Of a stretch of 64,000 nucleotides of DNA, positions 1-64,000 are shown in pieces. Location of the stretch: positions 1-64,000 of the forward strand of contig PGYL01000001.1 in the NCBI GenBank assembly GCA_002839645.1. The letters run 5' to 3'. Each line of letters opens with the position of its first letter. The stretch's first letter is position 1. Below the pieces are notes generated by a model, which was given only the letters and a program-made list of their open reading frames with translations, did no database searches and had not been told where the DNA came from. Origin of the DNA: Methanomicrobiales archaeon HGW-Methanomicrobiales-2 (GTDB lineage Archaea > Halobacteriota > Methanomicrobia > Methanomicrobiales > Methanoculleaceae). The translations under genes were made by a program, and so were the position numbers.

Positions 1-98
1 ACCTGGTCCCATTCCGAACCCAGCAGTTAAGCCCTCTCACGTGATGTGTTGTACTGAGGTGCGAGAGCCCTCGGGAAGCACAACTCGCTGCTATTACC
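1..98 (+). rRNA. 5S ribosomal RNA, 3' part (5' end outside window)
   Basis: The first ~98 bases carry the conserved 5S core (CCATTCCGAACCCAGCAGTTAAGCC) and continue through the helix IV/V region to a 3' strand ending near TGCTATTACC. The 5' ~25 nt lie before the window, so this is probably the end of a 16S-23S-5S operon read rightward. The exact 3' end is estimated, because the pairing 5' strand is not visible. Confidence 0.9.
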
Positions 99-769
99 TC
101 CCTTTACACTGAAAACTGTTCTTCTTATATATGACTGTGCGAGCGCCAGTTATATGTCCCTGATCGTCCCTTTTGCGTAACGCACCTTTCTACAACAGTA
201 TCTTTTCACCGTCTGGTTCTATCGTCATACGCGAGCGGTAGCCGGCACGACCGGGTCTTCCCTTCCCGGCAGATATCCTGAAGACTGCTCTCAAAAAGCG
301 AACCGGATTGGGGGAGGGAAAGGAACGGCCTTTCCATCCCCTCTGAAACTCTCTTACAGCACCCTTCAGGGCATCCGGCACGATGCCCGATGCGACTCCT
401 CTCCGTCCTTTGGAGTCACGGGTGTTCCAGGATCTTACGTCGAAGAGAGGGTTTCAAACCATGTCTGGATCTCAAGATGTGCCGCACTGCGGTGGCACCA
501 TGCTATCTGTGTTTCTATATACTATTTAATTTTCGCCATTTGTCATGGTGATCTTATTTACCTGTCCCGGAGACCTGACGCGCTACGATACCGGCGGTGC
601 CTCCGGAGATTGTGCTTCCAGGATGTTTGCACCGTGGGACTGCCGTTCTTCCTGTATGCGGTGCAGTATCCGCGATAACACCCCCTCATCGGTGCGCTGA
701 GCGAGACAACCGGATCGATGCGACTTTCATCCGTGGTTCCCTCTCGCCATAGCCGTATGCAACCGGGGA
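99..769. other. Long intergenic stretch with no supported gene
   Basis: About 670 bases follow the 5S gene without a convincing ORF. A 63-codon minus-strand frame (190..381) has no recognisable family, poor composition and no ribosome binding site. An AT-rich patch around 510-530 (TTCTATATACTATTTAAT) resembles a promoter, but nothing recognisable lies downstream of it. I see no tRNA cloverleaf here. Confidence 0.5.
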
Positions 770-1207
770 TTACACGACCACAAGTTTTGCCGCTTTCTGC
801 TTCTCCCCCTGGAAGATCTCGCTGAGTTCGAAGAGGACGCCCGTATCGAGGTGCCGCTCCGCCAGGACAAAGACATCTCCCTCCTCCGTGGCAAAGTGCG
901 CCTCGATATCCCCTCTCAGGCTGACGAGCGCCGGCATCCAGGCATCGCCCCTGAGCGGGATCCGCTCAAACCGGGCAAGCGCCTCACGGACCTGCGAGTG
1001 CTCCTCAAGCGAACGCCGGATCTCCTCCGGCACCCGATCGCGCAGGTATGCATACAGTGTGGCCTCCTCCGCATACATATGTCCCGGCAGTTCACGGCGG
1101 AGCGTGATGCACCGGACATCCCGGGTTTCAGGGTTGCTCTCGAGTTCATCGAAGAGGTTCCTGATCAGGTCGTGGTCGTCCCGGATCAACTCAAGAATAT
1201 GTGGCAT
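770..1207 (-). CDS. Hemerythrin HHE domain protein 1
   Basis: A 145-residue four-helix-bundle protein of the hemerythrin/HHE cation-binding family, expected to bind a di-iron centre and so O2, NO or iron in the cytoplasm. The ligands can be traced: H12 (DDHDL), H43 with E47/E48 (GHMYAEE), H70 (EEHSQ) and H104 with E108 (HFATEE). The start at MPHILE is preferred over one 8 codons upstream because GGAGG lies 6 nt before it. It is the last of three HHE genes in a row on this strand and the most diverged of them. Its physiological partner is unknown; oxygen or nitrosative stress protection is an inference. Confidence 0.88.
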   Translation of the reverse strand: MPHILELIRDDHDLIRNLFDELESNPETRDVRCITLRRELPGHMYAEEATLYAYLRDRVPEEIRRSLEEHSQVREALARFERIPLRGDAWMPALVSLRGDIEAHFATEEGDVFVLAERHLDTGVLFELSEIFQGEKQKAAKLVVV

Positions 1208-1291
1208 ACATGGCCTCCGTCCGGAGAGCAATGGGAGGTATGGCAGATAACAATTTCGCAGGGTTCAAACCCGTTATCAGTTTCCGGCCGG

Positions 1292-1322
1292 AAAAAAAAT
1301 AGGAGCACCGGTGCCGCGCACC
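1292..1322 (-). terminator. Hairpin plus T8 tract after HHE gene 2
   Basis: Read on the minus strand, a small GGTGC/GCACC stem (1310-1322) is followed by eight consecutive T (1299-1292), about 30-50 nt past the stop of the second HHE gene. T tracts are the main archaeal termination signal, so this may separate HHE 2 from HHE 1. Confidence 0.5.
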
Positions 1323-1347
1323 TCTCCGCATCGGTTCGCTCGCTCGC

Positions 1348-1797
1348 TCAACGCGCCGCAACCGGGAGCGCGGCCTTCTTTGCGTCTTCGTAACTGCCTC
1401 CGAGGCTTGAGAGCTCGTCGCTGCTCATCTTCTGCTGCATCTCTGGGAAGATCTTATCCTCCTCCTCGCTGATGTGGTGCTCCACGTTCTCCTGGATCAC
1501 CGTCAGTTTCGCCACCCAGACATCCTCCTTTGATGTGGACGCGCTGTCGAGCTGGCCAAGCAGCGTCTTGACCGCGTTGTGCTCCTCGATCGCCTCGAGG
1601 GCCATTTCCTGCATCCCCGACTCCATGAGCCTCGGGTAAAGCGCCTGCTCCTCCCCGATCATGTGCGGTATGAGGTTCTCCTTTAAAGAGTTGTACTTCT
1701 GCTCACGGTTGCTCGTGCCCTTGCTTGAGAGTTCCGAGAGTTGCGAGAGCACCATTTTGTGCTCCTGTTTCAGGATATCAATAACATTCTGCGCCAT
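1348..1797 (-). CDS. Hemerythrin HHE domain protein 2
   Basis: A 149-residue HHE-family protein. Likely di-iron ligands are H13 (KQEHK), H45 with E49 (PHMIGEE), H73 (EEHNA), and H107 with E111-E113 (HHISEEED). The start at MAQNVIDILK is chosen because a GGGGGAG Shine-Dalgarno-like stretch sits just upstream and because the N-terminus then matches HHE protein 3 (MGQNILNLLRQEH). Clearly a duplicate of HHE 3, which lies just upstream. The function of binding O2, NO or Fe is inferred from the family. Confidence 0.9.
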   Translation of the reverse strand: MAQNVIDILKQEHKMVLSQLSELSSKGTSNREQKYNSLKENLIPHMIGEEQALYPRLMESGMQEMALEAIEEHNAVKTLLGQLDSASTSKEDVWVAKLTVIQENVEHHISEEEDKIFPEMQQKMSSDELSSLGGSYEDAKKAALPVAAR

Positions 1798-1880
1798 ATG
1801 ACCACTCCCCCTGACAGGGAGGCCTGCATGGACAGTCACGATATATATGCATTATGCCCGGATCCGGGAGACCGCAGGAG

Positions 1881-2330
1881 TCACCTGAGCGGTCGCAGGT
1901 GGGCCTTCCCCTTCGCCTCCTCGAACCGGTTGCCGATACGCAGGAGGAGGGCATCGTCCATCTTCTGCCTGGCTTCCGGGAAGACCGTCTTCTCTTCCCG
2001 GTCGACATGGCCCCTCACCGCCTCCTGGAGTTTCGAGATCGCGTCGACCCAGTCCTCTTCGTCGGCCGTTGAGATGCTGTTTAACCGGTCGACGAGCGCC
2101 TGGATGATCTTATGCTCTTCCCGCGACCCTGCCGTGAGGTCATGCAGCCCCTGCTCTTCGAGCCGCGGATAGAAGACCCGTTCCTCGCCGGCCATGTGCG
2201 GCAGAAGGGTGTTCTTCATCTGGTTGAACAACTCTGCCCGGTCACGGATCTCCCTCTGCTGGAGTTCCCCCAGTTGCATCAGCATCTTCGCATGTTCCTG
2301 CCGTAAGAGATTGAGTATGTTCTGCCCCAT
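1881..2330 (-). CDS. Hemerythrin HHE domain protein 3
   Basis: A 149-residue HHE-family protein, the first gene of the hemerythrin trio and a close paralogue of HHE 2 over its whole length (same size; LxxQEHxxMLxQLxEL start; PHMxGEExxxYPRL centre; VxxEExxVFPE C-terminal motif). The frame stays open far upstream, but those residues look non-coding. ATG 2330 has a GGGGGGATAGAG leader and a TATA-like GTTTTTATC about 40 nt earlier. The di-iron ligands are present as in its neighbours. Confidence 0.9.
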   Translation of the reverse strand: MGQNILNLLRQEHAKMLMQLGELQQREIRDRAELFNQMKNTLLPHMAGEERVFYPRLEEQGLHDLTAGSREEHKIIQALVDRLNSISTADEEDWVDAISKLQEAVRGHVDREEKTVFPEARQKMDDALLLRIGNRFEEAKGKAHLRPLR

Positions 2331-2488
2331 CTCTATCCCCCCCGTATCGATGCCCCCGGAGTATGCATCTGATAAAAACGTATGGTGTGCCCGATATTCA
2401 GGATAGATTCTCTTCCGAATCCCGGGGAAAGCACCCGGAGGTCTCCGGAAACGTCCTCTCCGCGGTGCGGCAGAGCCTGCCGGATACC

Positions 2489-2497
2489 CATAAATGG
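2489..2497 (+). promoter_or_regulatory. TATA-like box for the permease gene
   Basis: CATAAATGG lies about 25-30 nt before ATG 2521, which would give a near-leaderless transcript. This argues against the upstream ATG at 2494, which falls inside the box. Confidence 0.4.
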
Positions 2498-2520
2498 TGC
2501 AGGCACATAGGGTTATACGT

Positions 2521-3834
2521 ATGCTGGAAAAGGAACCGGACGCCCCGAATCCCGGCACGAAACTCCGGCGCGAACTCGGGCTGCCTGCAGTCACTCTCTC
2601 GGGTGTGGGGATCATACTCGGGGCCGGGATCTACGCCCTGCTCGGGGAAGCGGCCGGGATGGCCGGCAACGCCGTCTGGCTGACGTTCGCCATCGCCGCC
2701 ACCATCGCCGCGTTCAGCGCCCTCGCCTATGCCGAGCTCTCGTCGATGTATCCCCGTGCAAGCGCTGAGTTCGAGTATGTCTCGAACGCCTTCGGGCGGA
2801 GGCTTGCGTTCGTCGTCGGGTGGCTGATCATCTTCTCCGGCATCCTCGGCGCCGCAACCGTCTCGCTCGGGTTTGCCGGGTACTTCTCGGATCTGGTCGG
2901 CTTTCCGGTCATCCCTTCAGCAATTCTGATCATCCTCGTCCTCGCCGGGATACTTCTCTACGGCATCAAGGAGACCGCCCGGGTCGCTATCGCCCTGACC
3001 CTCATCGAGGTTGGGGGCATCGTCATGGTCATCCTGATCGGCCTCCCGTATCTTGGGCAGGTGGATTACCTCGATATGCCGCAGGGAGTCCCGGGGCTCC
3101 TGCAGGCGTCCGCACTCGTCTTCTTCGCCTACATGGGGTTTGAGGAGATGGTAAAACTCTCCGAGGAGACGCGGAACCCGGAGCGAACCATCCCCCTCGC
3201 CCTGATTATCGCACTTGTCATCTCGGTCGTCCTCTATATCCTGGTATCTCTCGCCGCCGTCTCGGTCGTCGGCGCCGAGCAACTCGCCGCCTCCCGGGCA
3301 CCCTTCGCCGACGTCGCAGCTGTCGCCATCGGTCCCGCGGCGTTCACCATCATCTCCGTCATCGCCCTCTTTGCCACCGCAAACACCGCCCTCCTGATGA
3401 TGATGGCGTCGTCCCGGATCATCTACGGCATGGCCTCTTCCTTCTCGCTCCCTTCTTTCTTCGCCCGGGTGCATCCCCGGACACGAACGCCCTGGACGGC
3501 CATCGTCGCCGTTGCGCTCGCCTCCATGGTCTTCCTCTTTGCCGGCGAGATCGATTTCGTTGCGAACATCACGAACTTCACGCTCTTTGTGACATTCGTC
3601 TTCATCAACGCATCCGTGATCCTGCTCCGGTACCGTGCCCCGGATGTCGTCCGGCCCTTCCGGATACCGGGAACCATAGGGTCCCTCCCGATCATCCCGG
3701 TCGTCGGCATCATTTCAAGCCTCTTCCTCCTCGTCCAGTTAGACTCCCTGGTGCTGCTGGTCGGCGGAGCGCTGGTCGTTTTCGGTGCAGGGATTGCATT
3801 GCTCGGGGAGCAGGGGTCTGGCGGGGCGGCGTGA
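2521..3834 (+). CDS. APC-superfamily amino acid permease
   Basis: A 437-residue membrane transporter of the amino acid-polyamine-organocation superfamily, with about twelve hydrophobic helices. The N-terminal helix has the family signature GVGIILGAGIYALLG (broken first helix, substrate site), and the FAYMGFEEM helix 6 region with the following EETRNPERTIPLAL cytoplasmic loop is typical. It probably imports an amino acid by cation symport or exchange; the substrate cannot be read from sequence. The start at MLEKEPD is favoured over ATG 2494 by the TATA position. It is transcribed divergently from the hemerythrin genes. Confidence 0.88.
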   Translation: MLEKEPDAPNPGTKLRRELGLPAVTLSGVGIILGAGIYALLGEAAGMAGNAVWLTFAIAATIAAFSALAYAELSSMYPRASAEFEYVSNAFGRRLAFVVGWLIIFSGILGAATVSLGFAGYFSDLVGFPVIPSAILIILVLAGILLYGIKETARVAIALTLIEVGGIVMVILIGLPYLGQVDYLDMPQGVPGLLQASALVFFAYMGFEEMVKLSEETRNPERTIPLALIIALVISVVLYILVSLAAVSVVGAEQLAASRAPFADVAAVAIGPAAFTIISVIALFATANTALLMMMASSRIIYGMASSFSLPSFFARVHPRTRTPWTAIVAVALASMVFLFAGEIDFVANITNFTLFVTFVFINASVILLRYRAPDVVRPFRIPGTIGSLPIIPVVGIISSLFLLVQLDSLVLLVGGALVVFGAGIALLGEQGSGGAA

Positions 3835-3921
3835 CGGCAGAATAAATCGAGGGGTGGTGACGATCTATCCTGCCGGGCAGTTGATCGCCGGGATGTGGGG
3901 GCGGTGCCCCCGGACGACCGC

Positions 3922-5439
3922 CTAAACTCCCCTCTTCTCCGCCTGATAATGCTCGACCGGGCCGATCGCTTCCAGTTTCCCGTTTGAGAGGACGGAGATG
4001 GCGCCGTGGCCGCAGGCGACCAGGCACCGGCGGCCGGTCGGGGCAAGTTCCTCATCGAGGTCCCGGATCATCTCAAGCAACGCCTTCCTCTCCTGGCGTG
4101 CGCAGTCGCTGTCGACGTTGACCGACGTCACCAGGAAGTCGGCCAGCGAGTTGTAGTGTTTCCGGTCCTCATCGAGGCTCCCGAAATTGATCAGCGTGTC
4201 CGCGGTGAAGATGATCCCGTGCCCGGGACAGAAGAGGTAGACCTGACCGTGCATGTGCCCGCCCAGGGACTCAAGGACCTCGAACTCAAGGTCGTGGACC
4301 GTAAAGCGGGCAAGGATGGGGAAGATCGAGCGCGTGCCGATCTTCTCCTCCGGGAAGACTTCGAGGTTCTCCGGCGGGGTGAAGTGCGAGAAGAGGTTGA
4401 TGACGGTCGTGTAGACCTCTTCGAGGATCGAGGACTCGCTGCGCGACCCGTAGGCCCGGTTCGCCCGGCGGATGATCTCCCGCGACCCGGTGTGCGTATA
4501 CGATGTTGCGTCAAAGAGCCCGCCCGCCCCGCAGTGGTCCGCATCGGCATGGGTGATGTAGATCCTCTTGATCTTTTTGAGATCGCCAAGGCCGTAGTGC
4601 TGGAACATCCGCACGGCATCCTCGTGGTAGATCCCGTATCCGGTATCGATCATGACGGTCTCCTCCGGGGCGCGGAGCAGGAAGATGCTCCCGCCGCCAG
4701 GCGTCTGGAAGCAGAAGACCTCGACGTCGTCGCTGATCGGGATGCGCTGGACATCCGCGTAGAACCGGTCTCCGGTAGTGTTCTTGAGCGTCCTTCCCGT
4801 GAGGAGGATGCACTCGAAGACCTCCCTTGGGTCCTGACCGAGGCTGTTGAGTTCCTGGACGATGTGATTGACGTCCTGGAGGAGGGAGAGCAGGAACTCG
4901 TCCTCGGCCGTCCCGATCAGCCCCCGCACCGCCTGGGCGAACCTGACATAGAAGACGGTGTCGTCGAGGTTCTCGCCGGTCGTGTCGTACTCGAGGATAT
5001 CGAGGCGGTATTGTGATTTCAGCCTGTCGAGCAGGCTCTCCACGATCGCGGTCTCTTCGACGTTTAAACTGATGGTGACCCTGCCGGAGTCGCACCGCCG
5101 TTCGTCGAAATCGATGTAGGCGATGTTTGCCCCCGCCCCCGTGATGTAGGTGAGAAGTTCGAAGAGGGACCCGGGCTGATGCGGGACGTATACGGTGAAT
5201 CTCAGAAACCCGAGCGTGGGGAGCGATTCCTGGAGGTAGCCGATCGCATGGAGGTCTTCCTTTATCCGGCAGTACCCCTCCGGTGTGGCGGTCACCTCGA
5301 AGAAGACGGTGACGGGATCGATCCTGCGGTCGAACTGGATGCGGTTGATGTTGCCCGCATACGACTTGATGATCTCGGCCGCGCGGTGCAGCGCGCCCGG
5401 TTCGTCGGGCATTCTGGTGACGAAGGAGTATTTGTTCAC
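3922..5439 (-). CDS. Tandem ACT domain plus metallo-beta-lactamase fold protein
   Basis: A 505-residue fusion. Residues ~3-70 and ~77-150 are two ACT domains (first MPDEPGALHRAAEI, second HQPGSLFELLTYITG), small-molecule sensor modules usually specific for amino acids. Residues ~235-490 form a metallo-beta-lactamase fold with the THADADHCGAGG metal motif, a GGHMHGQVYLF segment, and a late CGHGA. The reaction is unknown; ACT modules suggest allosteric control by an amino acid. The GTG start at 5439 is chosen because AGGTGA lies just upstream and a TATA box (ATTTATATAAA, 5466-5456) ends ~17 nt before it. An ATG at 5487 would lie upstream of that promoter. Confidence 0.85.
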   Translation of the reverse strand: MNKYSFVTRMPDEPGALHRAAEIIKSYAGNINRIQFDRRIDPVTVFFEVTATPEGYCRIKEDLHAIGYLQESLPTLGFLRFTVYVPHQPGSLFELLTYITGAGANIAYIDFDERRCDSGRVTISLNVEETAIVESLLDRLKSQYRLDILEYDTTGENLDDTVFYVRFAQAVRGLIGTAEDEFLLSLLQDVNHIVQELNSLGQDPREVFECILLTGRTLKNTTGDRFYADVQRIPISDDVEVFCFQTPGGGSIFLLRAPEETVMIDTGYGIYHEDAVRMFQHYGLGDLKKIKRIYITHADADHCGAGGLFDATSYTHTGSREIIRRANRAYGSRSESSILEEVYTTVINLFSHFTPPENLEVFPEEKIGTRSIFPILARFTVHDLEFEVLESLGGHMHGQVYLFCPGHGIIFTADTLINFGSLDEDRKHYNSLADFLVTSVNVDSDCARQERKALLEMIRDLDEELAPTGRRCLVACGHGAISVLSNGKLEAIGPVEHYQAEKRGV

Positions 5440-5455
5440 CTGGTTCACCTGATGG

Positions 5456-5466
5456 TTTATATAAAT
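5456..5466 (-). promoter_or_regulatory. TATA box for the ACT/MBL gene
   Basis: ATTTATATAAA on the minus strand is a strong archaeal TATA match. Transcription would begin near 5435-5440, almost at the GTG start codon, implying a leaderless or near-leaderless mRNA. Confidence 0.6.
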
Positions 5467-5577
5467 GGGTGGTCGTCCTATAAGCACCTTTTCCAGGAGT
5501 TATAGGGTTGGAATGAGCAAATAGGGGGTTTAATGCATGACCTATGGTTTTGCTGCCGCGAGCGCGGCAGGGCCCGG

Positions 5578-6084
5578 CTACGCCGGGACGAGCCTCGAGC
5601 GCACCGTCTCCGCCCAGGCCCGGACAGCCTCCCAGTTGCGGAGGTCTCCCGTCTTTGCCCGGATGAGCTTGATGATTGTGCGGTCCGTGAAGGATAAGCG
5701 ACTGCTCTCCAGTTTTCCCGGGAAGATGCCGATATCTATGGGGTTCACGAGCATCCTGACCTGGTCCATCGATGCTTCCGCCTTCCTGAGTATCTCGGGC
5801 CCCCCGTCCGCGACCGTCAGCCCCACGGTAAAGTAGGCGACCGGGATGCTGCGCAGGTCCTGCTGGTTCTGCTCGATGAAGACCTGCGCTTCCGGGAGCC
5901 ATTTCCCCATGTAGATCGGGCTCCCGATGATGGCCGCCCGATACGGGGAGAGGTTCTGGACATCGCTCACCGGCAAAACATCGACGTCATCGCCTGCCTT
6001 TCGGAGTTCATCGCCGATCGCTTCCGCCACCTCTGCGGTCGAGCCGTAGCGGGTGGCATACGCAACGAGAATCTTATCTGCCAT
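5578..6084 (-). CDS. Flavodoxin-domain protein (HemG/flavodoxin-like)
   Basis: A 168-residue flavodoxin-fold protein. The N-terminus has the FMN phosphate-binding loop in an ATRYGSTAEVAEAIG context, followed by a second loop at IIGSPIYMGKW, typical of long-chain flavodoxins resembling protoporphyrinogen oxidase HemG (flavodoxin_5). It would carry electrons or act as a small flavin oxidoreductase in the cytosol; the partner is not evident. A perfect inverted repeat (CTGCCGCG/CGCGGCAG, 5553-5570) lies just past the stop. The TPR gene is divergent on the other side. Confidence 0.88.
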   Translation of the reverse strand: MADKILVAYATRYGSTAEVAEAIGDELRKAGDDVDVLPVSDVQNLSPYRAAIIGSPIYMGKWLPEAQVFIEQNQQDLRSIPVAYFTVGLTVADGGPEILRKAEASMDQVRMLVNPIDIGIFPGKLESSRLSFTDRTIIKLIRAKTGDLRNWEAVRAWAETVRSRLVPA

Positions 6085-6172
6085 AGTAGAGCTATCTCTC
6101 GTTCGACCGGTCTTAAACGTTCCCGGAGGATACGGGTTAGGTTCTTATGGGTTGGTCTCCCCCATAGGTCCG

Positions 6173-6814
6173 ATGGCGACTAGAGAAGAGGGTGCCGGAG
6201 CATGGTACCACAGAGGTCAGGCTCTCTGCAACACCAGAAACTACGACGAGGCAGCCGTCTGTTACGACAAAGCCCTTGAACTCTCCCCCGACGACCCTGT
6301 TCTATGGAGGCGGAAGGGGTTTGCGCTCCTCAAAGCCGGTCGCTATGACGAGGCGGTCGCCTGTTTCGACCGGGCGCTCGCTCTCGAGCCCGAAGATCCG
6401 ACGGCCTGGCAGAGAAAGGGATACGCTCTCGCCCACCTCGGCAGGAGCGAAGACGCCGTCGCCTGCTGTGAGAAGGCGCTCACGCTGGACCCGCAGCATA
6501 TCCTCGCCTGGCAGAGCAGGGGCTGGGTGCTCGGGGTCATGTGCAGGTATGATGAGGCGGCGGCCTGCTACGAGGCAGTACTCGCGATCGACCCGGACCG
6601 GGAGTCCGCGGCCTGGCACCGGGAGCGGATGCGGGAGAAGAAGGATCTCGCGGCGCTCGCAGCCGAGATCCGGGAGGCCGAGCGGTTCGTCGATGTGCCG
6701 GCCTGTATCCGGGAAGTGATCGCGGAGAGGGATTACGAGAATGCCGGGCTCGCGCGGTCGGTGCTCCGCGAACTGGTCGGGCGGGCGGAGACGTTGGCGG
6801 CCCCCCGTTCATGA
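6173..6814 (+). CDS. Tetratricopeptide repeat (TPR) protein
   Basis: A 213-residue soluble protein with four successive 34-residue TPRs in the first ~145 residues, each carrying a YDEAxxCxDxALxxxP-type helix (ACYDKAL, ACFDRAL, ACCEKAL, ACYEAVL). A charged C-terminal helical segment of ~60 residues follows. TPRs are protein-protein scaffolds; no partner is encoded alongside. The start at MATREEG is chosen because residues from the upstream in-frame ATG (6053) overlap the flavodoxin gene and have no TPR character. Confidence 0.85.
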   Translation: MATREEGAGAWYHRGQALCNTRNYDEAAVCYDKALELSPDDPVLWRRKGFALLKAGRYDEAVACFDRALALEPEDPTAWQRKGYALAHLGRSEDAVACCEKALTLDPQHILAWQSRGWVLGVMCRYDEAAACYEAVLAIDPDRESAAWHRERMREKKDLAALAAEIREAERFVDVPACIREVIAERDYENAGLARSVLRELVGRAETLAAPRS

Positions 6815-6835
6815 AAAAGAGGGAGCCCGTCCCTC
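6814..6835 (-). terminator. Hairpin plus T5 after gltX, between convergent genes
   Basis: GAGGGA/TCCCTC (6819-6824 with 6830-6835) forms a 6-bp stem with a 5-nt loop in the 28-bp gap between convergent TPR and gltX genes. On the minus strand it is followed directly by TTTTT. It would end the long leftward superoperon. Confidence 0.6.
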
Positions 6836-6842
6836 CGCTTCC

Positions 6843-8528
6843 TCACCGGTGCGCGAAGTACGCGCTCACCCGGCCGTTGTCCGCCGAGTCGATCCGCGCA
6901 AACCCGATCCGCTCGAACTGGACGACACGGTCCACCTCACCGGCGACCAGGGGTTCGCAGAACCCTTCGAGACTTCCGTCCTGCCGCAGAAGGGTGCAGG
7001 GGAGTTTCGCGTCCGCCGGCAGCCACTGGACGATCGGCGCCTTTTCGCGCCGGGCATCCTCGAGTGCGTCGCCCGCGTAGGATACGTGCGGTTCATCCCC
7101 ATCCCACGCGATCCTGATATTGTAGAGGTCTTTTAGGCGGATCATGCTCCGGCCCTCGATATCCGCTTTCGGGAGGAGCACCCTTCCGGCGGTGACGAGG
7201 GTGCGGACCCCCCGGGAGGGATCGTTCGGGTGCAGGGCCGCGTGGGCCTCGTGGAGAGGAGCGCCCTCAACGGTGACCTCCACCGGGTCGGGCACGAAGA
7301 AGTAGCGGTTCGCCTTCGGGTCGACGAGTTCCTTGTTCCGTGAGTAAAGGTTCTCCCACGAGAACGATATGTCGGTCTCCCCGGCGCCGATATCGATCAT
7401 GGCGTTCCTGACTGCCTCGGGCTCAATCCCCCGGCGTGCGATTGCCCGCATCGTCCCGAGGTGAATGTCGTCCCAGCCGGTGTAGGTGCCGTTGTTGATC
7501 CCCTCGCGCATCCCCGATGTCGAGAGGACGACGCCCGATATTCCCATCCGGCCGTAGTGGCGGTAGAACGGCGGCTTCCAGCCGAAGTAGTCGAAGATAT
7601 AGCGCTGTCTCCGCGTATTCGCGATATGGTCCTTCCCGCGGATCACGTGGGTGATCCCGAGCAGGTGATCGTCTACCGCGACCGAGAAGTTCATCAGCGG
7701 AAAGACCGTGTTGTCCACTCTCGGGTGGAGGGGCGCGTTCACGATCCGCATCGCGGAGTAGTCCCGCATCGCCGGGTCGGGGTGGGTGAGTTCCGTCTTC
7801 ACCCGGACGGTCACGTCCCCCTCGTAGAACTCTCCGTCAAGCATCTGCTGCCAGAGTTCGAGGTTCTCCTCGACCGGCCGCTCCCGGCAGGGGCAGGCCT
7901 TCCCCTTGAGTTTGAGTTCCCTGAAGCGCTCTGCATCACAGACACAGACGTAGGCGCCGCCGAGCTCGATGAGTTTCCTGCACCAGTCGTAGTAGATATC
8001 GAGCCTGTCGCTCTGGTAGACGATATCGGTGATCCCGAGCCCCAGCCACGCGATATCTTCCTGCACCATGGCATATGCCCCGGGATCGACCCTCCTTGGA
8101 TCGGTATCCTCGATACGGAGGACATACCGGCCCCCATACCGCCTGACATAGTAGTCGTTTAAGATGGAGGCCCGGGCATGCCCGAGGTGCAGCGGACCGC
8201 TGGGGTTGGGTGCAAACCGCATCACCACACCGTTCTCGGCGCCCTCGAGGGCAGGGAGTTCCCTTGTGTGCTCGTGCGTCTCGGTGAGTTCGTCGAGGAG
8301 TTCGGGGGCGATCTCCAAGAGACGGCTCTTCCGGTCGGCCTGGCTCATTGCCGCCACCTCCGCGATAGCCTTTCCCGCGAGCGCTCCTATCTCCCGGGCC
8401 CGGCTCCGGAACTCGGGATGCTTGCCGAGCACCGTGCCGATGACCGTCCCGCTTTTTGGGATCCCGTCGTGCTTCACCGCGTTCTGCAGGGCGTAGATGA
8501 AGAGCAGATGCTCGATATCAGTGTCCAT
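6843..8528 (-). CDS. gltX: Glutamyl-tRNA synthetase, archaeal type
   Basis: A 561-residue class I synthetase charging tRNA-Glu (and possibly tRNA-Gln, to be amidated afterwards, as in most archaea). An archaeal N-terminal extension of ~95 residues precedes the Rossmann domain, which opens with RFAPNPSGPLHLGHARAS; the HIGH-like HLGH is at ~114-117. A CxC...C element (CVCDAERF...ACPCRERP) lies in the inserted domain, and the KMSKS-equivalent loop reads VLSTSGMREGI, an unusual form. The C-terminal beta-barrel anticodon-binding part is present. It is the last gene of the superoperon, 4 bp after the prenyl synthase. Confidence 0.95.
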   Translation of the reverse strand: MDTDIEHLLFIYALQNAVKHDGIPKSGTVIGTVLGKHPEFRSRAREIGALAGKAIAEVAAMSQADRKSRLLEIAPELLDELTETHEHTRELPALEGAENGVVMRFAPNPSGPLHLGHARASILNDYYVRRYGGRYVLRIEDTDPRRVDPGAYAMVQEDIAWLGLGITDIVYQSDRLDIYYDWCRKLIELGGAYVCVCDAERFRELKLKGKACPCRERPVEENLELWQQMLDGEFYEGDVTVRVKTELTHPDPAMRDYSAMRIVNAPLHPRVDNTVFPLMNFSVAVDDHLLGITHVIRGKDHIANTRRQRYIFDYFGWKPPFYRHYGRMGISGVVLSTSGMREGINNGTYTGWDDIHLGTMRAIARRGIEPEAVRNAMIDIGAGETDISFSWENLYSRNKELVDPKANRYFFVPDPVEVTVEGAPLHEAHAALHPNDPSRGVRTLVTAGRVLLPKADIEGRSMIRLKDLYNIRIAWDGDEPHVSYAGDALEDARREKAPIVQWLPADAKLPCTLLRQDGSLEGFCEPLVAGEVDRVVQFERIGFARIDSADNGRVSAYFAHR

Positions 8529-8532
8529 GGTG

Positions 8533-9498
8533 TCAGTAACCCCGGTCTATGAAGTAATCGGCGATCTCGATAAGAAGGTGTTTCTCCTCTGAGTCCGGGA
8601 GGATCGAGAGTGCCTGTTTTGCGACGGTCGCCCGCTCGACGGCCGTGGCCCGAACCTCTGCGATGACGCCTGCATCCTCCAGCAGGGCGATCAGGTCATC
8701 GATCTCGGCAGCCGAGAGTACTCTCTGGTACGGGGCGAGATCGAGCCCCTTCTCGCGTGCCTTGATTGCTATCAGGGTCTGCTTCCCTTCCCGGATATCC
8801 GACGCGCGGTCCTTGCCGCTCTTCTCGGTGCTTGCAAAGAGGTCGATGAGGTCGTCCTGTATCTGGAAGGCAACGCCGCTGTTCACCCCGAACTGGTAGA
8901 GAGCATCGGCCTGAACCGGGTTTGCACCCGCAAGGATTCCGCCGATGGCGGCAGACGCGCCGTAGAGCACGCCGGTCTTCTTGCTGACCATCTCAAGGTA
9001 ATCGAGATCCGTGACGTCGTCTCTCGTCTCGAACGCCATATCCATGCTCTGCCCCTCGCAGATCTCGGTGCAGGTCCGGGCGAGCATCTTCACCGCCCGG
9101 ATTTTGGCGGGGTTTTCGGCCTCCGAGAGGCAGATGAACTCAAACGCCTTCGCGTAGAGCACATCCCCCGCAAGGATGGCCGTCGGTTCGTTCCAGACCT
9201 CGTGCACCGTCGGGACGCCGCGCCGCACAACGTCGCCGTCCATGATATCGTCATGGATGAGGGTGAAATTGTGGGTCAGTTCAAGCGCGAGCGCTGCAGG
9301 GATCAGGTCGTCCGAACTTCCTTTCTTTACTGCATCCGCAGCGAGTATGACGACTGCCGGGCGGAGCCGTTTGCCCCCTGCAAGCAGCAGGTGGGCGCTC
9401 GCCCGGAAGAGGTCGCCGTGGACATCTCCGAAGTAACGGTGGATCACCTTGTCGATCCGGTCAGCATTCTTCTCCAGGTAGTCTTCAAGCGTCGTCAT
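8533..9498 (-). CDS. idsA: Polyprenyl (geranylgeranyl) diphosphate synthase
   Basis: A 321-residue trans-prenyltransferase that condenses IPP with allylic diphosphates to make the C15/C20 chains for archaeal ether lipids. The first aspartate-rich motif is HDDIMDGD (FARM), and the second is FQIQDDLIDLF (SARM); GGKRLRP near residue 42 binds diphosphate. It lies downstream of the mevalonate-pathway genes mvk-ipk-fni, separated by RNase J, so substrate supply and use are encoded in one operon. AGGAG precedes the start. The chain length (C15, C20 or both) cannot be fixed from sequence alone. Confidence 0.95.
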   Translation of the reverse strand: MTTLEDYLEKNADRIDKVIHRYFGDVHGDLFRASAHLLLAGGKRLRPAVVILAADAVKKGSSDDLIPAALALELTHNFTLIHDDIMDGDVVRRGVPTVHEVWNEPTAILAGDVLYAKAFEFICLSEAENPAKIRAVKMLARTCTEICEGQSMDMAFETRDDVTDLDYLEMVSKKTGVLYGASAAIGGILAGANPVQADALYQFGVNSGVAFQIQDDLIDLFASTEKSGKDRASDIREGKQTLIAIKAREKGLDLAPYQRVLSAAEIDDLIALLEDAGVIAEVRATAVERATVAKQALSILPDSEEKHLLIEIADYFIDRGY

Positions 9499-9508
9499 GC
9501 ATTGTCTC

Positions 9509-10846
9509 CTACTTTATCAACAGTCTGCCCCCATTCCGGAGGATATGGAGGTCGTTGCCGAGGGTATACCCGATCTCCTCCGCGAACCTCGCGTAGCCGC
9601 CGGTCATGCCGATGTCGCCGTGGGACGGGACGATGTGCTGGGGATTTAAGAGATGCAGGAACTCGTAATGGTCCTCTTTGTAGGCGTGACCCGAGACGTG
9701 CAGCTCATCGAAGATCCGCACGCCCGCCATCTTGGCACGGGCCTCGACCAGGTAACGCTGCCCGTAGTTCATCGGGTTCGGGATCACCTTTGCCGAGAAG
9801 AGGATCTTGTCGCCCTTCTCCAGTTTGTAGGGAGTATCCCCCATCACGATCCTTGTCAGGATGGCGCCTGTCTCTCCCTGGTGGCCGGTGACGATCGGGA
9901 GGAACTTGTCCTTCCCGGTCTTCATGATCCGGCGAAGCGTCCGGTCCACGGTCCGGCGGTTGCCGAACATGGAGAGGGACTCGGGGAACGCGACCAGTTT
10001 CAACTGTTCGGCCGCCGAGCTGTAGCGCTCCATCGACCGCCCGAGCAGGACCGGTTTTCTGCCGATCTCGTGGGCACATTCGGCGATGGCCTTGACACGG
10101 GAGATATGCGACGAGAACGTCGAGACGAACAGGGCGCCCTTGTCGTCCTCGTAACTCGTGATGGTATCCCGTACGAGGTCCCGCGCGATCCTCTCGCTCG
10201 GGCACCGGCCGTTATCGGCGATGTTGACGCTCTCCGTGATGAGGGCGATCACGCCCTCCTTCCCTATCTGCCGCAGCCGGGCAAAGTCCGGCGGCTCGCC
10301 GAGCACCGGCGTTCTGTCCAGCTTGAAGTCGTTCGCGTAGACGACCGCTCCCCGCGGCGTGTGCAGCACCGGAAAGACGGTATCGATGATCGAGTGCTGG
10401 GCCCGCACGAACTCGAGCGTGAGGTGCGGAGAGATAGTGTAGCGCTGCCCTGCCTTCAGGACGAAGAGTTTATTGTTCACTCCGAACTTCTGTTCGCCTG
10501 CAATCTGCTGTCTGATCAGTTCCGAGGTATACGGCGTGCTGATGATGGGGGCGTTGTAGCGGTGCGCAAGTTTCGGTATTGCACCGATATGGTCCAGGTG
10601 CCCGTGCGAACAGACGATCGCCTTGACGCTCCCCTCTGCCGCATTCATGATGGTATCATCAGGAATGGCCTTCATCTGGATCAGGTCCAGGGAATGCATA
10701 TTCTCAATATCAGCATCCTCATGGATCATCACCTGGTCGAGGCGCAGCCCCATATCAAAGATGACAATCTCTTTTCCGCAGCGGACGGCGGTCATATTCC
10801 TGCCGACTTCGTTATATCCGCCCACTGCTATAATCTCAATATCCAT
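9509..10846 (-). CDS. rnj: Archaeal RNase J (beta-CASP metallo-beta-lactamase)
   Basis: A 445-residue ribonuclease J-type protein with the metal motif SHGHLDHIGAI, then a beta-CASP insertion and a late HVSGHAYKEDHYEFL/PSHGD metal and phosphate region. Euryarchaeal aRNase J is a 5'-3' exoribonuclease in RNA turnover. A strong AAGGAGAGG sits before ATG. Its position between fni and idsA is the usual euryarchaeal arrangement and explains why it is often found among isoprenoid genes. Confidence 0.93.
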   Translation of the reverse strand: MDIEIIAVGGYNEVGRNMTAVRCGKEIVIFDMGLRLDQVMIHEDADIENMHSLDLIQMKAIPDDTIMNAAEGSVKAIVCSHGHLDHIGAIPKLAHRYNAPIISTPYTSELIRQQIAGEQKFGVNNKLFVLKAGQRYTISPHLTLEFVRAQHSIIDTVFPVLHTPRGAVVYANDFKLDRTPVLGEPPDFARLRQIGKEGVIALITESVNIADNGRCPSERIARDLVRDTITSYEDDKGALFVSTFSSHISRVKAIAECAHEIGRKPVLLGRSMERYSSAAEQLKLVAFPESLSMFGNRRTVDRTLRRIMKTGKDKFLPIVTGHQGETGAILTRIVMGDTPYKLEKGDKILFSAKVIPNPMNYGQRYLVEARAKMAGVRIFDELHVSGHAYKEDHYEFLHLLNPQHIVPSHGDIGMTGGYARFAEEIGYTLGNDLHILRNGGRLLIK

Positions 10847-10878
10847 GTAGCCTCTCCTTGTAAGGATGTTTTTTGTGG

Positions 10879-11931
10879 TTAGTCGCTGGTCTCAATCATT
10901 TGCCGGGTCAGTCCGGTTATATACGTCCGTGCGTGGGAGAGATCCCGTATCGACCGGGACCCCGTCAGGAACATCGCCACGTCGAGTTCGCGGTGTATCG
11001 CCTCGACGGCTGCAAAGAGAGCTTCCTCGCTCTCCATCGCCGGTTTTAAGAGGGGGAGGGCCATGCCTCCGAGTTCCGCCCCGAGTGCGATTGCTTTGGC
11101 GATATCAATTCCTGAACGCAGTCCGCCCGTCGCAATGGTCGGGCCTCCTGTCGTCCGCACCTCGCAGAGGCTTACCACCGTCGGTATGCCCCAGGAGAGG
11201 AATGCTTCCCCGAGATCGGCGAGCCCGGAGTCGTTCGTCCGCAGGCGTTCGATCTTTGCCCATGACGTGCCTCCATAACCGCCGATATCGATAGCGCTTG
11301 CTCCTGCTCCCCGGATAACCCTTGCAGTCCCGGCCGATATGCCGGAACCCGTCTCCTTCACGATGACCGGATAGGAGAACTCTTCGCAGAGGTTGCGGAG
11401 CGCTTCAAGGCCCCCCTCTGCATTATGATCGCCCTCCGGCTGAATTGCTTCCTGGAGTGAATTGACGTGGATGGCGATAGCCTGTGCATCAATCATCTCG
11501 ACAGCCCGCTCGGCCCACTCGATGCCGTGGTCGCGGAGCTGAACGATGCCAAGGTTCGCACAGAGGAAGGCATGAGGTGCTTCCTCCCGCACGACGGTGA
11601 AACTCTCTTCCAGTTCGGGCTTTTCCAGTGCCGCTCGCTGAGAACCGACACCCATGCCGAGGTTATACCGTTCGGCAGCACGTGCGAGCCGCCGGTTTAC
11701 CTCGAGGGTGTCCGGGTGTCCTCCGGTCATCGCTGCAATGAAGAGGGGAGAGCCGAGTGTTCTACCGAGGAACCTGGTCTCGGTCTCGATCGCATCCATA
11801 TTGCACTCGGGAAGAGCGTTATGGACCAGCCGCACGTCCCCGAAACCGGCGTCGCCGGCCTCGATGGGTTTCTCACAACAGATGTTGAGGTGATCCCGTT
11901 TCCGTGAGGATGTGGTGGTCTCTTCTCTCAT
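10879..11931 (-). CDS. fni: Isopentenyl-diphosphate delta-isomerase, type 2 (FMN)
   Basis: A 350-residue TIM-barrel FMN enzyme interconverting IPP and DMAPP. Visible features include SSRKRDHLNICCE near the N-terminus, AAMTGGHPDT (FMN/substrate loop), MGVGSQRAAL, the VNSLQEAIQPEGD segment, VKETGSGIS and an IDIGGYGGTSW glycine-rich phosphate site. ATG 11931 overlaps the ipk stop by 4 bp (ATGA), so translation is coupled. The frame stays open upstream through ipk, but that portion is an antisense-like shadow. With mvk and ipk it provides the C5 units of the archaeal modified mevalonate route. Confidence 0.96.
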   Translation of the reverse strand: MREETTTSSRKRDHLNICCEKPIEAGDAGFGDVRLVHNALPECNMDAIETETRFLGRTLGSPLFIAAMTGGHPDTLEVNRRLARAAERYNLGMGVGSQRAALEKPELEESFTVVREEAPHAFLCANLGIVQLRDHGIEWAERAVEMIDAQAIAIHVNSLQEAIQPEGDHNAEGGLEALRNLCEEFSYPVIVKETGSGISAGTARVIRGAGASAIDIGGYGGTSWAKIERLRTNDSGLADLGEAFLSWGIPTVVSLCEVRTTGGPTIATGGLRSGIDIAKAIALGAELGGMALPLLKPAMESEEALFAAVEAIHRELDVAMFLTGSRSIRDLSHARTYITGLTRQMIETSD

Positions 11932-12692
11932 GGCATGCCTCTTGTAGTTATTGTTGTTCCGCCATGCTCGCTGCCGTCCAGGAACCGGGCGATCTTCGAG
12001 ACATGGAAGATATGCGAATCGATGCCGGTATCGGCCAGTGCCAGGAGCTCGTTGATCTTGCCCTGCATGCCTCCGGTCACATCGGTGTTTCCCGATCCGC
12101 CGATCGTAAACGACTCTGCCATACTCCGGTCGATGCGCGGGATGACCGATCCGTTCTGCAGCACGCCGGGGACGTCTGTTGCGAGACCTACACGCCGGCT
12201 CGCCAGAGCAACGGCAAGGCGGGTCACGAGCTGGTCCCCCGATACGATGCAGGATCCCCGGAGAAGGTCCATCACCACGTCGCCGTGCAGCACGGGCACA
12301 ATGCCGTGTTCTGTCATTTCGGCGATATGGCGGGTCTCGAACGAGACCAGACGTCCGCCTTCGGCGAGAGCCAGATCGAACGGGTGGATGCCGATCGCCT
12401 CGACCCCCGCGTCCCGCAGGGCATCGACGACCGCAGCGTTCAGGCGCGAGACGGCGGTATGTGTATGGTAGACGCCGGGCAGGTTCTCCGGGGTGAGGCC
12501 GTCGTTGATGCGGTAACGCCGGGCCTCGGGGTGCCCGCACGACCCTGCACCATGGACGAGCACGAGTGCGGGCGCTCTCCGTACGGCGAGCTGGCCGGCA
12601 ACCTCGTGCAGGCGGGCGTGATCGATAGCGCATTCTCCCGATTTGTCGGTGATCACGCTCCCTCCCAGTTTCAGTACCACGGTCTCAGTCAT
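11928..12692 (-). CDS. ipk: Isopentenyl phosphate kinase
   Basis: A 254-residue amino-acid-kinase-fold enzyme phosphorylating isopentenyl phosphate to IPP, the hallmark of the archaeal alternative mevalonate pathway. The N-terminus KLGGSVITDK holds the phosphate-binding Gly and Lys; GAGSCGHP carries the substrate His (families usually have S-F/Y-G-H; a Cys is slightly unusual). GDQLVTRLA and TDVPGV are nucleotide/catalytic segments. It overlaps mvk by 8 bp and fni by 4 bp. Confidence 0.95.
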   Translation of the reverse strand: MTETVVLKLGGSVITDKSGECAIDHARLHEVAGQLAVRRAPALVLVHGAGSCGHPEARRYRINDGLTPENLPGVYHTHTAVSRLNAAVVDALRDAGVEAIGIHPFDLALAEGGRLVSFETRHIAEMTEHGIVPVLHGDVVMDLLRGSCIVSGDQLVTRLAVALASRRVGLATDVPGVLQNGSVIPRIDRSMAESFTIGGSGNTDVTGGMQGKINELLALADTGIDSHIFHVSKIARFLDGSEHGGTTITTRGMP

Positions 12693-13554
12693 GTTTCTCT
12701 TTTCTCGCGCCGTCCGTGTCTATCGTGGTGATGATTGCTTTCCCTTCGCAGGCCTCGATGGCCCCGGCAACCCGGCTCTTTGCACGCCGGGGGCAGAGGG
12801 CGATGATACACCCGCCGCCTCCTGCCCCGGTGATCTTCGCCCCGTAGGCGCCGCTTGCTCTCGCCGCAAGCACGAGTTTGCTGCTTGTGGGGTGTCCCAC
12901 GCCGAGAGCTTCTAAGAGGGCATGGTTCATGTCCATATACTGCCCGAGTTCCTTTGGGTTGTTGATGTTATGGAGGGCGGCAAGCGTCACGGCCCCGATG
13001 GCATCCAGTATCGGGTTTGCGACGTCGGGATGTCTCCTCTGGAGATCCCCGACCTGTTCTACCATTCTCGCGGTGCTGTGCGGCACCAGGGTATTGCCGA
13101 CAACGACCTGCAGCCCCTCGGGGGGGAGTCTCCGTTTGGAGTTCCCCGTGATGAGGACCATCCCTCCGTTTGCCGAGACGTAGGTGTCGGTGGGGCTCGC
13201 CCTCCCTTTCTGGACCTTCTTCTCAACAGAGAACGCCGCATCGGCGATGAACTCCCGGGTGCGCCCGAGACCGAACTCGTCGTTGATGGCGGAGAGTGTC
13301 GCCACCGTCACCGCGGCCGACGACCCGAGCCCGGATGAACTCTGGAGTTGCGAGTGGACGTAGACACTGCCCCGGACACCCATCAGTTTGAAACATTCAT
13401 CGATGTAGGGTGACTTCGCACGTGTCGGGTTCCGGGATTTCCTCACCGTGACAAATACACGGGGCTTGATCGCCATCGCGACCCCCGGCTTCCCGTAGAC
13501 CACTGCATGCTCGCCGAACAGGAATATCTTGCCCGGCGCGCTCCACGTTGCCAA
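12685..13554 (-). CDS. mvk: Mevalonate kinase (TTG start)
   Basis: A 289-residue GHMP kinase making 5-phosphomevalonate. Motif 1 is SAPGKIFLFGEHAVVYG, motif 2 the ATP loop SSGLGSSAAVT, and motif 3 KITGAGGGGCIIAL. The only start that keeps motif 1 is TTG 13554, directly after the Memo-like stop codon (TAA) and preceded by GGTGGTG; the next Met is ~26 residues in and would delete the motif. Immediate abutment with the gene before, and overlap with ipk, indicate translational coupling. Confidence 0.95.
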   Translation of the reverse strand: MATWSAPGKIFLFGEHAVVYGKPGVAMAIKPRVFVTVRKSRNPTRAKSPYIDECFKLMGVRGSVYVHSQLQSSSGLGSSAAVTVATLSAINDEFGLGRTREFIADAAFSVEKKVQKGRASPTDTYVSANGGMVLITGNSKRRLPPEGLQVVVGNTLVPHSTARMVEQVGDLQRRHPDVANPILDAIGAVTLAALHNINNPKELGQYMDMNHALLEALGVGHPTSSKLVLAARASGAYGAKITGAGGGGCIIALCPRRAKSRVAGAIEACEGKAIITTIDTDGARKEKHD

Positions 13555-14343
13555 TTACACCACCGCTATCGCCGCATACCCCACAACCTGATCGAGATCC
13601 CCCGTCACATCGCCGCTGGTCGTATACCGCAAGAGTTCCCCTCTATTTGCACCGAGCGACCGGCAGGCGATGCACATGCTTGCGATCGGGCCGTAGCCGC
13701 ATACCGTAGCGCCGGTCTCCTGGAGCCGGCGATAAAATTCCGGTATGTCCAGGGTTTTGAGTGCGTCGATTGCCGAGAGATCCTGTCGGCGGGCTACCTC
13801 GTCTGGAACATAGTGAGAGAAGTCGCTTGAGGCGACGATCCGCACATTTCTTCCCGTGTGGCCTGCCGCCCGGAGCACCTGATCCGCGAGGAGTGTCGCT
13901 GCCTCATAACTTTGTTCTCCCATGAGAACGGGCACGACCCTCGCTCGCGGAAACCGGTACTTGATGAGGGGCATCTGCACCTCGATCGAATGCTCGCTCC
14001 GGTGCGATAACTCATCTATCTCGATATCCAGTGCGTCGACAAACTCCGTATCGACGTCGACGATACCGAGAGGGGTCTCCCACGGTATGGCGGAGACACA
14101 GGTCATGTATCCCCGGTGGCTCGGACCGATGACAACGAATGTGCCGTCAAAATCAGGTGGTATGGTAGAGAAAGCACAGGCTGCGGTCTCTCCCGAATAA
14201 ACGTAGCCCGCATGGGGAGAGACGATTCCCCGGGCATCGACGCCCGGGGCCCTGTTCCGGAAAAACGTCTCCAGCAGTTGCTCCAGATGCCTGGGCTCGG
14301 CAGGATAGAACATTCCCGCTACACTGCATGGGCGCATATCCAT
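13555..14343 (-). CDS. Memo-like family protein (AmmeMemoRadiSam system protein B type)
   Basis: A 262-residue Memo-like protein, related to extradiol dioxygenase-type enzymes and, in gene-fusion systems, to AmmeMemoRadiSam protein B. Family features are RPCSVAGMFYPAEP at the N-terminus, SPHAGYVYSG, IGPSHRGY, and SSDFSHYVP. The expected metal-binding His residues lie in HAGY, SHRG and SDFSHY. The chemistry in archaea is not settled. The conserved location between rpsB and mvk has led to suggested roles in isoprenoid or metabolic processes, but this is unproven. ATG 14343 is preferred over a TTG one codon earlier. Confidence 0.9.
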   Translation of the reverse strand: MDMRPCSVAGMFYPAEPRHLEQLLETFFRNRAPGVDARGIVSPHAGYVYSGETAACAFSTIPPDFDGTFVVIGPSHRGYMTCVSAIPWETPLGIVDVDTEFVDALDIEIDELSHRSEHSIEVQMPLIKYRFPRARVVPVLMGEQSYEAATLLADQVLRAAGHTGRNVRIVASSDFSHYVPDEVARRQDLSAIDALKTLDIPEFYRRLQETGATVCGYGPIASMCIACRSLGANRGELLRYTTSGDVTGDLDQVVGYAAIAVV

Positions 14344-14370
14344 CAAGGTTGAGCTCTTGTGCTTCGGATC

Positions 14371-14979
14371 TTATAACTCTGTCTCAAAGTCTTCGGCAGT
14401 GAGCGATGTGGTCACGCCGCGCAGACGGAGCAGTTCCTTCGTCAGGAGGAAGTAGATCACCGAGAGCGCCTTCCGCCCCTTGTTGTTCGTCGGGATGACC
14501 AGATCGATGTACTTCGTCATGTTGTTGGTGTCGCAGAGAGCGACGATCGGGATACCCGCCTGAACTGCTTCAGCGATCGCCTGGGAGTCACCGATGGGGT
14601 CGGTCACCACGATCACGTCGGGCTCGATATATTTGTTCAGGCGCTGGTTGGTGAGCATCCCGGGGATGAAGCGGCCGATGACCGCCATGCCGCCGACGGA
14701 ATCGGCAAACTTCTTGGCCGGGTACTGACCGTACTGCCGGGAGGTGACCACCAGGATCTTCGCAGGTTCGTAGCGTGCGAGGAACTCCGCAGCGACCTTG
14801 ATCCGCTCGTCGGTTGCCTGGATGTCCAGGATATACAGTCCATCCCCGCGGACACGGTAGATGAACTTCATCATGTCTTTGCTCTTCTGCTGGGTGCCGA
14901 TGTGCACGCCTGCTGCGAGGTACTCTTCAACAGGTACCAGTGGTTCTTTCAGTTCGATCTCAAGTTCGTTTGCGGTCAA
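14371..14979 (-). CDS. rpsB: Small subunit ribosomal protein uS2
   Basis: A 202-residue archaeal uS2 with the classic N-terminal [22 protein letters not shown] and the later [10 protein letters not shown] and [15 protein letters not shown] segments. It joins the 30S head-body junction late in assembly. It follows enolase with a 1-nt gap, as in other euryarchaea. Confidence 0.97.
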
Positions 14980-14980
14980 G

Positions 14981-16168
14981 TTAGATCAGCTCCTCTATGC
15001 GAATCAGTTCGTTGAGTTTGGCTATCCGTTCCCCGCCGACCACGCCGGTCTTGAGGAAGATGCACTCGAACGCGGTCGCAAGGTGTGCGATCGTCGCGTC
15101 GGTGGTCTCTCCGGAACGGTGGCTCATGACGGTTTCCATGCCGTTCTCCCTTGCGAGGTGTATCGCCTCGAAGGTATCGGTGAGCGTTCCTATCTGGTTT
15201 GGTTTGATCAGCACGCAGTTTGCCGCGCACATCTCGGTGCCTTTCGTGATACGTTCGACATTCGTGACGAAGAGGTCGTCTCCGCAGATCAGGCAGCGAT
15301 CCCCGACCTGTTCGGTCAGGTCGGCGAATGCATCGAAGTCTTCCTCAAAGAGGGGGTCCTCGATGTAGATGAGGTTGTAGCGGTCGACCAGATCCGCCAT
15401 GTAGGCTACCTGGTCTTCCCGGGTCCGTACAGCATCCTTGTAGCGATACTGCTTGCCGTTCCAGAGTTCGCTTGCCGCCACGTCGATGCCCATCCGGACC
15501 TCGACGTTCGTCTCATCAGTGACGGTGGCGATTGCTTCACCGATGATCTCGAATGCTTCGGTATCGGTTATTGCGGGTGCCCAGGCACCTTCATCCCCTT
15601 TACCGGAGAGTCTGCCCTGCTTTTGCAGGATCTTCTTCACTGCTCCATGAACGGCAGCGTTCACGAAGACACCCTCTGTTGCGCCGGAAGCTCCGGTGGG
15701 AACCACCAGGAACTCCTGGATGGATGTGGCGTTCGGGGCATGCGCGCCTCCCCCGATGATGTTGCCGAGAGGCAGGGGCGTCTCGCCGGCAAATGCACCG
15801 CCCAGGTACCGGAAGAGTTCAAGGTCGAGAGACGATGCAGCCGCCTTTGCGCACGCAAGCGAGAGTGCTACAGCAACGTTGGCACCGATTGAACTGAAGT
15901 CGGGTGTCCCGTCGTGTTCTCTGAGTACTGCATCGAATGTGATCTGATCGCGAGTGTCCTCACCGATGAGCGATGGAATCAGGTTCTTCTGTGCATCCTC
16001 GACAGCTTCGCGCGGTGGCCGCACTCTGGCCTCATAGGTGCCGGTGCTTGCTCCGCTCGGTGCCGCAGCCCGCCCAAAGCCGCAATCCGTGTGGATTTCA
16101 GCCTCGACGGTCTCATTCCCGCGGCTATCAAGGATCGTTCTTAAGATGATCTGTTCGATGGTCGTCAT
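14981..16168 (-). CDS. eno: Phosphopyruvate hydratase (enolase)
   Basis: A 395-residue enolase interconverting 2-phosphoglycerate and PEP, in glycolysis/gluconeogenesis. [11 protein letters not shown] and [10 protein letters not shown] at the N-terminus, the GDEG catalytic loop, IEDPLFEED metal ligands, [10 protein letters not shown] with the catalytic Lys, and SHRSGETTD substrate loop are present. It is ~25-30 residues shorter than most enolases, and some family motifs are altered ([10 protein letters not shown] for VGDEGGFAP). ATG 16168 is preceded by GTGAT; a TTG codon immediately before it is an alternative. It sits in the ribosomal/RNA polymerase operon between rpoK and rpsB. Confidence 0.95.
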
Positions 16169-16175
16169 CAAATCA

Positions 16176-16343
16176 CTACTTTCTCTTTACCGTTATAGGG
16201 ATCACGTCTTGATCGTACTCTTCAAGCGCGATCTCGAGTGGCTCTGTTTTTGGTGTCTTAACCAGAACAGGTGCACCCATCGATATCTGCAGAGCACGAG
16301 CCCCTATAATCCGCGCTCGTTCATATCGGGTATACGATTCCAT
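16176..16343 (-). CDS. rpoK: RNA polymerase subunit Rpo6 (RpoK)
   Basis: A 55-residue protein read on the minus strand from ATG 16343 to TAG. It begins [20 protein letters not shown], then SMGAPVLV, and ends VIPITVKRK, the diagnostic omega/Rpb6/RpoK signature ([21 protein letters not shown]). It assists assembly and clamps the largest subunit. It is short and easily missed. Its neighbours rpoN and rpoD encode other polymerase subunits, supporting the call. Confidence 0.96.
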
Positions 16344-16374
16344 CGTGTAGCCTCAAAATCATTAATGATAAAAT

Positions 16375-16447
16375 GGGGTCGCTGAGATTTGAACTCAGGT
16401 CACAGCATCCCGAACGCCATAGGATGGCCAGGCTACCCCACGACCCC
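16375..16447 (-). tRNA. tRNA-Pro (CGG)
   Basis: A 73-nt cloverleaf on the minus strand: acceptor GGGGTCG paired with CGACCCC, D-arm starting TGGGGTAGCC, anticodon loop TTCGGGA giving CGG with G37, T-arm CTGAG-TTCAAAT-CTCAG. The anticodon stem (TGGCG/TGCTG) uses three G-U pairs. CCA is not encoded. It is embedded in the operon: its first base follows the rpoN stop codon without any spacer. Confidence 0.9.
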
Positions 16448-16636
16448 TCATTGGTATGGGTTCAGGTCCTCCACTACTACCTTGTGTGTCAGCAGCATCC
16501 GCCTGCAGCAATACCGCTCCAGGCCGAGATCGTCGAGGATCCCTTTTGGATCCTCGCCTGCATCTCGCCGCTCCGCGAACTCCTTCCAGGCTGTAGAGAT
16601 GACTTTACCGCATGTAAAACATCGTACGGGTATCAT
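16448..16636 (-). CDS. rpoN: RNA polymerase subunit Rpo10 (RpoN)
   Basis: A 62-residue zinc-binding subunit homologous to eukaryotic Rpb10. It starts [13 protein letters not shown] (first Cys pair) and has the CCRRMLLTH motif (second Cys pair), together forming the atypical CX2CGX(n)CCR zinc site. It bridges Rpo3 and the large subunits. Its stop directly abuts tRNA-Pro. Confidence 0.97.
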
Positions 16637-16670
16637 AATAATGGTCCTGCATCCCTTATATCTCTTTTGC

Positions 16671-17072
16671 TCACCGGTAGGACTTCTGGAACCGTGCGCG
16701 TGCGCCTGGGCCGTGCGGCTTCTTGGTTTCTTTCTGCCGTGAGTCGTTTACGAGCAGAGTCCGGTCGTACGCGAGGAACGCATCCTTTATCCGTGGGTCG
16801 TTGTGCCACTCCACGATGCCGCGCGCGAGTGCCGTCCGGACCGCCTCGGCCTGGCCCATGATGCCTCCGCCGGAGACATCGATCGCTGCATCGACACCGT
16901 CGAGTGCGGTCGGCGCCAGCAGGAGCGGCTCGGCGATCTTCATGCGCGTCAACTCGTTCCCGTAGATCTCCAGGGGCACGGAGTTGATGCGGACCCGGCC
17001 GTTGCCGGGTCTCAGGGTCGCCCGGGCGATTGCCGTCTTTCTCTTACCGCTTGTGTTGATGATCTTTGCCAT
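16671..17072 (-). CDS. rpsI: Small subunit ribosomal protein uS9
   Basis: A 133-residue uS9: N-terminal [43 protein letters not shown] centre and a C-terminal tail ending FQKSYR that reaches toward the P-site tRNA. It follows rplM by 13 nt. Confidence 0.97.
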
Positions 17073-17085
17073 TCCATCACCTCTC

Positions 17086-17508
17086 TTAATATTTTGCTCC
17101 GAGGTTGGTGCTTATCGCCCCGATCGTAATATACTTCGGGCTGCTCAGCCGGTCGATGTGAGCCACTTCGAGCGTTTCGGTCTCTATCCCGACGAGTTCC
17201 ATGGGAACCCCGACATAGGTCTTGATCCGCTTGAATGCAGCCATGCCGCGCTCGCGCTTGTACGGGAGCATGCCCCGTATGGTGCGCTTGACGATATGGT
17301 CAGGTCTGCGCGGGAAGAACGGGCCGCCTTCACGGGATCCCCGCTCGCGCTTGTGGGTGTAGTTCGCAAGCACATGTGCCCGGCTTCCGGAGACGATTGC
17401 CTTCTCCACATTTACCAGGGCAATCTCTTCGCCGGCAAGCGCGCGCTGCGCGACGAGGCTGGCCATTCTTCCGAGCAGTAATCCGTCTGCGTCGATAACT
17501 GTAACCAT
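17086..17508 (-). CDS. rplM: Large subunit ribosomal protein uL13
   Basis: A 140-residue uL13 with [22 protein letters not shown], an archaeal [21 protein letters not shown] segment and [13 protein letters not shown]-like C-terminus. ATG 17508 is chosen over a GTG three codons upstream, because AGGTGAG lies 5 nt before it. Confidence 0.96.
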
Positions 17509-17513
17509 TCGTC

Positions 17514-17882
17514 TCACCTGAGGATCCGTACCTTGCTCCCCTTCGGGTTATCCCGAACGAGGTCCTCGATAGTCATGCACGTCCCGTTGGCACCGGTGAT
17601 CTTGCTCATCGCGGCCTCGGAGAAGTCCAGTGCGGCGATCTTTACCGGCAGGTTGAGCGCGCCGCTGCCGAGCACTTTGCCTGGCACCAGGATCGTCTCG
17701 CCTTCATTCGCGTACCGGTCGATCTTGCTGAGGTTCACCTCTGCGTAGTTCTTCCGGGATGTATCCAGCCTCTTTGCAATCTCGCGCCAGATGTTCGCCT
17801 CGTGTACGCGTGACGCATCTTTCAGCGTCACAATGAGAGCGACCAGCCGGGGGTTCGATTTATTCTCGGTTGTCTTCTTCAT
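17514..17882 (-). CDS. rpl18e: Large subunit ribosomal protein eL18 (L18e)
   Basis: A 122-residue archaeal eL18, related to uL15. It has [28 protein letters not shown] near the N-terminus, the family [20 protein letters not shown] segment, and a basic C-terminus. It overlaps rpoD by 4 bp. Confidence 0.96.
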
Positions 17883-18709
17883 TCAGTCCCCTCTCCCGTT
17901 ATCTCGTTCATCACGTCTACCAGATCGTCTGACGACTTCTGGATGTACTGTAGCGCTCTCTCGATGATCTCCCGGACGGGCATTGAGCCGTCGCCCTCCA
18001 CCACGAAGATGAAACTGCTCGCGTCGGTACCGATGCGGATGGCCGCCTCGGTGCCGATGCCGCCGGCAACACATGCCTGCTCGCAGAGCCTGCAGAGGGA
18101 ACAAAGTTCCTGCCGTTCTGCAATGACCCGAACCTTACCCTGTGCTGTTTCGAGCACGTTGCGCGGACATTCGTCGACGCACATACCGCATCCGTCGCAC
18201 AACTCACCGATGGTGATCGCCGGGTGGTTCTTGTAGCCGCAGGCGGTTGTTGCCTGCCACTTGGCATGCTCGTTTCCGGTGCCGACGATGGCGTATGCCT
18301 CGAGCACGATCTTCTGGTCTCGCCCGAGGTCGATGATGGGGATCTTCTCTTCTGCCGGTGCAGCGTCGGGGTCCTGGGGTATCAGGTCGCTTGAGTAGAC
18401 CGTTCTTGGCCCCTCGACGGAGAGCGTATATGTTGCGGTGCAGACCGGGCACCCGGCGCCTTCGCAGGTGCATTCGCTACGCCGCGCGTAGCGTTTCAGG
18501 TCGGTCCGCAGGGGGATGAGCCCCAACCGGTGCGTCAGCATCTCATCGAAGAGGACGCTTGTATTATCGTAGATCCGGACATCTTCGATGGCGAGCGTCG
18601 GCACTTCGCTGATCATCGCCCGCCGAAACATATTGGCGAACGACGTGGAAACGCCGCTTAAGGTGAATTTGGCGACTCTCTCATCCAGTCGAGAAAACGC
18701 TATTTCCAT
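17879..18709 (-). CDS. rpoD: RNA polymerase subunit Rpo3 (RpoD) with two ferredoxin-type clusters
   Basis: A 276-residue Rpb3/alpha-like assembly subunit. The dimerisation part (FANMFRRAMISEVPTLAIEDVRIYDN) is followed by a cysteine cluster near 80-90 (C80, C82, C87, C90), then a ferredoxin-like insert with two complete four-Cys motifs: C171, C174, C177, C181 (CDGCGMCVDECP) and C203, C206, C209, C213 (CSLCRLCEQAC). Both [4Fe-4S] sites therefore look intact, as known for some methanogens. It overlaps rps11 by 1 bp and L18e by 4 bp. The clusters may link polymerase assembly to redox or iron status (inference). Confidence 0.97.
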   Translation of the reverse strand: MEIAFSRLDERVAKFTLSGVSTSFANMFRRAMISEVPTLAIEDVRIYDNTSVLFDEMLTHRLGLIPLRTDLKRYARRSECTCEGAGCPVCTATYTLSVEGPRTVYSSDLIPQDPDAAPAEEKIPIIDLGRDQKIVLEAYAIVGTGNEHAKWQATTACGYKNHPAITIGELCDGCGMCVDECPRNVLETAQGKVRVIAERQELCSLCRLCEQACVAGGIGTEAAIRIGTDASSFIFVVEGDGSMPVREIIERALQYIQKSSDDLVDVMNEITGEGTE

Positions 18710-19098
18710 TAAACTCTCCTTCCTCTCCGTCCGCCCTTACCGCGGATGCTGTCGTGGGGCACCGGGGTGACGTCTTCGATGCGGCCGATCCTTATCCCTG
18801 CACGGGCAAGGGCGCGGATGGCTGCCTGAGCGCCGGGTCCGGGGCTCCGCTGTTTGCCCCGTCCGGGTGCGCGGACCTTCACGTGGACGCCGGTGATGCC
18901 CTTGTCGCGCGCGTTCTGTGCGACCTGGATTGCCATCTGCATGGCTGCATACGGCGAGCTCTCGTTTCTGTCCTGCTTCACGACCATGCCGCCGCTGCTC
19001 TTGGTGACCGTCTCCGCTCCGGAGAGGTCGGTGACGGTGATGATGGTATTGTTAAAGGAGGCAAAGATGTGTGCAATGCCCCATTTCTCTTCTGCCAT
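18709..19098 (-). CDS. rpsK: Small subunit ribosomal protein uS11
   Basis: A 129-residue uS11: [22 protein letters not shown], then [27 protein letters not shown] and the basic C-terminal [20 protein letters not shown], which is the standard archaeal/eukaryal form. Part of the 30S platform. Confidence 0.97.
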
Positions 19099-19102
19099 GA
19101 TA

Positions 19103-19651
19103 TTACCTCATTCCTGTGCGGGCGATGCGGCTTCTCTCGGGGTGAACGTCGTTCGTCAACGGGGAGGGGCCGTAGTAACTGATCTCCGGCTCTTCGGCTC
19201 TCGCGACACGGTAGCTCGGTACGGTCACGCGGCGACCGGAGATCGCGATGTGTCCGTGAACGATGAACTGCCGGGCCTGCTTGGGGGATCGTGCGAGCCC
19301 CTTGCGGATGACCTGCGTCTGGAGGCGGCGATCGAGTTGCTGCTCGACCTTCAGGCCGAGAGCGTCGCCGATATCGGCGTTCTCGCCGATGAGGCCGTAG
19401 CGGTAGAGATGGTTGAGGAACTGATCCTTCTTCGCCTGGTAGTCCTCAGTGCTGAGGCCACCCGACCGCAGTGCCACCAGCTCACGGGCGGCAGACCGGT
19501 ATTTCCGCAGCACGCTCTGGGCCTTCCAGAGTTCGCGCTTGTTCCGGAGGCCGTAATCGATGATGAGCCGCTTTTCGTCCTCAAGTCTTGTCTTCTCGAA
19601 CCGCCGCTTGGGCGTCGCGTATTGCTTGTGGTTTTTCCCTGGATATCCCAT
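19103..19651 (-). CDS. rpsD: Small subunit ribosomal protein uS4
   Basis: A 182-residue archaeal uS4. It starts [20 protein letters not shown], and the S4 RNA-binding domain is seen as [37 protein letters not shown]. It nucleates 30S body assembly. Four bp separate it from rps11. Confidence 0.97.
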
Positions 19652-19663
19652 TCGATCACCGCA

Positions 19664-20113
19664 TTACTCTTTCTTTCTCTTGACGCCGACGGTCGTGCCG
19701 GTTCTGCCGGTGGACTTGGTGCGCTGACCGCGGACCTTCTGTCCTGTCTCGTGCCTGATGCCCCGGTAGCTGCGCATCTTACGCATACGGTTGACATCGT
19801 CGTCGTTCATCATCGTGAGATCGGGTCCGAGGAGATGACGAACCTCGCCGGTGTAGATGTCCTTCGGGCGGTTTACCATCCAGTCGGGCACCTGTTCGGT
19901 GTACGTATCAACGGCGTTTCCGATCCGCTCGACGGATCCGTCGTCCAGCTTGCCGAGAATGGCATGGGGATCCACGCCGGCAAGAGCGGTGATGGTGCGC
20001 GATGTGTGCGGACCAATGCCCTTGATCCCGGTCAGTGCGATGTGCACTGCCTTGGTGCCGTCGAGATCAGTGTTTCTGACTCGAACAAAGTACTTTATCT
20101 CTTCTTCATCCAT
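19664..20113 (-). CDS. rpsM: Small subunit ribosomal protein uS13
   Basis: A 149-residue uS13: [27 protein letters not shown] at the N-terminus and the [25 protein letters not shown] tRNA-contacting tail. It is the first protein gene of the superoperon, 34 nt after tRNA-Ser. Confidence 0.97.
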
Positions 20114-20147
20114 GTGATCGCCTCATCATCGACGTTGTCGGTGAAAG

Positions 20148-20232
20148 CGCTGAGGGAGGGATTTGAACCCTCGAGTCCCAGGGGGACACAGGTTTAGCAA
20201 ACCTGCGCCATACCAGGCTTGGCTACCTCAAC
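20148..20232 (-). tRNA. tRNA-Ser (GCT)
   Basis: An 85-nt class II tRNA: acceptor GTTGAGG with CCTCAGC, discriminator G as expected for serine, D-arm TAGCCAAGCCTGG, anticodon stem-loop GCAGGTTTGCTAAACCTGT with anticodon GCT, a long variable arm (GTCCCCCTGGGAC) and T-arm GAGGG-TTCAAAT-CCCTC. No encoded CCA and no intron. It heads the ribosomal superoperon. Confidence 0.96.
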
Positions 20233-20258
20233 AGTGAACTTCGCATCTTTCGATACTC

Positions 20259-20276
20259 GCAACACGCGGGTGTTGC
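20259..20276 (-). other. Perfect hairpin in the tRNA-Ser/ribosomal operon leader
   Basis: GCAACAC/GTGTTGC gives a 7-bp stem with a CCGC loop (minus strand), 27 nt upstream of tRNA-Ser and downstream of AT-rich promoter-like sequence (CAAATATTATC near 20330). It could be a tRNA-leader processing structure or regulatory hairpin. Confidence 0.4.
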
Positions 20277-20347
20277 TCCAGACACAGCATTCTATGACTC
20301 GTGCCTATTCATTTTGGTATGATACCTTGATAATATTTGTGGTGTTT

Positions 20348-21313
20348 TCAGGGGGAGCGGCGAGCCCGCCGAACTCCACTTCCGATAAGTCCCGACGCAA
20401 CAATGGGGAGCGCGATCGTGGCGTCGCAGAAGCACTGGACACGGGGGGACGCCACTGCCTCCTTGCCCCAGCTGATCGCCTCCTCAAACGTGCACCCCGA
20501 AAGCCCGCCCCAGTGAGGGGCGTCGGTGGTGTACTGGATGGCGTAGGCATGTCCGCCGAGGTTCTGTTCGTGGATCGAGGCGATCACCTGGGTCTGCTGG
20601 ATGAAGTTCTTCGGCACGCCGCCGCCGACGTAGATGACGCCGGTCTTCTTCGCCTCCTCGACCATGCGCGTGATCTCGTCGGTGTCGGCGAGCTGGTCGA
20701 TATCGATGTCGATCCCGCGCCTGCGCGCCATCACGAGGCCGATGCCGATGGATGAGTCGCCGAGGGCGGGGATGAAGATCGGGACGCCGTACTCGGCGCA
20801 GGTGGCGATGAGCGACTGTCCCTCCGGCCTGTGCTCGCGAAGCCAGTTCCCGAGGAGCCGGATGAACTCCCGTGAGGAACCCCGGAACGGTGCGATCTCG
20901 TCGGCGAACCGCGATATCTCCGCGTCGATACTCCGGAACTCCTCTTCGTACGCGAAGACGTCATAGATGCGGTCTATCCCCTTCTCGAAGAGTGCCGCAT
21001 CGTCTGCGTGGTGGTGGCCGAGGTAGTGCCGGACACCAAGGTGCTCGCAGGTGTCATGGAAGATGTTTGCACCCGTCGAGACCAGGACGTCGATGTAGCG
21101 GTGCCTGACGAGTTCGATGAGTATGTTCTGCATACCTCCCGGGATCATCGCCCCCGACAGCCCCATGAATATCGTGCAGTCCGGATCTTCGACCATCCTG
21201 GTCCAGACGCCGAGCGACTCCCCGAGTTTTCTTCCCTGGAAGCCGGTCCTGCTCATGGACAGGAGAAGTGCCGTTACATCCGTATTCGGTTTGACTGGCT
21301 GCGTTGGTTTCAT
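20348..21313 (-). CDS. dys: Deoxyhypusine synthase
   Basis: A 321-residue NAD-dependent enzyme that transfers an aminobutyl group from spermidine to the aIF5A lysine. It shows SGAMIPGGMQNILIELV and STGANIFHDTCEHLG (NAD/substrate region), SIGIGLVMAR, and the active-site lysine loop YVGGGVPKNF, so the catalytic Lys is retained, unlike in some DHS-like paralogues. GLSGCTFEEAISWGKE matches the conserved C-terminal segment. It is monocistronic on the minus strand, and a copy of the dispersed repeat lies just upstream of it. Confidence 0.93.
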   Translation of the reverse strand: MKPTQPVKPNTDVTALLLSMSRTGFQGRKLGESLGVWTRMVEDPDCTIFMGLSGAMIPGGMQNILIELVRHRYIDVLVSTGANIFHDTCEHLGVRHYLGHHHADDAALFEKGIDRIYDVFAYEEEFRSIDAEISRFADEIAPFRGSSREFIRLLGNWLREHRPEGQSLIATCAEYGVPIFIPALGDSSIGIGLVMARRRGIDIDIDQLADTDEITRMVEEAKKTGVIYVGGGVPKNFIQQTQVIASIHEQNLGGHAYAIQYTTDAPHWGGLSGCTFEEAISWGKEAVASPRVQCFCDATIALPIVASGLIGSGVRRARRSP

Positions 21314-21373
21314 GGAAATATCCTGATACCGTTTCTGGCTGTGGAGTATTAATGATTGGTACCGAAGGTGCGG

Positions 21374-21680
21374 GGAACGACTTCCCGAAGGGGAAGGAGT
21401 TCGAGCACCGTCAGGTGCGAAGGGGCGGGGCGGGGCTCTGGAACTATCTTATATGGTGGTTTATGGGTGTCCGGGATGCGAGGACAGACCCCATGCACTG
21501 GACCGTGGTGGCTATCGTCACGCACTGCCCCCGCCCCTCGGGCGGGGGAGGAGGCCGGAGGCCGGGCGAGGTGGGGATGCAGTATAGCCTTATGAACTTG
21601 GAGACAGGGGAGGGGGGCTTGCCCCCCTCCCCGTCAGCCCCGCCCCCAATGGCGATATTCCCACGGTCCAGTGCCATGGG
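21374..21680 (+). repeat. Dispersed repeat element, copy A (rearranged)
   Basis: The core at 21490-21680 matches copies B and C. It has near-inverted ends (CACTGGACCGTGG... and its reverse complement at 21661-21673), a GCCCCCGCC/GGCGGGGG stem, the GGAGGCCGGAGGCCGGGCGAGGTGGGG block, and a long GGGGAGGGGGGC-TT-GCCCCCCTCCCC hairpin. A second module (21374-21420, GAGTTCGAGCACCGTCAGGTGCG) lies to the left, in inverted orientation relative to copies B and C. No ORF is plausible. The rest of the gap to 21813 holds nothing else I recognise. Confidence 0.8.
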
Positions 21681-21813
21681 CTTTGTACCCGCATCTTGAG
21701 CACCCATGCTCCTGCAAGAGATGGTCTGAAAAGATATCCCGAGAGCCGCCCCTCAACCAGTTCCTGTAAGCCTACATTCTTAGATTAAAACCCGGAACGG
21801 ACCGCCCGTCCGC

Positions 21814-21850
21814 AAAAAAAAGTAGTATCAGGCCCTCTTCACAGGGCCTG
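21814..21850 (-). terminator. Terminator of the CBS gene cluster
   Basis: On the minus strand a perfect 8-bp stem CAGGCCCT/AGGGCCTG (21850-21843 and 21836-21829, 6-nt loop) contains the stop codon of the last CBS gene. After 7 nt it is followed by TTTTTTTT (21821-21814). Confidence 0.75.
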
Positions 21851-22621
21851 GACCAGTGTGTTCCTGGTTACAACGCCTGCGATCCTGCCGTTCTGCTGGA
21901 CCGGGACGGAACTGATGCTCTTCTTAAGCATCAGGTCGATGACATCCGAGACGTCGGTATCCGCATCCACCGAGATCAGGGGCGCGCTCATGATGTCGCG
22001 CACGAGAAGGTTCCTGATCCGGTACTCCTGGTGGGTCTCTTCCACGAGATCCTTGAACGCGTAGAGCGCCTTTGCGACATCGGTCTCCGTGACGATGCCG
22101 AGGACCCGGTCGCCCTCCTCGACGATGAAGCGGTTGATCTCACCGTCCAGCATTCTCCTGCGGAGGTGGACGGCCCGCTCCTCGACCTGGATGGTGTGTG
22201 CCGGTTCCATGACGCTCTGGAGGCCGCCCGCCGGCCGGAGCACCTTCAGGAGGTCACCTGCCGTCACCTGTCCGATGAGACGGTGCTCGGCATCAAGAAC
22301 CACGACCAGCTTGTAGTGCTGGAGCAGCGGCACCAGAACATCGATGCTCTGGTCCGGGTATGCCGAGGTGAAGTTCTCCTCGACGGTGTTCGCGACATGG
22401 ATGGATGTGGCCTTCAGCGTCTGGGTCTTCCTGCTCCCGAGTGTCTCGGCGATCGCTGCCCGGGATGTCGTGCCGATGACCGTCCCGTTGTTGGTCACGA
22501 TAAGCGGATCGACGCCTTCACCGAGCATCTTCTCGAGCGCTTCGCTGACAAAGGCGGACTTCGCGATAGTGATCGGTTTTGCCATCACGTCTTTGACGAG
22601 TAACTGAAATCTGTCGCTCAT
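21839..22621 (-). CDS. CBS-domain protein 1 (four CBS motifs)
   Basis: A 260-residue protein made only of two CBS pairs (Bateman modules), which bind adenosyl nucleotides (AMP, ATP, SAM) in many proteins. Repeats begin at VKDVMAKPITI (~9), AYPDQSIDVLVPLL (~85), VMEPAHTIQVEE (~137) and VRDIMSAPLISV (~207); each ends in a GxxT/S motif such as GQVTAGDLL and GIVTETDVA. It has no enzymatic domain, so a sensor or adaptor role is likely. It is the last of five CBS genes, and its start overlaps the CBS 2 stop by 4 bp. Confidence 0.92.
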   Translation of the reverse strand: MSDRFQLLVKDVMAKPITIAKSAFVSEALEKMLGEGVDPLIVTNNGTVIGTTSRAAIAETLGSRKTQTLKATSIHVANTVEENFTSAYPDQSIDVLVPLLQHYKLVVVLDAEHRLIGQVTAGDLLKVLRPAGGLQSVMEPAHTIQVEERAVHLRRRMLDGEINRFIVEEGDRVLGIVTETDVAKALYAFKDLVEETHQEYRIRNLLVRDIMSAPLISVDADTDVSDVIDLMLKKSISSVPVQQNGRIAGVVTRNTLVQAL

Positions 22622-23457
22622 TTTGCCACTTCCTTTATGATATCATCTCTCTTGAGCATGCCCCGGACCTCATCGTCCTCGAGGACCACGATACTGTTGA
22701 TCTGGTTTTCGAGCATCAGCCCGATAGCATCCTGGAGGGATGCATCGGAGGGAACGGTGATGACCGGGCGGTTCATGATGTCTTCTGCAACTGCCGATAC
22801 CTCGACGACGTATCTGAGGCGTTTCTGCCCTGCCGGCTCCTCTTTCCTGAGGTGTGTGACATCTTTTCTGGGCAGGTTCGTTCGCTCGTCCTGATACTCA
22901 TAAAATGCGAGGTTACTTTCCGTAATGATGCCGGCAAGGCTTCCATTGTCGTTAACGACAATAAGTTTATCGTTTTTTCCTTTTATCGTGTCGACAACAT
23001 GGTCAAGCGAGTGGTAGCGGTTGACCGTGGCCGCGTCCTCCATGATCTCGCTGACCTGGAGAGAGAGCCCGCGTACATGGGCTGAACGGAGAACATCCAG
23101 TTTGGTGACGATGCCGGTCACCTTGCCGTTTTCGGCCACGGGCAGTCCGGATATGTCCTTATCGAGCATTATGGCTGCAATTTCACGAATGCTGGTCTCC
23201 GGTTTTACCGTGATCGGATCCGGTGCCATCAGGACACTGACCGGGATTCGATCGATCGGGCGCCGCCGCCACATCGGTTCCGTCTGCCTGAGCCGGTAGG
23301 CGATATCCTTCTTGGTCAGGATGCCCTGAAGATCTTCCCCTTCCATGACGGGAAGTCTCGAGACGCGGTGCTTGAGCATAAGGTTTCGCGCATAGGCGAC
23401 ATTATCGGCCGGTGCAACGACGTACACCGGCGTGGACATCACATCAATGGCACGCAT
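22618..23457 (-). CDS. CBS-domain protein 2 (four CBS motifs)
   Basis: A 279-residue CBS-only protein. Units start at AIDVMSTPVYVV, VLMAPDPITV, VSEIMEDAATV and AEDIMNRPVITV; the GILTKKDIA, GIVTKLDVL and GIITESNLA motifs are nucleotide ribose/phosphate contacts. ATG 23457 (MRAIDVM) is chosen over a TTG seven codons upstream, because AGAGGTGAG sits 4-6 nt before it. Partner unknown. Confidence 0.92.
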   Translation of the reverse strand: MRAIDVMSTPVYVVAPADNVAYARNLMLKHRVSRLPVMEGEDLQGILTKKDIAYRLRQTEPMWRRRPIDRIPVSVLMAPDPITVKPETSIREIAAIMLDKDISGLPVAENGKVTGIVTKLDVLRSAHVRGLSLQVSEIMEDAATVNRYHSLDHVVDTIKGKNDKLIVVNDNGSLAGIITESNLAFYEYQDERTNLPRKDVTHLRKEEPAGQKRLRYVVEVSAVAEDIMNRPVITVPSDASLQDAIGLMLENQINSIVVLEDDEVRGMLKRDDIIKEVAK

Positions 23458-23464
23458 TCTCTTC

Positions 23465-24412
23465 TCACCTCTCTGCAAATGCTTTCACAAGGTCGTATTC
23501 TGTCACGAGTCCGACAAGGTGCGAATCCTCTATGACGGGCAGCGCCCCGACACGCCGCTGGATCATCTCGATGGCGATGTCGTGGATATTCCGGTCCGGC
23601 GTGGTGGTGTGAAGTTCCCCCGAGAGGAGCGACCTTACCGGCGCGCCCATAACCTCGGCGGAGTCTCCCGTCGTCAGCTGCTCGAAGGCTTTCCCTTTTC
23701 CGAGATAACTCATGATATCGGTGGCGGTGACGATGCCGCAGAGAAGATCGTCGACAACGACTGGAAGCCGCCGGAACCTGCACTTTACCATCTCCTCGCA
23801 GACTTTGCCGATCGGCGTATCGGGACTGGTGACGCGGACGGATGCCTTCATGACATCTTCTGCCCTGCGGCCCGAGTGCGCGGTGGCGAGCACCTTCATC
23901 ACGTCGCGCTCGGTCACGATACCCTTGAGTTCTCCTTCGGCGTCGGTGATGGGGATCCCGCCGATGTTTTTGTTGATGATGATATCGACCGCATCGGCGA
24001 TGTTCCCCGCAACAGGCATGGTGACCAGGTGCGGGGTCATGATCTCGCGGAGTCCCTCGTTGATGGCCGCAAGAAAGTTCCCCCCGTGTTTCACCTGTAC
24101 GAGGTTGAACTTGTCGCCGCCACCCATGAAGTCGATGATGTCGCTGACGGTCACGATCCCCCGGAGGCGGTGCGTCCCCGCATCGACGAGCGGCAGCCTG
24201 CGGAACCCTTCGCGGGTCATAATCTCGACTGCCTGGATGATCGTGGTGGTCTGCTGTGCCGTGACGACGTCCCGGGTAGCGATCGCCATAATCTCGCCTT
24301 CATACTCGGCGATCCTTGTCTTGAAGTCGACTGGTCCGCGATCGCGTCTGCCCGGCATCTTCAGGAGCCTGTCAGCCGGTTTCTTATCCGAGTTATTGGG
24401 ATTCGGTTGCAT
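23465..24412 (-). CDS. CBS-domain protein 3 (four CBS motifs)
   Basis: A 315-residue protein with an ~30-residue basic N-terminus (SDKKPADRLLKMPGRRDRG) followed by four CBS units: ATRDVVTAQQTT, LREIMTPHLVTM, AEDVMKASVRV and MGAPVRSLLSGEL. The first three carry GIVT motifs (GIVTVSDII, GIVTERDVM, GIVTATDIM); the fourth carries GLVTEYDLV. The charged N-terminus distinguishes it from its neighbours. It lies 7 bp upstream of CBS 2. Confidence 0.92.
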   Translation of the reverse strand: MQPNPNNSDKKPADRLLKMPGRRDRGPVDFKTRIAEYEGEIMAIATRDVVTAQQTTTIIQAVEIMTREGFRRLPLVDAGTHRLRGIVTVSDIIDFMGGGDKFNLVQVKHGGNFLAAINEGLREIMTPHLVTMPVAGNIADAVDIIINKNIGGIPITDAEGELKGIVTERDVMKVLATAHSGRRAEDVMKASVRVTSPDTPIGKVCEEMVKCRFRRLPVVVDDLLCGIVTATDIMSYLGKGKAFEQLTTGDSAEVMGAPVRSLLSGELHTTTPDRNIHDIAIEMIQRRVGALPVIEDSHLVGLVTEYDLVKAFAER

Positions 24413-24451
24413 CGTCTCACTCCTCTGGGATTATAGTGTCAGGAGATATTT

Positions 24452-25207
24452 TCACGGCATTCGGCCGCTGATGGCGTCATGACGGTCGATAACGCCGACG
24501 AGCCTCTTTTTCTCGTCGACGACAGGGAGGATGCTGATGTCGTGGTCGACCATCAGCCGGCTTGCCGTTGCTATCGAGTCATCGGGCGTCACCGTTATTA
24601 CGGGTGTCGTCATGACCCGGTCCACGGTGGTGTCGGCCTGGTTCTTCACCGATGTGCGGACATTTCCGGCACGCAGGAGATCCCGGCGGGAGATGACGCC
24701 GATGGTCTCTTTCTTCTGCACCACGGGAAACGCGGAAAAGCCGCTCGAAACGATCAGGCTATAGATGCGGAGTATCGGGTCGTCCGGTGCGCAGGTGACG
24801 GGTTCCCGCGTCATGACCGTCTCGACCCTGCCGGGGATGTCACGACGGGAGATCAGGATGGGGAAGAGTTCGGAGAAGAGCACCCCTCCTTTGAAGATAC
24901 CGTCTTCACTGACGACTGCAGCGCTGTTTGTACGGGCATTCTGTATTGCGAGGCCGACCTCCGCGAGGGGCGTATTCGGGGCGACCTGGGCGGCCTCCCG
25001 AATAAAGCCTTTGACCGTGACGTTTGATTTGGTGTCCATAACCCGCAGGACATCGGATATGTCGAGATAGCCCATCAGATGGTTTTTCTCGTCCACGATG
25101 TAGAGTTCACGAAAGACGTCGTCCCGGAGAACGCTCCGTGCTTTCGTGACATAGTCGTCATAGCGCAGGGTGGGGATCTCCACCATCAGGTTTGAGGCCA
25201 CTTTCAT
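24452..25207 (-). CDS. CBS-domain protein 4 (four CBS motifs, first degenerate)
   Basis: A 251-residue protein with three clear CBS units (GFIREAAQVAPNTPLAEV..., VETVMTREPVTCAPDD, VDRVMTTPVITVTPDD) and a weaker first unit beginning NLMVEIPTLRYDDYV with YLDISDVL instead of the usual G-x-T motif. ATG 25207 overlaps the CBS 5 stop by 4 bp, indicating coupling. It differs from the others mainly in this degenerate first unit, which may have lost nucleotide binding. Confidence 0.9.
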   Translation of the reverse strand: MKVASNLMVEIPTLRYDDYVTKARSVLRDDVFRELYIVDEKNHLMGYLDISDVLRVMDTKSNVTVKGFIREAAQVAPNTPLAEVGLAIQNARTNSAAVVSEDGIFKGGVLFSELFPILISRRDIPGRVETVMTREPVTCAPDDPILRIYSLIVSSGFSAFPVVQKKETIGVISRRDLLRAGNVRTSVKNQADTTVDRVMTTPVITVTPDDSIATASRLMVDHDISILPVVDEKKRLVGVIDRHDAISGRMP

Positions 25208-25767
25208 AACAACTGCTCCTCCTCCCGACAGACGGGGCAGAGCATAAGGTTGTCGACCCGTGAGAGATCATCGGACATGTTCCCGCACCGGTCGCAGACC
25301 CCCATAGCGTACTCTTCTTCGCGGTTGATCTCGATGAGGTCCGCCAGCAGTTCGTTCACCTCAGCCGCGACGGTGAGGATATCCCTGACCGTCACAATCC
25401 CGATGACCTGCTGCTCCTCAACAATAGGAAGCCTGCGGACACGGTGCTTCACCATCATTGCTGCGGCATCCCCGACCAGTTTGTCGGCACCGATCGTGAT
25501 CAGCGGGGTGCTCATGATCTCGCTGACATGGATGCTGCTCGGCTTTGAGTCTTTTGCCACAACTTTGCAGTTGATATCCTCCTCAGTGACGATCCCGGCG
25601 GGCAGGTTATTCTGCAGCACAATGCAACTGCCGACTCCATCGCGGCACATAGTCTGTGCCGCCCGGGCAACAGTCTCCCCCCCGTCGATGGTCGTTGGAT
25701 GGCTCTGCATGACCTCCCTGAGTGGTATGCGTGTCTCGAAGCGGATGGTATCGCTATTGTTTATCAT
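25204..25767 (-). CDS. CBS-pair protein with C-terminal zinc ribbon
   Basis: A 187-residue protein and the first gene of the CBS cluster. Residues ~15-135 hold two CBS units (LREVMQSHPTTI, VSEIMSTPLITI, with GIVTEEDI and GIVTVRDIL), and the tail has CDRCGNMS...LCPVCREEE, a four-Cys rubredoxin-like zinc ribbon. The architecture suggests nucleic-acid or protein binding controlled by a nucleotide. AGGAGAATCCC precedes ATG, and a TATA box lies 70-80 nt upstream of it. Confidence 0.92.
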   Translation of the reverse strand: MINNSDTIRFETRIPLREVMQSHPTTIDGGETVARAAQTMCRDGVGSCIVLQNNLPAGIVTEEDINCKVVAKDSKPSSIHVSEIMSTPLITIGADKLVGDAAAMMVKHRVRRLPIVEEQQVIGIVTVRDILTVAAEVNELLADLIEINREEEYAMGVCDRCGNMSDDLSRVDNLMLCPVCREEEQLL

Positions 25768-25835
25768 GGGATTCTCCTAATCGAGCCGATATATGGCCAG
25801 ATTCTTCAGGTGCAAGTGTATCTAGGTCTCAACAG

Positions 25836-25845
25836 TATAAAATAA
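25836..25845 (-). promoter_or_regulatory. TATA box for the CBS gene cluster
   Basis: Minus-strand TTATTTTATA, 69-78 nt before ATG 25767. A start site near 25811 would leave a leader of about 44 nt. Confidence 0.55.
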
Positions 25846-25903
25846 TTCTCACGCTCCGAGATTGCGGTTTGTCTCCAAAATAGGGAAATTGCGCCGGACG
25901 GAA

Positions 25904-25940
25904 CATATAATTATATTTATTCGTGTGTGCCATAACACAC
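25904..25940 (+). promoter_or_regulatory. TATA box plus inverted repeat before the GTPase operon
   Basis: CATATAATTATATTTAT (25904-25920) is a strong TATA element. A perfect inverted repeat GTGTGT-GCCATA-ACACAC (25923-25940) covers the predicted start site, making it a candidate operator. GGGAG precedes ATG 25978. Confidence 0.5.
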
Positions 25941-25977
25941 TAACGTATAGGCAAATCGGCCTACCAGAGGGAGCTTA

Positions 25978-26619
25978 ATGACGTTCTTAGTTCGTACGAA
26001 AAAAAGGATCTCGGGTTTCTTGAAGGGACTCTTTAAGAAGCGGACCTGCCGCATCGGGATTTATGGCCCTCCCAATGCCGGCAAGACGACGCTTGCGAAT
26101 CGGATTGTGCGGGATTGGGTTGGTGATGCGGTCGGGCCGGTCAGTGAAGTGCCTCACGAGACCCGCCGTGTGCGACGCAAGGAAGATATCACGATCAAAG
26201 GCCAGAACGGCAGCTCGATCACCATCGATATCGTCGATACGCCGGGCGTGACGACCAAGATCGACTATAACGAGTTCGTCGAATACGGCATCGAGAAGGA
26301 AGAGGCGATCAAGCGGGCACGGGAGGCGACCGAGGGCGTGGCTGAGGCGATGCACTGGCTCCGCGAGGATATCGATGGCGTCATTTACATGCTCGACTCC
26401 ACACTGGACCCGTTCCAGCAGGTGAACATCATGCTTGTGGGGATCATCGAGAGCCGGAAACTCCCTGTCCTGATCGTCGCGAACAAGAACGATCTTCCTG
26501 ATGCTTCCGCCGCGCGGATCAAGAGTGCATTTCCCCAGCACCCTGTGATCTCCATCTCGGGCCTTGAAGGAAACAACGTGGATGAGTTGTACGAGAACAT
26601 GACGTCGTATTTCGGGTGA
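25978..26619 (+). CDS. Era-like GTP-binding protein
   Basis: A 213-residue small GTPase of the TRAFAC/Era-like type. A basic N-terminus (VRTKKRISGFLKGLFKKRTC) precedes G1 GPPNAGKTTLAN, G3 VDTPGV, and G4 NKND; the G5 region follows near VISISGLEGNN. It is the first gene of an operon with a DUF2073 protein and a DUF2072 zinc-ribbon protein, an arrangement repeated in many euryarchaea as I recall. The cellular role is unknown; translation or RNA-related work is an inference from the family. It is divergent from the CBS cluster. Confidence 0.9.
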   Translation: MTFLVRTKKRISGFLKGLFKKRTCRIGIYGPPNAGKTTLANRIVRDWVGDAVGPVSEVPHETRRVRRKEDITIKGQNGSSITIDIVDTPGVTTKIDYNEFVEYGIEKEEAIKRAREATEGVAEAMHWLREDIDGVIYMLDSTLDPFQQVNIMLVGIIESRKLPVLIVANKNDLPDASAARIKSAFPQHPVISISGLEGNNVDELYENMTSYFG

Positions 26620-26993
26620 TGGAGATGATACAGGGTGTACAAATTGACCTAATTTCGGCCGAACGTCTTGATCGGCTCACGGTAATGGAGAAAGTCCGCC
26701 TGATCCTCGACGATGTCATGGAAGGGAACATCGTCGTTCTTGAGAAGGGTCTCGCGCCTGAGGAACAGAGCAAACTCATCGAGATCACGATGCGGGAGAT
26801 CGCACCGGACGGGTTTTCCGGGATCGAGATGGAGACCTATCCCGTCAGAGATGCCCCGACAGGTCTTTTCGGGAAACTTTTCGGGGGGAAGCGCTCCGAG
26901 ACCCGGCTGACGGTGATCGGGCCTGCAAACCAGCTCAAGACGCTCAAGAAGGAGAAGGATCTCATCAGTGCATGGGTCTCCTCCTCGAGATGA
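26619..26993 (+). CDS. DUF2073-family protein
   Basis: A 124-residue conserved archaeal protein. It has MEKVRLILDDVMEGNIVVLEKGLAPEEQSKLIEITM at the N-terminus and a C-terminal FGKLFGGKRSETRLTVIGPANQLKTL segment characteristic of DUF2073. It is cytosolic, with no known catalytic residues. ATG 26619 overlaps the GTPase stop (TGATG), though a GTG at 26616 could also be used. The conserved link to the GTPase suggests it is a partner or regulator of that GTPase. Confidence 0.85.
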   Translation: MEMIQGVQIDLISAERLDRLTVMEKVRLILDDVMEGNIVVLEKGLAPEEQSKLIEITMREIAPDGFSGIEMETYPVRDAPTGLFGKLFGGKRSETRLTVIGPANQLKTLKKEKDLISAWVSSSR

Positions 26994-27013
26994 ACGGGTA
27001 GCACGGTGGATAT

Positions 27014-27391
27014 ATGCCTCACAAGTGTACACAATGCGGCAGGGAGTTCGATGACGGCTCGACGAAGATATTGAAGGGATGTCCGAGCTGCGGCGGGAAG
27101 AAGTTTCTCTACATCCGTGAGGCCGAACGGCACGATGACGTGCTGAAGGAGAAGACCGTCGATGAGATCGCCCAAGATACAGGCGAGGACGTGCTTGAGG
27201 TCCGGCGGGATCGGCGAAAAGAGGAGATCGAGGTCTTTGAACGGATTGAGAGCATCCGCATTCTGGGTCCCGGTTCGTACGAACTGAATATCGATAAACT
27301 GGCCAGGTCCGACGAGGTCGTCGTCGGACTGGAAAAAGAAGGAAAATACGTCGTGGACATTCTCTCGATGGCCAAGAAGAAGAAGAAGTGA
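27014..27391 (+). CDS. Zn-ribbon protein (DUF2072 type)
   Basis: A 125-residue protein with an N-terminal zinc ribbon (CTQCGRE...GCPSCGGKKF, CX2C-X(n)-CX2C), an acidic/basic middle and a C-terminal domain (FERIESIRILGPGSYELNIDKLARSDEVVVGLEKEGKYVVD) ending in a KKKKK tail. It is likely a nucleic-acid-binding partner of the upstream GTPase/DUF2073 pair. Confidence 0.87.
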   Translation: MPHKCTQCGREFDDGSTKILKGCPSCGGKKFLYIREAERHDDVLKEKTVDEIAQDTGEDVLEVRRDRRKEEIEVFERIESIRILGPGSYELNIDKLARSDEVVVGLEKEGKYVVDILSMAKKKKK

Positions 27392-27411
27392 TGCAGTATC
27401 TTCTGTAGTTA

Positions 27412-27459
27412 GTGGGGGGCGAGTGGTTCTTCTGGGTGGGGGGCGAGCGATTCTCCCGG
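27412..27459 (+). repeat. Two-copy 24-bp tandem repeat
   Basis: GTGGGGGGCGAGTGGTTCTTCTGG (27412-27435) is followed immediately by a copy differing at a handful of positions (27436-27459). It lies between the DUF2072 stop and the TATA box of the next gene. Confidence 0.7.
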
Positions 27460-27480
27460 AGCGTTGTATCCCCAGGCGAA

Positions 27481-27490
27481 GATATAAATA
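27481..27490 (+). promoter_or_regulatory. TATA box and long leader of the lysine-mutase-like gene
   Basis: GATATAAATA is followed by ~190 nt before the well-placed GGAGG and ATG 27698. The leader contains a perfect CATGAGA/TCTCATG stem (27564-27570 with 27580-27586). No protein start with a ribosome binding site fits in between. Confidence 0.5.
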
Positions 27491-27697
27491 TCCTGAGAAC
27501 TCTTTTTCAGCTGCAAAACGCAATCCGACACTCAATGACGCATGTCGGAGCGACGGTTTCCTGCATGAGAACATGATACTCTCATGAACACTTTGCGTAG
27601 ATCGGATTCCATTCACGGTCTCTGCTCTCATGCGGCTTGTCCCCGACTGTTGCGGTTCGTATCCCGCACTGGAGGGTGTCGATCTGGAGGTAATCCC

Positions 27698-28879
27698 ATG
27701 AACACGACATATGATATTCAGAATCCGATCGACGATACCGTGAGCTCCATCCATGATACCGCAAACCCGATCTACCTGTCATCGCTCGATACCGTCCCCG
27801 GTATCAGCGCAGAGGAGTGTGCCCGCCTCTCGCAGGTGACGGAGCTCTTCGCGTTCCGCGCGAACGACTATTACCTCTCGCTGATTGACTGGAACGATCC
27901 GGCCGATCCTATCCGGCGGCTGATTGTACCCACCCTCGAGGAGATTACGCCCTGGGGACACCTCGATCCCTCGTCGGAACACCGGTACACCCGGGCGCCG
28001 GGGCTGCAGCACAAGTACCGTGAGACCGCTCTGCTGCTGGTCAGCGACCTCTGCGGCGGCCTCTGCCGCTACTGTTTCCGCAAGCGTCTCTTCACCGAGG
28101 ATGCGCGCGAGGTGAACAAGGACATCTCCGGGGGGCTTGCCTACATCCGGGACCACCCGGAGATCAGCAACGTCCTGCTCACCGGGGGCGATCCCCTGAT
28201 CCTCGGGACTGACCGGCTGCTTGACATCATCCGGCAGCTTCGGGATATCGATCATGTCGAGATCATCCGGATCGGCACGAAGATGCCGGCATACGACCCC
28301 TTCCGGATCACGAACGATCCCGCGCTGCTGGATATGATCCGGGACTACAGCCTGGATGAGAAACGCATTTACATCATGGCGCAGTTCAACCACCCGAGGG
28401 AACTGACCGATGCGGCCTGTCGAGCAGTTGCTCTCCTGAAGGATGCCGGGGCGGTGATTATGAACCAGACACCCCTTATCCGCGGCATCAACGACGACCC
28501 GGAGGTGCTTGCCGGGCTCTTTGAGAAACTCTCGTTCATCGGTGTCAATCCCTACTACGTATTCCAGTGCCGTCCCACGATCGGCAACCGGACGTTTGCG
28601 GTGCCGGTGGAGGAGTCGTACCGGATCTTCGAGCAGGCACGGTCGAGGTGTTCGGGACTTGCGAAACAGGCCCGGTTCGTGATCTCCCATGCGACAGGGA
28701 AGATTGAGGTGCTGGGGAAGACCGATAACCACACATACTTCAAGTACAACCAGGCGGCCAATCCGGAGGATATCGGGCGGTTCATGGTCTATAAGAGCAA
28801 CCCGGAGGCCTACTGGTTCGACGACTATACGGACCTGGTGGACGAGGGGAGGGTGAGGGGGCCGGACGGTCTGGTGTAA
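27698..28879 (+). CDS. KamA-family radical SAM protein (lysine 2,3-aminomutase-like)
   Basis: A 393-residue radical SAM/PLP enzyme. The cluster motif is C119-X3-C123-X2-C126 (DLCGGLCRYCFRKR), followed by LTGGDPLIL, RIGTKMPAYDPFRI and the QFNHPRELT and NQTPLIRGINDD segments of lysine 2,3-aminomutases. In methanogens a KamA/AblA enzyme makes beta-lysine, which AblB acetylates to the osmolyte N-epsilon-acetyl-beta-lysine; no AblB is nearby, so the substrate is not certain. GGAGG sits 7 nt before ATG 27698, and the extra upstream codons in frame are not protein-like. The long leader suggests regulation. Confidence 0.88.
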   Translation: MNTTYDIQNPIDDTVSSIHDTANPIYLSSLDTVPGISAEECARLSQVTELFAFRANDYYLSLIDWNDPADPIRRLIVPTLEEITPWGHLDPSSEHRYTRAPGLQHKYRETALLLVSDLCGGLCRYCFRKRLFTEDAREVNKDISGGLAYIRDHPEISNVLLTGGDPLILGTDRLLDIIRQLRDIDHVEIIRIGTKMPAYDPFRITNDPALLDMIRDYSLDEKRIYIMAQFNHPRELTDAACRAVALLKDAGAVIMNQTPLIRGINDDPEVLAGLFEKLSFIGVNPYYVFQCRPTIGNRTFAVPVEESYRIFEQARSRCSGLAKQARFVISHATGKIEVLGKTDNHTYFKYNQAANPEDIGRFMVYKSNPEAYWFDDYTDLVDEGRVRGPDGLV

Positions 28880-29009
28880 GTGGCCCGGGATATGCCGGCA
28901 TCGCCGGGTGCGGGATGGACGTTAGGGTGGAGGAGTGTCTGGGGCCCAGATAGGTGCCAGAAGAGGTCTGTCCCGGAGGAGAGGTCTGATCCTATGCTCC
29001 GGTACCCAC

Positions 29010-29246
29010 TCAGGTGATCTCTCCCCCGGTGCGGCCGGCAATCGAAGGGATCGGGAGTCCGCGCCGGAGCCGTACGATCAGCCATTCGTCGATGACGCCG
29101 GCAAGGTTTCTCCTGCACTCTTCGAGCGTTCTCCCCGTTGCCCAGACGCCGGGGAGTTCCGGGACTTCCCCGTAGTACGGTTCGGCGTCCTCGATGATCT
29201 CGCATTGGGCGTGGTCGAGTGCCACGGTGGTGTAATCAAGGATCAT
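29010..29246 (-). CDS. HicB-family antitoxin-like protein, orphan
   Basis: A 78-residue protein of the HicB partial-RNase-H fold: short strands, then YYGEVPELPGVWATGRTLEECRRNLAGVIDEW, which is the HicB_like signature (PELPGxxAxGxTxEEA). ATG 29246 is preferred over a GTG three codons upstream. HicB normally pairs with the HicA dsRBD-fold toxin, but no HicA reading frame lies on either side (28880-29009 or 29247-29405). It may therefore be an orphan or a generic regulator. Confidence 0.8.
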   Translation of the reverse strand: MILDYTTVALDHAQCEIIEDAEPYYGEVPELPGVWATGRTLEECRRNLAGVIDEWLIVRLRRGLPIPSIAGRTGGEIT

Positions 29247-29405
29247 TCTATGCACTTATGGGATTGGTTCTAACTATAGGGTTTTAGGTGTCCGATAGAA
29301 GCAAGTGGGACTGTTGATGTCTTTCTATGCACCTCCCGTAATCATGGCTGGAACGGAGGTTATGGGCCTGTGGCTGGCCCTGCAACCCCGCTAACACTAA
29401 TTTCC

Positions 29406-30725
29406 TTAGAATGGGTAGTCATCGGAATTGCTGACGTACTCCTCAAGATTCTTGAAGGTGACGTCCGTTCCCCAGCTATTAATGAAGAGCCCGTCACGGG
29501 CGATGACAACTCCCTCGAGGGAGTCACCGATGAAAGTCACCTTTCCGTTGGGGGCGAAGAAGACGCCGGTTACCAATCCTCCATATTTCTCTATGCGAAT
29601 GTCACCATTTTCTGCGATAACTATGACATTTTCTGCTTGGAGATCTCCCGACGGTGTATATGAGTAACTATCAGCAAATATCTTCACGCCATCTGTCAGG
29701 GGCCCACTGGAGGTGTAATTCTTTGCCGTATACCAGTCGGCGGGTTTCGTGGAGGGTATCTTCTGATCCGGCATGGTGAAGCCCGGCACTGCTTCCTGGT
29801 GGATGCATTTTGAGAGTGTGCTATCGCTGACATGGTTGAGTGCGGTGGGCGTGCCGGTGTAATAGATGCGTGCGTCACCCGCAATAACGGTGTCCGACCT
29901 CCGTAGCGTAAGATCTCCGTTAACATACACATCGTCGTGTATGGTGACGCCCTCCAGGTCACAATTGCCGTTAACGTATACATCGCCGTAGATACTTCTG
30001 AGGCCGGTATTGAGTGTCAGGTCTCCATTGATATATATGTGGCCGGGATTGGTTGGCGACCCCAGGCTAACACTTCCTGCGCCGAGGGTAACATCACCGT
30101 TGATGTAGATGTCCGAGATAGCGATGGAGGCACCCATACTGCCAATATCTGCCGCTTTCAGTCCGCCTATGCCTGTGAGGATGATCGTTGCTCCCGGACC
30201 GTAGATGTTGTCTCCGTTGAACTTGAGAGTTGTACCATGGACGAAGACATTCTTGTCAATGACGAATTTGGCAAAGGAACTTGGCTCTCCCTCGGAGAGA
30301 TACATAAGGTACTCCCCGCCGCTGGGGTCGGCGTAGACCATCAGGACCTTCGACGGTCCGGAAAGGGATGTCGGGGGGTCATAGACGAGGATATCGCCGA
30401 TGCCCCAGGCAGTCCAATCTTCTCCTTCATCAACTTCAGAGAGATCCTCGTTGTCGTGCACCGCGGTCCCGTCGTCAATGGTGACCCGGAGCCGGTCTCG
30501 CGGTATCGTATCCCCGCCCTGATGGCGGATGGAGACGCTCCCGTCCTCGCCGTAGGTTACGTTGAAGGTGACCGACGGGAGGATCGGGGCCGCCTGCTGG
30601 GAGAAGAAGGCGACCGCGAAGACGGCGATGCCGAGCGCGATGACCGATATGAGGAGGATCGCCCCCAGGGACTCGGCGATCCCCCGGTCGTTCTCCGCTG
30701 GCTGTGGTTCTGGTAATCGAGCCAT
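29406..30725 (-). CDS. Archaeal pilin-like surface protein with beta-helix/bactofilin-type repeats
   Basis: A 439-residue exported protein. Residues 12-43 (NDRGIAESLGAILLISV...) match the archaeal type IV pilin N-terminal domain: short charged leader then a hydrophobic helix. The C-terminal half has four or more short beta repeats (YINGDVTLGAGSV, IYINGDLTLNTGL, VYVNGNCDLEG, VYVNGDLTLRRSD) typical of a polymer-forming, right-handed beta-helix fold. Their function is probably surface adhesion or structure. Third gene of a three-pilin operon. The start is MARLPEP, not the upstream in-frame Met. Confidence 0.82.
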   Translation of the reverse strand: MARLPEPQPAENDRGIAESLGAILLISVIALGIAVFAVAFFSQQAAPILPSVTFNVTYGEDGSVSIRHQGGDTIPRDRLRVTIDDGTAVHDNEDLSEVDEGEDWTAWGIGDILVYDPPTSLSGPSKVLMVYADPSGGEYLMYLSEGEPSSFAKFVIDKNVFVHGTTLKFNGDNIYGPGATIILTGIGGLKAADIGSMGASIAISDIYINGDVTLGAGSVSLGSPTNPGHIYINGDLTLNTGLRSIYGDVYVNGNCDLEGVTIHDDVYVNGDLTLRRSDTVIAGDARIYYTGTPTALNHVSDSTLSKCIHQEAVPGFTMPDQKIPSTKPADWYTAKNYTSSGPLTDGVKIFADSYSYTPSGDLQAENVIVIAENGDIRIEKYGGLVTGVFFAPNGKVTFIGDSLEGVVIARDGLFINSWGTDVTFKNLEEYVSNSDDYPF

Positions 30726-30754
30726 ACCTGCTCTCTTATCTCTCTCAATGTTCC

Positions 30755-31843
30755 TCAGGGATACCCTGTTATACTTTCTACAGCCCCGATAAAGTAGCAC
30801 GGGTCGTTATCTGAGATGTCCAGGATCATCAGGGTGGGATCCGCCGGTTTGATGTTGGTGAGGGTGATAGGGGCACTCCACATACCGTTTATGAGTTGTG
30901 TGTTGTTGACGTAGTACTCTGTTTGGACGCTTTTTTCGGAGCTTGTAATAACCACTGAGGAGCTGAAATCGCTGTAATCGTAGATCCTTCCTCCGCTTAT
31001 GGTCCCGGAATTCTGCAGTACACCGTTTTTGTAGACATCCACGTTGGCCGCGGAGATGTGCCATCCGCCGTGCCCAATGGCAAAGAACCGCATTGCAGAT
31101 TTGCCGGTGAGCCCGATCCTCAGCACATCGTTTTTGGCAAAGGTTACCTGATCTGTGGCGAGTTCGAGGTACGTTTTGCTGTCGTTGAGGGTAAATTCGA
31201 AGGAACCGCTGCACCCCCAGTCGCTTTTGCCATTGTTCCATACATTCTGGCTGAGGTAGATCGAGTTGCCCTCCAGCATTGTGACAAACTGATCGACCAC
31301 CCAGGCTTCCCGCTCCTCTATCGTGTCGAAAGAGATGTTTAACTCGCTTTCTACCCATTCTCCTCCGGCCGGTATATCCGGGCCACCGGCTCCGGCAGTC
31401 CCGGAGAAGGTCGCTGACTTCAGCAGGGTCGCCCCTCCACCGCTGCGGTAGACGACCTGCACCCGTTCGGGAGCGGAACCCACGTCGTACTGCAACACCC
31501 CGCCGAGCGACCACGATCCGGCGCCACCGGGATATGAGACCGGGCTATCGAGACGCACTCCGTCGGCCAGGACGTAGAACGAGCCTTTTGCAAGGGTGTC
31601 TCCGCCGTTGTGCGTCAGACTGATGACACCATCCTTCTCCGATACGAGGATATCGACCTGTGGCGTCCCCTCCGGCGTTGGCTGGGAGTAGATCGTGACG
31701 GCGACAAGCCCGACGCCCACGACGGCGACGGCGAGGAGGAGGACGATGCTGACGACCTCGGAGACTGCATGGTCCTTGTGCCGGATGCCGCGTCCTTCCT
31801 GCTCTGCCCTGCGGTTCCCTCTCGACTGTCCTGGTCCCTTCAT
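30755..31843 (-). CDS. Archaeal type IV pilin-like protein
   Basis: A 362-residue exported protein. After a charged ~26-residue leader (GRGIRHKDHAVSEVV) comes the class III-like hydrophobic segment SIVLLLAVAVVGVGLVAVTIYS, diagnostic of the archaeal type IV pilin N-terminal family. The rest is a beta-rich ectodomain (ILVSEKDGVISLTHNGGDTLAKG, GSFEFTLNDSKTYLELATD) with no known enzyme motif. GGAGGG lies ~9 nt before ATG. It shares the DGSVSIRHQGGDTI / DGVISLTHNGGDTL strand with the preceding pilin protein, indicating a common ectodomain. Confidence 0.85.
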   Translation of the reverse strand: MKGPGQSRGNRRAEQEGRGIRHKDHAVSEVVSIVLLLAVAVVGVGLVAVTIYSQPTPEGTPQVDILVSEKDGVISLTHNGGDTLAKGSFYVLADGVRLDSPVSYPGGAGSWSLGGVLQYDVGSAPERVQVVYRSGGGATLLKSATFSGTAGAGGPDIPAGGEWVESELNISFDTIEEREAWVVDQFVTMLEGNSIYLSQNVWNNGKSDWGCSGSFEFTLNDSKTYLELATDQVTFAKNDVLRIGLTGKSAMRFFAIGHGGWHISAANVDVYKNGVLQNSGTISGGRIYDYSDFSSSVVITSSEKSVQTEYYVNNTQLINGMWSAPITLTNIKPADPTLMILDISDNDPCYFIGAVESITGYP

Positions 31844-31855
31844 TCTTCTTCCCTC

Positions 31856-32827
31856 CTAAGCCATGATCGACTGCTGGAGCCCGACGCTGAGCCCGACGCG
31901 GGTGACATCCAGGTCGATGTATTGGATCCGGTCAGGTTCCGTCCCTGTATCCGGGCGGCAGGTCATGCTCGCCTGACTCCCGGCTTGGACGATCCGGACC
32001 GGGCGTGCGCCATCCCCGGCTCCCCAATCCACGCCCTCACGTTCCACGGCGTCGATGAAGGCCTGCCGCCACGCTGCCGCGGTCGCCTCGTCGTGCGCAT
32101 TCACCGTCACCGTGATATCCTCCCCGGTTCCGGCAGTGGCGGGGGGGACCTTTGTCACTCCCTCCCGGAGCCGGGTGTCCACCCTGGCAACGCCCTGCCC
32201 TCCTGTCCCCTGGCTGCCGAAGATCTGGACGGCAACGATCTCCACCCGCAACCGGTAATTCGGGCTCGCTTCAGTGCCGGTGTTGACGTTATACACCGAC
32301 ACCAGGGGAGAGAGCCGGATGGCTGTTCCTGAGTCCTGTTCGAGGAAGAGGCCTCCCATCTGGTAGACGTAGCGCTGCCGTATCCAGTAGTTGTTCGCGG
32401 ACTCGTAGGCCACCTCCCCCATTGGGGCCAGTACAACCTTTTCCACCCCGGTATCGGTGATCGTGAGGCTATCCTGATGCTCGTTCACCGAGACCGTCCC
32501 CCCCGACGCTATAGGAGCAAGCACCGGGGAGAGAACACCTCCCCCCTGCGTGCTGCCTCCTGGCGTCCCGAGGTCGAACGCGGTGCTGAGCGTCACGCCC
32601 TCGGCAGATCGCGTGGTATTCAACGAATTCACCCACAGCGAATCCAGAGCAATCTTATAATCCACGAACCGGTCCTTCACCGCGTTCATGTGGGCGATCT
32701 CGTCCTCCCTTCCCGCCGCCGGGACCCCGTACACCTGGTACAGCGAGAGTGCGACGACGATCAGGCCGAGGATCAGGACGAAACCGACGACCTCCGAGAG
32801 GCCGTCATCACGCGGTCGGGACGGCAT
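31856..32827 (-). CDS. Archaeal pilin-like exported protein
   Basis: A 323-residue protein, first gene of the pilin operon. DDGLSEVVGFVLILGLIVVALSLYQVYG is the pilin-type leader plus hydrophobic segment, followed by a long Ser/Thr/Gly-rich ectodomain. ATG 32827 is chosen over a TTG two codons upstream because the TATA box (GATATAGG) lies ~30 nt before it, giving a near-leaderless mRNA. Unlike the next gene, its ectodomain lacks the DGxISLxHNGGDTL strand. Confidence 0.82.
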   Translation of the reverse strand: MPSRPRDDGLSEVVGFVLILGLIVVALSLYQVYGVPAAGREDEIAHMNAVKDRFVDYKIALDSLWVNSLNTTRSAEGVTLSTAFDLGTPGGSTQGGGVLSPVLAPIASGGTVSVNEHQDSLTITDTGVEKVVLAPMGEVAYESANNYWIRQRYVYQMGGLFLEQDSGTAIRLSPLVSVYNVNTGTEASPNYRLRVEIVAVQIFGSQGTGGQGVARVDTRLREGVTKVPPATAGTGEDITVTVNAHDEATAAAWRQAFIDAVEREGVDWGAGDGARPVRIVQAGSQASMTCRPDTGTEPDRIQYIDLDVTRVGLSVGLQQSIMA

Positions 32828-32853
32828 AGTCAAATTAATTCTCTGTGTGAGGC

Positions 32854-32863
32854 CTATATCTAC
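32854..32863 (-). promoter_or_regulatory. TATA-like box of the pilin operon
   Basis: Minus-strand GTAGATATAG lies ~27-36 nt upstream of ATG 32827, so transcription would start within a few nucleotides of the start codon. Confidence 0.5.
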
Positions 32864-33009
32864 CTATTGTTCATCTCCTTGCGCACTCTGCCCACGAAAA
32901 AAGAAACAGCGGGGAATAGGATGCTTTAACGGCAGACCTGAGTCTCGCAAGAGTTCCGTTCCTTCACCGTCAAACCTTTTCACCTCAGCCGGCCCATAAA
33001 TACTACAGT

Positions 33010-34020
33010 ATGCCACAGGAGTCGGGAGTATCCCCCGGCGGACCGTTCCTCTCTCCGGGATGCGTCCTCTGCCACCAGGGAGCAAAGATGGTCCTCTTCG
33101 TGACCGGCCGGTGTCACCGCACCTGCTGGTACTGCCCGCTCTCGTATGAGCGGAAAGGCCGGGACGTAGTGTTTGCAAATGAACGGAAAGTCTCGTCGCC
33201 GTCCGAGGCCATCGAAGTGGCGGAGAGCATGAGCGCTCTGGGGACCGGGGTCACCGGCGGCGAACCGCTGATCGAACTCGACCGGGTGGTGGAATACTGC
33301 AGGGCTCTCAAGGAGCACTTCGGCCCGGACCACCAGATCCACCTCTACACCGGCCTTGCGCCCAACGAGGCCATGCTCCGCCGCCTCCAGGGGCTGGTCG
33401 ACGAGATCAGGCTGCACCCGCCTCATGAGTCGTGGCCATGCATCCTCGAGACCGACTTCGCCCGCTCGGCCGTCCTCGCCCGGAACATGGGCTTTCTGAT
33501 CGGCATCGAGGTGCCGGCCCTCCCGGGAATCGAGGACCTTGCCGCTGCCCTCCCGCTCCTCGACTTCCTCAATATCAACGAACTGGAGTGGGGGGAGACC
33601 TGCGCCGCCGCCATGCGCGAACGCGGGCTCGAACCCGAGGACGGGCTGCATAATGCCGTGCTGGGCGCCCGCCAGTGGGCGGAGAAACTCTCTCTCGACC
33701 ACAAAGTGCACTTCTGCTCGTCGGTCTTCAAGGACTCGGTTCAGCTACGGGAACGCTTAAAGCGGATCGCTGCAAACACTGCGCGTCCGTTTGAAGAGGT
33801 GACGGATGACGGGACGGTTGTGTACGGGGTGCTTGAGGCGACAGGCCCCATCGACGATCTCCTGGAGAGCCTCGATGAGGACGATTACGTGGTCTGCGAA
33901 GGAAGGGTCGAGATGGCGTGGTGGGTGCTTACCGATCACGGTGCCGGGCTGCCGGGCAAGAAATACGTCGTCGAGCGCTACCCCAACGGGGGCATGGTGG
34001 TCGAGGTGACGCCGCTCTGA
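33010..34020 (+). CDS. Archaeal radical SAM protein (COG2108-like)
   Basis: A 336-residue radical SAM enzyme. The cluster motif is C35-X3-C39-X2-C42 (RCHRTCWYC), preceded by a SPGCVLCHQG pair (C18, C21) that could bind an extra metal, and followed by GVTGGEPLIELDR. The substrate is unknown. Its stop overlaps the cis-prenyltransferase start by one base (TGATG), so the two genes are translationally coupled. Confidence 0.88.
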   Translation: MPQESGVSPGGPFLSPGCVLCHQGAKMVLFVTGRCHRTCWYCPLSYERKGRDVVFANERKVSSPSEAIEVAESMSALGTGVTGGEPLIELDRVVEYCRALKEHFGPDHQIHLYTGLAPNEAMLRRLQGLVDEIRLHPPHESWPCILETDFARSAVLARNMGFLIGIEVPALPGIEDLAAALPLLDFLNINELEWGETCAAAMRERGLEPEDGLHNAVLGARQWAEKLSLDHKVHFCSSVFKDSVQLRERLKRIAANTARPFEEVTDDGTVVYGVLEATGPIDDLLESLDEDDYVVCEGRVEMAWWVLTDHGAGLPGKKYVVERYPNGGMVVEVTPL

Positions 34021-34799
34021 TGCTCCGATCAAGGCTTGAGCCCCTCTACGAGCGTTTCCTGCAGTGGCAGGTGAAGCACATCCCCCGGCACGTAGCGGTG
34101 ATCCAGGACGGAAACCGCCGGTTTGCCCGGGAGCAGGGGCTTGATACGGCACTCGGGCACCGGCTCGGGGCGGATGCCACGGAGCAGGTCCTCGACTGGG
34201 CATGCGAACTCGGTGTGCGGCATATCACGCTCTACACCTTCTCCACCGAGAACTTCAGGAGAAACAAGGACGAGCTCGCGTCGCTCTTTGCGCTCTTTCA
34301 GGAGAAGTTTCTCGCGATCCTGACCGACGAGCGGGTGCACAAAAATCATATTCGGGTGCAGATGATCGGCGACCGGTCCCTCCTCCCCGACGACCTCCTG
34401 GAGACGATCGAAGCGGCGGAGAAAGCGACACTGCACTACACCAACTACTACCTCAATATCGCGCTTGCCTATGGTGGCCGCAACGAGATCGTGCATGCCG
34501 CCCGGTTGATCCTCGGCGAGGTAAAACACGGCACTCTCGACCCCGGGACCATCAGCACCACGACCGTCGAGAGCCACCTCAACCGGGGCGCGCCCATACC
34601 CCCCGTCGACCTGATCATCCGCACCGGCAACGACTGCCGGACATCCAACTTCCTCCCCTGGCTCGCGAACGGCCACGAGTCGGCCGTCTACTTCTGCGCT
34701 CCCTACTGGCCGGCGTTCCGGAGGATCGATCTCCTCCGGGCGATGCGCGTCTATGACCAGCGCATGCTTCTCAAGGAGCGTGCAGGCCGGCGTTCCTGA
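34020..34799 (+). CDS. uppS: cis-Prenyltransferase (UPPS-like), catalytic-type subunit
   Basis: A 259-residue cis-prenyltransferase. The catalytic motif I is HVAVIQDGNRRFAREQG (Asp of the (M)DGNxR loop present), followed by ITLYTFSTENFRR (motif III) and LIIRTGNDCRTSNFLPW (motif V). These enzymes build the polyprenyl carriers for glycosylation or other envelope work. The C-terminus reads YDQRMLLKERAGRRS and lacks the usual RxG tail, and motif V is atypical. This pattern matches catalytic subunits of heteromeric cis-PTs (DHDDS type), with the partner in the next gene. Confidence 0.88.
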   Translation: MLRSRLEPLYERFLQWQVKHIPRHVAVIQDGNRRFAREQGLDTALGHRLGADATEQVLDWACELGVRHITLYTFSTENFRRNKDELASLFALFQEKFLAILTDERVHKNHIRVQMIGDRSLLPDDLLETIEAAEKATLHYTNYYLNIALAYGGRNEIVHAARLILGEVKHGTLDPGTISTTTVESHLNRGAPIPPVDLIIRTGNDCRTSNFLPWLANGHESAVYFCAPYWPAFRRIDLLRAMRVYDQRMLLKERAGRRS

Positions 34800-34802
34800 C
34801 GG

Positions 34803-35393
34803 TCACCGCCCGAAACGGCGTGCCCGGGACTGGAAATCCCGGAGTGCCCGGAGAAAATCCACTTTTCTGAGCAGAGCCCAGTTGACGTCGAGAAAGAAGA
34901 GTTCGGAGTAGACCGATTGCCAGATGAGGAAGTCGGTCAGGTGGTCGCCGCCGGTCTTGATGACGAGGTCGGGCTCGTAGTTGAAGGTGAGGTACGACTC
35001 CAGCAGGTCTTCGTCGACCAGCGCCGGGTCGACGCCGTCTTCGGCCATCCTTCTCACGCAGCCGGCAATCTCCTCACGGCCGCTCTTCCCGATAGCCACC
35101 GTCACGTCCATACCTTCCCCGCTGACCTCCTTTTCGTCCCGGTAGTGCAGGGTCAGGCGTGCGATCGACGATATTTGGCGGAGCAGCGGGAGGCACCGTT
35201 CCAGCCGGGCCGGATCGGCGGTGCTGATATGGAACATGGCACTGGCGATCCCGAGGTCGCGGCACCACTGGGCGGCAAGGTAGAGGTTGCCCGGGGCGTC
35301 GAGCATATCCTGCTCGGTGATCATGAAACAGATGTGTTCCGGGAGGGTGGAGAGGTCCCGGAGGAGGATCTTTTCGTAGAGGCGGTAGATCAC
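34803..35393 (-). CDS. cis-Prenyltransferase homologue lacking motif I (NgBR/Nus1-type)
   Basis: A 196-residue cis-prenyltransferase fold protein. The C-terminus has DLVIKTGGDHLTDFLIWQSVYSELFF, FLRALRDFQSRARRFG and a terminal RxG-type tail, but the N-terminal motif I Asp-Gly-Asn is replaced by LPEHICFMITEQDML, so it is unlikely to be catalytic alone. In eukaryotes NgBR/NUS1 is such a partner, and heteromeric archaeal enzymes have been described. GTG 35393 overlaps the polX stop by 4 bp and has GGAG upstream. An ATG at 35453 would extend it into polX. It converges on uppS with a 3-bp gap. Confidence 0.82.
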   Translation of the reverse strand: MIYRLYEKILLRDLSTLPEHICFMITEQDMLDAPGNLYLAAQWCRDLGIASAMFHISTADPARLERCLPLLRQISSIARLTLHYRDEKEVSGEGMDVTVAIGKSGREEIAGCVRRMAEDGVDPALVDEDLLESYLTFNYEPDLVIKTGGDHLTDFLIWQSVYSELFFLDVNWALLRKVDFLRALRDFQSRARRFGR

Positions 35394-37048
35394 GACCGCC
35401 ACTCCAGCAACCCGGATAGAGGAAGGGTATTCAATATATCGTCCGGGGTGCACCAGCCCCGGCGTGCCAGCATGATACCGTAGCGCATATTTGCAAATTC
35501 GCCGTTCCTGTGGGCATCTGTCCCTGCAGCCAGTTTCACTCCTTTCTTCTTCGCATGCCAGATATAAATATCCTCAAGGTCGAGCCGGTGAGGCGACGCG
35601 TTGATCTCAAGGGCGGTTCCCGTCACCGCGGCGTGGTCGATCACCCGGAGAAGGTCGATTGCGTACGGCGGTCTGCGGCTGAGAAGCCGCCCGGTGGGAT
35701 GGCCGATGATATCAACGTGCTCGTTCTCCATCGCGGTGAGGACGCGCCGGGTCAGGAGATCCTGGTCCTGGGCGAACCCCGAATGGACCGATGCGATCAC
35801 CAGGTCGAGGTCGGCGAGAACCCGGTTAGGGTAGCCGAGCGTGCCGTCGCTCTTGATATCCACCTCGCTCCCGGCGAGGAGCTGGCAGGCGTGCCGGCGG
35901 TTGGTCCGCTCGATCTCGGTCTGCTGTTTTTTGAGGGCATCCGGGGTCACCCGCGAGGAGTGGTCGGTGACCACGACGTACTCGTAGCCCCGGGCGTCTC
36001 CTGCCTCCGCGACGTCCTCGATCGACTGGTGGCCGTCGCTCCAGGTTGTGTGAGCGTGAAGGTCTCCCCGCACGTCGCGAAGGTCGACCAGGTCGGGGAG
36101 GGCGTGGTGGAGGGCGAGTTCGATCTCGCCCCGGTCCTCGCGCAACTCCGGCGGGACTGCCGCCATCCCGAGGAATGAAAAGACCTCCTCCTCGCTCCCG
36201 AACGTCTGCAGGCGGCCGCTTGCAGTCTCCACGAGGCCTTCGGGTTCAAGCCGGTAGCCCTGTTCCAGCGCCACCTCGCCGAGGCGGGCCAGAAACCCCC
36301 GGGAGCCTGTGGCGCAGAGGAGCGCGGTCCCGCACCGGCCGGGCTCGGTGAACCGGATCTTCAGGTCGGCACCGCCGAGCGTGAGCGAGACCACTTCGGC
36401 GCTTTCATCGGCAACCCCGAGGCTGCAATCCCCGGTAGCGACGATCTCAATCCTGCCGACGGTGCTTGTTCCCCGCCGGTAACTCCCTGCAACCGCATAC
36501 TGCCCATCAGGGAAGAGCGTCGCCACGCTCGCGAGCACGGCGTCGGCCTGCGGGCGGGTCATCCGGTTCGACCTCTGGCGGAACTGCCTGATGCCTCGCT
36601 CGATCGTCTCCTCCTTCTTTGCCCCGAACCCCGGGAGTGCCCTGAGCCGGTGCCCCTTCACCGCCTGCTCGAGATCCTCTACGGTCAGGATGCCGAGTCT
36701 CTTCCAGAGGGTGTGCAGGGTCTTCGGCCCCACACCGGCAACGCCGAGGAGTTCGACGATCGACCCGGGGATGGTTGCCTGCAGACTTTCGAGTTCCCCA
36801 AACGTCCCGGTAGCGGCGATCTCGTGGATCTGCCCGGCTATCCGGACACCTATGCCCGGGATGCGGGTGAGTTCCTCCTCAGTGAGTTTCGCAACCGGGA
36901 AGGAGAGCCGCTCGACCTGCCGTGCCGCCCGCTCGTAAGCCCCGGTCCGGTACCGGTCATCTCCCGCGATCTCGAGCAGACGGCCCATGAACGCGAGCCG
37001 TTCGGCAACGTCGGCGTTCGTGATCTGCCGCTCCGGGGTCGTCCCCAT
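35390..37048 (-). CDS. polX: PolX-family protein with altered polymerase catalytic site, intact PHP domain
   Basis: A 552-residue family X polymerase: helix-hairpin-helix motif (IPGIGVRIAGQIHEI), polymerase palm, then C-terminal PHP phosphoesterase. The palm motif that should read GDxDxL is VGRIEIV (R199, E201), i.e. two metal Asp are replaced. The PHP motifs are intact: DLHAHTTWSDG, TDHS, GSEVDI, SVHSGF, GHPTG, GTDAH. It may keep the 3'-5' exonuclease or AP-site activity but probably not polymerisation. A second, complete copy is at 57656. ATG 37048 is one of two close candidates. Confidence 0.85.
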   Translation of the reverse strand: MGTTPERQITNADVAERLAFMGRLLEIAGDDRYRTGAYERAARQVERLSFPVAKLTEEELTRIPGIGVRIAGQIHEIAATGTFGELESLQATIPGSIVELLGVAGVGPKTLHTLWKRLGILTVEDLEQAVKGHRLRALPGFGAKKEETIERGIRQFRQRSNRMTRPQADAVLASVATLFPDGQYAVAGSYRRGTSTVGRIEIVATGDCSLGVADESAEVVSLTLGGADLKIRFTEPGRCGTALLCATGSRGFLARLGEVALEQGYRLEPEGLVETASGRLQTFGSEEEVFSFLGMAAVPPELREDRGEIELALHHALPDLVDLRDVRGDLHAHTTWSDGHQSIEDVAEAGDARGYEYVVVTDHSSRVTPDALKKQQTEIERTNRRHACQLLAGSEVDIKSDGTLGYPNRVLADLDLVIASVHSGFAQDQDLLTRRVLTAMENEHVDIIGHPTGRLLSRRPPYAIDLLRVIDHAAVTGTALEINASPHRLDLEDIYIWHAKKKGVKLAAGTDAHRNGEFANMRYGIMLARRGWCTPDDILNTLPLSGLLEWRS

Positions 37049-37173
37049 GATCATCGATCGTCCGTGAAACCATATAGACATTAACGCTTCGCCCCGGGCC
37101 GCCCACAATCCTCGCCACCGGGTGGCGGAACCCGCTCCTGATCGGGCTCCCTCCCGATGGTACTACCCAAATC

Positions 37174-37181
37174 CATAAACT
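37174..37181 (+). promoter_or_regulatory. TATA-like box of the dtxR-feoB operon
   Basis: CATAAACT is 25-32 nt before ATG 37206, giving a near-leaderless transcript. The sequence between the two (GTAGACGTGGAAGAAATTGTAG) has no perfect metal-regulator palindrome I can identify. Confidence 0.4.
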
Positions 37182-37205
37182 TGTAGACGTGGAAGAAATT
37201 GTAGC

Positions 37206-37838
37206 ATGCTTCCTTCCACATTCGAGGATTACCTTGAAGCGGTCCTCGCGATCACGGGGAACGGCGGGCAGTCGGCGACGCTGCAGGAGATAGCGGCAGC
37301 CCTCGGCACCGAAAGGGAAGCCACCGGGACGACCATCGCCTCCCTGGTCGAGGAAGGATACCTGGAGCGGGCGACCGACGACGCCGTCAGACTGACGGAG
37401 AAGGGACTATCGGTGGCGTCAGTGGTGGCACGGAAACACCGTGTCCTCCAGTGCTTCTTAACGGAGATGCTCGGTGTCGATGCGGATGCCGCGAGCAAGG
37501 AGGCCTGCACGCTCGAGCACGACATCTCCGACGAGACGATCGACCGGCTCTCCTCCTACATGGACGGCGCCCAACCCCCGGCGGGGCGTATGGGACACTG
37601 CCGGAGCCGGGACACCTGCACGCTGCTTGACTGCAAGGAAGGGGATACCGTTAAGGTGGCGACGATACGGGGGCCCCGGCGGCACCGGAGGCTGCTCGAC
37701 CTCGGCATCTTCCCCGGCGAGGTCGTGCAGATCCGGCGAAAACTCCCGAACCAGTCGGTCGTGGTCAGGGTGAAAGGGTGTGACATCGCTATCAGCCCCG
37801 AGATTGCCAGATCGATCCTGGTGGAGTCGTGTCCATGA
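37206..37838 (+). CDS. DtxR-type metal-dependent regulator fused to a FeoA domain
   Basis: A 210-residue fusion. Residues ~1-65 are a winged helix (FEDYLEAVLAITGNGG, LQEIAAALGTEREATGTTIASLVEEGYLE), then the DtxR-type dimerisation and metal domain (ARKHRVLQCFLTEMLGVDADAA, EACTLEHDISDETIDRL). C-terminal residues ~138-205 are FeoA/SH3-like (GDTVKVATIRGPRRHRRLLDLGIFPGE). It likely represses or senses iron for the downstream feoB, with which it overlaps by 4 bp. Confidence 0.92.
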   Translation: MLPSTFEDYLEAVLAITGNGGQSATLQEIAAALGTEREATGTTIASLVEEGYLERATDDAVRLTEKGLSVASVVARKHRVLQCFLTEMLGVDADAASKEACTLEHDISDETIDRLSSYMDGAQPPAGRMGHCRSRDTCTLLDCKEGDTVKVATIRGPRRHRRLLDLGIFPGEVVQIRRKLPNQSVVVRVKGCDIAISPEIARSILVESCP

Positions 37839-39685
37839 GATTTGCGCTGATCGGCAACCCCAGCGTAGGCAAATCCCTGATCTTCAACCAGCTCACCGGC
37901 CTCGGGGTCGAGGTGAGCAACTATCCCGGGACCACGGTCGAGTTGCAGCGGGGCAACACCTGTTTTCAGCGCGAGATGGTCGAACTCGTGGATCTTCCCG
38001 GCGTCTATTCGCTGGAAGGGGGTTCGGACGAGGAAGATCTGGTTCGCCGGTTCCTGGAGCAGCAGGACACCGATGCGGTCATCGTGGTGGTGAACGTCAC
38101 ACGCCTGGAGCGCAACCTCTACCTCCTCCTCCAGGTGGCGGAGTACGGCCTCCCGATGGTCGTCGTGCTGAATATGGCCGATGAAGCCGCAAAATTGGGG
38201 ATTGAGATCGATCCCGCCCCGATCCGCGACCTTCTCGGTGTCGACGTCATCCAGACGGCGGCGTCGCAGGGGAAGAACATCGACCGGATCATCCCCGCGG
38301 CCCTTGCCGCCACCCGGCCGTCGAAAGTGGAGATCCCGTACGACCATCATGTGGAAGCCGCCGTCCGGAGTCTCGGGAAGATGTTTCTCGTCGACCGCAA
38401 GGAGAGCGTCCGGGCGCTCCAGGGGTTCGGCGATAACCCGGAACTGCTCGAGGCGGCACGAACGATCGCCGACGAGATCGAGTCCCGGCACCGGATGACG
38501 GCCAGCCAGATCATCGCGGCCAACCGGCACAACTTCGCTCACCGGATCGCCGACCTCACCCTCAAGGAAGAGTTGCTCCTCCGCCAGACCGACCCGGACA
38601 GCATCCTGACCCGGCTGTTCCCCGGAATGCCGATCCTCCTCGGCATCCTCGTCGGGATGCTCCTCCTGGTCTTCGTCGTGGGATCGTTCCTTGAGGAGAT
38701 CATCGTGGAGATCTTCAACGTATTTGCCATACAACCGTTCCTCGCGCTCGGGCTGCCTCCCCTCGCCGAAGAACTGGGAAGATCCATCCTGCTCGCGCTC
38801 CAGGCGGGCCTCGGGATAGCGTTCCCGTACGTCTTGCTCTTCTACATCATCATCTCCGTCCTCGAAGACTCCGGATACATGACCCGGGCGGCCTTCCTCG
38901 CCGACAACGCTATGCACAGGCTCGGGATGCACGGCGGGGCGGTCATCCCCCTCACCCTGGCGTTCGGGTGCAACGTGCCGGCTATCATGGGCATCCGGCT
39001 CCTGCACTCACGGCGGGAGCGGATCATTGCTTCGTTTTTGGTCACGATGGTTCCCTGCTCGGCCCGGACCGTCATCATCGCCGGGATTGTGGGGAGTTTC
39101 GTCGGTCTCGGGGCGGCATTCAGTGTATACGGCATCGTCTTCGTCCTGATCCTTATCACGGGGCTCGTCCTCTCCCGCGTGACGCCCGGCGAGCGGTTCG
39201 GCATGATCATGGAGATGGTGCCGCTCCGCCGGCCAGACCCGAAACTGGTGATGAAGAAGGCCTGGGCGCGCCTTTCGGAGTTCCTCTTCATCGCGATGCC
39301 GCTGCTTCTTGTCGGGAGCGTCGTCCTCGGGCTGCTTGAGTTCTTCGGCATCATGGCAATCTTTGAAGGGATCGTGGAGCCCTACACCCTGGCCCTCCTC
39401 GGCCTTCCCGGCTACTCGGCGACGGCGCTCGTCTTCGGGATCCTCAGAAAAGAGATGGCCTTTGAGACCCTTGCCATCCTGGCAGGCACCGCCGACCTCG
39501 GGGCGGTGCTCTCGTCCCTCCAGTTGTATATCTTTGCGGTCGTCACCGTCCTCTTCGTCCCCTGCCTCGCGACCATCACGGTCCTCCTGCGTGAAGTCGG
39601 TTCAAGGATAACGCTCGCGATCACTGTCTACACCGTTGCCCTCGGACTCCTTATCGGAGGCCTTATGTATCGTATCCTATCATAG
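37835..39685 (+). CDS. feoB: Ferrous iron transport protein B
   Basis: A 616-residue Fe(II) transporter. The N-terminal G domain has GNPSVGKSLIFNQLTG (G1), DLPGVYSL (G3) and a VLNMADE G4; the following ~340 residues hold the helices with the Gate motifs (GYMTRAAFLAD and GCNVPAIMGIR, then VPCSARTVIIAG). It is shorter than bacterial FeoB but within the archaeal range. The actual start is ATG 37835, overlapping the regulator stop (ATGA); a GTG two codons earlier is an alternative. Confidence 0.95.
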   Translation: MRFALIGNPSVGKSLIFNQLTGLGVEVSNYPGTTVELQRGNTCFQREMVELVDLPGVYSLEGGSDEEDLVRRFLEQQDTDAVIVVVNVTRLERNLYLLLQVAEYGLPMVVVLNMADEAAKLGIEIDPAPIRDLLGVDVIQTAASQGKNIDRIIPAALAATRPSKVEIPYDHHVEAAVRSLGKMFLVDRKESVRALQGFGDNPELLEAARTIADEIESRHRMTASQIIAANRHNFAHRIADLTLKEELLLRQTDPDSILTRLFPGMPILLGILVGMLLLVFVVGSFLEEIIVEIFNVFAIQPFLALGLPPLAEELGRSILLALQAGLGIAFPYVLLFYIIISVLEDSGYMTRAAFLADNAMHRLGMHGGAVIPLTLAFGCNVPAIMGIRLLHSRRERIIASFLVTMVPCSARTVIIAGIVGSFVGLGAAFSVYGIVFVLILITGLVLSRVTPGERFGMIMEMVPLRRPDPKLVMKKAWARLSEFLFIAMPLLLVGSVVLGLLEFFGIMAIFEGIVEPYTLALLGLPGYSATALVFGILRKEMAFETLAILAGTADLGAVLSSLQLYIFAVVTVLFVPCLATITVLLREVGSRITLAITVYTVALGLLIGGLMYRILS

Positions 39686-39698
39686 ATGGTGTACTGAG

Positions 39699-40418
39699 AT
39701 GTACCTCTACGAAACCGGCATTCCGATGATCGACAGGGAGTATGGGGGCCTGCGGGCTGCCGCGAACGTCCTCATCCTGGCGCCGCCCCTGACCTATGCG
39801 GAGCATCTGGCATACAAACTTGCCTGCCCCCGGGCGGGGGAATGGACGGTTGCGATCTCGACCGACGAGCGTGCTGCCGACGTCGTCGGTGCATTCAGGA
39901 GGCAGGGGGCAGGGAGACACCAGATCGGGACGATCGATGCGGTCACGAAGAGTTCGGTGCCGACCCTGCGGGACACGACGAAGGCGAAGTTTGTCACGAG
40001 CCCCCTCGACCTGACCAGTATGGGCATCAAGTTCTCCCGGATGGTAGAGGATATGTGGAAGGAGGGGGTGATGGCCGATCCTCCGGGGCCGATGCCCCCG
40101 CCGATCCGGCTCTGCATCAACTCGGTCTCGACGCTTCTTATGTACGCACGGCTGGAGGTGACCTTCAAGTTCCTCCACGTCATGACGAACCGGGTGAAGA
40201 AACTTGAGGGGATCGGGATCTACGTCCTCAACAGCGAGTCGTTCGACGGGCGGACGGTATCCACGATCAAGCAGTTGATGAGTATGGTCATCGAGGTGAG
40301 GACGGATGACGGGAGGCAGTCGGTGGAGCGGGACTTCCGCGTCACCGGCATCCACGGCAGGACGACCCCCTGGATCCGTTACTTCTACGACGATGGAACA
40401 CTGACAGTTGAGGGATGA
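39699..40418 (+). CDS. RecA-superfamily protein (KaiC/RAD55-like) without a Walker A
   Basis: A 239-residue protein. The fold pattern ([11 protein letters not shown], then [26 protein letters not shown], later [23 protein letters not shown]) is that of RecA/KaiC-type ATPases, but [10 protein letters not shown] stands where GxxxxGKT is expected, so ATP binding is doubtful. It is 13 nt after feoB, so possibly in the iron operon, and overlaps the upstream part of the dphB frame. Function unknown. Start ATG 39699, the first codon giving the family N-terminus. Confidence 0.78.
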
Positions 40419-40509
40419 CGATGAAACCCTTGCAGTTGCGTCCCGGCTGCATCATGCCCCGGATACCCTGCCCACCTGTGCTCAGCCTCACTTCTGGAGC
40501 GAACCGCCC

Positions 40510-41262
40510 ATGCTGATGTTTGTGGGCCTGGGGCTCTACGACCTCGGGGATATATCGGTCAAAGGCCTCGAATATGTCCGTAACGCCGATGCCGTCTACC
40601 TGGAATCGTATACGTCGCGGTTGATGGGGACGGATGTTTCCGCGATGGAGGCGTTCTTTGGCAAGGAGGTCCGGGTGCTCGGGCGGGAGGATGTCGAAGG
40701 AGACCCCCGGGAGATCCTCGAGCGTGCTGCGATAGGCCGGGTGGCGTTCCTGACCGGGGGAGACCCCATGGTCTCGACGACGCACGCCGACCTGCGGATG
40801 CGGGCAGCCGCCGCCGGGATTGAGACGTCCATCATCCACGCCTCCTCGATATCGAGTGCGGTCTCGGGCCTCTCCGGGCTCCAGAACTACCGGTTCGGGA
40901 AGTCCTGTTCGGTGCCGTTCCCCGCAAAGGGGTGGTTCCCGACGGCCCCCATCGAGACGGTTGCGGCAAATCTCGCGCAAAACCTGCATACGCTCGTCTA
41001 CCTCGATATCCAGAAAGACCACTACATGCGCATCCCGGAGGCGGTCGCCCTCCTCGAAGAGATGGCGGAAAAGCGCGGCATCGAGCCGCCCGTGCTCTAC
41101 GTGGGCATCGCCCGGGCGGGGTCGGAGAGCCCCGTGGTCGCGGCGGGGACCGCCGAGCGGCTCAAAGAGACGGAGTTCGGGGCCCCGCTCCATATCCTCG
41201 TCGTGCCGGCAGACCTCCACCCCATGGAACGCGAGTACCTGGAGATCTTTGCCGGCTTATGA
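40510..41262 (+). CDS. dphB: Diphthine synthase
   Basis: A 250-residue SAM-dependent methyltransferase of the tetrapyrrole-methylase fold that methylates the diphthamide precursor on archaeal EF-2. Motifs: [18 protein letters not shown] at the N-terminus, [15 protein letters not shown] (SAM pocket) and [14 protein letters not shown]. The start at MLMFVGLGL is preferred over the upstream in-frame ATG 40408, which extends into the RecA-like gene. It is followed by the DUF357 gene with an ATGA overlap. Confidence 0.95.
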
Positions 41263-41825
41263 CCCTCGAGGAGTACGGTGCTGTCTTTTTGGAGGCACTC
41301 TCCCTGACCCGGATCGCCGTCCCGGAGGAGACCCTCCTGCACCGGGTGGCCGACGAGGTGCTCGAGATGGCTGCGGCCTACCAGAGCGACGGCACGGCGT
41401 TTCTGGCGGATGATCCGGTGAACGCGCTCGCCGCCTTTGCGTACGGGCTCGGGTGGCTTGACGCAGGCTCGCGGCTCGGGCTCTTTGAACCGCTCGCGAC
41501 CCACCCGCCGGACGGGGCGGATGCAGCCATACCGGACCGATATGGCGCCCACCTGGACGAGAAGACCCACCGCTACCAACGGATGCTGCACTCCGCTCTT
41601 CTCGTGGTTCGCGCGGGCCCGGACGAGGCGAGCCCGCTCTCTGCGGGGGTGGAGGTGTTCCACTCCCTGGCGTCTTCCTGGTATGCGGAGGGCGTAGAGC
41701 TCCTTCGTGCCGGCGACCTTGCCGGCGCCCTCGCCCGGTTCAGCTACGGGTATGCCTGGCTCGATGCCGGTGTCCGTGCGGGGCTCTTCAGGATAACTAG
41801 CGAGCGGGGTCTCTTCACCGTCTAA
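41259..41825 (+). CDS. DUF357-family protein with internal duplication
   Basis: A 188-residue helical protein of the archaeal DUF357 family. Two similar halves are visible: [26 protein letters not shown] (~residues 47-72) and [23 protein letters not shown] (~residues 155-177). The function is unknown. ATG overlaps the dphB stop (ATGA), which is the usual arrangement of these two genes in relatives as I recall, suggesting joint expression. Confidence 0.82.
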
Positions 41826-42000
41826 GGGCCGGCGCGGAAGCAGATCCCGGGCCCGGCGGCCCTGTATTCTGCTGTTCTCGAATTTTATTGATTTTCGATA
41901 AAACCATCGTTAAATAGTAGCTGCACAATACCTTATTAGTCAAATTTCGGGTATTTCCGCCTTGGGGCTGCCCGAAAATCAGCAAACGATCGGTAGATCG

Positions 42001-42026
42001 GGGTGAGGGATCAGATCTCCCCACCC
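42001..42026 (+). other. Hairpin before the flippase-like gene
   Basis: GGGTG/CACCC with a further GGGA/TCCC extension (one bulged A, loop TCAGATC) ends 13 nt before ATG 42040 and lacks a T tract. It may influence translation. The rest of 41826-42000 is AT-rich (AATTTTATTG, TTAAATAGTAG) with promoter-like patches. Confidence 0.35.
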
Positions 42027-42039
42027 GGGGGCGTAGAGA

Positions 42040-43080
42040 ATGAAGAGGTCTCAATGGAAGTGGCTGCTCGTCTCGATCAGTTTCAGCACTCTCGTCATGG
42101 TGGGCGTCCTGTACTTCACCGTCGACGAGACGACGATCGAGTACCTCAGCCGCGTGAGTCCGCTCTACCTGGTCCTTGCCGTCCTCCTCCACATCGTCTC
42201 GCTCGGGTTCTGGGCGCTCCGCATCCAGAAGATGTCGAAGTCGCTTGGGTACCTGGTGAACTTCAGGCACTGCTTTAACCTGGTGCTGGCGAACATGCTC
42301 GTTGCGGCGGTCACCCCGTCCTCGGCGGGCGGCGAACCGGTCCGGGTCCACGAACTCTACCGGGCAGGCGTCCCGGTCGGGGACGCCACCGCGGTCGTCC
42401 TGATGGAGCGAATCCTCGACGGGATCGTTCTCGGGGCGCTTGGAGCCTTCGCCATGCTCTTCCTCGGCAGTTACTGGAGCAGCCTCGCCTCGGGGTTCAG
42501 CGGGCTGAGCCTCCTGATGTACGCCGCCTGGATCTTCGTCACTCTCTTCGTGCTGGTCTTCGCCTACTCGGTGAAGAACCCGGACCATCTCAAACGGGTC
42601 CTCAAATGGATGTCGCGGTGGATTGATCGGCGCTGGCACTTAAAACGCCTGGAGAGCCTGCTTGAGTCGATCGACCGGGAGGTGGACAACTTCAACGCGG
42701 GTCTCGTCAAGTTCGTGAACCACGGCAAAGGCGGCCTCGTATGGGGGATGCTCTTCACGCTGCTCTTCTGGCTCTCGGAGTTCGCCATCGCATCCCTGCT
42801 CCTCGTGGGTCTCGGGCAGCCGGCGTTCCTCATCGAGTCGTTCGTCGTCCAGCTTGTCCTTGCCATCATTATGCTGATCCCGCTCACGCCCGGCGGCTCA
42901 GGCATTGCGGAGCTCGGCGCCACGTCGCTCTACAGCCTCTTCGTCCCGTCGTCGATCGTGGGCATCTTCGTCCTCCTCTGGCGGCTGATCCTCTATTATC
43001 TCAACATCCTCCTTGGTCTGATGTCGAGTCTTGTCATCGTGCGGCGTGAGTTTCTCGCCCGCGCCAAAAAGCAGCGGTGA
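42040..43080 (+). CDS. Flippase-like integral membrane protein (TIGR00374/UPF0104 type)
   Basis: A 346-residue membrane protein with 8 or so helices. The family core LNxSxxxLAxxxPSxAGGEPVRxxxLxR is visible as LANMLVAAVTPSSAGGEPVRVHELYRAG, followed by ATAVVLMERILDG and LTPGGSGIAELGATSL near the C-terminus. Such proteins (related to the lysyl-phosphatidylglycerol synthase TM region) are thought to move lipids or lipid-linked substrates; the specific substrate is unknown. A polyprenyl-lipid-synthesis pair is encoded at 34-35 kb, but not adjacent. Confidence 0.88.
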   Translation: MKRSQWKWLLVSISFSTLVMVGVLYFTVDETTIEYLSRVSPLYLVLAVLLHIVSLGFWALRIQKMSKSLGYLVNFRHCFNLVLANMLVAAVTPSSAGGEPVRVHELYRAGVPVGDATAVVLMERILDGIVLGALGAFAMLFLGSYWSSLASGFSGLSLLMYAAWIFVTLFVLVFAYSVKNPDHLKRVLKWMSRWIDRRWHLKRLESLLESIDREVDNFNAGLVKFVNHGKGGLVWGMLFTLLFWLSEFAIASLLLVGLGQPAFLIESFVVQLVLAIIMLIPLTPGGSGIAELGATSLYSLFVPSSIVGIFVLLWRLILYYLNILLGLMSSLVIVRREFLARAKKQR

Positions 43081-43126
43081 TTGACCCCAAGGTTTAAACA
43101 CGATAAGGCTGATGTCAGGTGATCAC

Positions 43127-43573
43127 ATGACTGCTCAAAGTTGCCGGGTGCAGGGCGTGTTCATGTCGGTGAGCGAGATGGGAGCGGCGCCGACCGTCGT
43201 CCTGGATGCCGGGAGTGACAGCACCATACCCATATATGTCGGGCTCTGGGAAGCGATCTCAATCAGCAACGCATTGAACAGCGAGATGCTTCCCCGGCCT
43301 ATCACCCACGACCTCATCGTTGAGTTGTTCCGGAACTTTGAGATCACTCTCGATGCTCTGCACATCGATTCTCTGGAGGAAGGGGTCTTCTACGCCAAAC
43401 TGCTTCTCAGGCAGGGGTCGCGCACCGAGACCATGGACTGCCGCCCAAGCGACGGGATTGCCATCGCTCTGCGCTACCGTGCTCCCATCATGATCGAGGA
43501 TACGGTCGTTGAGTCCGCAGCCGTAAAAAAGGACGATCTCCCGAGGATGGTGGACTTGAAAGAGTACCTTTGA
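43127..43573 (+). CDS. DUF151 / bifunctional nuclease family protein
   Basis: A 148-residue protein with the signature region SDSTIPIYVGLWEAISISNALN followed by PRPITHDLIVELFRNFEI and CRPSDGIAIALRYRAPI, typical of DUF151 (bifunctional nuclease in plants and fungi). Whether the archaeal protein cleaves nucleic acid is unproven. ATG 43127 has AGGTGATC upstream; an ATG five codons earlier is the alternative. Confidence 0.88.
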   Translation: MTAQSCRVQGVFMSVSEMGAAPTVVLDAGSDSTIPIYVGLWEAISISNALNSEMLPRPITHDLIVELFRNFEITLDALHIDSLEEGVFYAKLLLRQGSRTETMDCRPSDGIAIALRYRAPIMIEDTVVESAAVKKDDLPRMVDLKEYL

Positions 43574-43659
43574 GCGGCCCTTATGGGACGGACCTCTTCT
43601 GTTGTACTCTTACCGGGGCGGGACGGCCCCCGGAAAAAATGTTAAAATCGGGCAGGCCG

Positions 43660-43953
43660 TTACTTCCGGCGTGCGGCGAGTTCGTCGAGCACGTCGGCCA
43701 CATCGGTGCCCGATGCTTCAAGCGCCACCAGGAAGTGGAAGAGGAGGTCGGCCGCTTCGGAGACCGTCCTTTCGGGGACCTGGTTCTTGGCGGCCAGGAT
43801 GAACTCGACCGCCTCTTCACCGACCTTTTCGAGGGATTTGTCGATCCCTTTTCTGTGCGTCAGGACGGAGCTGACATAACTCTCGGCCGAGGGGTGCTCT
43901 GCTCGGTCCTGGATGACCTGCCAGAGTTCGTCGAGGACGTTCCAGTCACGCAT
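43660..43953 (-). CDS. hisE: Phosphoribosyl-ATP pyrophosphatase
   Basis: A 97-residue all-alpha NTP-PPase converting PR-ATP to PR-AMP, the second step of histidine synthesis. It shows LWQVIQDRAEHPSAESYVSSVLTHRKGIDKSLEKVGEEAVEFILAAK, with the EExxE-type metal site (GEEAVEF, SEAADLLFH). MRDWNVLDELW is the usual start. It overlaps the nusA-like gene by 8 bp; no other his gene is nearby. Confidence 0.93.
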   Translation of the reverse strand: MRDWNVLDELWQVIQDRAEHPSAESYVSSVLTHRKGIDKSLEKVGEEAVEFILAAKNQVPERTVSEAADLLFHFLVALEASGTDVADVLDELAARRK

Positions 43954-44386
43954 GAGTCTCATCCCCCGCAAGCACCTCACCAAGGTCGGTCTCGAAGTAC
44001 CGGGAGAGGAGGAGCCGCGCCTTCTCGATGGTGCACCCGCCTTTGCCTATGGCGATGCCGAGATCGCTTTTATTGATGTATACCATGAGCCTCCCGTCGT
44101 CTCCTTTCCTGGCACCGAAGACTTCGGCCGGTTTAAACACATTTCTCGTAAATTTCTCGATCTCGGGAGAATATTCGACCATTTCGATACGTTTGCCGAG
44201 GACCCGCTGCATCTTCCGGATATTGCTTCCGTTCCGGCCGATAGCGAGGCCCATATCTCCTTCTTTTATGAGGTATACTATGCGATCGAAGCGCTCATCG
44301 ATGATGCAGTCGAGCGCGGTCGCCCGGGTGAGAATTCTCAACTCTTCGATATATCGTCGCTCTTTAAAGCATATAGTTCGTATCAT
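43946..44386 (-). CDS. nusA: NusA-like KH-domain protein
   Basis: A 146-residue archaeal NusA homologue comprising two KH domains, each with a GxxG loop (IGRNGSNIRKMQ and IGKGGCTIEKARLL), plus a short N-terminus (RYIEELRILTRATALDCIID). It lacks the bacterial N-terminal polymerase-binding and S1 domains. Probably an RNA-binding elongation or termination factor. ATG 44386 is preferred over TTG five codons upstream. Confidence 0.92.
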   Translation of the reverse strand: MIRTICFKERRYIEELRILTRATALDCIIDERFDRIVYLIKEGDMGLAIGRNGSNIRKMQRVLGKRIEMVEYSPEIEKFTRNVFKPAEVFGARKGDDGRLMVYINKSDLGIAIGKGGCTIEKARLLLSRYFETDLGEVLAGDETHA

Positions 44387-44470
44387 TAGAGAGGTCCCCA
44401 ATGGGAATGATGCGGTATGATATAGTCGCTGGAAGAATATATATCTGATTACCCTTCCCGGGAGAGAAAT

Positions 44471-45931
44471 TTAGCACTTTTGCAGGATCACCTTTATTGT
44501 CGCGCCTTCCTCCGGTTTGCCGGGTACCCGGTCCGCCGCCCAGACGCGTCCGCCGTACTGGTTTACGAGGGTCTTGACGATATGAAGCCCAAGGCCCCTG
44601 CTCCCCGATGCGGTTTTGCTGCCCTCGCGGCTGAATCGGTCGAAGATGTTGGGTTTTAAGTGATCCGGTATACCGATGCCGGTATCGGCGACGGAGAGCG
44701 TCACGATATCTCCGGTCTCCATGACGGCTATCTCGATCCGGACCTTCATGCCGCCGAACTTGATGCTGTTGCTGATCAGGTTGGATACGATGTGTTCGAG
44801 GAGGGGGTTTGCCCAGACCATGTGGCTCTCCGGCTCGTACCTGATATCGATGCCAGCGTAGCGCTGTATCTGGCCGCGAACGATACCGTCCAGGTCGACC
44901 GGTTCAAGACGGACACGGTGTTTGTTGAGGGTGTTTAAGAGTTCAACATTCTTGATGACGTTGATCCCCTGCTCGACCGTGTTCTTGACCCGCTGAGCGA
45001 GCTCCGCCTCCTCACCGGAGAGCCGTTCCCGGAGCATCTCGATGATCGTTGCCGCAACCATGCTGGTGTTGTAGATGTCGGTGCCGAGCAGGTCGAGGTA
45101 GAGGCTGGAGAGCTGGCTGGTCTGCTCACAGAGAAGATCCCGGGTGATGTCGCGGCTGACCCCGGTGGCGGCCACGATCTTCCCGGCGGGGTTGTGCAGG
45201 GGGTGAATGGTGACCTGAAACGACCGCTGGTCGCTACGCCACACAAACGACCGGGTCTCCGATACCACCTCTCCCGCCTCGATGACCCGGTGCGCAGCCC
45301 CGACCAGAAAATCTGCCTCCTCCGCAGGAAACAGGGCATGGGGTGTCTTCCCTACGATCTCTTCGGGGTCTACGCCCAGGCTCCGGGCGCCGGTCCAGTA
45401 GAACTGGGTGAAGATGCCGTCCTGGTTGAGCGTGAAGATCATGTCGGGGAGAGAACTTGCCAGGATCTGCACCTGCTCCTCAGGTGCCGCACGAGCCTCT
45501 TCGACCGTTCTCTCTTCCGGAGTATCCCGGATGGTCTCAACCGCACCGATCTGCCTGCCGGCGGTGTCGTAGAGGGGGGCAGCCATACAGACGACCTCTC
45601 TATCGGATGCCGGGGGGATGTGGGACCCGGCGAGCAACTCTTCCCCTTCATGGGGGAGCACGCGGTAACGGTCGCTTCCGGCATCGCTGTGAGTCAGAAT
45701 GTAGTTCGCGAGTGTGGGGCATGTCTCGCCGAACAACGCTTTTCCATGGATGTGACCGCCTTTCCCTATGATATCATCTGCCGAAATGCCGGTGTACCGT
45801 TCCATGCTGTCGTTCCAGACGACCACCCTTCCTTCGCAGTCGAGAACGAGTGCCGGTTGCCGGAGATGGTCGAAGATACTCACGGGTATCTGGCTGTGTT
45901 TCATAGACTCTCTGGCTCTTTCCTGCTTCAT
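44471..45931 (-). CDS. PAS-PAS sensor histidine kinase, H-box His replaced by Thr
   Basis: A 486-residue signalling protein. Residues ~20-140 and ~155-265 are two PAS/PAC domains (FDHLRQPALVLDCEGRVVVWN; LPDMIFTLNQDGIF). The dimerisation helix reads LYLDLLGTDIYNTSMVAATIIEML, where related methanogen kinases have a His before the D-I/N motif; here codon ACC (45080-45082) gives Thr284. The ATPase has N-box HIVSNLISNSIKFGG, G1 ADTGIGIP, F-box IFDRFSREG, and G2 GSRGLGLHIVK. So it can bind ATP but may not autophosphorylate at the usual site. No membrane segment or adjacent response regulator is present. The start is one of several close GTG/ATG codons. Confidence 0.87.
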   Translation of the reverse strand: MKQERARESMKHSQIPVSIFDHLRQPALVLDCEGRVVVWNDSMERYTGISADDIIGKGGHIHGKALFGETCPTLANYILTHSDAGSDRYRVLPHEGEELLAGSHIPPASDREVVCMAAPLYDTAGRQIGAVETIRDTPEERTVEEARAAPEEQVQILASSLPDMIFTLNQDGIFTQFYWTGARSLGVDPEEIVGKTPHALFPAEEADFLVGAAHRVIEAGEVVSETRSFVWRSDQRSFQVTIHPLHNPAGKIVAATGVSRDITRDLLCEQTSQLSSLYLDLLGTDIYNTSMVAATIIEMLRERLSGEEAELAQRVKNTVEQGINVIKNVELLNTLNKHRVRLEPVDLDGIVRGQIQRYAGIDIRYEPESHMVWANPLLEHIVSNLISNSIKFGGMKVRIEIAVMETGDIVTLSVADTGIGIPDHLKPNIFDRFSREGSKTASGSRGLGLHIVKTLVNQYGGRVWAADRVPGKPEEGATIKVILQKC

Positions 45932-46207
45932 TTTCACACGCATCACCCGGGGACGGTTCTCGTCCCCGTATAGCCGCGAGAAGGCCTCCTCCTCCGGATC
46001 TCCGGGAGGATCCCTCTGTGCCGGCGGGTACAGACTCCTTGTTTATTACTGCTTCCGGTCCCGGCGATCAACCCCGTGCCTTCACGATCCATCGCTCAAG
46101 GATGGGTATCACCGGGGACCGGTATAAACGCGCAGGAAAAGTGTCTGGGAGAGTCGCTTAAAAGAGTGTCTATTTATTCTCTGCACAATATACTGCCCGG
46201 AGGATAT

Positions 46208-46374
46208 GTTATATATACCTTCTGAGATCTCTTCGGGGCAGATTATTGGGGGTTGGCGCAATACGTCAATTTGATGCAGGTTTACTGCTTGCGGGTCCCG
46301 CAGAATAGCCTTTCTGGATTGAGGCCGGGGACGCGAAAGCCGGCAGTTCACATCACTCGCGTAAGTTAATATTT
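46208..46374 (+). promoter_or_regulatory. Strong TATA element plus hairpins; DUF432 promoter
   Basis: This gap (45932-46393) holds a strong TATA (GTTATATATA, 46208-46217) followed at ~46240 by G-rich sequence and two hairpins: TGCGGG-T-CCCGCA (46290-46302) and GCCGG/CCGGC (46324-46328 with 46340-46344). A second TATA (TTAATATTT, 46366-46374) sits ~20-28 nt before the DUF432 ATG. The first signal could start a small RNA or a long leader. A further TATA-like GTTTATACC near 46122 on the minus strand fits the kinase. Confidence 0.4.
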
Positions 46375-46393
46375 GAGTATTTGCAGATCATAG

Positions 46394-47101
46394 ATGATGT
46401 TCGGGCGCTACAAAGGCATTTTTCACCGTGAAGACGGGGATATTCTGGTCGAAACCGAACGGAATGGCGGCCTTCTGACCTACCGGCGGAGGTGTAAAGG
46501 GCAGACGTTCGAGCGGCTCCTGGTCTCGGAAACGGGCGAGATCGTCATCAATCCGGTGGAGCCGATCAGTCTCCCCAAAGAGATCACGAAATTCCTCCAG
46601 ATTGAGTTTACTCCGATGATTCTTGAGCCCGGTGCCAGCCAGACGGTCTACCTGAAGTTTCCGGTTGAGATCGGCGTCTTCCTGGAGGCGGCAAGAGACA
46701 TCGATGTGCTCGATGTCTTTGGCCTCGGCACCCAGAAGTACACGCTCTATGGATCGCCGACGGGCGGAGTCGTCGCCCGCTGGTACCGGAGCGCGGTCTA
46801 CACGGAGGCTCCCCCGGTCGAGTGTCTCTCTGAAGGAGTGATGGAACTCTCCATCCACAACGCATCCCACGAGTGGGTGGAGATCTCATGCGCTGTCTTT
46901 GACAGCACCGATATGAAGATCTACTACGGCGACTTTGTGGCGACCACTGCCACGATGAAGGTTATCAGTGTGACTCTGGCGGAGACGGACTTCATCGATG
47001 CGCCTCTCCGCCCCGGCATGGTAAAGTCCATCGAACTGCATGCGGCCCGCAAGATCCCGGTGATCAACCGCGGATACCTGATGGAGTGGGGGTTTTCATG
47101 A
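46394..47101 (+). CDS. DUF432-family protein
   Basis: A 235-residue protein of unknown biochemistry matching the archaeal DUF432 family: FGRYKGIFHREDGDILVETERNGG at the N-terminus and KYTLYGSPTGGVVARWYRSAVY in the middle. No membrane segment or catalytic motif is seen. It overlaps the mechanosensitive channel gene by 4 bp (ATGA). DUF432 genes next to MscS homologues suggest a role in osmotic response (inference). Confidence 0.85.
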   Translation: MMFGRYKGIFHREDGDILVETERNGGLLTYRRRCKGQTFERLLVSETGEIVINPVEPISLPKEITKFLQIEFTPMILEPGASQTVYLKFPVEIGVFLEAARDIDVLDVFGLGTQKYTLYGSPTGGVVARWYRSAVYTEAPPVECLSEGVMELSIHNASHEWVEISCAVFDSTDMKIYYGDFVATTATMKVISVTLAETDFIDAPLRPGMVKSIELHAARKIPVINRGYLMEWGFS

Positions 47102-47949
47102 GCTTCAACGCGACGGAGGTTTTCGAGATCCCCATCGGCATCGGCAATATCACTGTCGAAAACCTCCTGTATTTCACCGTCATCATCATCATCGGCCTTA
47201 CGGTCGCGAAGGTCGTCTCGACAAACGTCCGACGAGCCTTATCGGATCGGCTGCCCAAGAACGAGCGCGAGTTGCTCACGAAACTGGTCTACTACCTCAT
47301 CCTTGTCTGGGCGATCGTCATCGCTCTCCCGCAGCTCAAGTTCGACCTCTCCGGCCTCCTGGTGGCCGGAGGTATCGCCGGTCTCGTCATCGGTTTTGCC
47401 AGCCAGAGCGTCGTCTCAAACCTGGTCTCCGGCCTCTTCCTCATGTTCGAGCACCCGATCAAGATTGGCGACAACATCAATGTCGCGGATGTCAGCGGCA
47501 GCGTCGAGGACATCCGCGTCCTCTCGACCGTCGTCAAGATGTATGACGGGATCTATGTCAGGATCCCGAACGAAACGGTCTTCACCTCGAACATCACGAA
47601 CTACGTCCACAACGCCGCCCGGAGGTTCGAATACCAGATCGGCATCCGGTACCAGGACGATGCGAACGAGGCGATCCGGATCACCAAAGACGTCATCGAG
47701 ACCCACCCGTTCGCGCTGAAGAGCCCGGCACCGTCGGTCTTTGTCGATAATCTTGGCGATAACAGCGTCAACCGGACCGCCTATATCTGGGCGCCGGCCC
47801 GGAACTGGTGGGACGTCCGGACGGACCTCCTCTGGAGGATCAAGCAGGAACTTGAAGCGAACGGCATCGAGATCCCCTTCCCGCAGCGCACGGTCTGGTT
47901 TGCGGACGGACTCGAAGTGAAGAACCGGGCTGCTGAAAAGAAAGAGTAA
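47098..47949 (+). CDS. MscS-type small-conductance mechanosensitive channel
   Basis: A 283-residue channel with about three membrane helices in the first ~95 residues. The pore helix and adjacent motif read LVAGGIAGLVIGFASQSVVSNLVSGLFLMFEHPIKIGD, the classic MscS pore-lining helix with its GxAxxG-type spacing, and then the cytoplasmic beta domain (VSGSVEDIRVLSTVVKMYDGIYVRIPNETVF). ATG 47098 starts inside the DUF432 stop codon. Expected to release solutes during osmotic downshock. A T6 tract follows 6 nt after the stop. Confidence 0.95.
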   Translation: MSFNATEVFEIPIGIGNITVENLLYFTVIIIIGLTVAKVVSTNVRRALSDRLPKNERELLTKLVYYLILVWAIVIALPQLKFDLSGLLVAGGIAGLVIGFASQSVVSNLVSGLFLMFEHPIKIGDNINVADVSGSVEDIRVLSTVVKMYDGIYVRIPNETVFTSNITNYVHNAARRFEYQIGIRYQDDANEAIRITKDVIETHPFALKSPAPSVFVDNLGDNSVNRTAYIWAPARNWWDVRTDLLWRIKQELEANGIEIPFPQRTVWFADGLEVKNRAAEKKE

Positions 47950-47955
47950 CCTTTT

Positions 47956-48615
47956 TTAGATCCGGTGCACCCGCCCCGCACCCCCCGGCCGGAAGGAGGC
48001 CGGGTACCGCTCTGCGATCTCCCCGATCGTATCGGTGCAGTGCGATGCCGAGAGATACGTCACGGCGAGTGCGTCGATATCTTCGCCGGTGACGGTGTGC
48101 AGCCCGCCGATGACGCCCCACACCAATCCTTCCTCTGCGACCCGGTCGATGATCCGGCTGATGTGGGGGTGTGCGCATCCGGTGACGACCAGAAAGCCCT
48201 CCGGCACGGTTATCGCGAGCGACTGTTCCCGGATATCGGTCCCGAGCGGGCCGGTCACGGCGATGCCGTCCGCGATCTTTGTCCACGCACTGACGATCTG
48301 CGGCTCGGTATACTCCCGGATCAGCCCAAGTGTCTTCTCCGAAAAGGCGTCGTGGACATAGACCTCCATCGAGGGGTTCGCGGCAAGAACCGCTGCGAGG
48401 CCGCCGATATGGTCGTGGTGGTCGTGGGAGAGGACGAGGCGCCCAACAGACGCAGGGTCGATCCCGAGCGCCTGCATGTTTGCGAGCAGGACGTCGCCGC
48501 GTTCCCCGGTATCAAAGAGCAGGCCCGCCTCATTGATCAGGCAGGAGAACCCCCAGTCCGTCGTGAGTCCCTCCCGGCAGGGGATGTTGTTGTATATCTC
48601 GGTGATGGTGAGCAT
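47956..48615 (-). CDS. Metallo-beta-lactamase-fold hydrolase (COG1237-like)
   Basis: A 219-residue MBL-fold protein with the metal motif LSHDHHDHIGGL, later TGCAHPHIS and IGGLHTV and a late YLSASHCTDT. This matches the COG1237 family, often annotated as an RFAP/methanopterin-related synthase, a name based on M. jannaschii work that may not apply to all members. The substrate is not determined. It is convergent with MscS. Confidence 0.85.
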   Translation of the reverse strand: MLTITEIYNNIPCREGLTTDWGFSCLINEAGLLFDTGERGDVLLANMQALGIDPASVGRLVLSHDHHDHIGGLAAVLAANPSMEVYVHDAFSEKTLGLIREYTEPQIVSAWTKIADGIAVTGPLGTDIREQSLAITVPEGFLVVTGCAHPHISRIIDRVAEEGLVWGVIGGLHTVTGEDIDALAVTYLSASHCTDTIGEIAERYPASFRPGGAGRVHRI

Positions 48616-48747
48616 GAAGAACAGACTCCAGTCTTTGGGTCTCTCCCTGGTAGAGATTATGCTTCCCGATGGGGCAGATTGGATGGGGAGAGGTAAGGCC
48701 CGGGGGTCGGAGTGTCCCGGGCCTGCAGACGAAAAAGAGGGAGGAAT

Positions 48748-49485
48748 TTATCCGATGATGTAGGTGATGGAGACGGTGGCGGTCACGTCGATCTCGCCGA
48801 CCTCGAGCGGGGTCGGGACAGCGCTGCCCGCTGCCTTCTCCATGCCCGAGTAGCGGCTGTCGTAGGCCATGGGCACGTAGTTGCCTCCTACGTTGACCTC
48901 TTTGACGTCGATGATGGTCTTGCCGATGGCTGCAGCAACCGCGTTTGCGTCGCCCCGCGCCTGCGCTACCGCGGCGGTCAGTGCGTCCGCTCTGAACTCC
49001 TGCTGCTTTGCGTCGCTCAAGGTGAACGAGAACCGATCGACCCGGTTTGCGCCGCTGGTGACGGCCAGGTCGACGATCTCGCCGGCGCGGTTAACGTCGC
49101 TTAACGTGACCTCGAGGCTGTTGATCACCCGGTAGTACTTCACCTTGGAGGTTGTCAGGGGCCTGTCGCTGCTCTCGGTCACCGGGATGATGTTGTAGCC
49201 GGTGGTCCGGATGTCTTTTGCCGGGATGCCGGCATTCTTTATGGCGTTGATCACGGCATCCATCTGCCGGGCGTTCTGCTGCTGCGCCGTCGCAACGTCG
49301 GCGTTCTCGGTCTCGACCGCGAACACGATGATCGCCTGGTCGGGTGTTGTCGTCACCTTGCCGGTACCGGAGACGTAGATCACTTTGTCTTTAGATTCCT
49401 CCGGCAACTGTGCGGTGACGTTTCCTATCACCGCGGCGCAGAGGACCATCAGAGCGATCCCCAGAAGTGCTGTCTTTCCTCGCAT
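48748..49485 (-). CDS. SIMPL-domain (DUF541) exported protein
   Basis: A 245-residue protein with an N-terminal hydrophobic signal (KTALLGIALMVLCAAVIGNVTA) and a SIMPL/DUF541 domain: VSGTGKVTTTPDQAIIVFAVETE, IRTTGYNIIPV, and YRVINSLEVTLSD. Family members are periplasmic or surface oligomers of unclear function. ATG 49485 is preferred over an in-frame TTG three codons upstream. A T5 run lies past the stop. Confidence 0.9.
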   Translation of the reverse strand: MRGKTALLGIALMVLCAAVIGNVTAQLPEESKDKVIYVSGTGKVTTTPDQAIIVFAVETENADVATAQQQNARQMDAVINAIKNAGIPAKDIRTTGYNIIPVTESSDRPLTTSKVKYYRVINSLEVTLSDVNRAGEIVDLAVTSGANRVDRFSFTLSDAKQQEFRADALTAAVAQARGDANAVAAAIGKTIIDVKEVNVGGNYVPMAYDSRYSGMEKAAGSAVPTPLEVGEIDVTATVSITYIIG

Positions 49486-49606
49486 AGGTATCAATCATCA
49501 CTTGATTTGGCGAAAATAAATATCTTGCTTTAGCTACGAGAATTTTCGTATCTTTAATTGGAGGAATCCCGAAAAAGGTTCTTTTACTCTCGCATTTCGG
49601 CTGGCG

Positions 49607-50287
49607 TCATTCGCGATCGGTCGCCGGCCGCCACCCGGCCGCCGCCACCAGACGGGCAATCAGGACGGCGATATAGATGGTCCCGCTCACGGTCTCGAGC
49701 ACGGCGAGCGACCGGGCCTGGTCGGTGATCGGCGTGATGTCGCCGTAGCCGAGCGTCGCGAGGGTGACGAAACTGTAGTAGATGGACGTCGGGAAGGTGA
49801 AGGCGCCGCCCCCCGGCCCGGCCGAAAACGATCCCGGACTGATGCTCTCGACGAGGCCGTAGGCGGTCGCCCAGGTGAGGCCCATGAGGAGATAGACGGA
49901 GACCGCCCCGTAGATGGTGTCGGTGGTGACCCTGCGTTCCCCGAGCACCCGGAAAAGGCCGAAGAGCGCGGTGAAGGCGTAGAAGAGGAGCGTGAAGACG
50001 CTCTCGGCGGTGCCGATTACGGGATTCCCGGTGACGACGTGGAGCCAGCCGAGGCCGAAGGCGGGAACCGCGAGGAGAGCGGCGATGACGACCTGCCGTC
50101 GCCGGTTGCTCACGGCGTAGACCCCGGTGATCAGGATGAAGGACGAGAGCACCTTCAGGGCGACCGTGCCGGTCGGCCCTGCACCTGCGTAGGGGTAGAC
50201 CGCGAGCAGAAGGATGAGCGATGCGAGCAGGTAGTGGAACTGCATTTCCCTCGCGCGGGCAAGATACCGGGCGAGAGGGTTCCTCAC
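49607..50287 (-). CDS. Potassium channel with selectivity filter TLGYGD
   Basis: A 226-residue membrane protein with several N-terminal helices and a C-terminal two-helix pore. The pore loop SIYYSFVTLATLGYGDITPITD carries the K+ selectivity signature T-x-G-Y-G-D. There is no cytoplasmic RCK or CNBD regulatory domain. The start is GTG 50287, overlapping the kinase stop by 4 bp (GTGA), so the channel is co-translated with the upstream kinase and may be its regulatory target (inference). Confidence 0.9.
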   Translation of the reverse strand: MRNPLARYLARAREMQFHYLLASLILLLAVYPYAGAGPTGTVALKVLSSFILITGVYAVSNRRRQVVIAALLAVPAFGLGWLHVVTGNPVIGTAESVFTLLFYAFTALFGLFRVLGERRVTTDTIYGAVSVYLLMGLTWATAYGLVESISPGSFSAGPGGGAFTFPTSIYYSFVTLATLGYGDITPITDQARSLAVLETVSGTIYIAVLIARLVAAAGWRPATDRE

Positions 50288-51660
50288 GCTCTCTCCTCCC
50301 CTGCGGGTCCGGTCGGCGTCGTGTCGCCTGCTTCCCTCATCAGGGTCTCGATGGCATCGAGCACCTCCCCGGCAGATTGGTAACGGTCAGCAGGGTCCTT
50401 TGCGAGGCACCGGAGGATAATCGGGTCGAGTCTTTTGAGGTCCGGATCGATCCGTGAGGGGGCGACCGGCTGCTCCCGGAGGGTTGCCCCGGCAAGCCCG
50501 ACGAGGTTCTCGCCGGCATGGGGGGTCTTCCCCGTCACCAGTTCGTAGAAGACGACGCCGAGCTGGTAGATGTCGGTCCGTGCATCGGTCCTGCCGAACC
50601 GTTCCGGGGCGATCTGCTCCGGGGCCGCATACGCGAGGGTGAACCCGGCGATGCTGGTGTCCCGGCTCGCTGCCAGCGTCGTGCTCATGCCCCAGTCGGT
50701 GATCTTTGGCGTCAGGTCGTCCGCGAGAAGGATGTTCCTCGGCTTGATATCCCGGTGGACGACGCCTCGCTCATGGGCGTAGGCCAGGCCGGCGGCGATG
50801 CCTGCAGCGATACGGGCGGCGGTCTTGACCGGGGCGGGTTTTGCAATCTCCTCGAGCGTCCGGGGCAGGAACTCCATTTCGACGAAGGGTACCGGGAGGA
50901 TGTTGACCGAGTAGACCGCCACGATGTTTTTGTGCGTGAGGTCTTCCCAGAACCGCATCTCTTTCATGAAGGTTTTTCCGGTCGCTTCATCGTAGGTGAC
51001 CGGGATCTTCACCGCTACGGTCTGACGGTCATCACGCCTGACCGCCGAAAAGACCTGTCCGAGCCCGCCTCTCCCGACGAAGGCGACCTGGCCGTACCGC
51101 CCTGCAAGTTCGGGCGGGAACCCGGCCGGGTGGGAGAGCGTGGTCCGGTATGCGCCGGGGAGGATGGTCGTGCCCGCCGGTGCTTCGCCGGCATCTGCTC
51201 GTTGCGACTTCTTCAGGTGCCCGGCACCGAGCACGGAGGCACCGCCGAGCAGGATGAGGGCCAGAGCAACCCCGGCCCAGGGGAACGGGTCGGTGATCGT
51301 CTGGCTGTTTTCCCGGGGTGTTGTTGTGGCTGTCGCGGTTGCCGTCACCTCCGGCGTCGCCTCTGTCTGCTGTTCTCCCGGGGTGACGGTCTCTTCGGGC
51401 GAGGGCAGGGCGGTCGGCGTCGCTTTCGGCGTATCCCTGGCCTTGCCGTTGTCCTTGTCCTTGTTCCGGCCGGGAGCGTCTCCGCTCTTTCCGGGGGCGG
51501 TAACCGTATCCTCGCCCGGTGTCTTGCCGGCAGCCTCGATAGCGGCAGCGTCGGTGCCGGAGAGCTCCGGCGGCCCCGTTGCTCCCGAGACGCCGGGAGA
51601 GATGACGAGGAGGAGCAGGCCGGCGGCGAGGAGCAGGACGGCCGCCCGTTCAGGCCGCAT
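50284..51660 (-). CDS. Transmembrane Ser/Thr protein kinase
   Basis: A 458-residue kinase. N-terminal signal-like helix (AAVLLLAAGLLLLVISPGVSGA, ~6-27), a ~95-residue Pro/Thr/Glu/Lys-rich external segment, a membrane helix (WAGVALALILLGGASVLGAG, ~128-148), then the kinase domain. Kinase motifs: GRGGLGQVFSAV (glycine loop), VAVKIP (Lys), VVHRDIKPRNILL (HRDxKxxN), TDWG in place of DFG, and AYAAPEQIAPE. Unlike bacterial PknB, the kinase is C-terminal. Start ATG 51660 overlaps the FHA gene by 11 bp, and its stop overlaps the channel start. Suggested targets are the FHA protein and the channel. Confidence 0.9.
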   Translation of the reverse strand: MRPERAAVLLLAAGLLLLVISPGVSGATGPPELSGTDAAAIEAAGKTPGEDTVTAPGKSGDAPGRNKDKDNGKARDTPKATPTALPSPEETVTPGEQQTEATPEVTATATATTTPRENSQTITDPFPWAGVALALILLGGASVLGAGHLKKSQRADAGEAPAGTTILPGAYRTTLSHPAGFPPELAGRYGQVAFVGRGGLGQVFSAVRRDDRQTVAVKIPVTYDEATGKTFMKEMRFWEDLTHKNIVAVYSVNILPVPFVEMEFLPRTLEEIAKPAPVKTAARIAAGIAAGLAYAHERGVVHRDIKPRNILLADDLTPKITDWGMSTTLAASRDTSIAGFTLAYAAPEQIAPERFGRTDARTDIYQLGVVFYELVTGKTPHAGENLVGLAGATLREQPVAPSRIDPDLKRLDPIILRCLAKDPADRYQSAGEVLDAIETLMREAGDTTPTGPAGEERA

Positions 51661-52450
51661 CCGGCGCCGGCACCCCCCCGGAGACGGCGAAGACGAGGGT
51701 TGCCCCCGGCGCGCCCTTTGCGAGTTCGACGAGGTCGCCGTCGTGGAGCTCCCGCCGCGTGCCCCGGTCGAGCGGCGTACCGTTCACGAAAGTGCCGCCC
51801 GTGCTGCCGCAGTCCTCGATGAGCCAGGCGCCGTCCCGGTGGCGGGTGAGCCGGGCGTGCGGTCTCGAGACGCGGGTGACCGCCGCGTACTCTTCGCCGA
51901 GAACGATATCCTGCCCGGCTTGGCGGGGTGCGTCCGGGTCCGCCCGGCCTATGGCGATGCTGTCGTGCCCGAGCGGGAAGACCCTGCCGTCCTCTGACCC
52001 GCCGAGGAGGATGACGACCGGGAACTGCCCGGAAAACTCTCCCGAGAACGTCTCCCGGACACCGGCAAGTCTCTTCGCGAGCACAGCATCCGTGAGCGTC
52101 AGTTTCAGGTTCGAGAAGAGCCCGAGGCTTCTCGTGATCGCCTCGAGTCCCCCGGGCACGAGCGAGTATTTCCAGACCGGGTGAATTCCTTTTGCGGTCG
52201 GGCGGGAGAGACCGGCCTCTTTCTTGACGACGCCTATGCTCAGCAGTTTGTCGAGATGCTTCTTTGTGTTCTCGTAGCTCGTCTCGATCGCGGCCGAGAT
52301 CTGCCGGACATCCTTTGGACTGCGTTCGATGACCTTTAAGATCTTCAAGCGCGTGCTGCTGCTCAGCACGTCCAGGTATTCGGAGAGTTCCTGCAGATCG
52401 TCGGTGTCTATATCGAGGATCAGTGTCCTTGAGTCGTCGTCGTTGGTCAT
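51650..52450 (-). CDS. Winged-helix regulator with FHA domain
   Basis: A 266-residue fusion. Residues ~18-110 are an ArsR/HxlR-like winged helix (LDVLSSSTRLKILKVIERSPKDVRQISAAIETSYENTKKHLDKLLSIGVV). Residues ~160-255 are an FHA domain with IAIGRADPD (GR), VSRPHARL (SxxH), and GSTGGTFVNGTPL (NG) signatures for phosphothreonine binding. It likely binds its own DNA target and is controlled by phosphorylated partners from the adjacent kinase. Start ATG 52450 follows GGAGG. It is the first gene of the three-gene operon. Confidence 0.92.
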   Translation of the reverse strand: MTNDDDSRTLILDIDTDDLQELSEYLDVLSSSTRLKILKVIERSPKDVRQISAAIETSYENTKKHLDKLLSIGVVKKEAGLSRPTAKGIHPVWKYSLVPGGLEAITRSLGLFSNLKLTLTDAVLAKRLAGVRETFSGEFSGQFPVVILLGGSEDGRVFPLGHDSIAIGRADPDAPRQAGQDIVLGEEYAAVTRVSRPHARLTRHRDGAWLIEDCGSTGGTFVNGTPLDRGTRRELHDGDLVELAKGAPGATLVFAVSGGVPAPDAA

Positions 52451-52654
52451 AGGTCCTCCGGTCGGCCTTGCTGTATGTTTTCACGAGGTCTCTGATGAAG
52501 GTTGTGCACTTCACCGGGCGATCCTGCATCCCGGCAGGGGCATACCGACCATAATCCCCGGGCTCCCACGTGGCGACGGCGCCGCAGAATGCGTGGTTCG
52601 TCTCCGGATCCGGCTCCGGATCATCTTTTATACGAGGGGATCGATCGAGGTGGC

Positions 52655-52939
52655 ATGCTTGAGGATATCGAGACCCTGCAACAGCGGGCCGTGATGGTGG
52701 AGATCGAGGAGATGATCCAGTCGACACCCAATTATGCCGATATCAGGACAGCACTCCAGTCGTTAAATTTCATACCGGAGCAGGACGACGCCGATGTCGC
52801 GATCTGGGTGCATCCCGCTCTCCGGATCTTCGTCCTCTTACAGATGAACCTCGGCGGCGGGTATGCAGGGTACAAGGTGGCCGCCTACGACGATCTGGAA
52901 GGCCGCGAGGGGATGTCTGCCGGCTACAACGCCCGGTGA
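52655..52939 (+). CDS. Small conserved protein, paralogue 1
   Basis: A 94-residue protein of unknown function: an N-terminal helix (MLEDIETLQQRAVMVEIEEMI), a YADIRTALQSLNF helix, then beta strands (DADVAIWVHPALRIFVLLQMN) and a final KVAAYDDLEG. No signal or membrane segment. A TATA-like CTTTTATAC and GAGGTG sit upstream of ATG. A recognisable paralogue lies at 53460 on the other side of a repeat copy. Confidence 0.75.
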   Translation: MLEDIETLQQRAVMVEIEEMIQSTPNYADIRTALQSLNFIPEQDDADVAIWVHPALRIFVLLQMNLGGGYAGYKVAAYDDLEGREGMSAGYNAR

Positions 52940-52966
52940 TGGTTCTGTCCCCGTCGTAGCCCGTGG

Positions 52967-53256
52967 CGGGTAGTGCCCTACGAAACAACGGATCATAACG
53001 TTGTTGCGATCCCATCCGGGTATTCTCGATTGATTGCAACCCGGGGCACGGCTTTCCATGGGGCTGCGCACCTGGCGGTGCTCGAGCTCCGGATGTCCCA
53101 TCCATCGCAATCGCCATGACTGCCCCCGCCCCGCAGGAAGGGGGAGGAGGCCGGGTGGGGTGGGGTGGTGAGGCATGCGGATCTCCGCGCGAGACAGGGG
53201 AGGGGGAGACCCCCTCCGTCAGCCCCATCCCCCATGGCGATAGCCACCACGGTCCA
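52967..53256 (+). repeat. Dispersed repeat element, copy B
   Basis: About 290 bp matching the reverse complement of copy C almost throughout: it starts CGGGTAGTGCCCTACGAAACAAC, has GCTTTCCATGGGGCTGCGCACCTGGCGGTGCTCGAGCTCC, then CGCCATGACTGCCCCCGCC, the G-rich GGGGGAGGAGGCCGGGTGGGG block, GGGGAGGGGGAGACCCCCTCC and ends CATGGCGATAGCCACCACGGTCCA. It fills most of the gap between the two small paralogues. The remaining 53257-53459 is AT-richer, with a TATA-like GGTTTATCC near 53444. Confidence 0.85.
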
Positions 53257-53459
53257 CGGCATGAGGAGATGCTTGAGAAAAAAGGTCGAACTCAGGGGAA
53301 ATCTTCTCCCCGGGTTATTTTTTGTCATGAACCCGGGTTGGTGCGCAACGTAATTTCTGTCGGATCCTCTGAGACCAATTATCAGGTATATGCTGGAGCA
53401 CTACCTCGTGGCGGGGCCTCTTTGCACCCCTCCCTGCCGGGTCAGGTTTATCCGGGTGT

Positions 53460-53744
53460 ATGCAGTATGACCCTCGCATGCGTGAACAACTGCAGGTTGA
53501 TCGGGAGGAGCAGGAGGCCATGAAAGGCCGGGTCCGGGAGATGATCGCGGCAAACACCACGTACGATGGGATCCGGGAGGGCCTTGAGGGTCTCGGGTTC
53601 CGGGCGAAGGAGGACCGGCCCGCCCTTGCCCTCTGGGAGAACTCCGAGCACGAACTTTTCGTGATGGTCCATATGGACCCGGAGACCGGCGGGTTGCGCG
53701 ATTACGATGTGAAGACGTTTGAGGAGACGGAGGGGTTCGAGTAG
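53460..53744 (+). CDS. Small conserved protein, paralogue 2
   Basis: A 94-residue protein resembling the paralogue at 52655: shared helix MI...Y..IREGLEGLGFRAKED versus MI...YADIRTALQSLNFIPEQD, then a strand ALALWENSEHELFVMVHMD and final VKTFEETEG. The identity is modest but runs the whole length. Start uncertain: ATG 53460, 53478 (preferred by the TATA distance) or 53520 (good GGAGG). No function known. Confidence 0.7.
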   Translation: MQYDPRMREQLQVDREEQEAMKGRVREMIAANTTYDGIREGLEGLGFRAKEDRPALALWENSEHELFVMVHMDPETGGLRDYDVKTFEETEGFE

Positions 53745-53751
53745 TCGGGGC

Positions 53752-54195
53752 TCACGCCCGGCCCGGCGGCGGGTCCGCGAAGAGCGCGATGTACCCGCCG
53801 ATGAGCGCGGTGATGACGACGAGCAGGTAGACCGGGAGCGCAAACGTCTCGAATAAGGCAAAGAATTCGACCCCGGTGATCTCGCCCACGAGTGAGAAGA
53901 GCCGGAAGAGGAACATAACCAGGAATACGGCACCGACGGCACTGAAGATTGGGCCCGGGAGGTTCAGGGGAAAGGCCAGGGCGCCGAAGAGGTCGCCGAC
54001 GAGGAATAATACCGAGATCAGGATGAGCAGCCCGAGGTTGGCGTTGAGGAACGCGACGATCTGGAGGAAGACGGGGGTCTGGACGTAGCCGCCGGCCAGG
54101 ATGTTTAGGATGCCGAGCAGGATCAAAAAGACGACGAGCCCGATGACTCTTGAAATGAGGACGCCGAAGACCGATTCCTTTCTGCGCTCACCCAT
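53752..54195 (-). CDS. Four-helix membrane protein of unknown function
   Basis: A 147-residue protein with four hydrophobic segments (VIGLVVFLILLGILNILAGG ~16-36; LGLLILISVLFLVGDLFGAL ~54-73; IFSAVGAVFLVMFLFRLFSL ~82-102; LPVYLLVVITALIGGYIALF ~119-139) and short loops. No family I recognise. The charged N-terminus GERRKE suggests cytoplasmic orientation. The gene is convergent with the small paralogue. Confidence 0.72.
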   Translation of the reverse strand: MGERRKESVFGVLISRVIGLVVFLILLGILNILAGGYVQTPVFLQIVAFLNANLGLLILISVLFLVGDLFGALAFPLNLPGPIFSAVGAVFLVMFLFRLFSLVGEITGVEFFALFETFALPVYLLVVITALIGGYIALFADPPPGRA

Positions 54196-54224
54196 GCTAT
54201 CTCTCCAGGGAGGGCGCTCTCTCG

Positions 54225-55817
54225 TTATGGAGTTTTCGTTCCCGGCTCCGTCACCCGTGTCTGCGCCTGCTCGCGGACGAATGAGAGGAGGTAGTACGGC
54301 CCCCCGGCACCCCTGCCGGTCGTCCCGCTCGCCTTCCAGCCGCCGAAGGGCTGGGCACCGGGCCAGGCTCCCGTCGTCGCTCCGCCGCGCCGGTTGGCGT
54401 AGACGACCCCGAACCGGATCTCATCGAAGAAGCGCCTGACCTCCTCGGGGTCTTCTGCAAATATCCCGGCGGTCAGGCCGTAGTCTGTCGCGTTCGCGAG
54501 CTTGAGCGCCTCTTCAAGGGTCTCGAAGGTGCCGACGAGGAGGAGCGGGACGAAGAGCTCTTCTGCAAAGAGGCGGTGGTTGTGCGCAAGATCGGCGATG
54601 ACCGTGGGCCTGACGTAGACGCCCCGCCCATAAAGCCCCTCCTCGGTCACCGCCCCGCCGGCAACGAGCCTCCCCCCGTCCCTGAGCGCCTCCTCGACCG
54701 CCTCCTGGAAGGTCAGCCGTGCGTCGTCGTCGATCAGGGGGCCGTACGCGACCTCCCGCCGCCGGGGGTCGCCGACCTCCATCCGGTCCACCCGGTCGCG
54801 GAGCGCCTCGCAAAACCGCTCTGCAACCGACGAATGGACGTAGACCCGGGACGTGGCGCTGCACTTCTGGCCTGCAAACCCGAAGGCTGCCCGGGCCACT
54901 CCCTCGGCCGCTTTTGGGATATCGGCGCTGGCGGTGACGATCACCGGGTTCTTGCTCCCGAGCTCCGCTACCAGCGGCTTATGATAGGGCTGCACCGCGG
55001 CAACCTGCCGGTGCAGCCACGTCCCCACGGCCCGCGACCCGGTGAACGCGATCCCGGCAACGTCGGGGTGGGCTGCCACGACCTCGCCGAAGGGGCCTCC
55101 GGGCCCGGTCACCAGGTTGAGCGCACCGGGAGGGACCCCGTTCTCTGTAAAGAGCCGGTAGAGGTTCACCCCGGCAAGCGGCGTCTTGCTCGTCGGTTTG
55201 AAGACGACCGTGTTCCCGGTGAGGAGCGCTCCGGCGATCATGCCCGCGGCAAGCGCTATCGGGAAGTTGAACGGGGAGATGACCGCCCAGGCGCCGTAGG
55301 GCCGCATGACGCTCCGGCACTCCTCCCCGGGTGCCGGTGAGTGCATGGGAAAGATGTAGCCGTTGTTCTGCTCGTAGACCCCGCAGTAGTAGCGGAGCAT
55401 AGCAGCCGCCTCGCCGACCTCCGCCAGGGCCTCGAAGCGGGTCTTCCCCGCTTCAAAGGTCAGCAGCGCCGCGAGGGAGAAGAGCCGTTCCTCGATCGCA
55501 TCGGCCGTCTTCCTGACGATCCCGACCCGTTCCCGCCAGTCCTGCCGGCTCCACCCGAAAAAGGCCTCGTTTGCGGCGGCTATCGCCCCCCGGGCATGCT
55601 CTTCTCCCCCTTCGGGGAAGGTCCCGAGGAGGATGCCCGGGTCGATGGGCGACCGCGTCTCAAACTCCCGGGGGGCGGTGACCTCCCGGCCGCCGATGTA
55701 CATCGGGTGGCGCCCCCCGAGTTCCCGCTCGACCTCGAGCAGGGCGGCCTCATACTCGCCGTGAATACGCTCATCCGACTCAAGTGAGACATACGTGACG
55801 CTTCCTGACTCCTGCAT
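54225..55817 (-). CDS. Aldehyde dehydrogenase (P5C dehydrogenase-like)
   Basis: A 530-residue NAD(P)-dependent aldehyde dehydrogenase, closest in motif pattern to 1-pyrroline-5-carboxylate dehydrogenases. Present are WAVISPFNFPIALAAGMIAGAL, FKPTSKTPLAG, FTGSRAVGTW, AELGSKNPVIV (Glu base) and GFAGQKCSATSRVYV (catalytic Cys). It oxidises an aldehyde to a carboxylate; the substrate is not proven. ATG 55817 is preceded by GGGAGG. Divergent from the DNA ligase with a 94-bp gap. Confidence 0.88.
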   Translation of the reverse strand: MQESGSVTYVSLESDERIHGEYEAALLEVERELGGRHPMYIGGREVTAPREFETRSPIDPGILLGTFPEGGEEHARGAIAAANEAFFGWSRQDWRERVGIVRKTADAIEERLFSLAALLTFEAGKTRFEALAEVGEAAAMLRYYCGVYEQNNGYIFPMHSPAPGEECRSVMRPYGAWAVISPFNFPIALAAGMIAGALLTGNTVVFKPTSKTPLAGVNLYRLFTENGVPPGALNLVTGPGGPFGEVVAAHPDVAGIAFTGSRAVGTWLHRQVAAVQPYHKPLVAELGSKNPVIVTASADIPKAAEGVARAAFGFAGQKCSATSRVYVHSSVAERFCEALRDRVDRMEVGDPRRREVAYGPLIDDDARLTFQEAVEEALRDGGRLVAGGAVTEEGLYGRGVYVRPTVIADLAHNHRLFAEELFVPLLLVGTFETLEEALKLANATDYGLTAGIFAEDPEEVRRFFDEIRFGVVYANRRGGATTGAWPGAQPFGGWKASGTTGRGAGGPYYLLSFVREQAQTRVTEPGTKTP

Positions 55818-55911
55818 ACCAACCTCCCACAACCCGGTCCATAATAAAGTCCCCGTCGGACCGGATACCGCAACATTCATCTATCCCCCGGCAGTGAACA
55901 AACGGCTGACC

Positions 55912-57651
55912 GTGAAATTTGCAACCCTCACCGCCTGTTTTGAGAGGCTCGAAGCGACATCGTCCCAAAACGAGATGACCACGCTTCTCGCCCGGCTGCT
56001 CGCCGCGGCAACGCCGGACGAGATCGGGATCGTCTGCTACGTTGTGCTCGGAGCGATTGGTCCCGGCTACAGCGACGTAAACCTGGGCATCGGGGACCGG
56101 ACCACGGCGGCGGCGATCGCCCTTGCGGCCGGCACCGATCCTGCCCCGGTCGAGGCGGCGGCGCGGGAACTCGGCGACTACGGCGACGTCGCCGTCCGGC
56201 TGATCGCGACCCCCGCCACGGGGCCGCTCCCGGTCGCCGACGTCCACCGCGGCCTCGTCGAGATCGCCGGGGCATCCGGCCCGGGCTCGGTCGAAGTGAA
56301 GAAGAACGCCCTCGCGGCTCTCCTCACCGCCGCCACGCCCCCGGAGCGGCGTTACCTCTCGCGGCTTGCCGCGGGGGAGATGCGGCTCGGCGTCGGGGAG
56401 ATGACCCTCCTCGATGCGCTGGCGGAGGCGTTCCTGGGGTCGAAGGCAGAGCGCCCGGCCCTTGAACATGCCTACAACATCTCCTCCGATATCGGTCTCG
56501 TGGCCCGGATGCTTCTCGAGGAGGGCCTCCCCGGGGTGCAGGCGATCGCCGTCACCCTGCACCGCCCCATCCGGCCGATGCTCACCCAGCGGGTCGCCCG
56601 GATATCGGAGATCCTCGAACGGATCGGCTCTCCCGTCATCGCTGTCGAGGAGAAGTACGACGGCGAACGGATCCAGGCGCACAAGGACGGCGACGACGTC
56701 ACCCTCTTTTCGCGGCGGCTGACCGACGTCACCGGCCAGTACCCCGATATCGTCCGGCACGTCCGGCGCTCTATTAGCGTCGATACGGCGATCCTCGACG
56801 GCGAGGCGGTCGCGTTCGACCATGCGACCGGGACCTACCGGCCCTTCCAGACGCTGATGCGGCGGCGCCGGAAGCACCGGGTCAGCGAAGTCGCCGATGA
56901 GGTCCCGGCGACCTACCGGGCCTTCGACCTCCTCTATGCCGACGGCGAATCATACCTCTGCCGGAGTTACCCCGACCGGCGGGCGAGGCTCGAGGAGATC
57001 CTCGTCGGGGACGAGCACATATCTCCGGCGGGCCGCATCGTAACGGGGGATGCCGACGGGATCACGGCGTTCTATCTCTCCTGCATCGAGCGGGGACTTG
57101 AAGGGATCGTCTGCAAGTCGTGTGCAGAGGACTCGTTCTACCGGGCGGGGGCGCGGGAGTGGCAGTGGATCAAGTGGAAGAGCGATTACGCCCCCGGGAT
57201 CTCCGATACGCTCGATCTGGTCGTCATCGGCGCCAGCGCCGGGCGGGGGAAGCGGGCCGGGACCTACGGCTCGGTCCTCTGTGCCGCCTATAACCACGAG
57301 GAAGACCTCTTCCAGACGGTCTGCGGCATGGGGACGGGGTTCTCGGACGTTGACCTCGCGGACCTTCCCCGCCGGCTCGCCGGCGCGAGGGTGGACCGGC
57401 AGCCGGCGCGGGCGATGGTGAACCCGCAGGCGGCACCCGACTTCTGGTTTGAGCCGCGCTATGTCGTGGAGGTGCTGGGGCTCGAGATCACCCAGAGCCC
57501 GGTCCACACCTGCAACTGGGACCCGGAGCGGCGGCGTGGCCTCGCCCTCCGGTTCCCGCGGTTCGTCCGGTGGCGGGACGAGAAGGGTCCTGAAGAGGCG
57601 ACGACGGCCGCCGAGATCGCGGCCATCTTCCGCCGCCGGTGGGGGGTGTAA
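55912..57651 (+). CDS. lig: ATP-dependent DNA ligase
   Basis: A 579-residue archaeal DNA ligase. The first ~200 residues are the DNA-binding domain (FATLTACFERLEATSSQNEMTTLLARLL; AAGEMRLGVGEMTLLDAL), then motif I EEKYDGERIQAHK with the adenylated Lys, LDGEAVAF (III), GLEGIVCKS (IV) and WIKWKSDY (V), and an OB fold. The GTG start at 55912 gives the usual MKFATLTACFERLE N-terminus; earlier in-frame starts would add unrelated residues. It lies 4 bp upstream of a complete PolX. Confidence 0.93.
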   Translation: MKFATLTACFERLEATSSQNEMTTLLARLLAAATPDEIGIVCYVVLGAIGPGYSDVNLGIGDRTTAAAIALAAGTDPAPVEAAARELGDYGDVAVRLIATPATGPLPVADVHRGLVEIAGASGPGSVEVKKNALAALLTAATPPERRYLSRLAAGEMRLGVGEMTLLDALAEAFLGSKAERPALEHAYNISSDIGLVARMLLEEGLPGVQAIAVTLHRPIRPMLTQRVARISEILERIGSPVIAVEEKYDGERIQAHKDGDDVTLFSRRLTDVTGQYPDIVRHVRRSISVDTAILDGEAVAFDHATGTYRPFQTLMRRRRKHRVSEVADEVPATYRAFDLLYADGESYLCRSYPDRRARLEEILVGDEHISPAGRIVTGDADGITAFYLSCIERGLEGIVCKSCAEDSFYRAGAREWQWIKWKSDYAPGISDTLDLVVIGASAGRGKRAGTYGSVLCAAYNHEEDLFQTVCGMGTGFSDVDLADLPRRLAGARVDRQPARAMVNPQAAPDFWFEPRYVVEVLGLEITQSPVHTCNWDPERRRGLALRFPRFVRWRDEKGPEEATTAAEIAAIFRRRWGV

Positions 57652-57655
57652 CGGT

Positions 57656-59389
57656 ATGGAGCAGTACTCACGGTTGACCAACATCGAGGTCGCGGCGATC
57701 CTCTACGAGGTCGCCGACCTCCTCGAGATCAAGGGCGTCCGGTTCAAGCCGCAGGCATACCGGCGGGCGGCGCAGGCGATCGAGACCTTGCCGGAGGATA
57801 TCGGCATCATTGCAAAGGAAGGAGACCTCGATGAGGTCCCCGGGGTCGGCAGGGGTATCGCCGGAAAGATCCAGGAGATCGTCGAGACCGGCAGCCTCGC
57901 GTATCTCGCTTCCTTACGCGAGGAACTCCCGGAGGGCGTGCAGCACCTGACCGGGATCGAGGGGATCGGGCCGAAGAAGGCGATCGCGCTCTCCCGGGAA
58001 CTCGGTATCCGGACCGTCGACGACCTGGAGGCGGCGGCGTTGGCCGGCCGGATCCGCGACCTCCCTGGATTTGGGGAGAAGACCGAAGCGAACATCCTTG
58101 CGAGCATCCAGGTGAGCCGGACGGCAAAAGAGCGCCGGCTCCTCGGCTACATCCTGCCCGTCGCCCGGGATATCGAACGGCAGCTCGCGTCGCTCCCCTC
58201 TGTCGGGCAGGTGAGCCTCGCCGGATCGATACGCCGCAGAAAAGAGACGATCGGGGATGTCGACATCCTTGCGACCTCCTCGCGCCCTGAGGAGGTGATG
58301 GAGGTCTTTGCCACCCTCCCCGGGGTCTCGCGGGTCCTCGTCCGGGGGACGACGAAGACCTCGGTGGTGCTCGCGACCGGCATCCAGGTCGACCTCCGGG
58401 TGGTGGAGGACGTCCACTTCGGGGCCGCTCTCCAGTACTTCACCGGGTCAAAGGAGCACAACATCGCGCTCAGGAAACTCGCCATCGCGAGGAACTGGCG
58501 GTTGAACGAGTACGGGCTCCTCGACCTCGCAAGCGGCCGGGCGGTCGCCGGCGAGGACGAGGCGGGGGTCTACCGGGCCCTCGATCTCGCCTGGATCGAG
58601 CCGGAACTCAGGGAGGACCGCGGCGAGCTTGAGGCCGCACGGGCCGGGACCCTGCCCGACCTCGTCAGCTACGACTCGATCCGGGGCGACCTCCACGTCC
58701 ATACCCGCTGGAGCGAAGGCGCCCACTCCATCGAGGAGATGGCGGCGGCGGCGCAGGCGCTCGGCTACGAGTACATCGCCATCTGCGACCACGCAGAGAC
58801 CCTCCACATCGCCCACGGCCTCTCCCCAAAACGCCTGGCCGACCAGGTGCGTGAGATCGAGCGGATCAACCGGGCGGCTGAAGGCGACTTCACCGTCCTC
58901 TCCGGGACCGAGTGCAACATCGGCATGGACGGCACGATCGACCTCCCCGACAGCATCCTTGCCGACCTCGACGTGGTGGTCGCGAGCGTCCACTCCGGGT
59001 TCAAGCAGCCCGAGGGGGAGATGACGGAGCGGGTCATCACGGCGATGGGAAGCGAGCACGTCGATATCATCGGCCACCCGACGGGACGGATTCTTCTTGC
59101 GCGGGAGCCGTACCGGATCGATCTCGCTGCGGTCTTTGATGCCGCAGCAGCGCTCGGCACCCTGATGGAGATCAACGCGTTCCCGGGCAGGCTGGACCTC
59201 TCCGACGTCAACGCCCGTTCGGCCCGCGAGCATAACGTCCGGTTCTCGCTTGGTTCGGACGCGCACAACCGGGAGAACCTCCGGTACATGGAGTTCGGGG
59301 TCGCGACCGCCCGGCGGGGGTGGCTTACGCCGGACGATATCGTCAACACCCGCCCGCTTTCGGAGTTACCGGGGTTACTGAGGTCTTAG
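57656..59389 (+). CDS. polX: DNA polymerase X with intact palm and PHP domain
   Basis: A 577-residue family X polymerase: helix-hairpin-helix (VPGVGRGIAGKIQEI, IEGIGPKKAIALS), palm with SLAGSIRRRKETIGDVDIL (both metal Asp) and QVDLRVV (third Asp), then PHP with DLHVHTRWSEG, CDHAE, GTECNIG, SVHSG, GHPTGRI and SDAHN. All expected catalytic residues are visible, so both gap-filling and nuclease activities are predicted. With the ligase immediately upstream it makes a compact fill-and-seal repair pair, like PolX-ligase modules in base excision repair. Confidence 0.93.
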   Translation: MEQYSRLTNIEVAAILYEVADLLEIKGVRFKPQAYRRAAQAIETLPEDIGIIAKEGDLDEVPGVGRGIAGKIQEIVETGSLAYLASLREELPEGVQHLTGIEGIGPKKAIALSRELGIRTVDDLEAAALAGRIRDLPGFGEKTEANILASIQVSRTAKERRLLGYILPVARDIERQLASLPSVGQVSLAGSIRRRKETIGDVDILATSSRPEEVMEVFATLPGVSRVLVRGTTKTSVVLATGIQVDLRVVEDVHFGAALQYFTGSKEHNIALRKLAIARNWRLNEYGLLDLASGRAVAGEDEAGVYRALDLAWIEPELREDRGELEAARAGTLPDLVSYDSIRGDLHVHTRWSEGAHSIEEMAAAAQALGYEYIAICDHAETLHIAHGLSPKRLADQVREIERINRAAEGDFTVLSGTECNIGMDGTIDLPDSILADLDVVVASVHSGFKQPEGEMTERVITAMGSEHVDIIGHPTGRILLAREPYRIDLAAVFDAAAALGTLMEINAFPGRLDLSDVNARSAREHNVRFSLGSDAHNRENLRYMEFGVATARRGWLTPDDIVNTRPLSELPGLLRS

Positions 59390-59392
59390 GGA

Positions 59393-59848
59393 TTATCCGG
59401 TTGCCCGTTCCTGTCCGGCGCTGACGACATCCACGAGCTGGATCTCGAATATCAGGGGCTGCCCGGCCAGGGGATGGTTCGCGTCCAGCGTCACGGTCGA
59501 TTCCGAGACGTCGCTGACGACGACGACGGCTGCCTGGCCGTCAGGCTGCTGGACCTGGAGTTGCTGGCCCGGCTCGGGTTTGATCTCCTCGGGGAACTGC
59601 CCCCTGTCCACCGTAAGCGTCATATCCTCGCGACGTGGGCCGTATGCCTCTTCGGGCGAGATCGTCGCGGTCTTCTTCTCGCCCGGTTCCATCCCGATTA
59701 CGGCCTTCTCGAACCCCGGTATGATCTGCCCCTTGCCGATGGTGAACTCGATCGGTGCTTCTTCATCTGAGGTGTCAAAGACCGTGCCGTCTTCCAGCTT
59801 TCCGGTATAGTGTACCTTGACGGTATCGCCTTCCTTCGCCTGTGCCAT
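59393..59848 (-). CDS. FKBP-type peptidyl-prolyl cis-trans isomerase (SlyD-like)
   Basis: A 151-residue archaeal short FKBP. VHYTGKLEDGTVFDTS, then GKGQIIPGFEKAVIGMEPGEKK and an insert-in-flap stretch EEAYGPRREDMTLTVDRGQFP plus a beta tail NHPLAGQPLIFEIQLVDV. It catalyses prolyl isomerisation and acts as a folding helper. No metal-binding His-rich tail is present. Confidence 0.93.
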   Translation of the reverse strand: MAQAKEGDTVKVHYTGKLEDGTVFDTSDEEAPIEFTIGKGQIIPGFEKAVIGMEPGEKKTATISPEEAYGPRREDMTLTVDRGQFPEEIKPEPGQQLQVQQPDGQAAVVVVSDVSESTVTLDANHPLAGQPLIFEIQLVDVVSAGQERATG

Positions 59849-59993
59849 ACTGCTTCACCGGCGGGGTGGTGATCCCGGGTTCATATTTATGTGTGCCGGC
59901 CGGGCCCGGGCTGCCGGTGTTTGGCGCGATCTCCCGGCGTTCCGGGAGTTTGCAGGGAAGGGGAGGCGGTCCCCGGGCATGACTGCCTGCAAG

Positions 59994-60270
59994 TGGACCG
60001 TGGTGGCTATCGCCATTGGGGAGGGGGTCTCCCCCTCCCCTGTCTCCATCCTACAAATAGACATGTAACCCCCACCTCGCCCGGCCTCCGGCCTCCTCCC
60101 CCTTCCTGCAGGGCGGGGGCAGTCATGGCGATAAGCGACGTTCCGACAGGAACGGAGCTCGAGCACCGCCAGGTGCGCAGCCCCATGGAAAGCCGGGCCC
60201 CGGGCTGCAATCAATCGGGAACACCCGGATAGGATCTCAGATTATCAGTTGTTTCGTAGGGCACTACCCG
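59994..60270 (-). repeat. Dispersed repeat element, copy C
   Basis: About 277 bp homologous to copy B in the opposite orientation. On the plus strand it runs GGACCGTGGTGGCTATCGCCAT, then GGGGAGGGGGTCTCCCCCTCCCC (perfect palindrome), CACCTCGCCCGGCCTCCGGCC, CAGTCATGGCGATA, GGAGCTCGAGCACCGCCAGGTGCGCAG and CCATGGAAAGCCGGGCC, then the CGTAGGGCACTACCCG end. It begins 145 bp past the FKBP start and ends 6 bp before the FkbM stop codon. The rest of 59849-59993 has no gene. Confidence 0.85.
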
Positions 60271-60276
60271 GCTTTG

Positions 60277-60918
60277 TCACCTGCCGTTCTTCCGGACGGC
60301 GTGCAGGACTCCCATCACGCCCTTCACGTCATAGCCGGGCGTCCGGTCGATCTCAAAATCGTAACGCTCCCCGATGTAGTCGAGGAGCGCCCTGCTCACC
60401 GGCCCCCCGATCGGGGGCATGTGGAGCTCCATCTCGATGCGGCGCACTCCGTCGAGGTCTTCGGGCCGGATGGACCATTCCGCCCCCTCGCAGTCGCATT
60501 TCAGGAAGTCGCACCCTCCGGCCATGGCGGTGAACTCCCCCAGGGTATGGGTCGTCACGGTGACGGTCTCGCCCCCCCAGGCGATCCGCTCTGTGCCCCC
60601 GTCGCCGAGCGCCCCGCCGACCACCGTGACATTGGCGCCGTTCGTGCCGACGTTATCCCGGAGAGCCTCCGTGAGGACGGGTTCGACGGCCAGCACACGC
60701 CGCGACCGCCGGGCGGCACGGATGCAGAAAGCGCCCACGTTGGCCCCGATATCGAGGACGATATCATCCGGCCGGATGTCGTCGATGTGGTACTCGCCGA
60801 TGATATAGACCGCGTCGGCTCCCTGAGGCATCCTCCTGAAGGTTACGCCGTCGTGGGTGGTGACCGGAGGCGGGCACGGTAATTCGCCGCCCGGCACCAG
60901 GACGTGTTTTCTGAACAT
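60277..60918 (-). CDS. FkbM-family SAM-dependent methyltransferase
   Basis: A 213-residue methyltransferase. The SAM site is VLDIGANVGAFCIRAARRS (GxNxG), followed by VEPV, DFLKCDCEGAEW (FkbM family motif, KxDxEGxE-like) and a C-terminal IEMELHMP. These enzymes methylate O atoms of small or carbohydrate substrates; here the substrate is unknown. The gene is monocistronic and ends 6 bp before repeat copy C. Confidence 0.87.
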   Translation of the reverse strand: MFRKHVLVPGGELPCPPPVTTHDGVTFRRMPQGADAVYIIGEYHIDDIRPDDIVLDIGANVGAFCIRAARRSRRVLAVEPVLTEALRDNVGTNGANVTVVGGALGDGGTERIAWGGETVTVTTHTLGEFTAMAGGCDFLKCDCEGAEWSIRPEDLDGVRRIEMELHMPPIGGPVSRALLDYIGERYDFEIDRTPGYDVKGVMGVLHAVRKNGR

Positions 60919-61156
60919 GACTCCGGATAACGTTAGGATTTTGGCCTATTTGGGCGTTTCTCTCCCGGATTCCGGTGGCGCTTTCTCCTATCGGAGCCCT
61001 TGCGCTCCCCCGTCCTGGAGCGTCCGGAGGGCTCAGAATCCTGTCACGTTATTAACTCTTTTCGCCTTGTTCGTCCGGAAGTTGCACGGCCCGAATCCAC
61101 ATCTGACACATATACGTGGCTTTATGAGTGGAAAAACCCGAAAAAAGATTTATTTT

Positions 61157-61174
61157 CCTATAAATATATTTATC
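61157..61174 (+). promoter_or_regulatory. TATA box of the TreT-like gene
   Basis: CCTATAAATATATTTATC is a strong archaeal promoter element, ~63 nt before ATG 61237; a start near 61190 leaves a ~47-nt leader with GGGGAG. The rest of the 318-bp gap after the FkbM gene (60919-61156) has no ORF. Confidence 0.6.
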
Positions 61175-61236
61175 AATGAGTGGGTACAGATGCTGTATGT
61201 AGTAAGTCTACAGAATCTTTTGAGGGGAGAACTGCG

Positions 61237-62496
61237 ATGGCGTACATGGATGGAATAACCTGCATTTGCGATAACGGCCGGACGCTCGAGGACCACCGGC
61301 CTATCGTCGGCGACGATGTCATCTCCGGGATCTACCGCAAGGCGGCGAGTCTTCAGGGGAAGCGTGTCCTCCACGTGAACTCGACCTACCAGAGCGGTGG
61401 TGTAGCGGAGATGATCATTTCGCTGGTTCCGCTCATGAACGACGTCGGGATCAAGACCCAGTGGAACATCTTGAACGGCGACGGCGACTTCTTCGCCATC
61501 ACCAAGAACTTCCATAACGCGCTCCAGGGGCAGGCTGTCGCGTTCTCGGACGAAGAGAAAGGGCTCTACGTCAGGACAAACGAGTCCTTCTCGGGGAAGA
61601 TGGAGATCGACCAGGACCTGGTGGTCATCCACGACCCGCAGCCCCTGCCCCTGATCCGGTTCTACAACAAGACCCAGCCCTGGGTCTGGCGGTGCCACGT
61701 CGACCTCTCGAACCCGAACGCGGACCTCTGGGAGTTCCTCAAGGACTTTGTACTGGACTACGACCGGATGGTCATCTCGCACGAAGAGTACCGGCGCCGG
61801 GGGATGCCGATGGAGCAGTGGATCTGCCGGCCGGCGATCGACCCGCTCTCAGAGAAGAACCGCGACCTCTCCGAAGGCGAGATCGCAGGCCTTCTCGCGA
61901 AGTACGGCGTGCCGACCGACAAGCCGCTGATCACCCAGATCTCACGGTTCGACAAGTGGAAGGACCCCGAAGGCGTCGTCGAGGTCTTTGCCCGGGTGCG
62001 CGAGCACGTCGACTGCAGGCTGGTCCTCTGCGGGAGCATGGCTCCCGACGACCCCGAAGGCTGGGCAATCTACCGGGGGGTCGAAGAGAAGGCACGGGCC
62101 TTCATCGATGCTGGCGATGTCATCCTGATCACCGCCGAGGACCACCTGCTGGTCAACGCCCTGCAGCGGGCCTCCGCCGTCATCCTCCAGAAATCCCTCC
62201 GCGAGGGGTTCGGCCTGACGGTCACCGAGGGGCTCTGGAAGGGGCAGCCGGTCATCGCGTCCCGTGTCGGGGGCATACCGCTCCAGATCGAGGACGGCGA
62301 GACCGGATTCCTCCTCGAGCCGACCGACACCGACGGGTTTGCCTGGAGGGTCCGGCAGGTCCTCGAGAACCCGGAACTCGGGGAGCAGCTCGGGCGGGCC
62401 GGCAAAGAGCATGTCCGGCAGAACTTCCTGATCACCCGGCTCCTCACCGACTACCTGGATATGCTCAACGCAGAACTCGTGCCCCAGAACACCTGA
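61237..62496 (+). CDS. Trehalose glycosyltransferring synthase-type GT4 protein
   Basis: A 419-residue GT-B retaining glycosyltransferase. The N-terminal acceptor-side signature HRPIVGDDVISGIYRKAASLQGKRVLHVNSTYQSGGVAEMI, then TKNFHNALQG, DPQPLPLIRF and WRCHVDLSNPN are typical of TreT/trehalose synthases, which make trehalose from nucleotide-glucose and glucose. The donor pocket is LREGFGLTVTEGLWKGQPVIASRVGGIP (EX7E). ATG 61237 is downstream of GGGGAG. A role in trehalose metabolism is the best guess; the donor is not known. Confidence 0.87.
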   Translation: MAYMDGITCICDNGRTLEDHRPIVGDDVISGIYRKAASLQGKRVLHVNSTYQSGGVAEMIISLVPLMNDVGIKTQWNILNGDGDFFAITKNFHNALQGQAVAFSDEEKGLYVRTNESFSGKMEIDQDLVVIHDPQPLPLIRFYNKTQPWVWRCHVDLSNPNADLWEFLKDFVLDYDRMVISHEEYRRRGMPMEQWICRPAIDPLSEKNRDLSEGEIAGLLAKYGVPTDKPLITQISRFDKWKDPEGVVEVFARVREHVDCRLVLCGSMAPDDPEGWAIYRGVEEKARAFIDAGDVILITAEDHLLVNALQRASAVILQKSLREGFGLTVTEGLWKGQPVIASRVGGIPLQIEDGETGFLLEPTDTDGFAWRVRQVLENPELGEQLGRAGKEHVRQNFLITRLLTDYLDMLNAELVPQNT

Positions 62497-63057
62497 AAAA
62501 AGTATACATTCTCAATAGAGCATCGGCGGGTGGGACCGTGCACAAGCGATCTCACGGCCCCCCGGTTGCCCGGCAACTCTGGGCGCCTATTTCCGGGCAC
62601 CCGGTTTTCCGGAGGAGGACGCTTCGGGTCGCCCCGTCACGTCCTCTGATGCAGGGCGGGTTGGCACAGACGGCTGGCTGAGAACCCGGGCAGGAGTTTG
62701 CAGCACACCTTCTTGTGTATATACTATTTTGTGAATATGCGGGTCACAGGGCAGATTTTCCTGAATATTTTTGATGGCGATGAGACTCCGGAAGTTTTAG
62801 AACATTGTACTCATACCAGTTGACTCCACCACCCCCAGGCGATGTAGAATACACATCGGCCTATATAATTGTTTCTCCCGGGAGGGACCGGTGCCGCTAC
62901 CCAGGAGTATCCGCCGCACCCCTGAGTTATCGTGAGGTACTCCAACCTGCTGGCAGGCGAGGAGGTTCTCGTTTCTGGAAAAACGTTTTAGATGCGTGGC
63001 GGTCGGGTTCCGCGGCCCCTCTGGTGCGGCTCAAGTCTTCCGGTGCGTTGCACCGGC
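62497..63057. other. Long gene-free interval with promoter-like patches
   Basis: More than 550 bases between the TreT-like gene and the DEAD helicase terminator. TATA-like elements lie at ~62716-62727 (GTGTATATACTA) and ~62859-62868 (CCTATATAATT). A 144-codon plus-strand frame from 62805 is not protein-like and runs antisense into the helicase gene. I see no tRNA, RNase P or SRP RNA signature. Confidence 0.45.
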
Positions 63058-63062
63058 TAAAT

Positions 63063-63101
63063 AAAAAAGGATCTCGCAAGCCGGCTCTGCCTGCAGCCGG
63101 C
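63063..63101 (-). terminator. Terminator of the DEAD-box helicase gene
   Basis: On the minus strand a 7-bp GCCGGCT/AGCCGGC stem (63101-63095 and 63086-63080) lies 12 nt after the stop codon and is followed 11 nt later by TTTTTT (63068-63063). Confidence 0.65.
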
Positions 63102-63112
63102 CTGTATGGCTC

Positions 63113-64000
63113 TTACCGTCTGTTCGGAGATCCGATGACCTCGATCGGCTGGGTCAGTCTGACTCTCGCGATGGTCTTTCCTTTCATCCCTTCGACGATC
63201 TGTTCGACGGCATCAGAGGGCACGTCGACGGTGGAGTAGGTCTCGTAGATGTTGATTGCACCGATGACGCTGCCGGGGATCCCGGTCTCGCCCGCGAGTG
63301 CGCCGACAATATCCTTGGGCCTGATCTGGTGCTCTCTCCCGAGCGGGATCCTCAGGAGAGCCAGCCCCTGGGACGGCATGAGTTCCTGTGGCTGACCCTG
63401 GCCCCTGTCGACCGATCCGGCCCCGGCGAGTTCCAGTTTCAGGAGGGCAGCGGCAACATCGAGCGCCGTGTAGTCGTCGGATACGATCCGCTCGATGAGC
63501 GTCGCATAGTGATCGAGGCCGCCTTCGTCTATGCTCTGCTGCACCCGCTCGATGAGTTTCCGGGTCCGGGTCTCTTCGACGTCTCCCTGTGTCGGGAGCG
63601 GGATACGGGCGATCTTGATCTTGGTGTAGTCCTGGATCGTCCGGAGCTTGAAGTACTCTTTTGGGCCAACGAACGTGATAGCCCGTCCGGCGCGTCCGGC
63701 ACGTGCCGTCCGGCCGATGCGGTGGATGTAGTAGTCGATATCCTGGGGGACATCGTAGTTGATGACTAAGTCGACGTCCTCGACGTCGATACCCCGTGCA
63801 GCGACATCGGTTGCGACGAGCATATCGATGTTTCCTGCACGGAACTTTGCCATCACCCGGTCCCGGAGGGTCTGTTTCATGTCCCCGTGGAGGCCTTCGG
63901 CGAAGTACCCCCGGGCCTGGAGGTGGGTGGTCAGGTCATCGACACCCCTCTTCGTGTTCGAGAAGATCAGCGTCAGTTCCGGGTCGTACATATCGAGCAG
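63113..64000 (-). CDS. DEAD-box RNA helicase, C-terminal part (5' part outside window)
   Basis: At least 296 residues of a DEAD-box helicase. Helicase C motifs are present: LIFSNTKRGVDDL (motif IV region), VATDVAARGIDVEDVDLVINYDVP (V), and YIHRIGRTARAGRAG (VI). They are followed by a basic linker and a DbpA-type RNA-binding domain (RPKDIVGALAGETGIPGSVIGAINIYETYSTVDV). The DEAD and ATP motifs lie beyond the window. Expected role: RNA unwinding in ribosome assembly or RNA turnover. Confidence 0.94.
   Translation of the reverse strand: MLDMYDPELTLIFSNTKRGVDDLTTHLQARGYFAEGLHGDMKQTLRDRVMAKFRAGNIDMLVATDVAARGIDVEDVDLVINYDVPQDIDYYIHRIGRTARAGRAGRAITFVGPKEYFKLRTIQDYTKIKIARIPLPTQGDVEETRTRKLIERVQQSIDEGGLDHYATLIERIVSDDYTALDVAAALLKLELAGAGSVDRGQGQPQELMPSQGLALLRIPLGREHQIRPKDIVGALAGETGIPGSVIGAINIYETYSTVDVPSDAVEQIVEGMKGKTIARVRLTQPIEVIGSPNRR

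Follow-up and report, generated by a model that had tools for sequence, protein, structure and literature searches.

Two convergent genes of the archaeal DNA analysed here (a stretch of 64,000 nucleotides, referred to as the window) very probably specify the two subunits of a single heteromeric cis-prenyltransferase (cPT), which, judging from sequence, would synthesize the polyprenyl diphosphate of a glycosyl carrier. The predicted catalytic, DHDDS-like subunit (34020..34799, plus strand, 259 aa) contains motif I, VIQDGNRRFA, and has no aligned RxG tail. The predicted non-catalytic, NgBR-like subunit (34803..35393, minus strand, 196 aa from a GTG codon) has no motif I and carries RRFGR at its C-terminus. 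A spacer of 3 bp (34800..34802) separates the two stop codons (34797-34799 and 34803-34805). A sequence-only reading of this DNA had described this gap and had coupled one gene to a radical SAM gene and the other to polX; the coordinates and frames were confirmed, and start/stop overlaps were found at both junctions. On the plus strand, the stop codon (34018-34020) of a radical SAM protein with a CxxxCxxC motif (33010..34020) shares one base with the ATG at 34020. On the minus strand, the GTG (35393-35391) overlaps by two bases the stop codon (35392-35390) of a PolX-type protein with a PHP domain (35390..37108). Position 35393 is the likely start of the minus-strand gene because its relative L016 has the first possible start there, an ATG directly after a stop codon.

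A whole-genome domain search located PF01255 (cPT) genes of the 99.5% complete genome at these two places only, and therefore neither protein has a spare homodimeric partner. The window comes from a Methanoculleus-like archaeon: the contigs with the nearest named relatives of the NgBR-like protein are for the most part from Methanoculleus (85-96% identity). The dolichol pathway needs STT3/AglB and trans-prenyl synthase genes, and this genome carries an STT3/AglB gene as well as two genes of the trans-prenyl synthase type.

The residue comparison was based on an alignment of the distinct catalytic- and partner-type proteins of the fetched loci with nine bacterial and three MM_0014-type enzymes, in which E. 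coli UppS served as the reference and provided the numbering. Three copies of the window (L001, L002 and L081) were removed before counting, and rows containing X as well as the cut L014 partner were left out of the alignment picks. The roles assigned to single UppS-numbered residues, RxG excepted, are assumed here.

The plus-strand protein matches PF01255 with 222 bits over profile positions 1-214 (cut-off 27), reads ...VIQDGNRRFA... and ends in QRMLLKERAGRRS. All active-site residues checked are present, and the RxG tail is not aligned. DGNRR occurs in 121 of the 122 distinct catalytic-type relatives from the source phylum; the exception without DGN, L077, is cut at its N-end and was kept in the count. 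D26, G27, N28 and R30 are conserved in 121 of these proteins, H43 in 118, E213 in 115, and N74, R77, R194 and R200 in all 122. The possibility of an RxG in the catalytic subunit was considered, with a bare R-x-G found in 20 of the 122 proteins, within 15 residues of the C-terminus. The window protein is one of them: an isolated R-A-G lies a few residues beyond the usual RxG place, out of alignment with RxG and not conserved in close relatives. This candidate was rejected because R[RK]xG terminates none of the 122 proteins and no RxG motif appears in the aligned columns. Sequence and alignment thus agree with the earlier claim that the plus-strand gene keeps motif I and lacks the C-terminal RxG. 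The catalytic type also carries an insertion after the E213 equivalent, which presumably adjoins the dimer interface. Two residues are inserted in 119 of the 122 proteins, including the window protein, and one residue in three; no such insertion was found in the 133 other rows (121 partners, nine bacterial and three MM_0014-type enzymes). Our guess is that it might act against self-pairing.

The minus-strand protein matches PF01255 with 82 bits and over profile positions 107-219 only (cut-off 27). It reads ...PEHICFMITEQDM... where motif I is expected and terminates in SRARRFGR, having lost motif I and other catalytic positions and retained the RRFG tail. DGN was found in none of the 121 distinct partner-type relatives from the source phylum, and all 121 have a C-terminal R[RK]xG. 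R241 and G244 are invariant among these partners and R242 is present in 120, residues that do not form a motif in the catalytic type. At the D26 position most partners have T or S and six have D, and the H43 and R77 positions are deleted in nearly all of them; N28, R30 and N74 are likewise replaced or deleted in the majority. At the R194 position 92 partners have K and 26 have R, at the R200 position 65 have H and 31 have R, and E213 is present in all 121. The description of the minus-strand gene as one without motif I that keeps the C-terminal half and the RRFGR tail is therefore borne out by the sequence and by the alignment of partners. Two partners of family f15 (L172 and L173) are very short and divergent, with frames of 168 and 164 aa, and still end in RRFG.

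Chance or an annotation artefact as the source of this complementary split is ruled out, because the same split recurs among distinct relatives, 121-122 per type. In a tree of 84 rows, from which rows with fewer than 130 filled columns and near-duplicates had been dropped, the catalytic proteins form one clade (99/96), as do the partners (100/100). Both clades hold rows from many families of the source phylum, which indicates that the split predates the divergence of those families and thus the radiation of the phylum. Actinobacterial Rv1086-type enzymes branch beside the partner clade (99/88), and a tree constrained to join the catalytic and partner types was not rejected (p-AU 0.29); the two types may have arisen by one duplication.

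PF01255 is present in 116 of 120 genomes of the source order, nearly all with two matches. Across the source phylum, the partner profile (A1) matches 388 of 391 genomes. The match is partner-grade (E below 1e-28) in 382 and, as read from the table, only weaker in six; in three of these six (G128, G137 and G394) PF01255 nevertheless detects a partner that is short or divergent. A sample of 55 phylum genomes, chosen to cover the families, contained 52 with PF01255. In 50 of these 52 each type is present once, as a catalytic type of full length and a partner that matches half of the profile; G192 and G227 have the catalytic type and no partner by PF01255 in this sample. Neither PF01255 nor the partner profile matched in three genomes of family f12 (G125, G134 and G143; 86-91% completeness), in which the cis-prenyltransferase is either absent or very divergent. 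A third, unusual PF01255 protein, with DGHRR for DGNRR, lies beside the normal pair in genome G135 (L185). A catalytic-type cPT gene (L195), found with the catalytic query, is located on the Methanohalobium evestigatum plasmid pMETEV01. When plasmid and phage records were searched with the NgBR-like protein, no NgBR-like gene was found among the matches listed (30 of 99 and 20 of 20), which were mainly bacterial UppS halves.

The gene order is conserved as well. With partner rows taken only from genomes at least 85% complete, both genes lie on one contig in 83 of the 85 source-order genomes with both matches listed. The 83 same-contig pairs comprise 80 convergent, two same-strand and one divergent arrangement, and 46 of them are within 100 bp; relatives in the source order thus keep the genes together, a question that the sequence-only reading had raised. 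In other orders, 19 of 49 genomes with both types have the two genes within ~11 kb, and 18 of these 19 pairs are convergent. Given the convergent order in the source order and in these close pairs elsewhere, the arrangement looks ancestral and appears to have been lost in Methanosarcina-like and other genomes. Large distances between the two genes, or their placement on separate contigs, occur in Methanosarcinaceae and several further families, as might be expected if the NgBR-like protein served another partner or reaction and its adjacency to the catalytic gene were incidental. We consider this very improbable, since the co-occurrence of the two types in the sample of 52 genomes with PF01255 is near-perfect, convergent adjacency is conserved across the source order, and the genome of the window offers no other cPT with which the NgBR-like protein could pair.

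Both predicted single-chain folds are cPT folds. The model of the catalytic subunit has a mean pLDDT of 78.6, with values below 50 for residues 205-219, which lie before and around the insertion; its best cPT match has a Z of 24.2 and human DHDDS a Z of 24.1, Z differences below 1 being treated as ties throughout. The partner model (mean pLDDT 85.8) matches cPT structures with Z up to 14.9, including human DHDDS (7pb1_A, Z 13.9) and human NgBR (6z1n_B, Z 13.2, rmsd 4.7, 175 aligned residues). These predicted folds and the residue-by-residue alignment across the phylum agree with the DHDDS/NgBR-like division of labour that had been proposed from the window alone.

In the proposed mechanism, the plus-strand protein would bind the allylic diphosphate and IPP and perform chain elongation, and the minus-strand protein would be a catalytically dead paralogue that dimerizes with it. 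The C-terminal R-x-G tail of the partner would reach over the interface into the active site of the catalytic subunit, where it would replace the tail that the twin subunit supplies in the homodimeric enzyme. The product, of presumed nature and length, would be the polyprenyl diphosphate precursor of a dolichol-type sugar carrier. Complex formation, activity and tail insertion are what we infer for this pair. Related chemistry is described in the literature. In homodimeric enzymes, the RXG arginine coordinates Mg2+ through water, and in some of their structures the RXG glycine nitrogen contacts the phosphate of the acceptor (PMC8131916). For the human enzyme, the tail of NgBR is described as extending over the interface and into the site of DHDDS (PMC7573591).

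PMC8131916 also reports that MM_0618 and MM_1083 of Methanosarcina mazei form a heteromeric cPT with C45-50 products, likely for a glycosyl carrier lipid, and cites Emi et al. 2019 as the original report; the mention of reported heteromeric cPTs of Methanosarcina in the sequence-only reading was therefore correct. The window pair is, we infer, orthologous to MM_0618/MM_1083, with the locus tags matched by elimination and not by sequence. This assignment follows from genome G384, in which one of three cPTs aligns almost without differences to MA1831 of Methanosarcina acetivorans (7vq9) over 223 residues; the other two are a single catalytic type and a single partner, both falling inside the two clades.

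The lack of RxG is by itself no proof of a need for a partner, because MM_0014 and its relatives are reported to work as homodimers without RXG (PMC8131916). The 34020 protein could act alone in the same way, with the partner as a regulator or a relic. This explanation is improbable. The catalytic type lacks the TLGG tail, and in the tree the three MM_0014-type rows are set apart in a distant clade of their own. The retention of RxG in every aligned partner, while catalytic residues were lost, is not expected of a relic, nor is the partner-grade match in nearly all genomes of the phylum in keeping with this alternative. Moreover, the corresponding paralogues of M. mazei are those reported to form a heteromer. 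A two-part enzyme completed by the partner tail is hence the preferred explanation.

The radical SAM gene is on the same strand, 82-92 nt before the catalytic domain match, in all 31 sampled genomes; among 30 catalytic loci of other families, 12 likewise have it upstream. Its association with the catalytic gene, to which it is coupled in translation, is tighter than the catalytic-partner adjacency. The radical SAM protein is a possible candidate for an unrecognised step of polyprenol metabolism. On the other side of the pair, the PolX beside the NgBR-like gene has the polymerase motif GRIE instead of GDID. Similar motif losses are seen in most Methanoculleus copies of PolX, and other genera have GDID or GDLD; a second PolX in the window (57422-59386) has kept GDVD.

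Whether the archaeal pair and DHDDS-NgBR stem from one ancient split, an archaeal invention inherited by eukaryotes with the radical SAM protein as a third pathway member, was also considered, and we regard this as rather unlikely. The catalytic profile found human DHDDS as the top PDB match, at 198.2 bits versus 197.5 bits for bacterial enzymes, a difference of less than 1 bit. In a second tree with both human proteins, from which L173, L163 and the L014 partner were dropped, DHDDS joins the archaeal catalytic clade with values (94/92) that are not decisive. On its end branch of 4.76, NgBR is freely movable (AU p 0.30-0.48), with a p-AU of 0.48 when constrained with the archaeal partners and 0.44 when constrained with DHDDS. 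The partner sequence is nearer to homodimeric bacterial cPTs (~87-95 bits) than to human NUS1 (36 bits), and the N-half of the partner profile gives weak scores with both DHDDS (32 bits) and NUS1 (21 bits). If the ancient split were true, a two-part dolichol synthase would still be run here from two tail-to-tail genes.

A heteromeric archaeal cPT is already known from M. mazei; the near phylum-wide generality of the split cPT, the conserved tail-to-tail order and the coupled radical SAM gene are new. A literature search found no study of how heteromeric cPTs are distributed among archaea, most subscription journals being outside its coverage. With these results, one reported heteromer becomes a near phylum-wide rule, and genetically tractable archaea of the phylum should therefore rely, as humans do, on an enzyme made of two parts. 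The archaeal pairs would offer small, soluble models, free of the NgBR membrane anchor, of how the tail of a dead partner completes an active site. The origin of the eukaryotic dolichol synthase becomes a testable question, and the finding directs attention to the coupled radical SAM gene.

Like the split enzyme of animals and fungi, DHDDS-NgBR (Rer2/Srt1-Nus1), the window pair would combine a catalytic subunit that has DGN and no RxG with a partner that has no DGN and a C-terminal RxG. The alignment shows a deletion after motif I common to the archaeal partner and NgBR, which may be of convergent origin. Unlike NgBR, the archaeal partner has no membrane anchor and starts directly at the domain. 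Unlike DHDDS, the catalytic subunit of the window lacks the C-terminal helix-turn-helix, and its chain ends 11 residues past the homology; the catalytic proteins of other families have longer C-terminal tails. Among the aligned rows, human proteins included, the insertion after E213 is restricted to the archaeal catalytic type. As in MM_0618/MM_1083, one catalytic-type and one partner-type PF01255 paralogue are present, and Methanosarcina-like members fall in the same clades. The genes are convergent neighbours here, whereas they are dispersed in the Methanosarcina-like genomes examined, and the genome of the window, unlike M. mazei, has no third, MM_0014-type cPT. The catalytic type of the window resembles the versatile MM_0014/MA1831 cPT in being archaeal, in having DGNRR and in lacking RxG, but the latter is a homodimer with a TLGG tail and belongs to a separate clade. 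The cPT fold and motifs are shared with bacterial homodimeric UppS and with the actinobacterial Z-FPP synthase (Rv1086 type); in these bacterial enzymes motif I and RxG occur in one chain, whereas the window pair carries them on two.

Follow-up and report, generated by a model that had tools for sequence, protein, structure and literature searches.

A receptor Ser/Thr kinase and a transcription regulator that carries both a winged helix (wHTH) and an FHA domain probably form a dedicated two-protein phospho-signalling module in Methanomicrobiales, in which a threonine in the N-terminal tail of the regulator, Thr9, would act as the switch; from sequence comparisons, we place the probability of this reading at roughly 0.6. 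The conserved unit consists of two genes, regulator and kinase, and not of the trio with a K+ channel that the earlier note on this DNA had described.

Organization of the locus and its two core proteins

In the window, the whole stretch of 64,000 nucleotides analysed here from a methanogen with a 2.8 Mb genome, three genuine open reading frames lie on the minus strand at 51650-52450 (266 aa), 50284-51660 (458 aa) and 49607-50287 (226 aa), and the overlaps reported for them, 11 bp between regulator and kinase and 4 bp between kinase and channel, are exact. The arrangement is not attributable to chance, since some 20 Methanoculleus genomes have the orthologues in identical order. Two small plus-strand ORFs of 94 aa each (52655-52939 and 53460-53744), 29% identical to one another, lie in divergent orientation to the regulator and show synteny across most Methanoculleus; a Pfam scan of the second returned no match.

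The regulator (51650..52450, minus strand), defined by its domains and belonging to a family found order-wide, combines an ArsR-type winged helix at aa 31-77 (52220..52360; Pfam HTH_5, 8.5e-07) with an FHA domain at aa 167-243 (51722..51952; PF00498, 5.8e-16), the fusion that the earlier note had proposed. The helices and wing of the former are visible in the structure model, which matches PDB entries 2p4w and 4ggg, while Foldseek aligns the FHA domain with GarA, Rad53, EmbR and DgcB. Its predicted pThr-binding residues are R169, S195, H198 and N223; the arginine is kept in 118/118 copies, the asparagine in 117/118, and Ser or Thr occupies position 195 in 116/118. The Pfam match, these conserved Arg/Ser/Asn contacts and the Foldseek matches together place it among FHA domains.

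The kinase (50284..51660, minus strand) was delineated by Pfam, hydropathy and an alignment of 106 orthologues. A signal peptide or first hydrophobic segment at aa 6-24 (51589..51645) and a Pro/Thr-rich extracytoplasmic stalk at aa 25-128 (51277..51588) precede a transmembrane helix at aa 129-147 (51220..51276), the helix and the first segment being assigned by hydropathy, and the catalytic domain occupies aa 192-428 (50377..51087; PF00069, 1e-39; PknB-like, 1.4e-36). Its motifs are complete (VAVK218, HRD304xKPxN, D322WG and APE) and their columns near-invariant among the 106 orthologues, making it a Hanks-type Ser/Thr kinase with DWG in place of DFG. In receptors of the PknB type, the kinase domain is N-terminal and a PASTA ectodomain C-terminal; here, PASTA is absent, the ectodomain is N-terminal and the kinase C-terminal, so the opposite topology claimed earlier is confirmed. 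Relatives of the kinase have other ectodomains: outside Methanoculleus, 31/69 copies carry NosD/beta-helix and 14/69 PEGA domains, and others have short or multi-TM N-termini. Judged from their sequences, the ectodomains are modular and interchangeable, namely NosD/beta-helix, PEGA or a Pro/Thr-rich stalk. The genome encodes three other PknB-like kinases (1890-8637 of locus L007, on contig C56 of genome G000), two of which carry TPR repeats at the N-terminus and the third a TM segment; these were rejected as members of the system because they form a separate cluster with no FHA nearby.

Pairing of regulator and kinase across Methanomicrobiales

Each of the three proteins was searched against 60 relatives, and the surroundings of the loci were fetched, together with 80 named loci; some genomes had been counted twice under different locus identifiers, and removal of the duplicates left 106 distinct pairs. 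Among the 128 evaluable regulator copies in Methanomicrobiales, that is, those with enough downstream sequence, 125 are immediately followed on the same strand by the kinase gene, recognized by a C-terminal catalytic domain. In the first of the three exceptions (L150, 4902-8107), the kinase gene adjoins the regulator in convergent orientation, a natural break of the operon; in the second (L135), the contig stops within a downstream gene having a PEGA domain; in the third (L168), a PP2C phosphatase gene comes directly after the regulator. In the latter stretch (5001-10771, Methanospirillaceae), the PP2C gene is followed by another FHA regulator, a divergent one with 27% identity, and then by a secreted or membrane protein of which the fetched sequence covers just the first part. 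PP2C also immediately precedes the regulator in four copies of family f2 (L047, L048, L052 and L054) and immediately follows the kinase in one further locus (L148); elsewhere, including this genome, it is unlinked.

The association is also exclusive. In a phylum-wide sample of 393 genomes, the regulator was found in 65, all within the single order Methanomicrobiales, one family of which (f6) yielded none in the same sample. In 61 genomes, every FHA match coincides with a copy of the wHTH-FHA regulator, which is the sole FHA protein of the present genome, and those of the 61 that do not have the regulator also do not have its kinase type, holding at most other PknB-like kinases. Up to four paralogous regulator/kinase pairs occur per genome, resembling a family of receptors.

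Regulator and kinase-domain distances are correlated in a mirror-tree comparison of 87 pairs (r=0.90; 500 shuffles of the labels gave no value above 0.14). Paralogues provide the better test, because r=0.90 includes species relatedness: the closest regulator and the closest kinase belong to the same copy in 137/168 cases, with 76.8 expected. These comparisons indicate that the two proteins co-evolve and that paralogues keep their partners. Order-wide linkage, exclusive FHA occurrence and co-evolution accordingly favour the idea of a DNA-binding regulator that reads phosphorylation and is dedicated to the membrane kinase next to it.

Upstream of the regulator, the strongest footprint in Methanoculleus is a block, GCACAACCTTCATCAG-N4-CTCGTGAAA (52479..52507, minus strand), that contains an imperfect palindrome and is a candidate operator located about 30 bp before the regulator start. 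Its CTTCATCA core occurs in 24/25 Methanoculleus upstream regions, 77 to 85 bases upstream of where the Thr9 codon ends, and a genome-wide search for further copies of the element with up to 3 mismatches, intended to reveal a regulon, matched the operon's own promoter alone. Autoregulation of the operon through this element is plausible. A conserved element suggestive of autoregulation would also suit a different account, in which a global Hanks kinase acts mostly on other targets, the regulator is a constitutive autoregulator and their linkage reflects co-transcription only; other PknB-like kinases are indeed pleiotropic. This account is highly improbable in view of the strict 1:1 pairing in several families, the paralogue-specific co-evolution and the absence of any other FHA protein from these genomes, all of which favour the dedicated module.

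The K+ channel as an accessory gene

The third gene of the operon (49607..50287, minus strand) encodes a predicted 6-TM K+ channel of 226 aa, identified by Pfam, selectivity filter and TM count. Ion_trans_2 (PF07885) covers residues 133-215 (9.6e-14), KcsA matches at 156-214, and the filter TLGYGD (aa 178-183; 49739..49756, minus strand), invariant in 14 orthologues, provides the TxGYGD signature within a two-TM pore module that is expected of a K+ channel. The chain ends about 10 residues past the last TM, and no regulatory domain is present; the filter and this short C-terminus agree with the earlier description of a K+ channel without a regulatory domain of its own. The helices of the predicted structure fit six TM segments and a pore helix; since the mean pLDDT is 52, the model was not taken as evidence.

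The earlier note had regarded the trio as one functional unit, in which the channel would be essential and a direct kinase substrate, so that a cue would be coupled to both K+ flux and transcription. Consistent with this are the 4-bp overlap and gene order, which are retained in the roughly 20 Methanoculleus genomes and in FWC-SCC1 (L105), where the channel lies inside the operon, as well as the absence of a regulatory domain in the channel. Nevertheless, all other sampled families, and no fewer than five genomes of the Methanoculleus group, have the pair but no channel gene in the operon with it; at L086-L090, the channel is missing from the operon with the flanking SIMPL, metallo-beta-lactamase, MscS and DUF432 genes in place. 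Its absences are scattered over several places on the regulator-kinase tree, implying several independent losses or gains, and its short cytoplasmic C-tail varies in sequence and lacks a conserved Thr motif. This distribution rules out the trio as a conserved unit and makes the trio unlikely as a functional one: examination of the neighbourhoods upheld the link between regulator and kinase, while that to the channel is lost outside the Methanoculleus group. The channel is an accessory, genus-level elaboration, a local addition in Methanoculleus and near relatives, to the two-gene module. Two neighbours of the operon persist even where the channel is absent, a SIMPL-domain gene (48748-49494, minus strand) and a DUF432 gene overlapping an MscS-type channel gene (46394-47949, plus strand).

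Thr9 and the juxtamembrane motif

Residues 1-13 of the regulator are variable and disordered in the model (pLDDT about 35, below 50), yet Thr9, within S-R-T-L-I-L (codon at 52424..52426, minus strand), is Thr in 116/116 aligned copies, never Ser, with all four Thr codons in use. It remains Thr in 32/32 representatives after clustering at 70% identity, while the top residue of the other tail columns averages 0.29. Aliphatic residues follow, and the +3 position, typically the one read by FHA domains, whose known ligands have L, V or I there, is L, V or I in 97/116 copies. Thr9 is therefore a predicted phospho-site and FHA ligand, and its invariance combined with the aliphatic +3 gives the regulator a tail-switch signature like that of GarA/OdhI at the sequence level. 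Thr9 could alternatively have a structural role.

A second candidate ligand is found in the kinase. The juxtamembrane segment, whose limits were set by a hydropathy threshold, is otherwise poorly conserved, and contains a T-phi-phi motif in 23/24 Methanoculleus-like and 43/79 other copies; here it corresponds to Thr165 (T-T-I-L; 51166..51168, minus strand; Thr in 79/106 aligned copies), a candidate site for autophosphorylation and FHA docking. Outside Methanoculleus, after copies sharing 6-mers were purged, the motif is present in 30/56, where 300 shuffles predict 7.0 and reach 14 at most, an excess that may in part reflect common descent and not independent origin, as the purged set is still related. 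Control motifs with Ser, Asn, Ala or the reversed order showed no excess over shuffles in this segment. The motif could also be conserved for some other reason, and, since roughly every second copy outside Methanoculleus lacks it, the FHA domain could instead dock on the activation loop.

An FHA domain and a juxtamembrane T-phi-phi would suffice for docking, and hence for simple sequestration, in which the FHA domain keeps the regulator at the membrane on the phosphorylated kinase and Thr9 is no phospho-acceptor. We consider this rather doubtful, because it leaves unexplained an invariant Thr, never Ser, in a variable and disordered tail, a feature for which the module with a Thr9 switch would account.

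Comparison with known systems

The literature search found no description of an archaeal pair of this kind, which is weak evidence given that subscription papers lie mostly outside its coverage. The statement that no such system has been described needs correction with respect to bacteria, where PknH/EmbR likewise joins a membrane Ser/Thr kinase to a winged-helix/FHA transcription factor. The kinase domain of PknH is N-terminal, whereas that of the present kinase is C-terminal. EmbR, whose structure 2ff4 is among the fold matches of the regulator, has an OmpR/SARP wHTH with BTAD; the present wHTH is ArsR-like and a Pfam scan of the regulator contained no BTAD, which sets it outside the EmbR (SARP) family. 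In M. tuberculosis, the C-terminal FHA domain of EmbR mediates phosphorylation by PknH, and that source mentions no invariant Thr in the N-tail of EmbR (PMC4601284).

The proposed switch has parallels elsewhere. In OdhI/GarA, the FHA domain docks on a disordered kinase segment that is phosphorylated, after which the N-tail Thr is modified (PMC8546545); in these actinobacterial proteins, which act with PknB/PknG and whose structures 2kfu and 2kb3 are among the regulator matches, the FHA domain binds the phosphorylated Thr of its own N-tail, as proposed here. GarA/OdhI, however, bind metabolic enzymes and not DNA, and their kinases are no dedicated partners bearing swappable ectodomains. Similarly, the FHA domain of DgcB from Bdellovibrio (6hc0/6hc1, also among the matches) binds its own phosphorylated N-terminal tail with +3 as determinant (PMC6733907), its effector being a GGDEF cyclase rather than a DNA-binding domain. 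Among archaea, ArnA/ArnB with ArnC/ArnD of Sulfolobales represent transcription control by an FHA protein under Ser/Thr kinases (PMC10470591, PMC13286277). ArnA, like the present regulator, is an archaeal FHA protein for transcription control, but it belongs to a different phylum and has a Zn-ribbon and a vWA partner in place of a wHTH and a kinase, so the regulator is not a member of its family. Nor is the pair a two-component system, as a Pfam scan revealed no HisKA, HATPase or REC in regulator or kinase. The module is set apart from every known family by some defining feature; in function it appears, by analogy, to be comparable with PknH/EmbR as well as with two-component systems.

Proposed mechanism

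From domains, linkage, exclusivity, co-evolution, Thr9 invariance and T-phi-phi enrichment, all read from sequence, we infer phosphorylation, docking, switching, targets and a signal. The ectodomain would perceive a cue, perhaps, as a guess from the MscS and SIMPL genes nearby, one of envelope or turgor, and the kinase would autophosphorylate, including on the juxtamembrane T-phi-phi threonine. The FHA domain of the regulator would then dock on this pThr, allowing the kinase to phosphorylate Thr9 in the regulator N-tail. Binding of pThr9 by an FHA domain, either of the same chain or of a partner subunit, would release the regulator from the kinase and alter the way in which it binds DNA, perhaps at its own promoter, and PP2C would reset the regulator. 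In Methanoculleus, the co-translated K+ channel would be an accessory output.

Implications

There is about an even chance that the module is a clade-specific counterpart of two-component systems, comprising kinases with exchangeable ectodomains, private FHA-wHTH factors, a pThr tail switch and sometimes a private PP2C. The finding points to an order-wide euryarchaeal writer-reader module, sometimes with an eraser, for which a phospho-site is predicted and the partners are known, so that two proteins and some point mutants are enough to test a complete archaeal kinase-to-gene pathway. Such a module would be a case in which two-component logic evolved convergently on eukaryote-like kinases.
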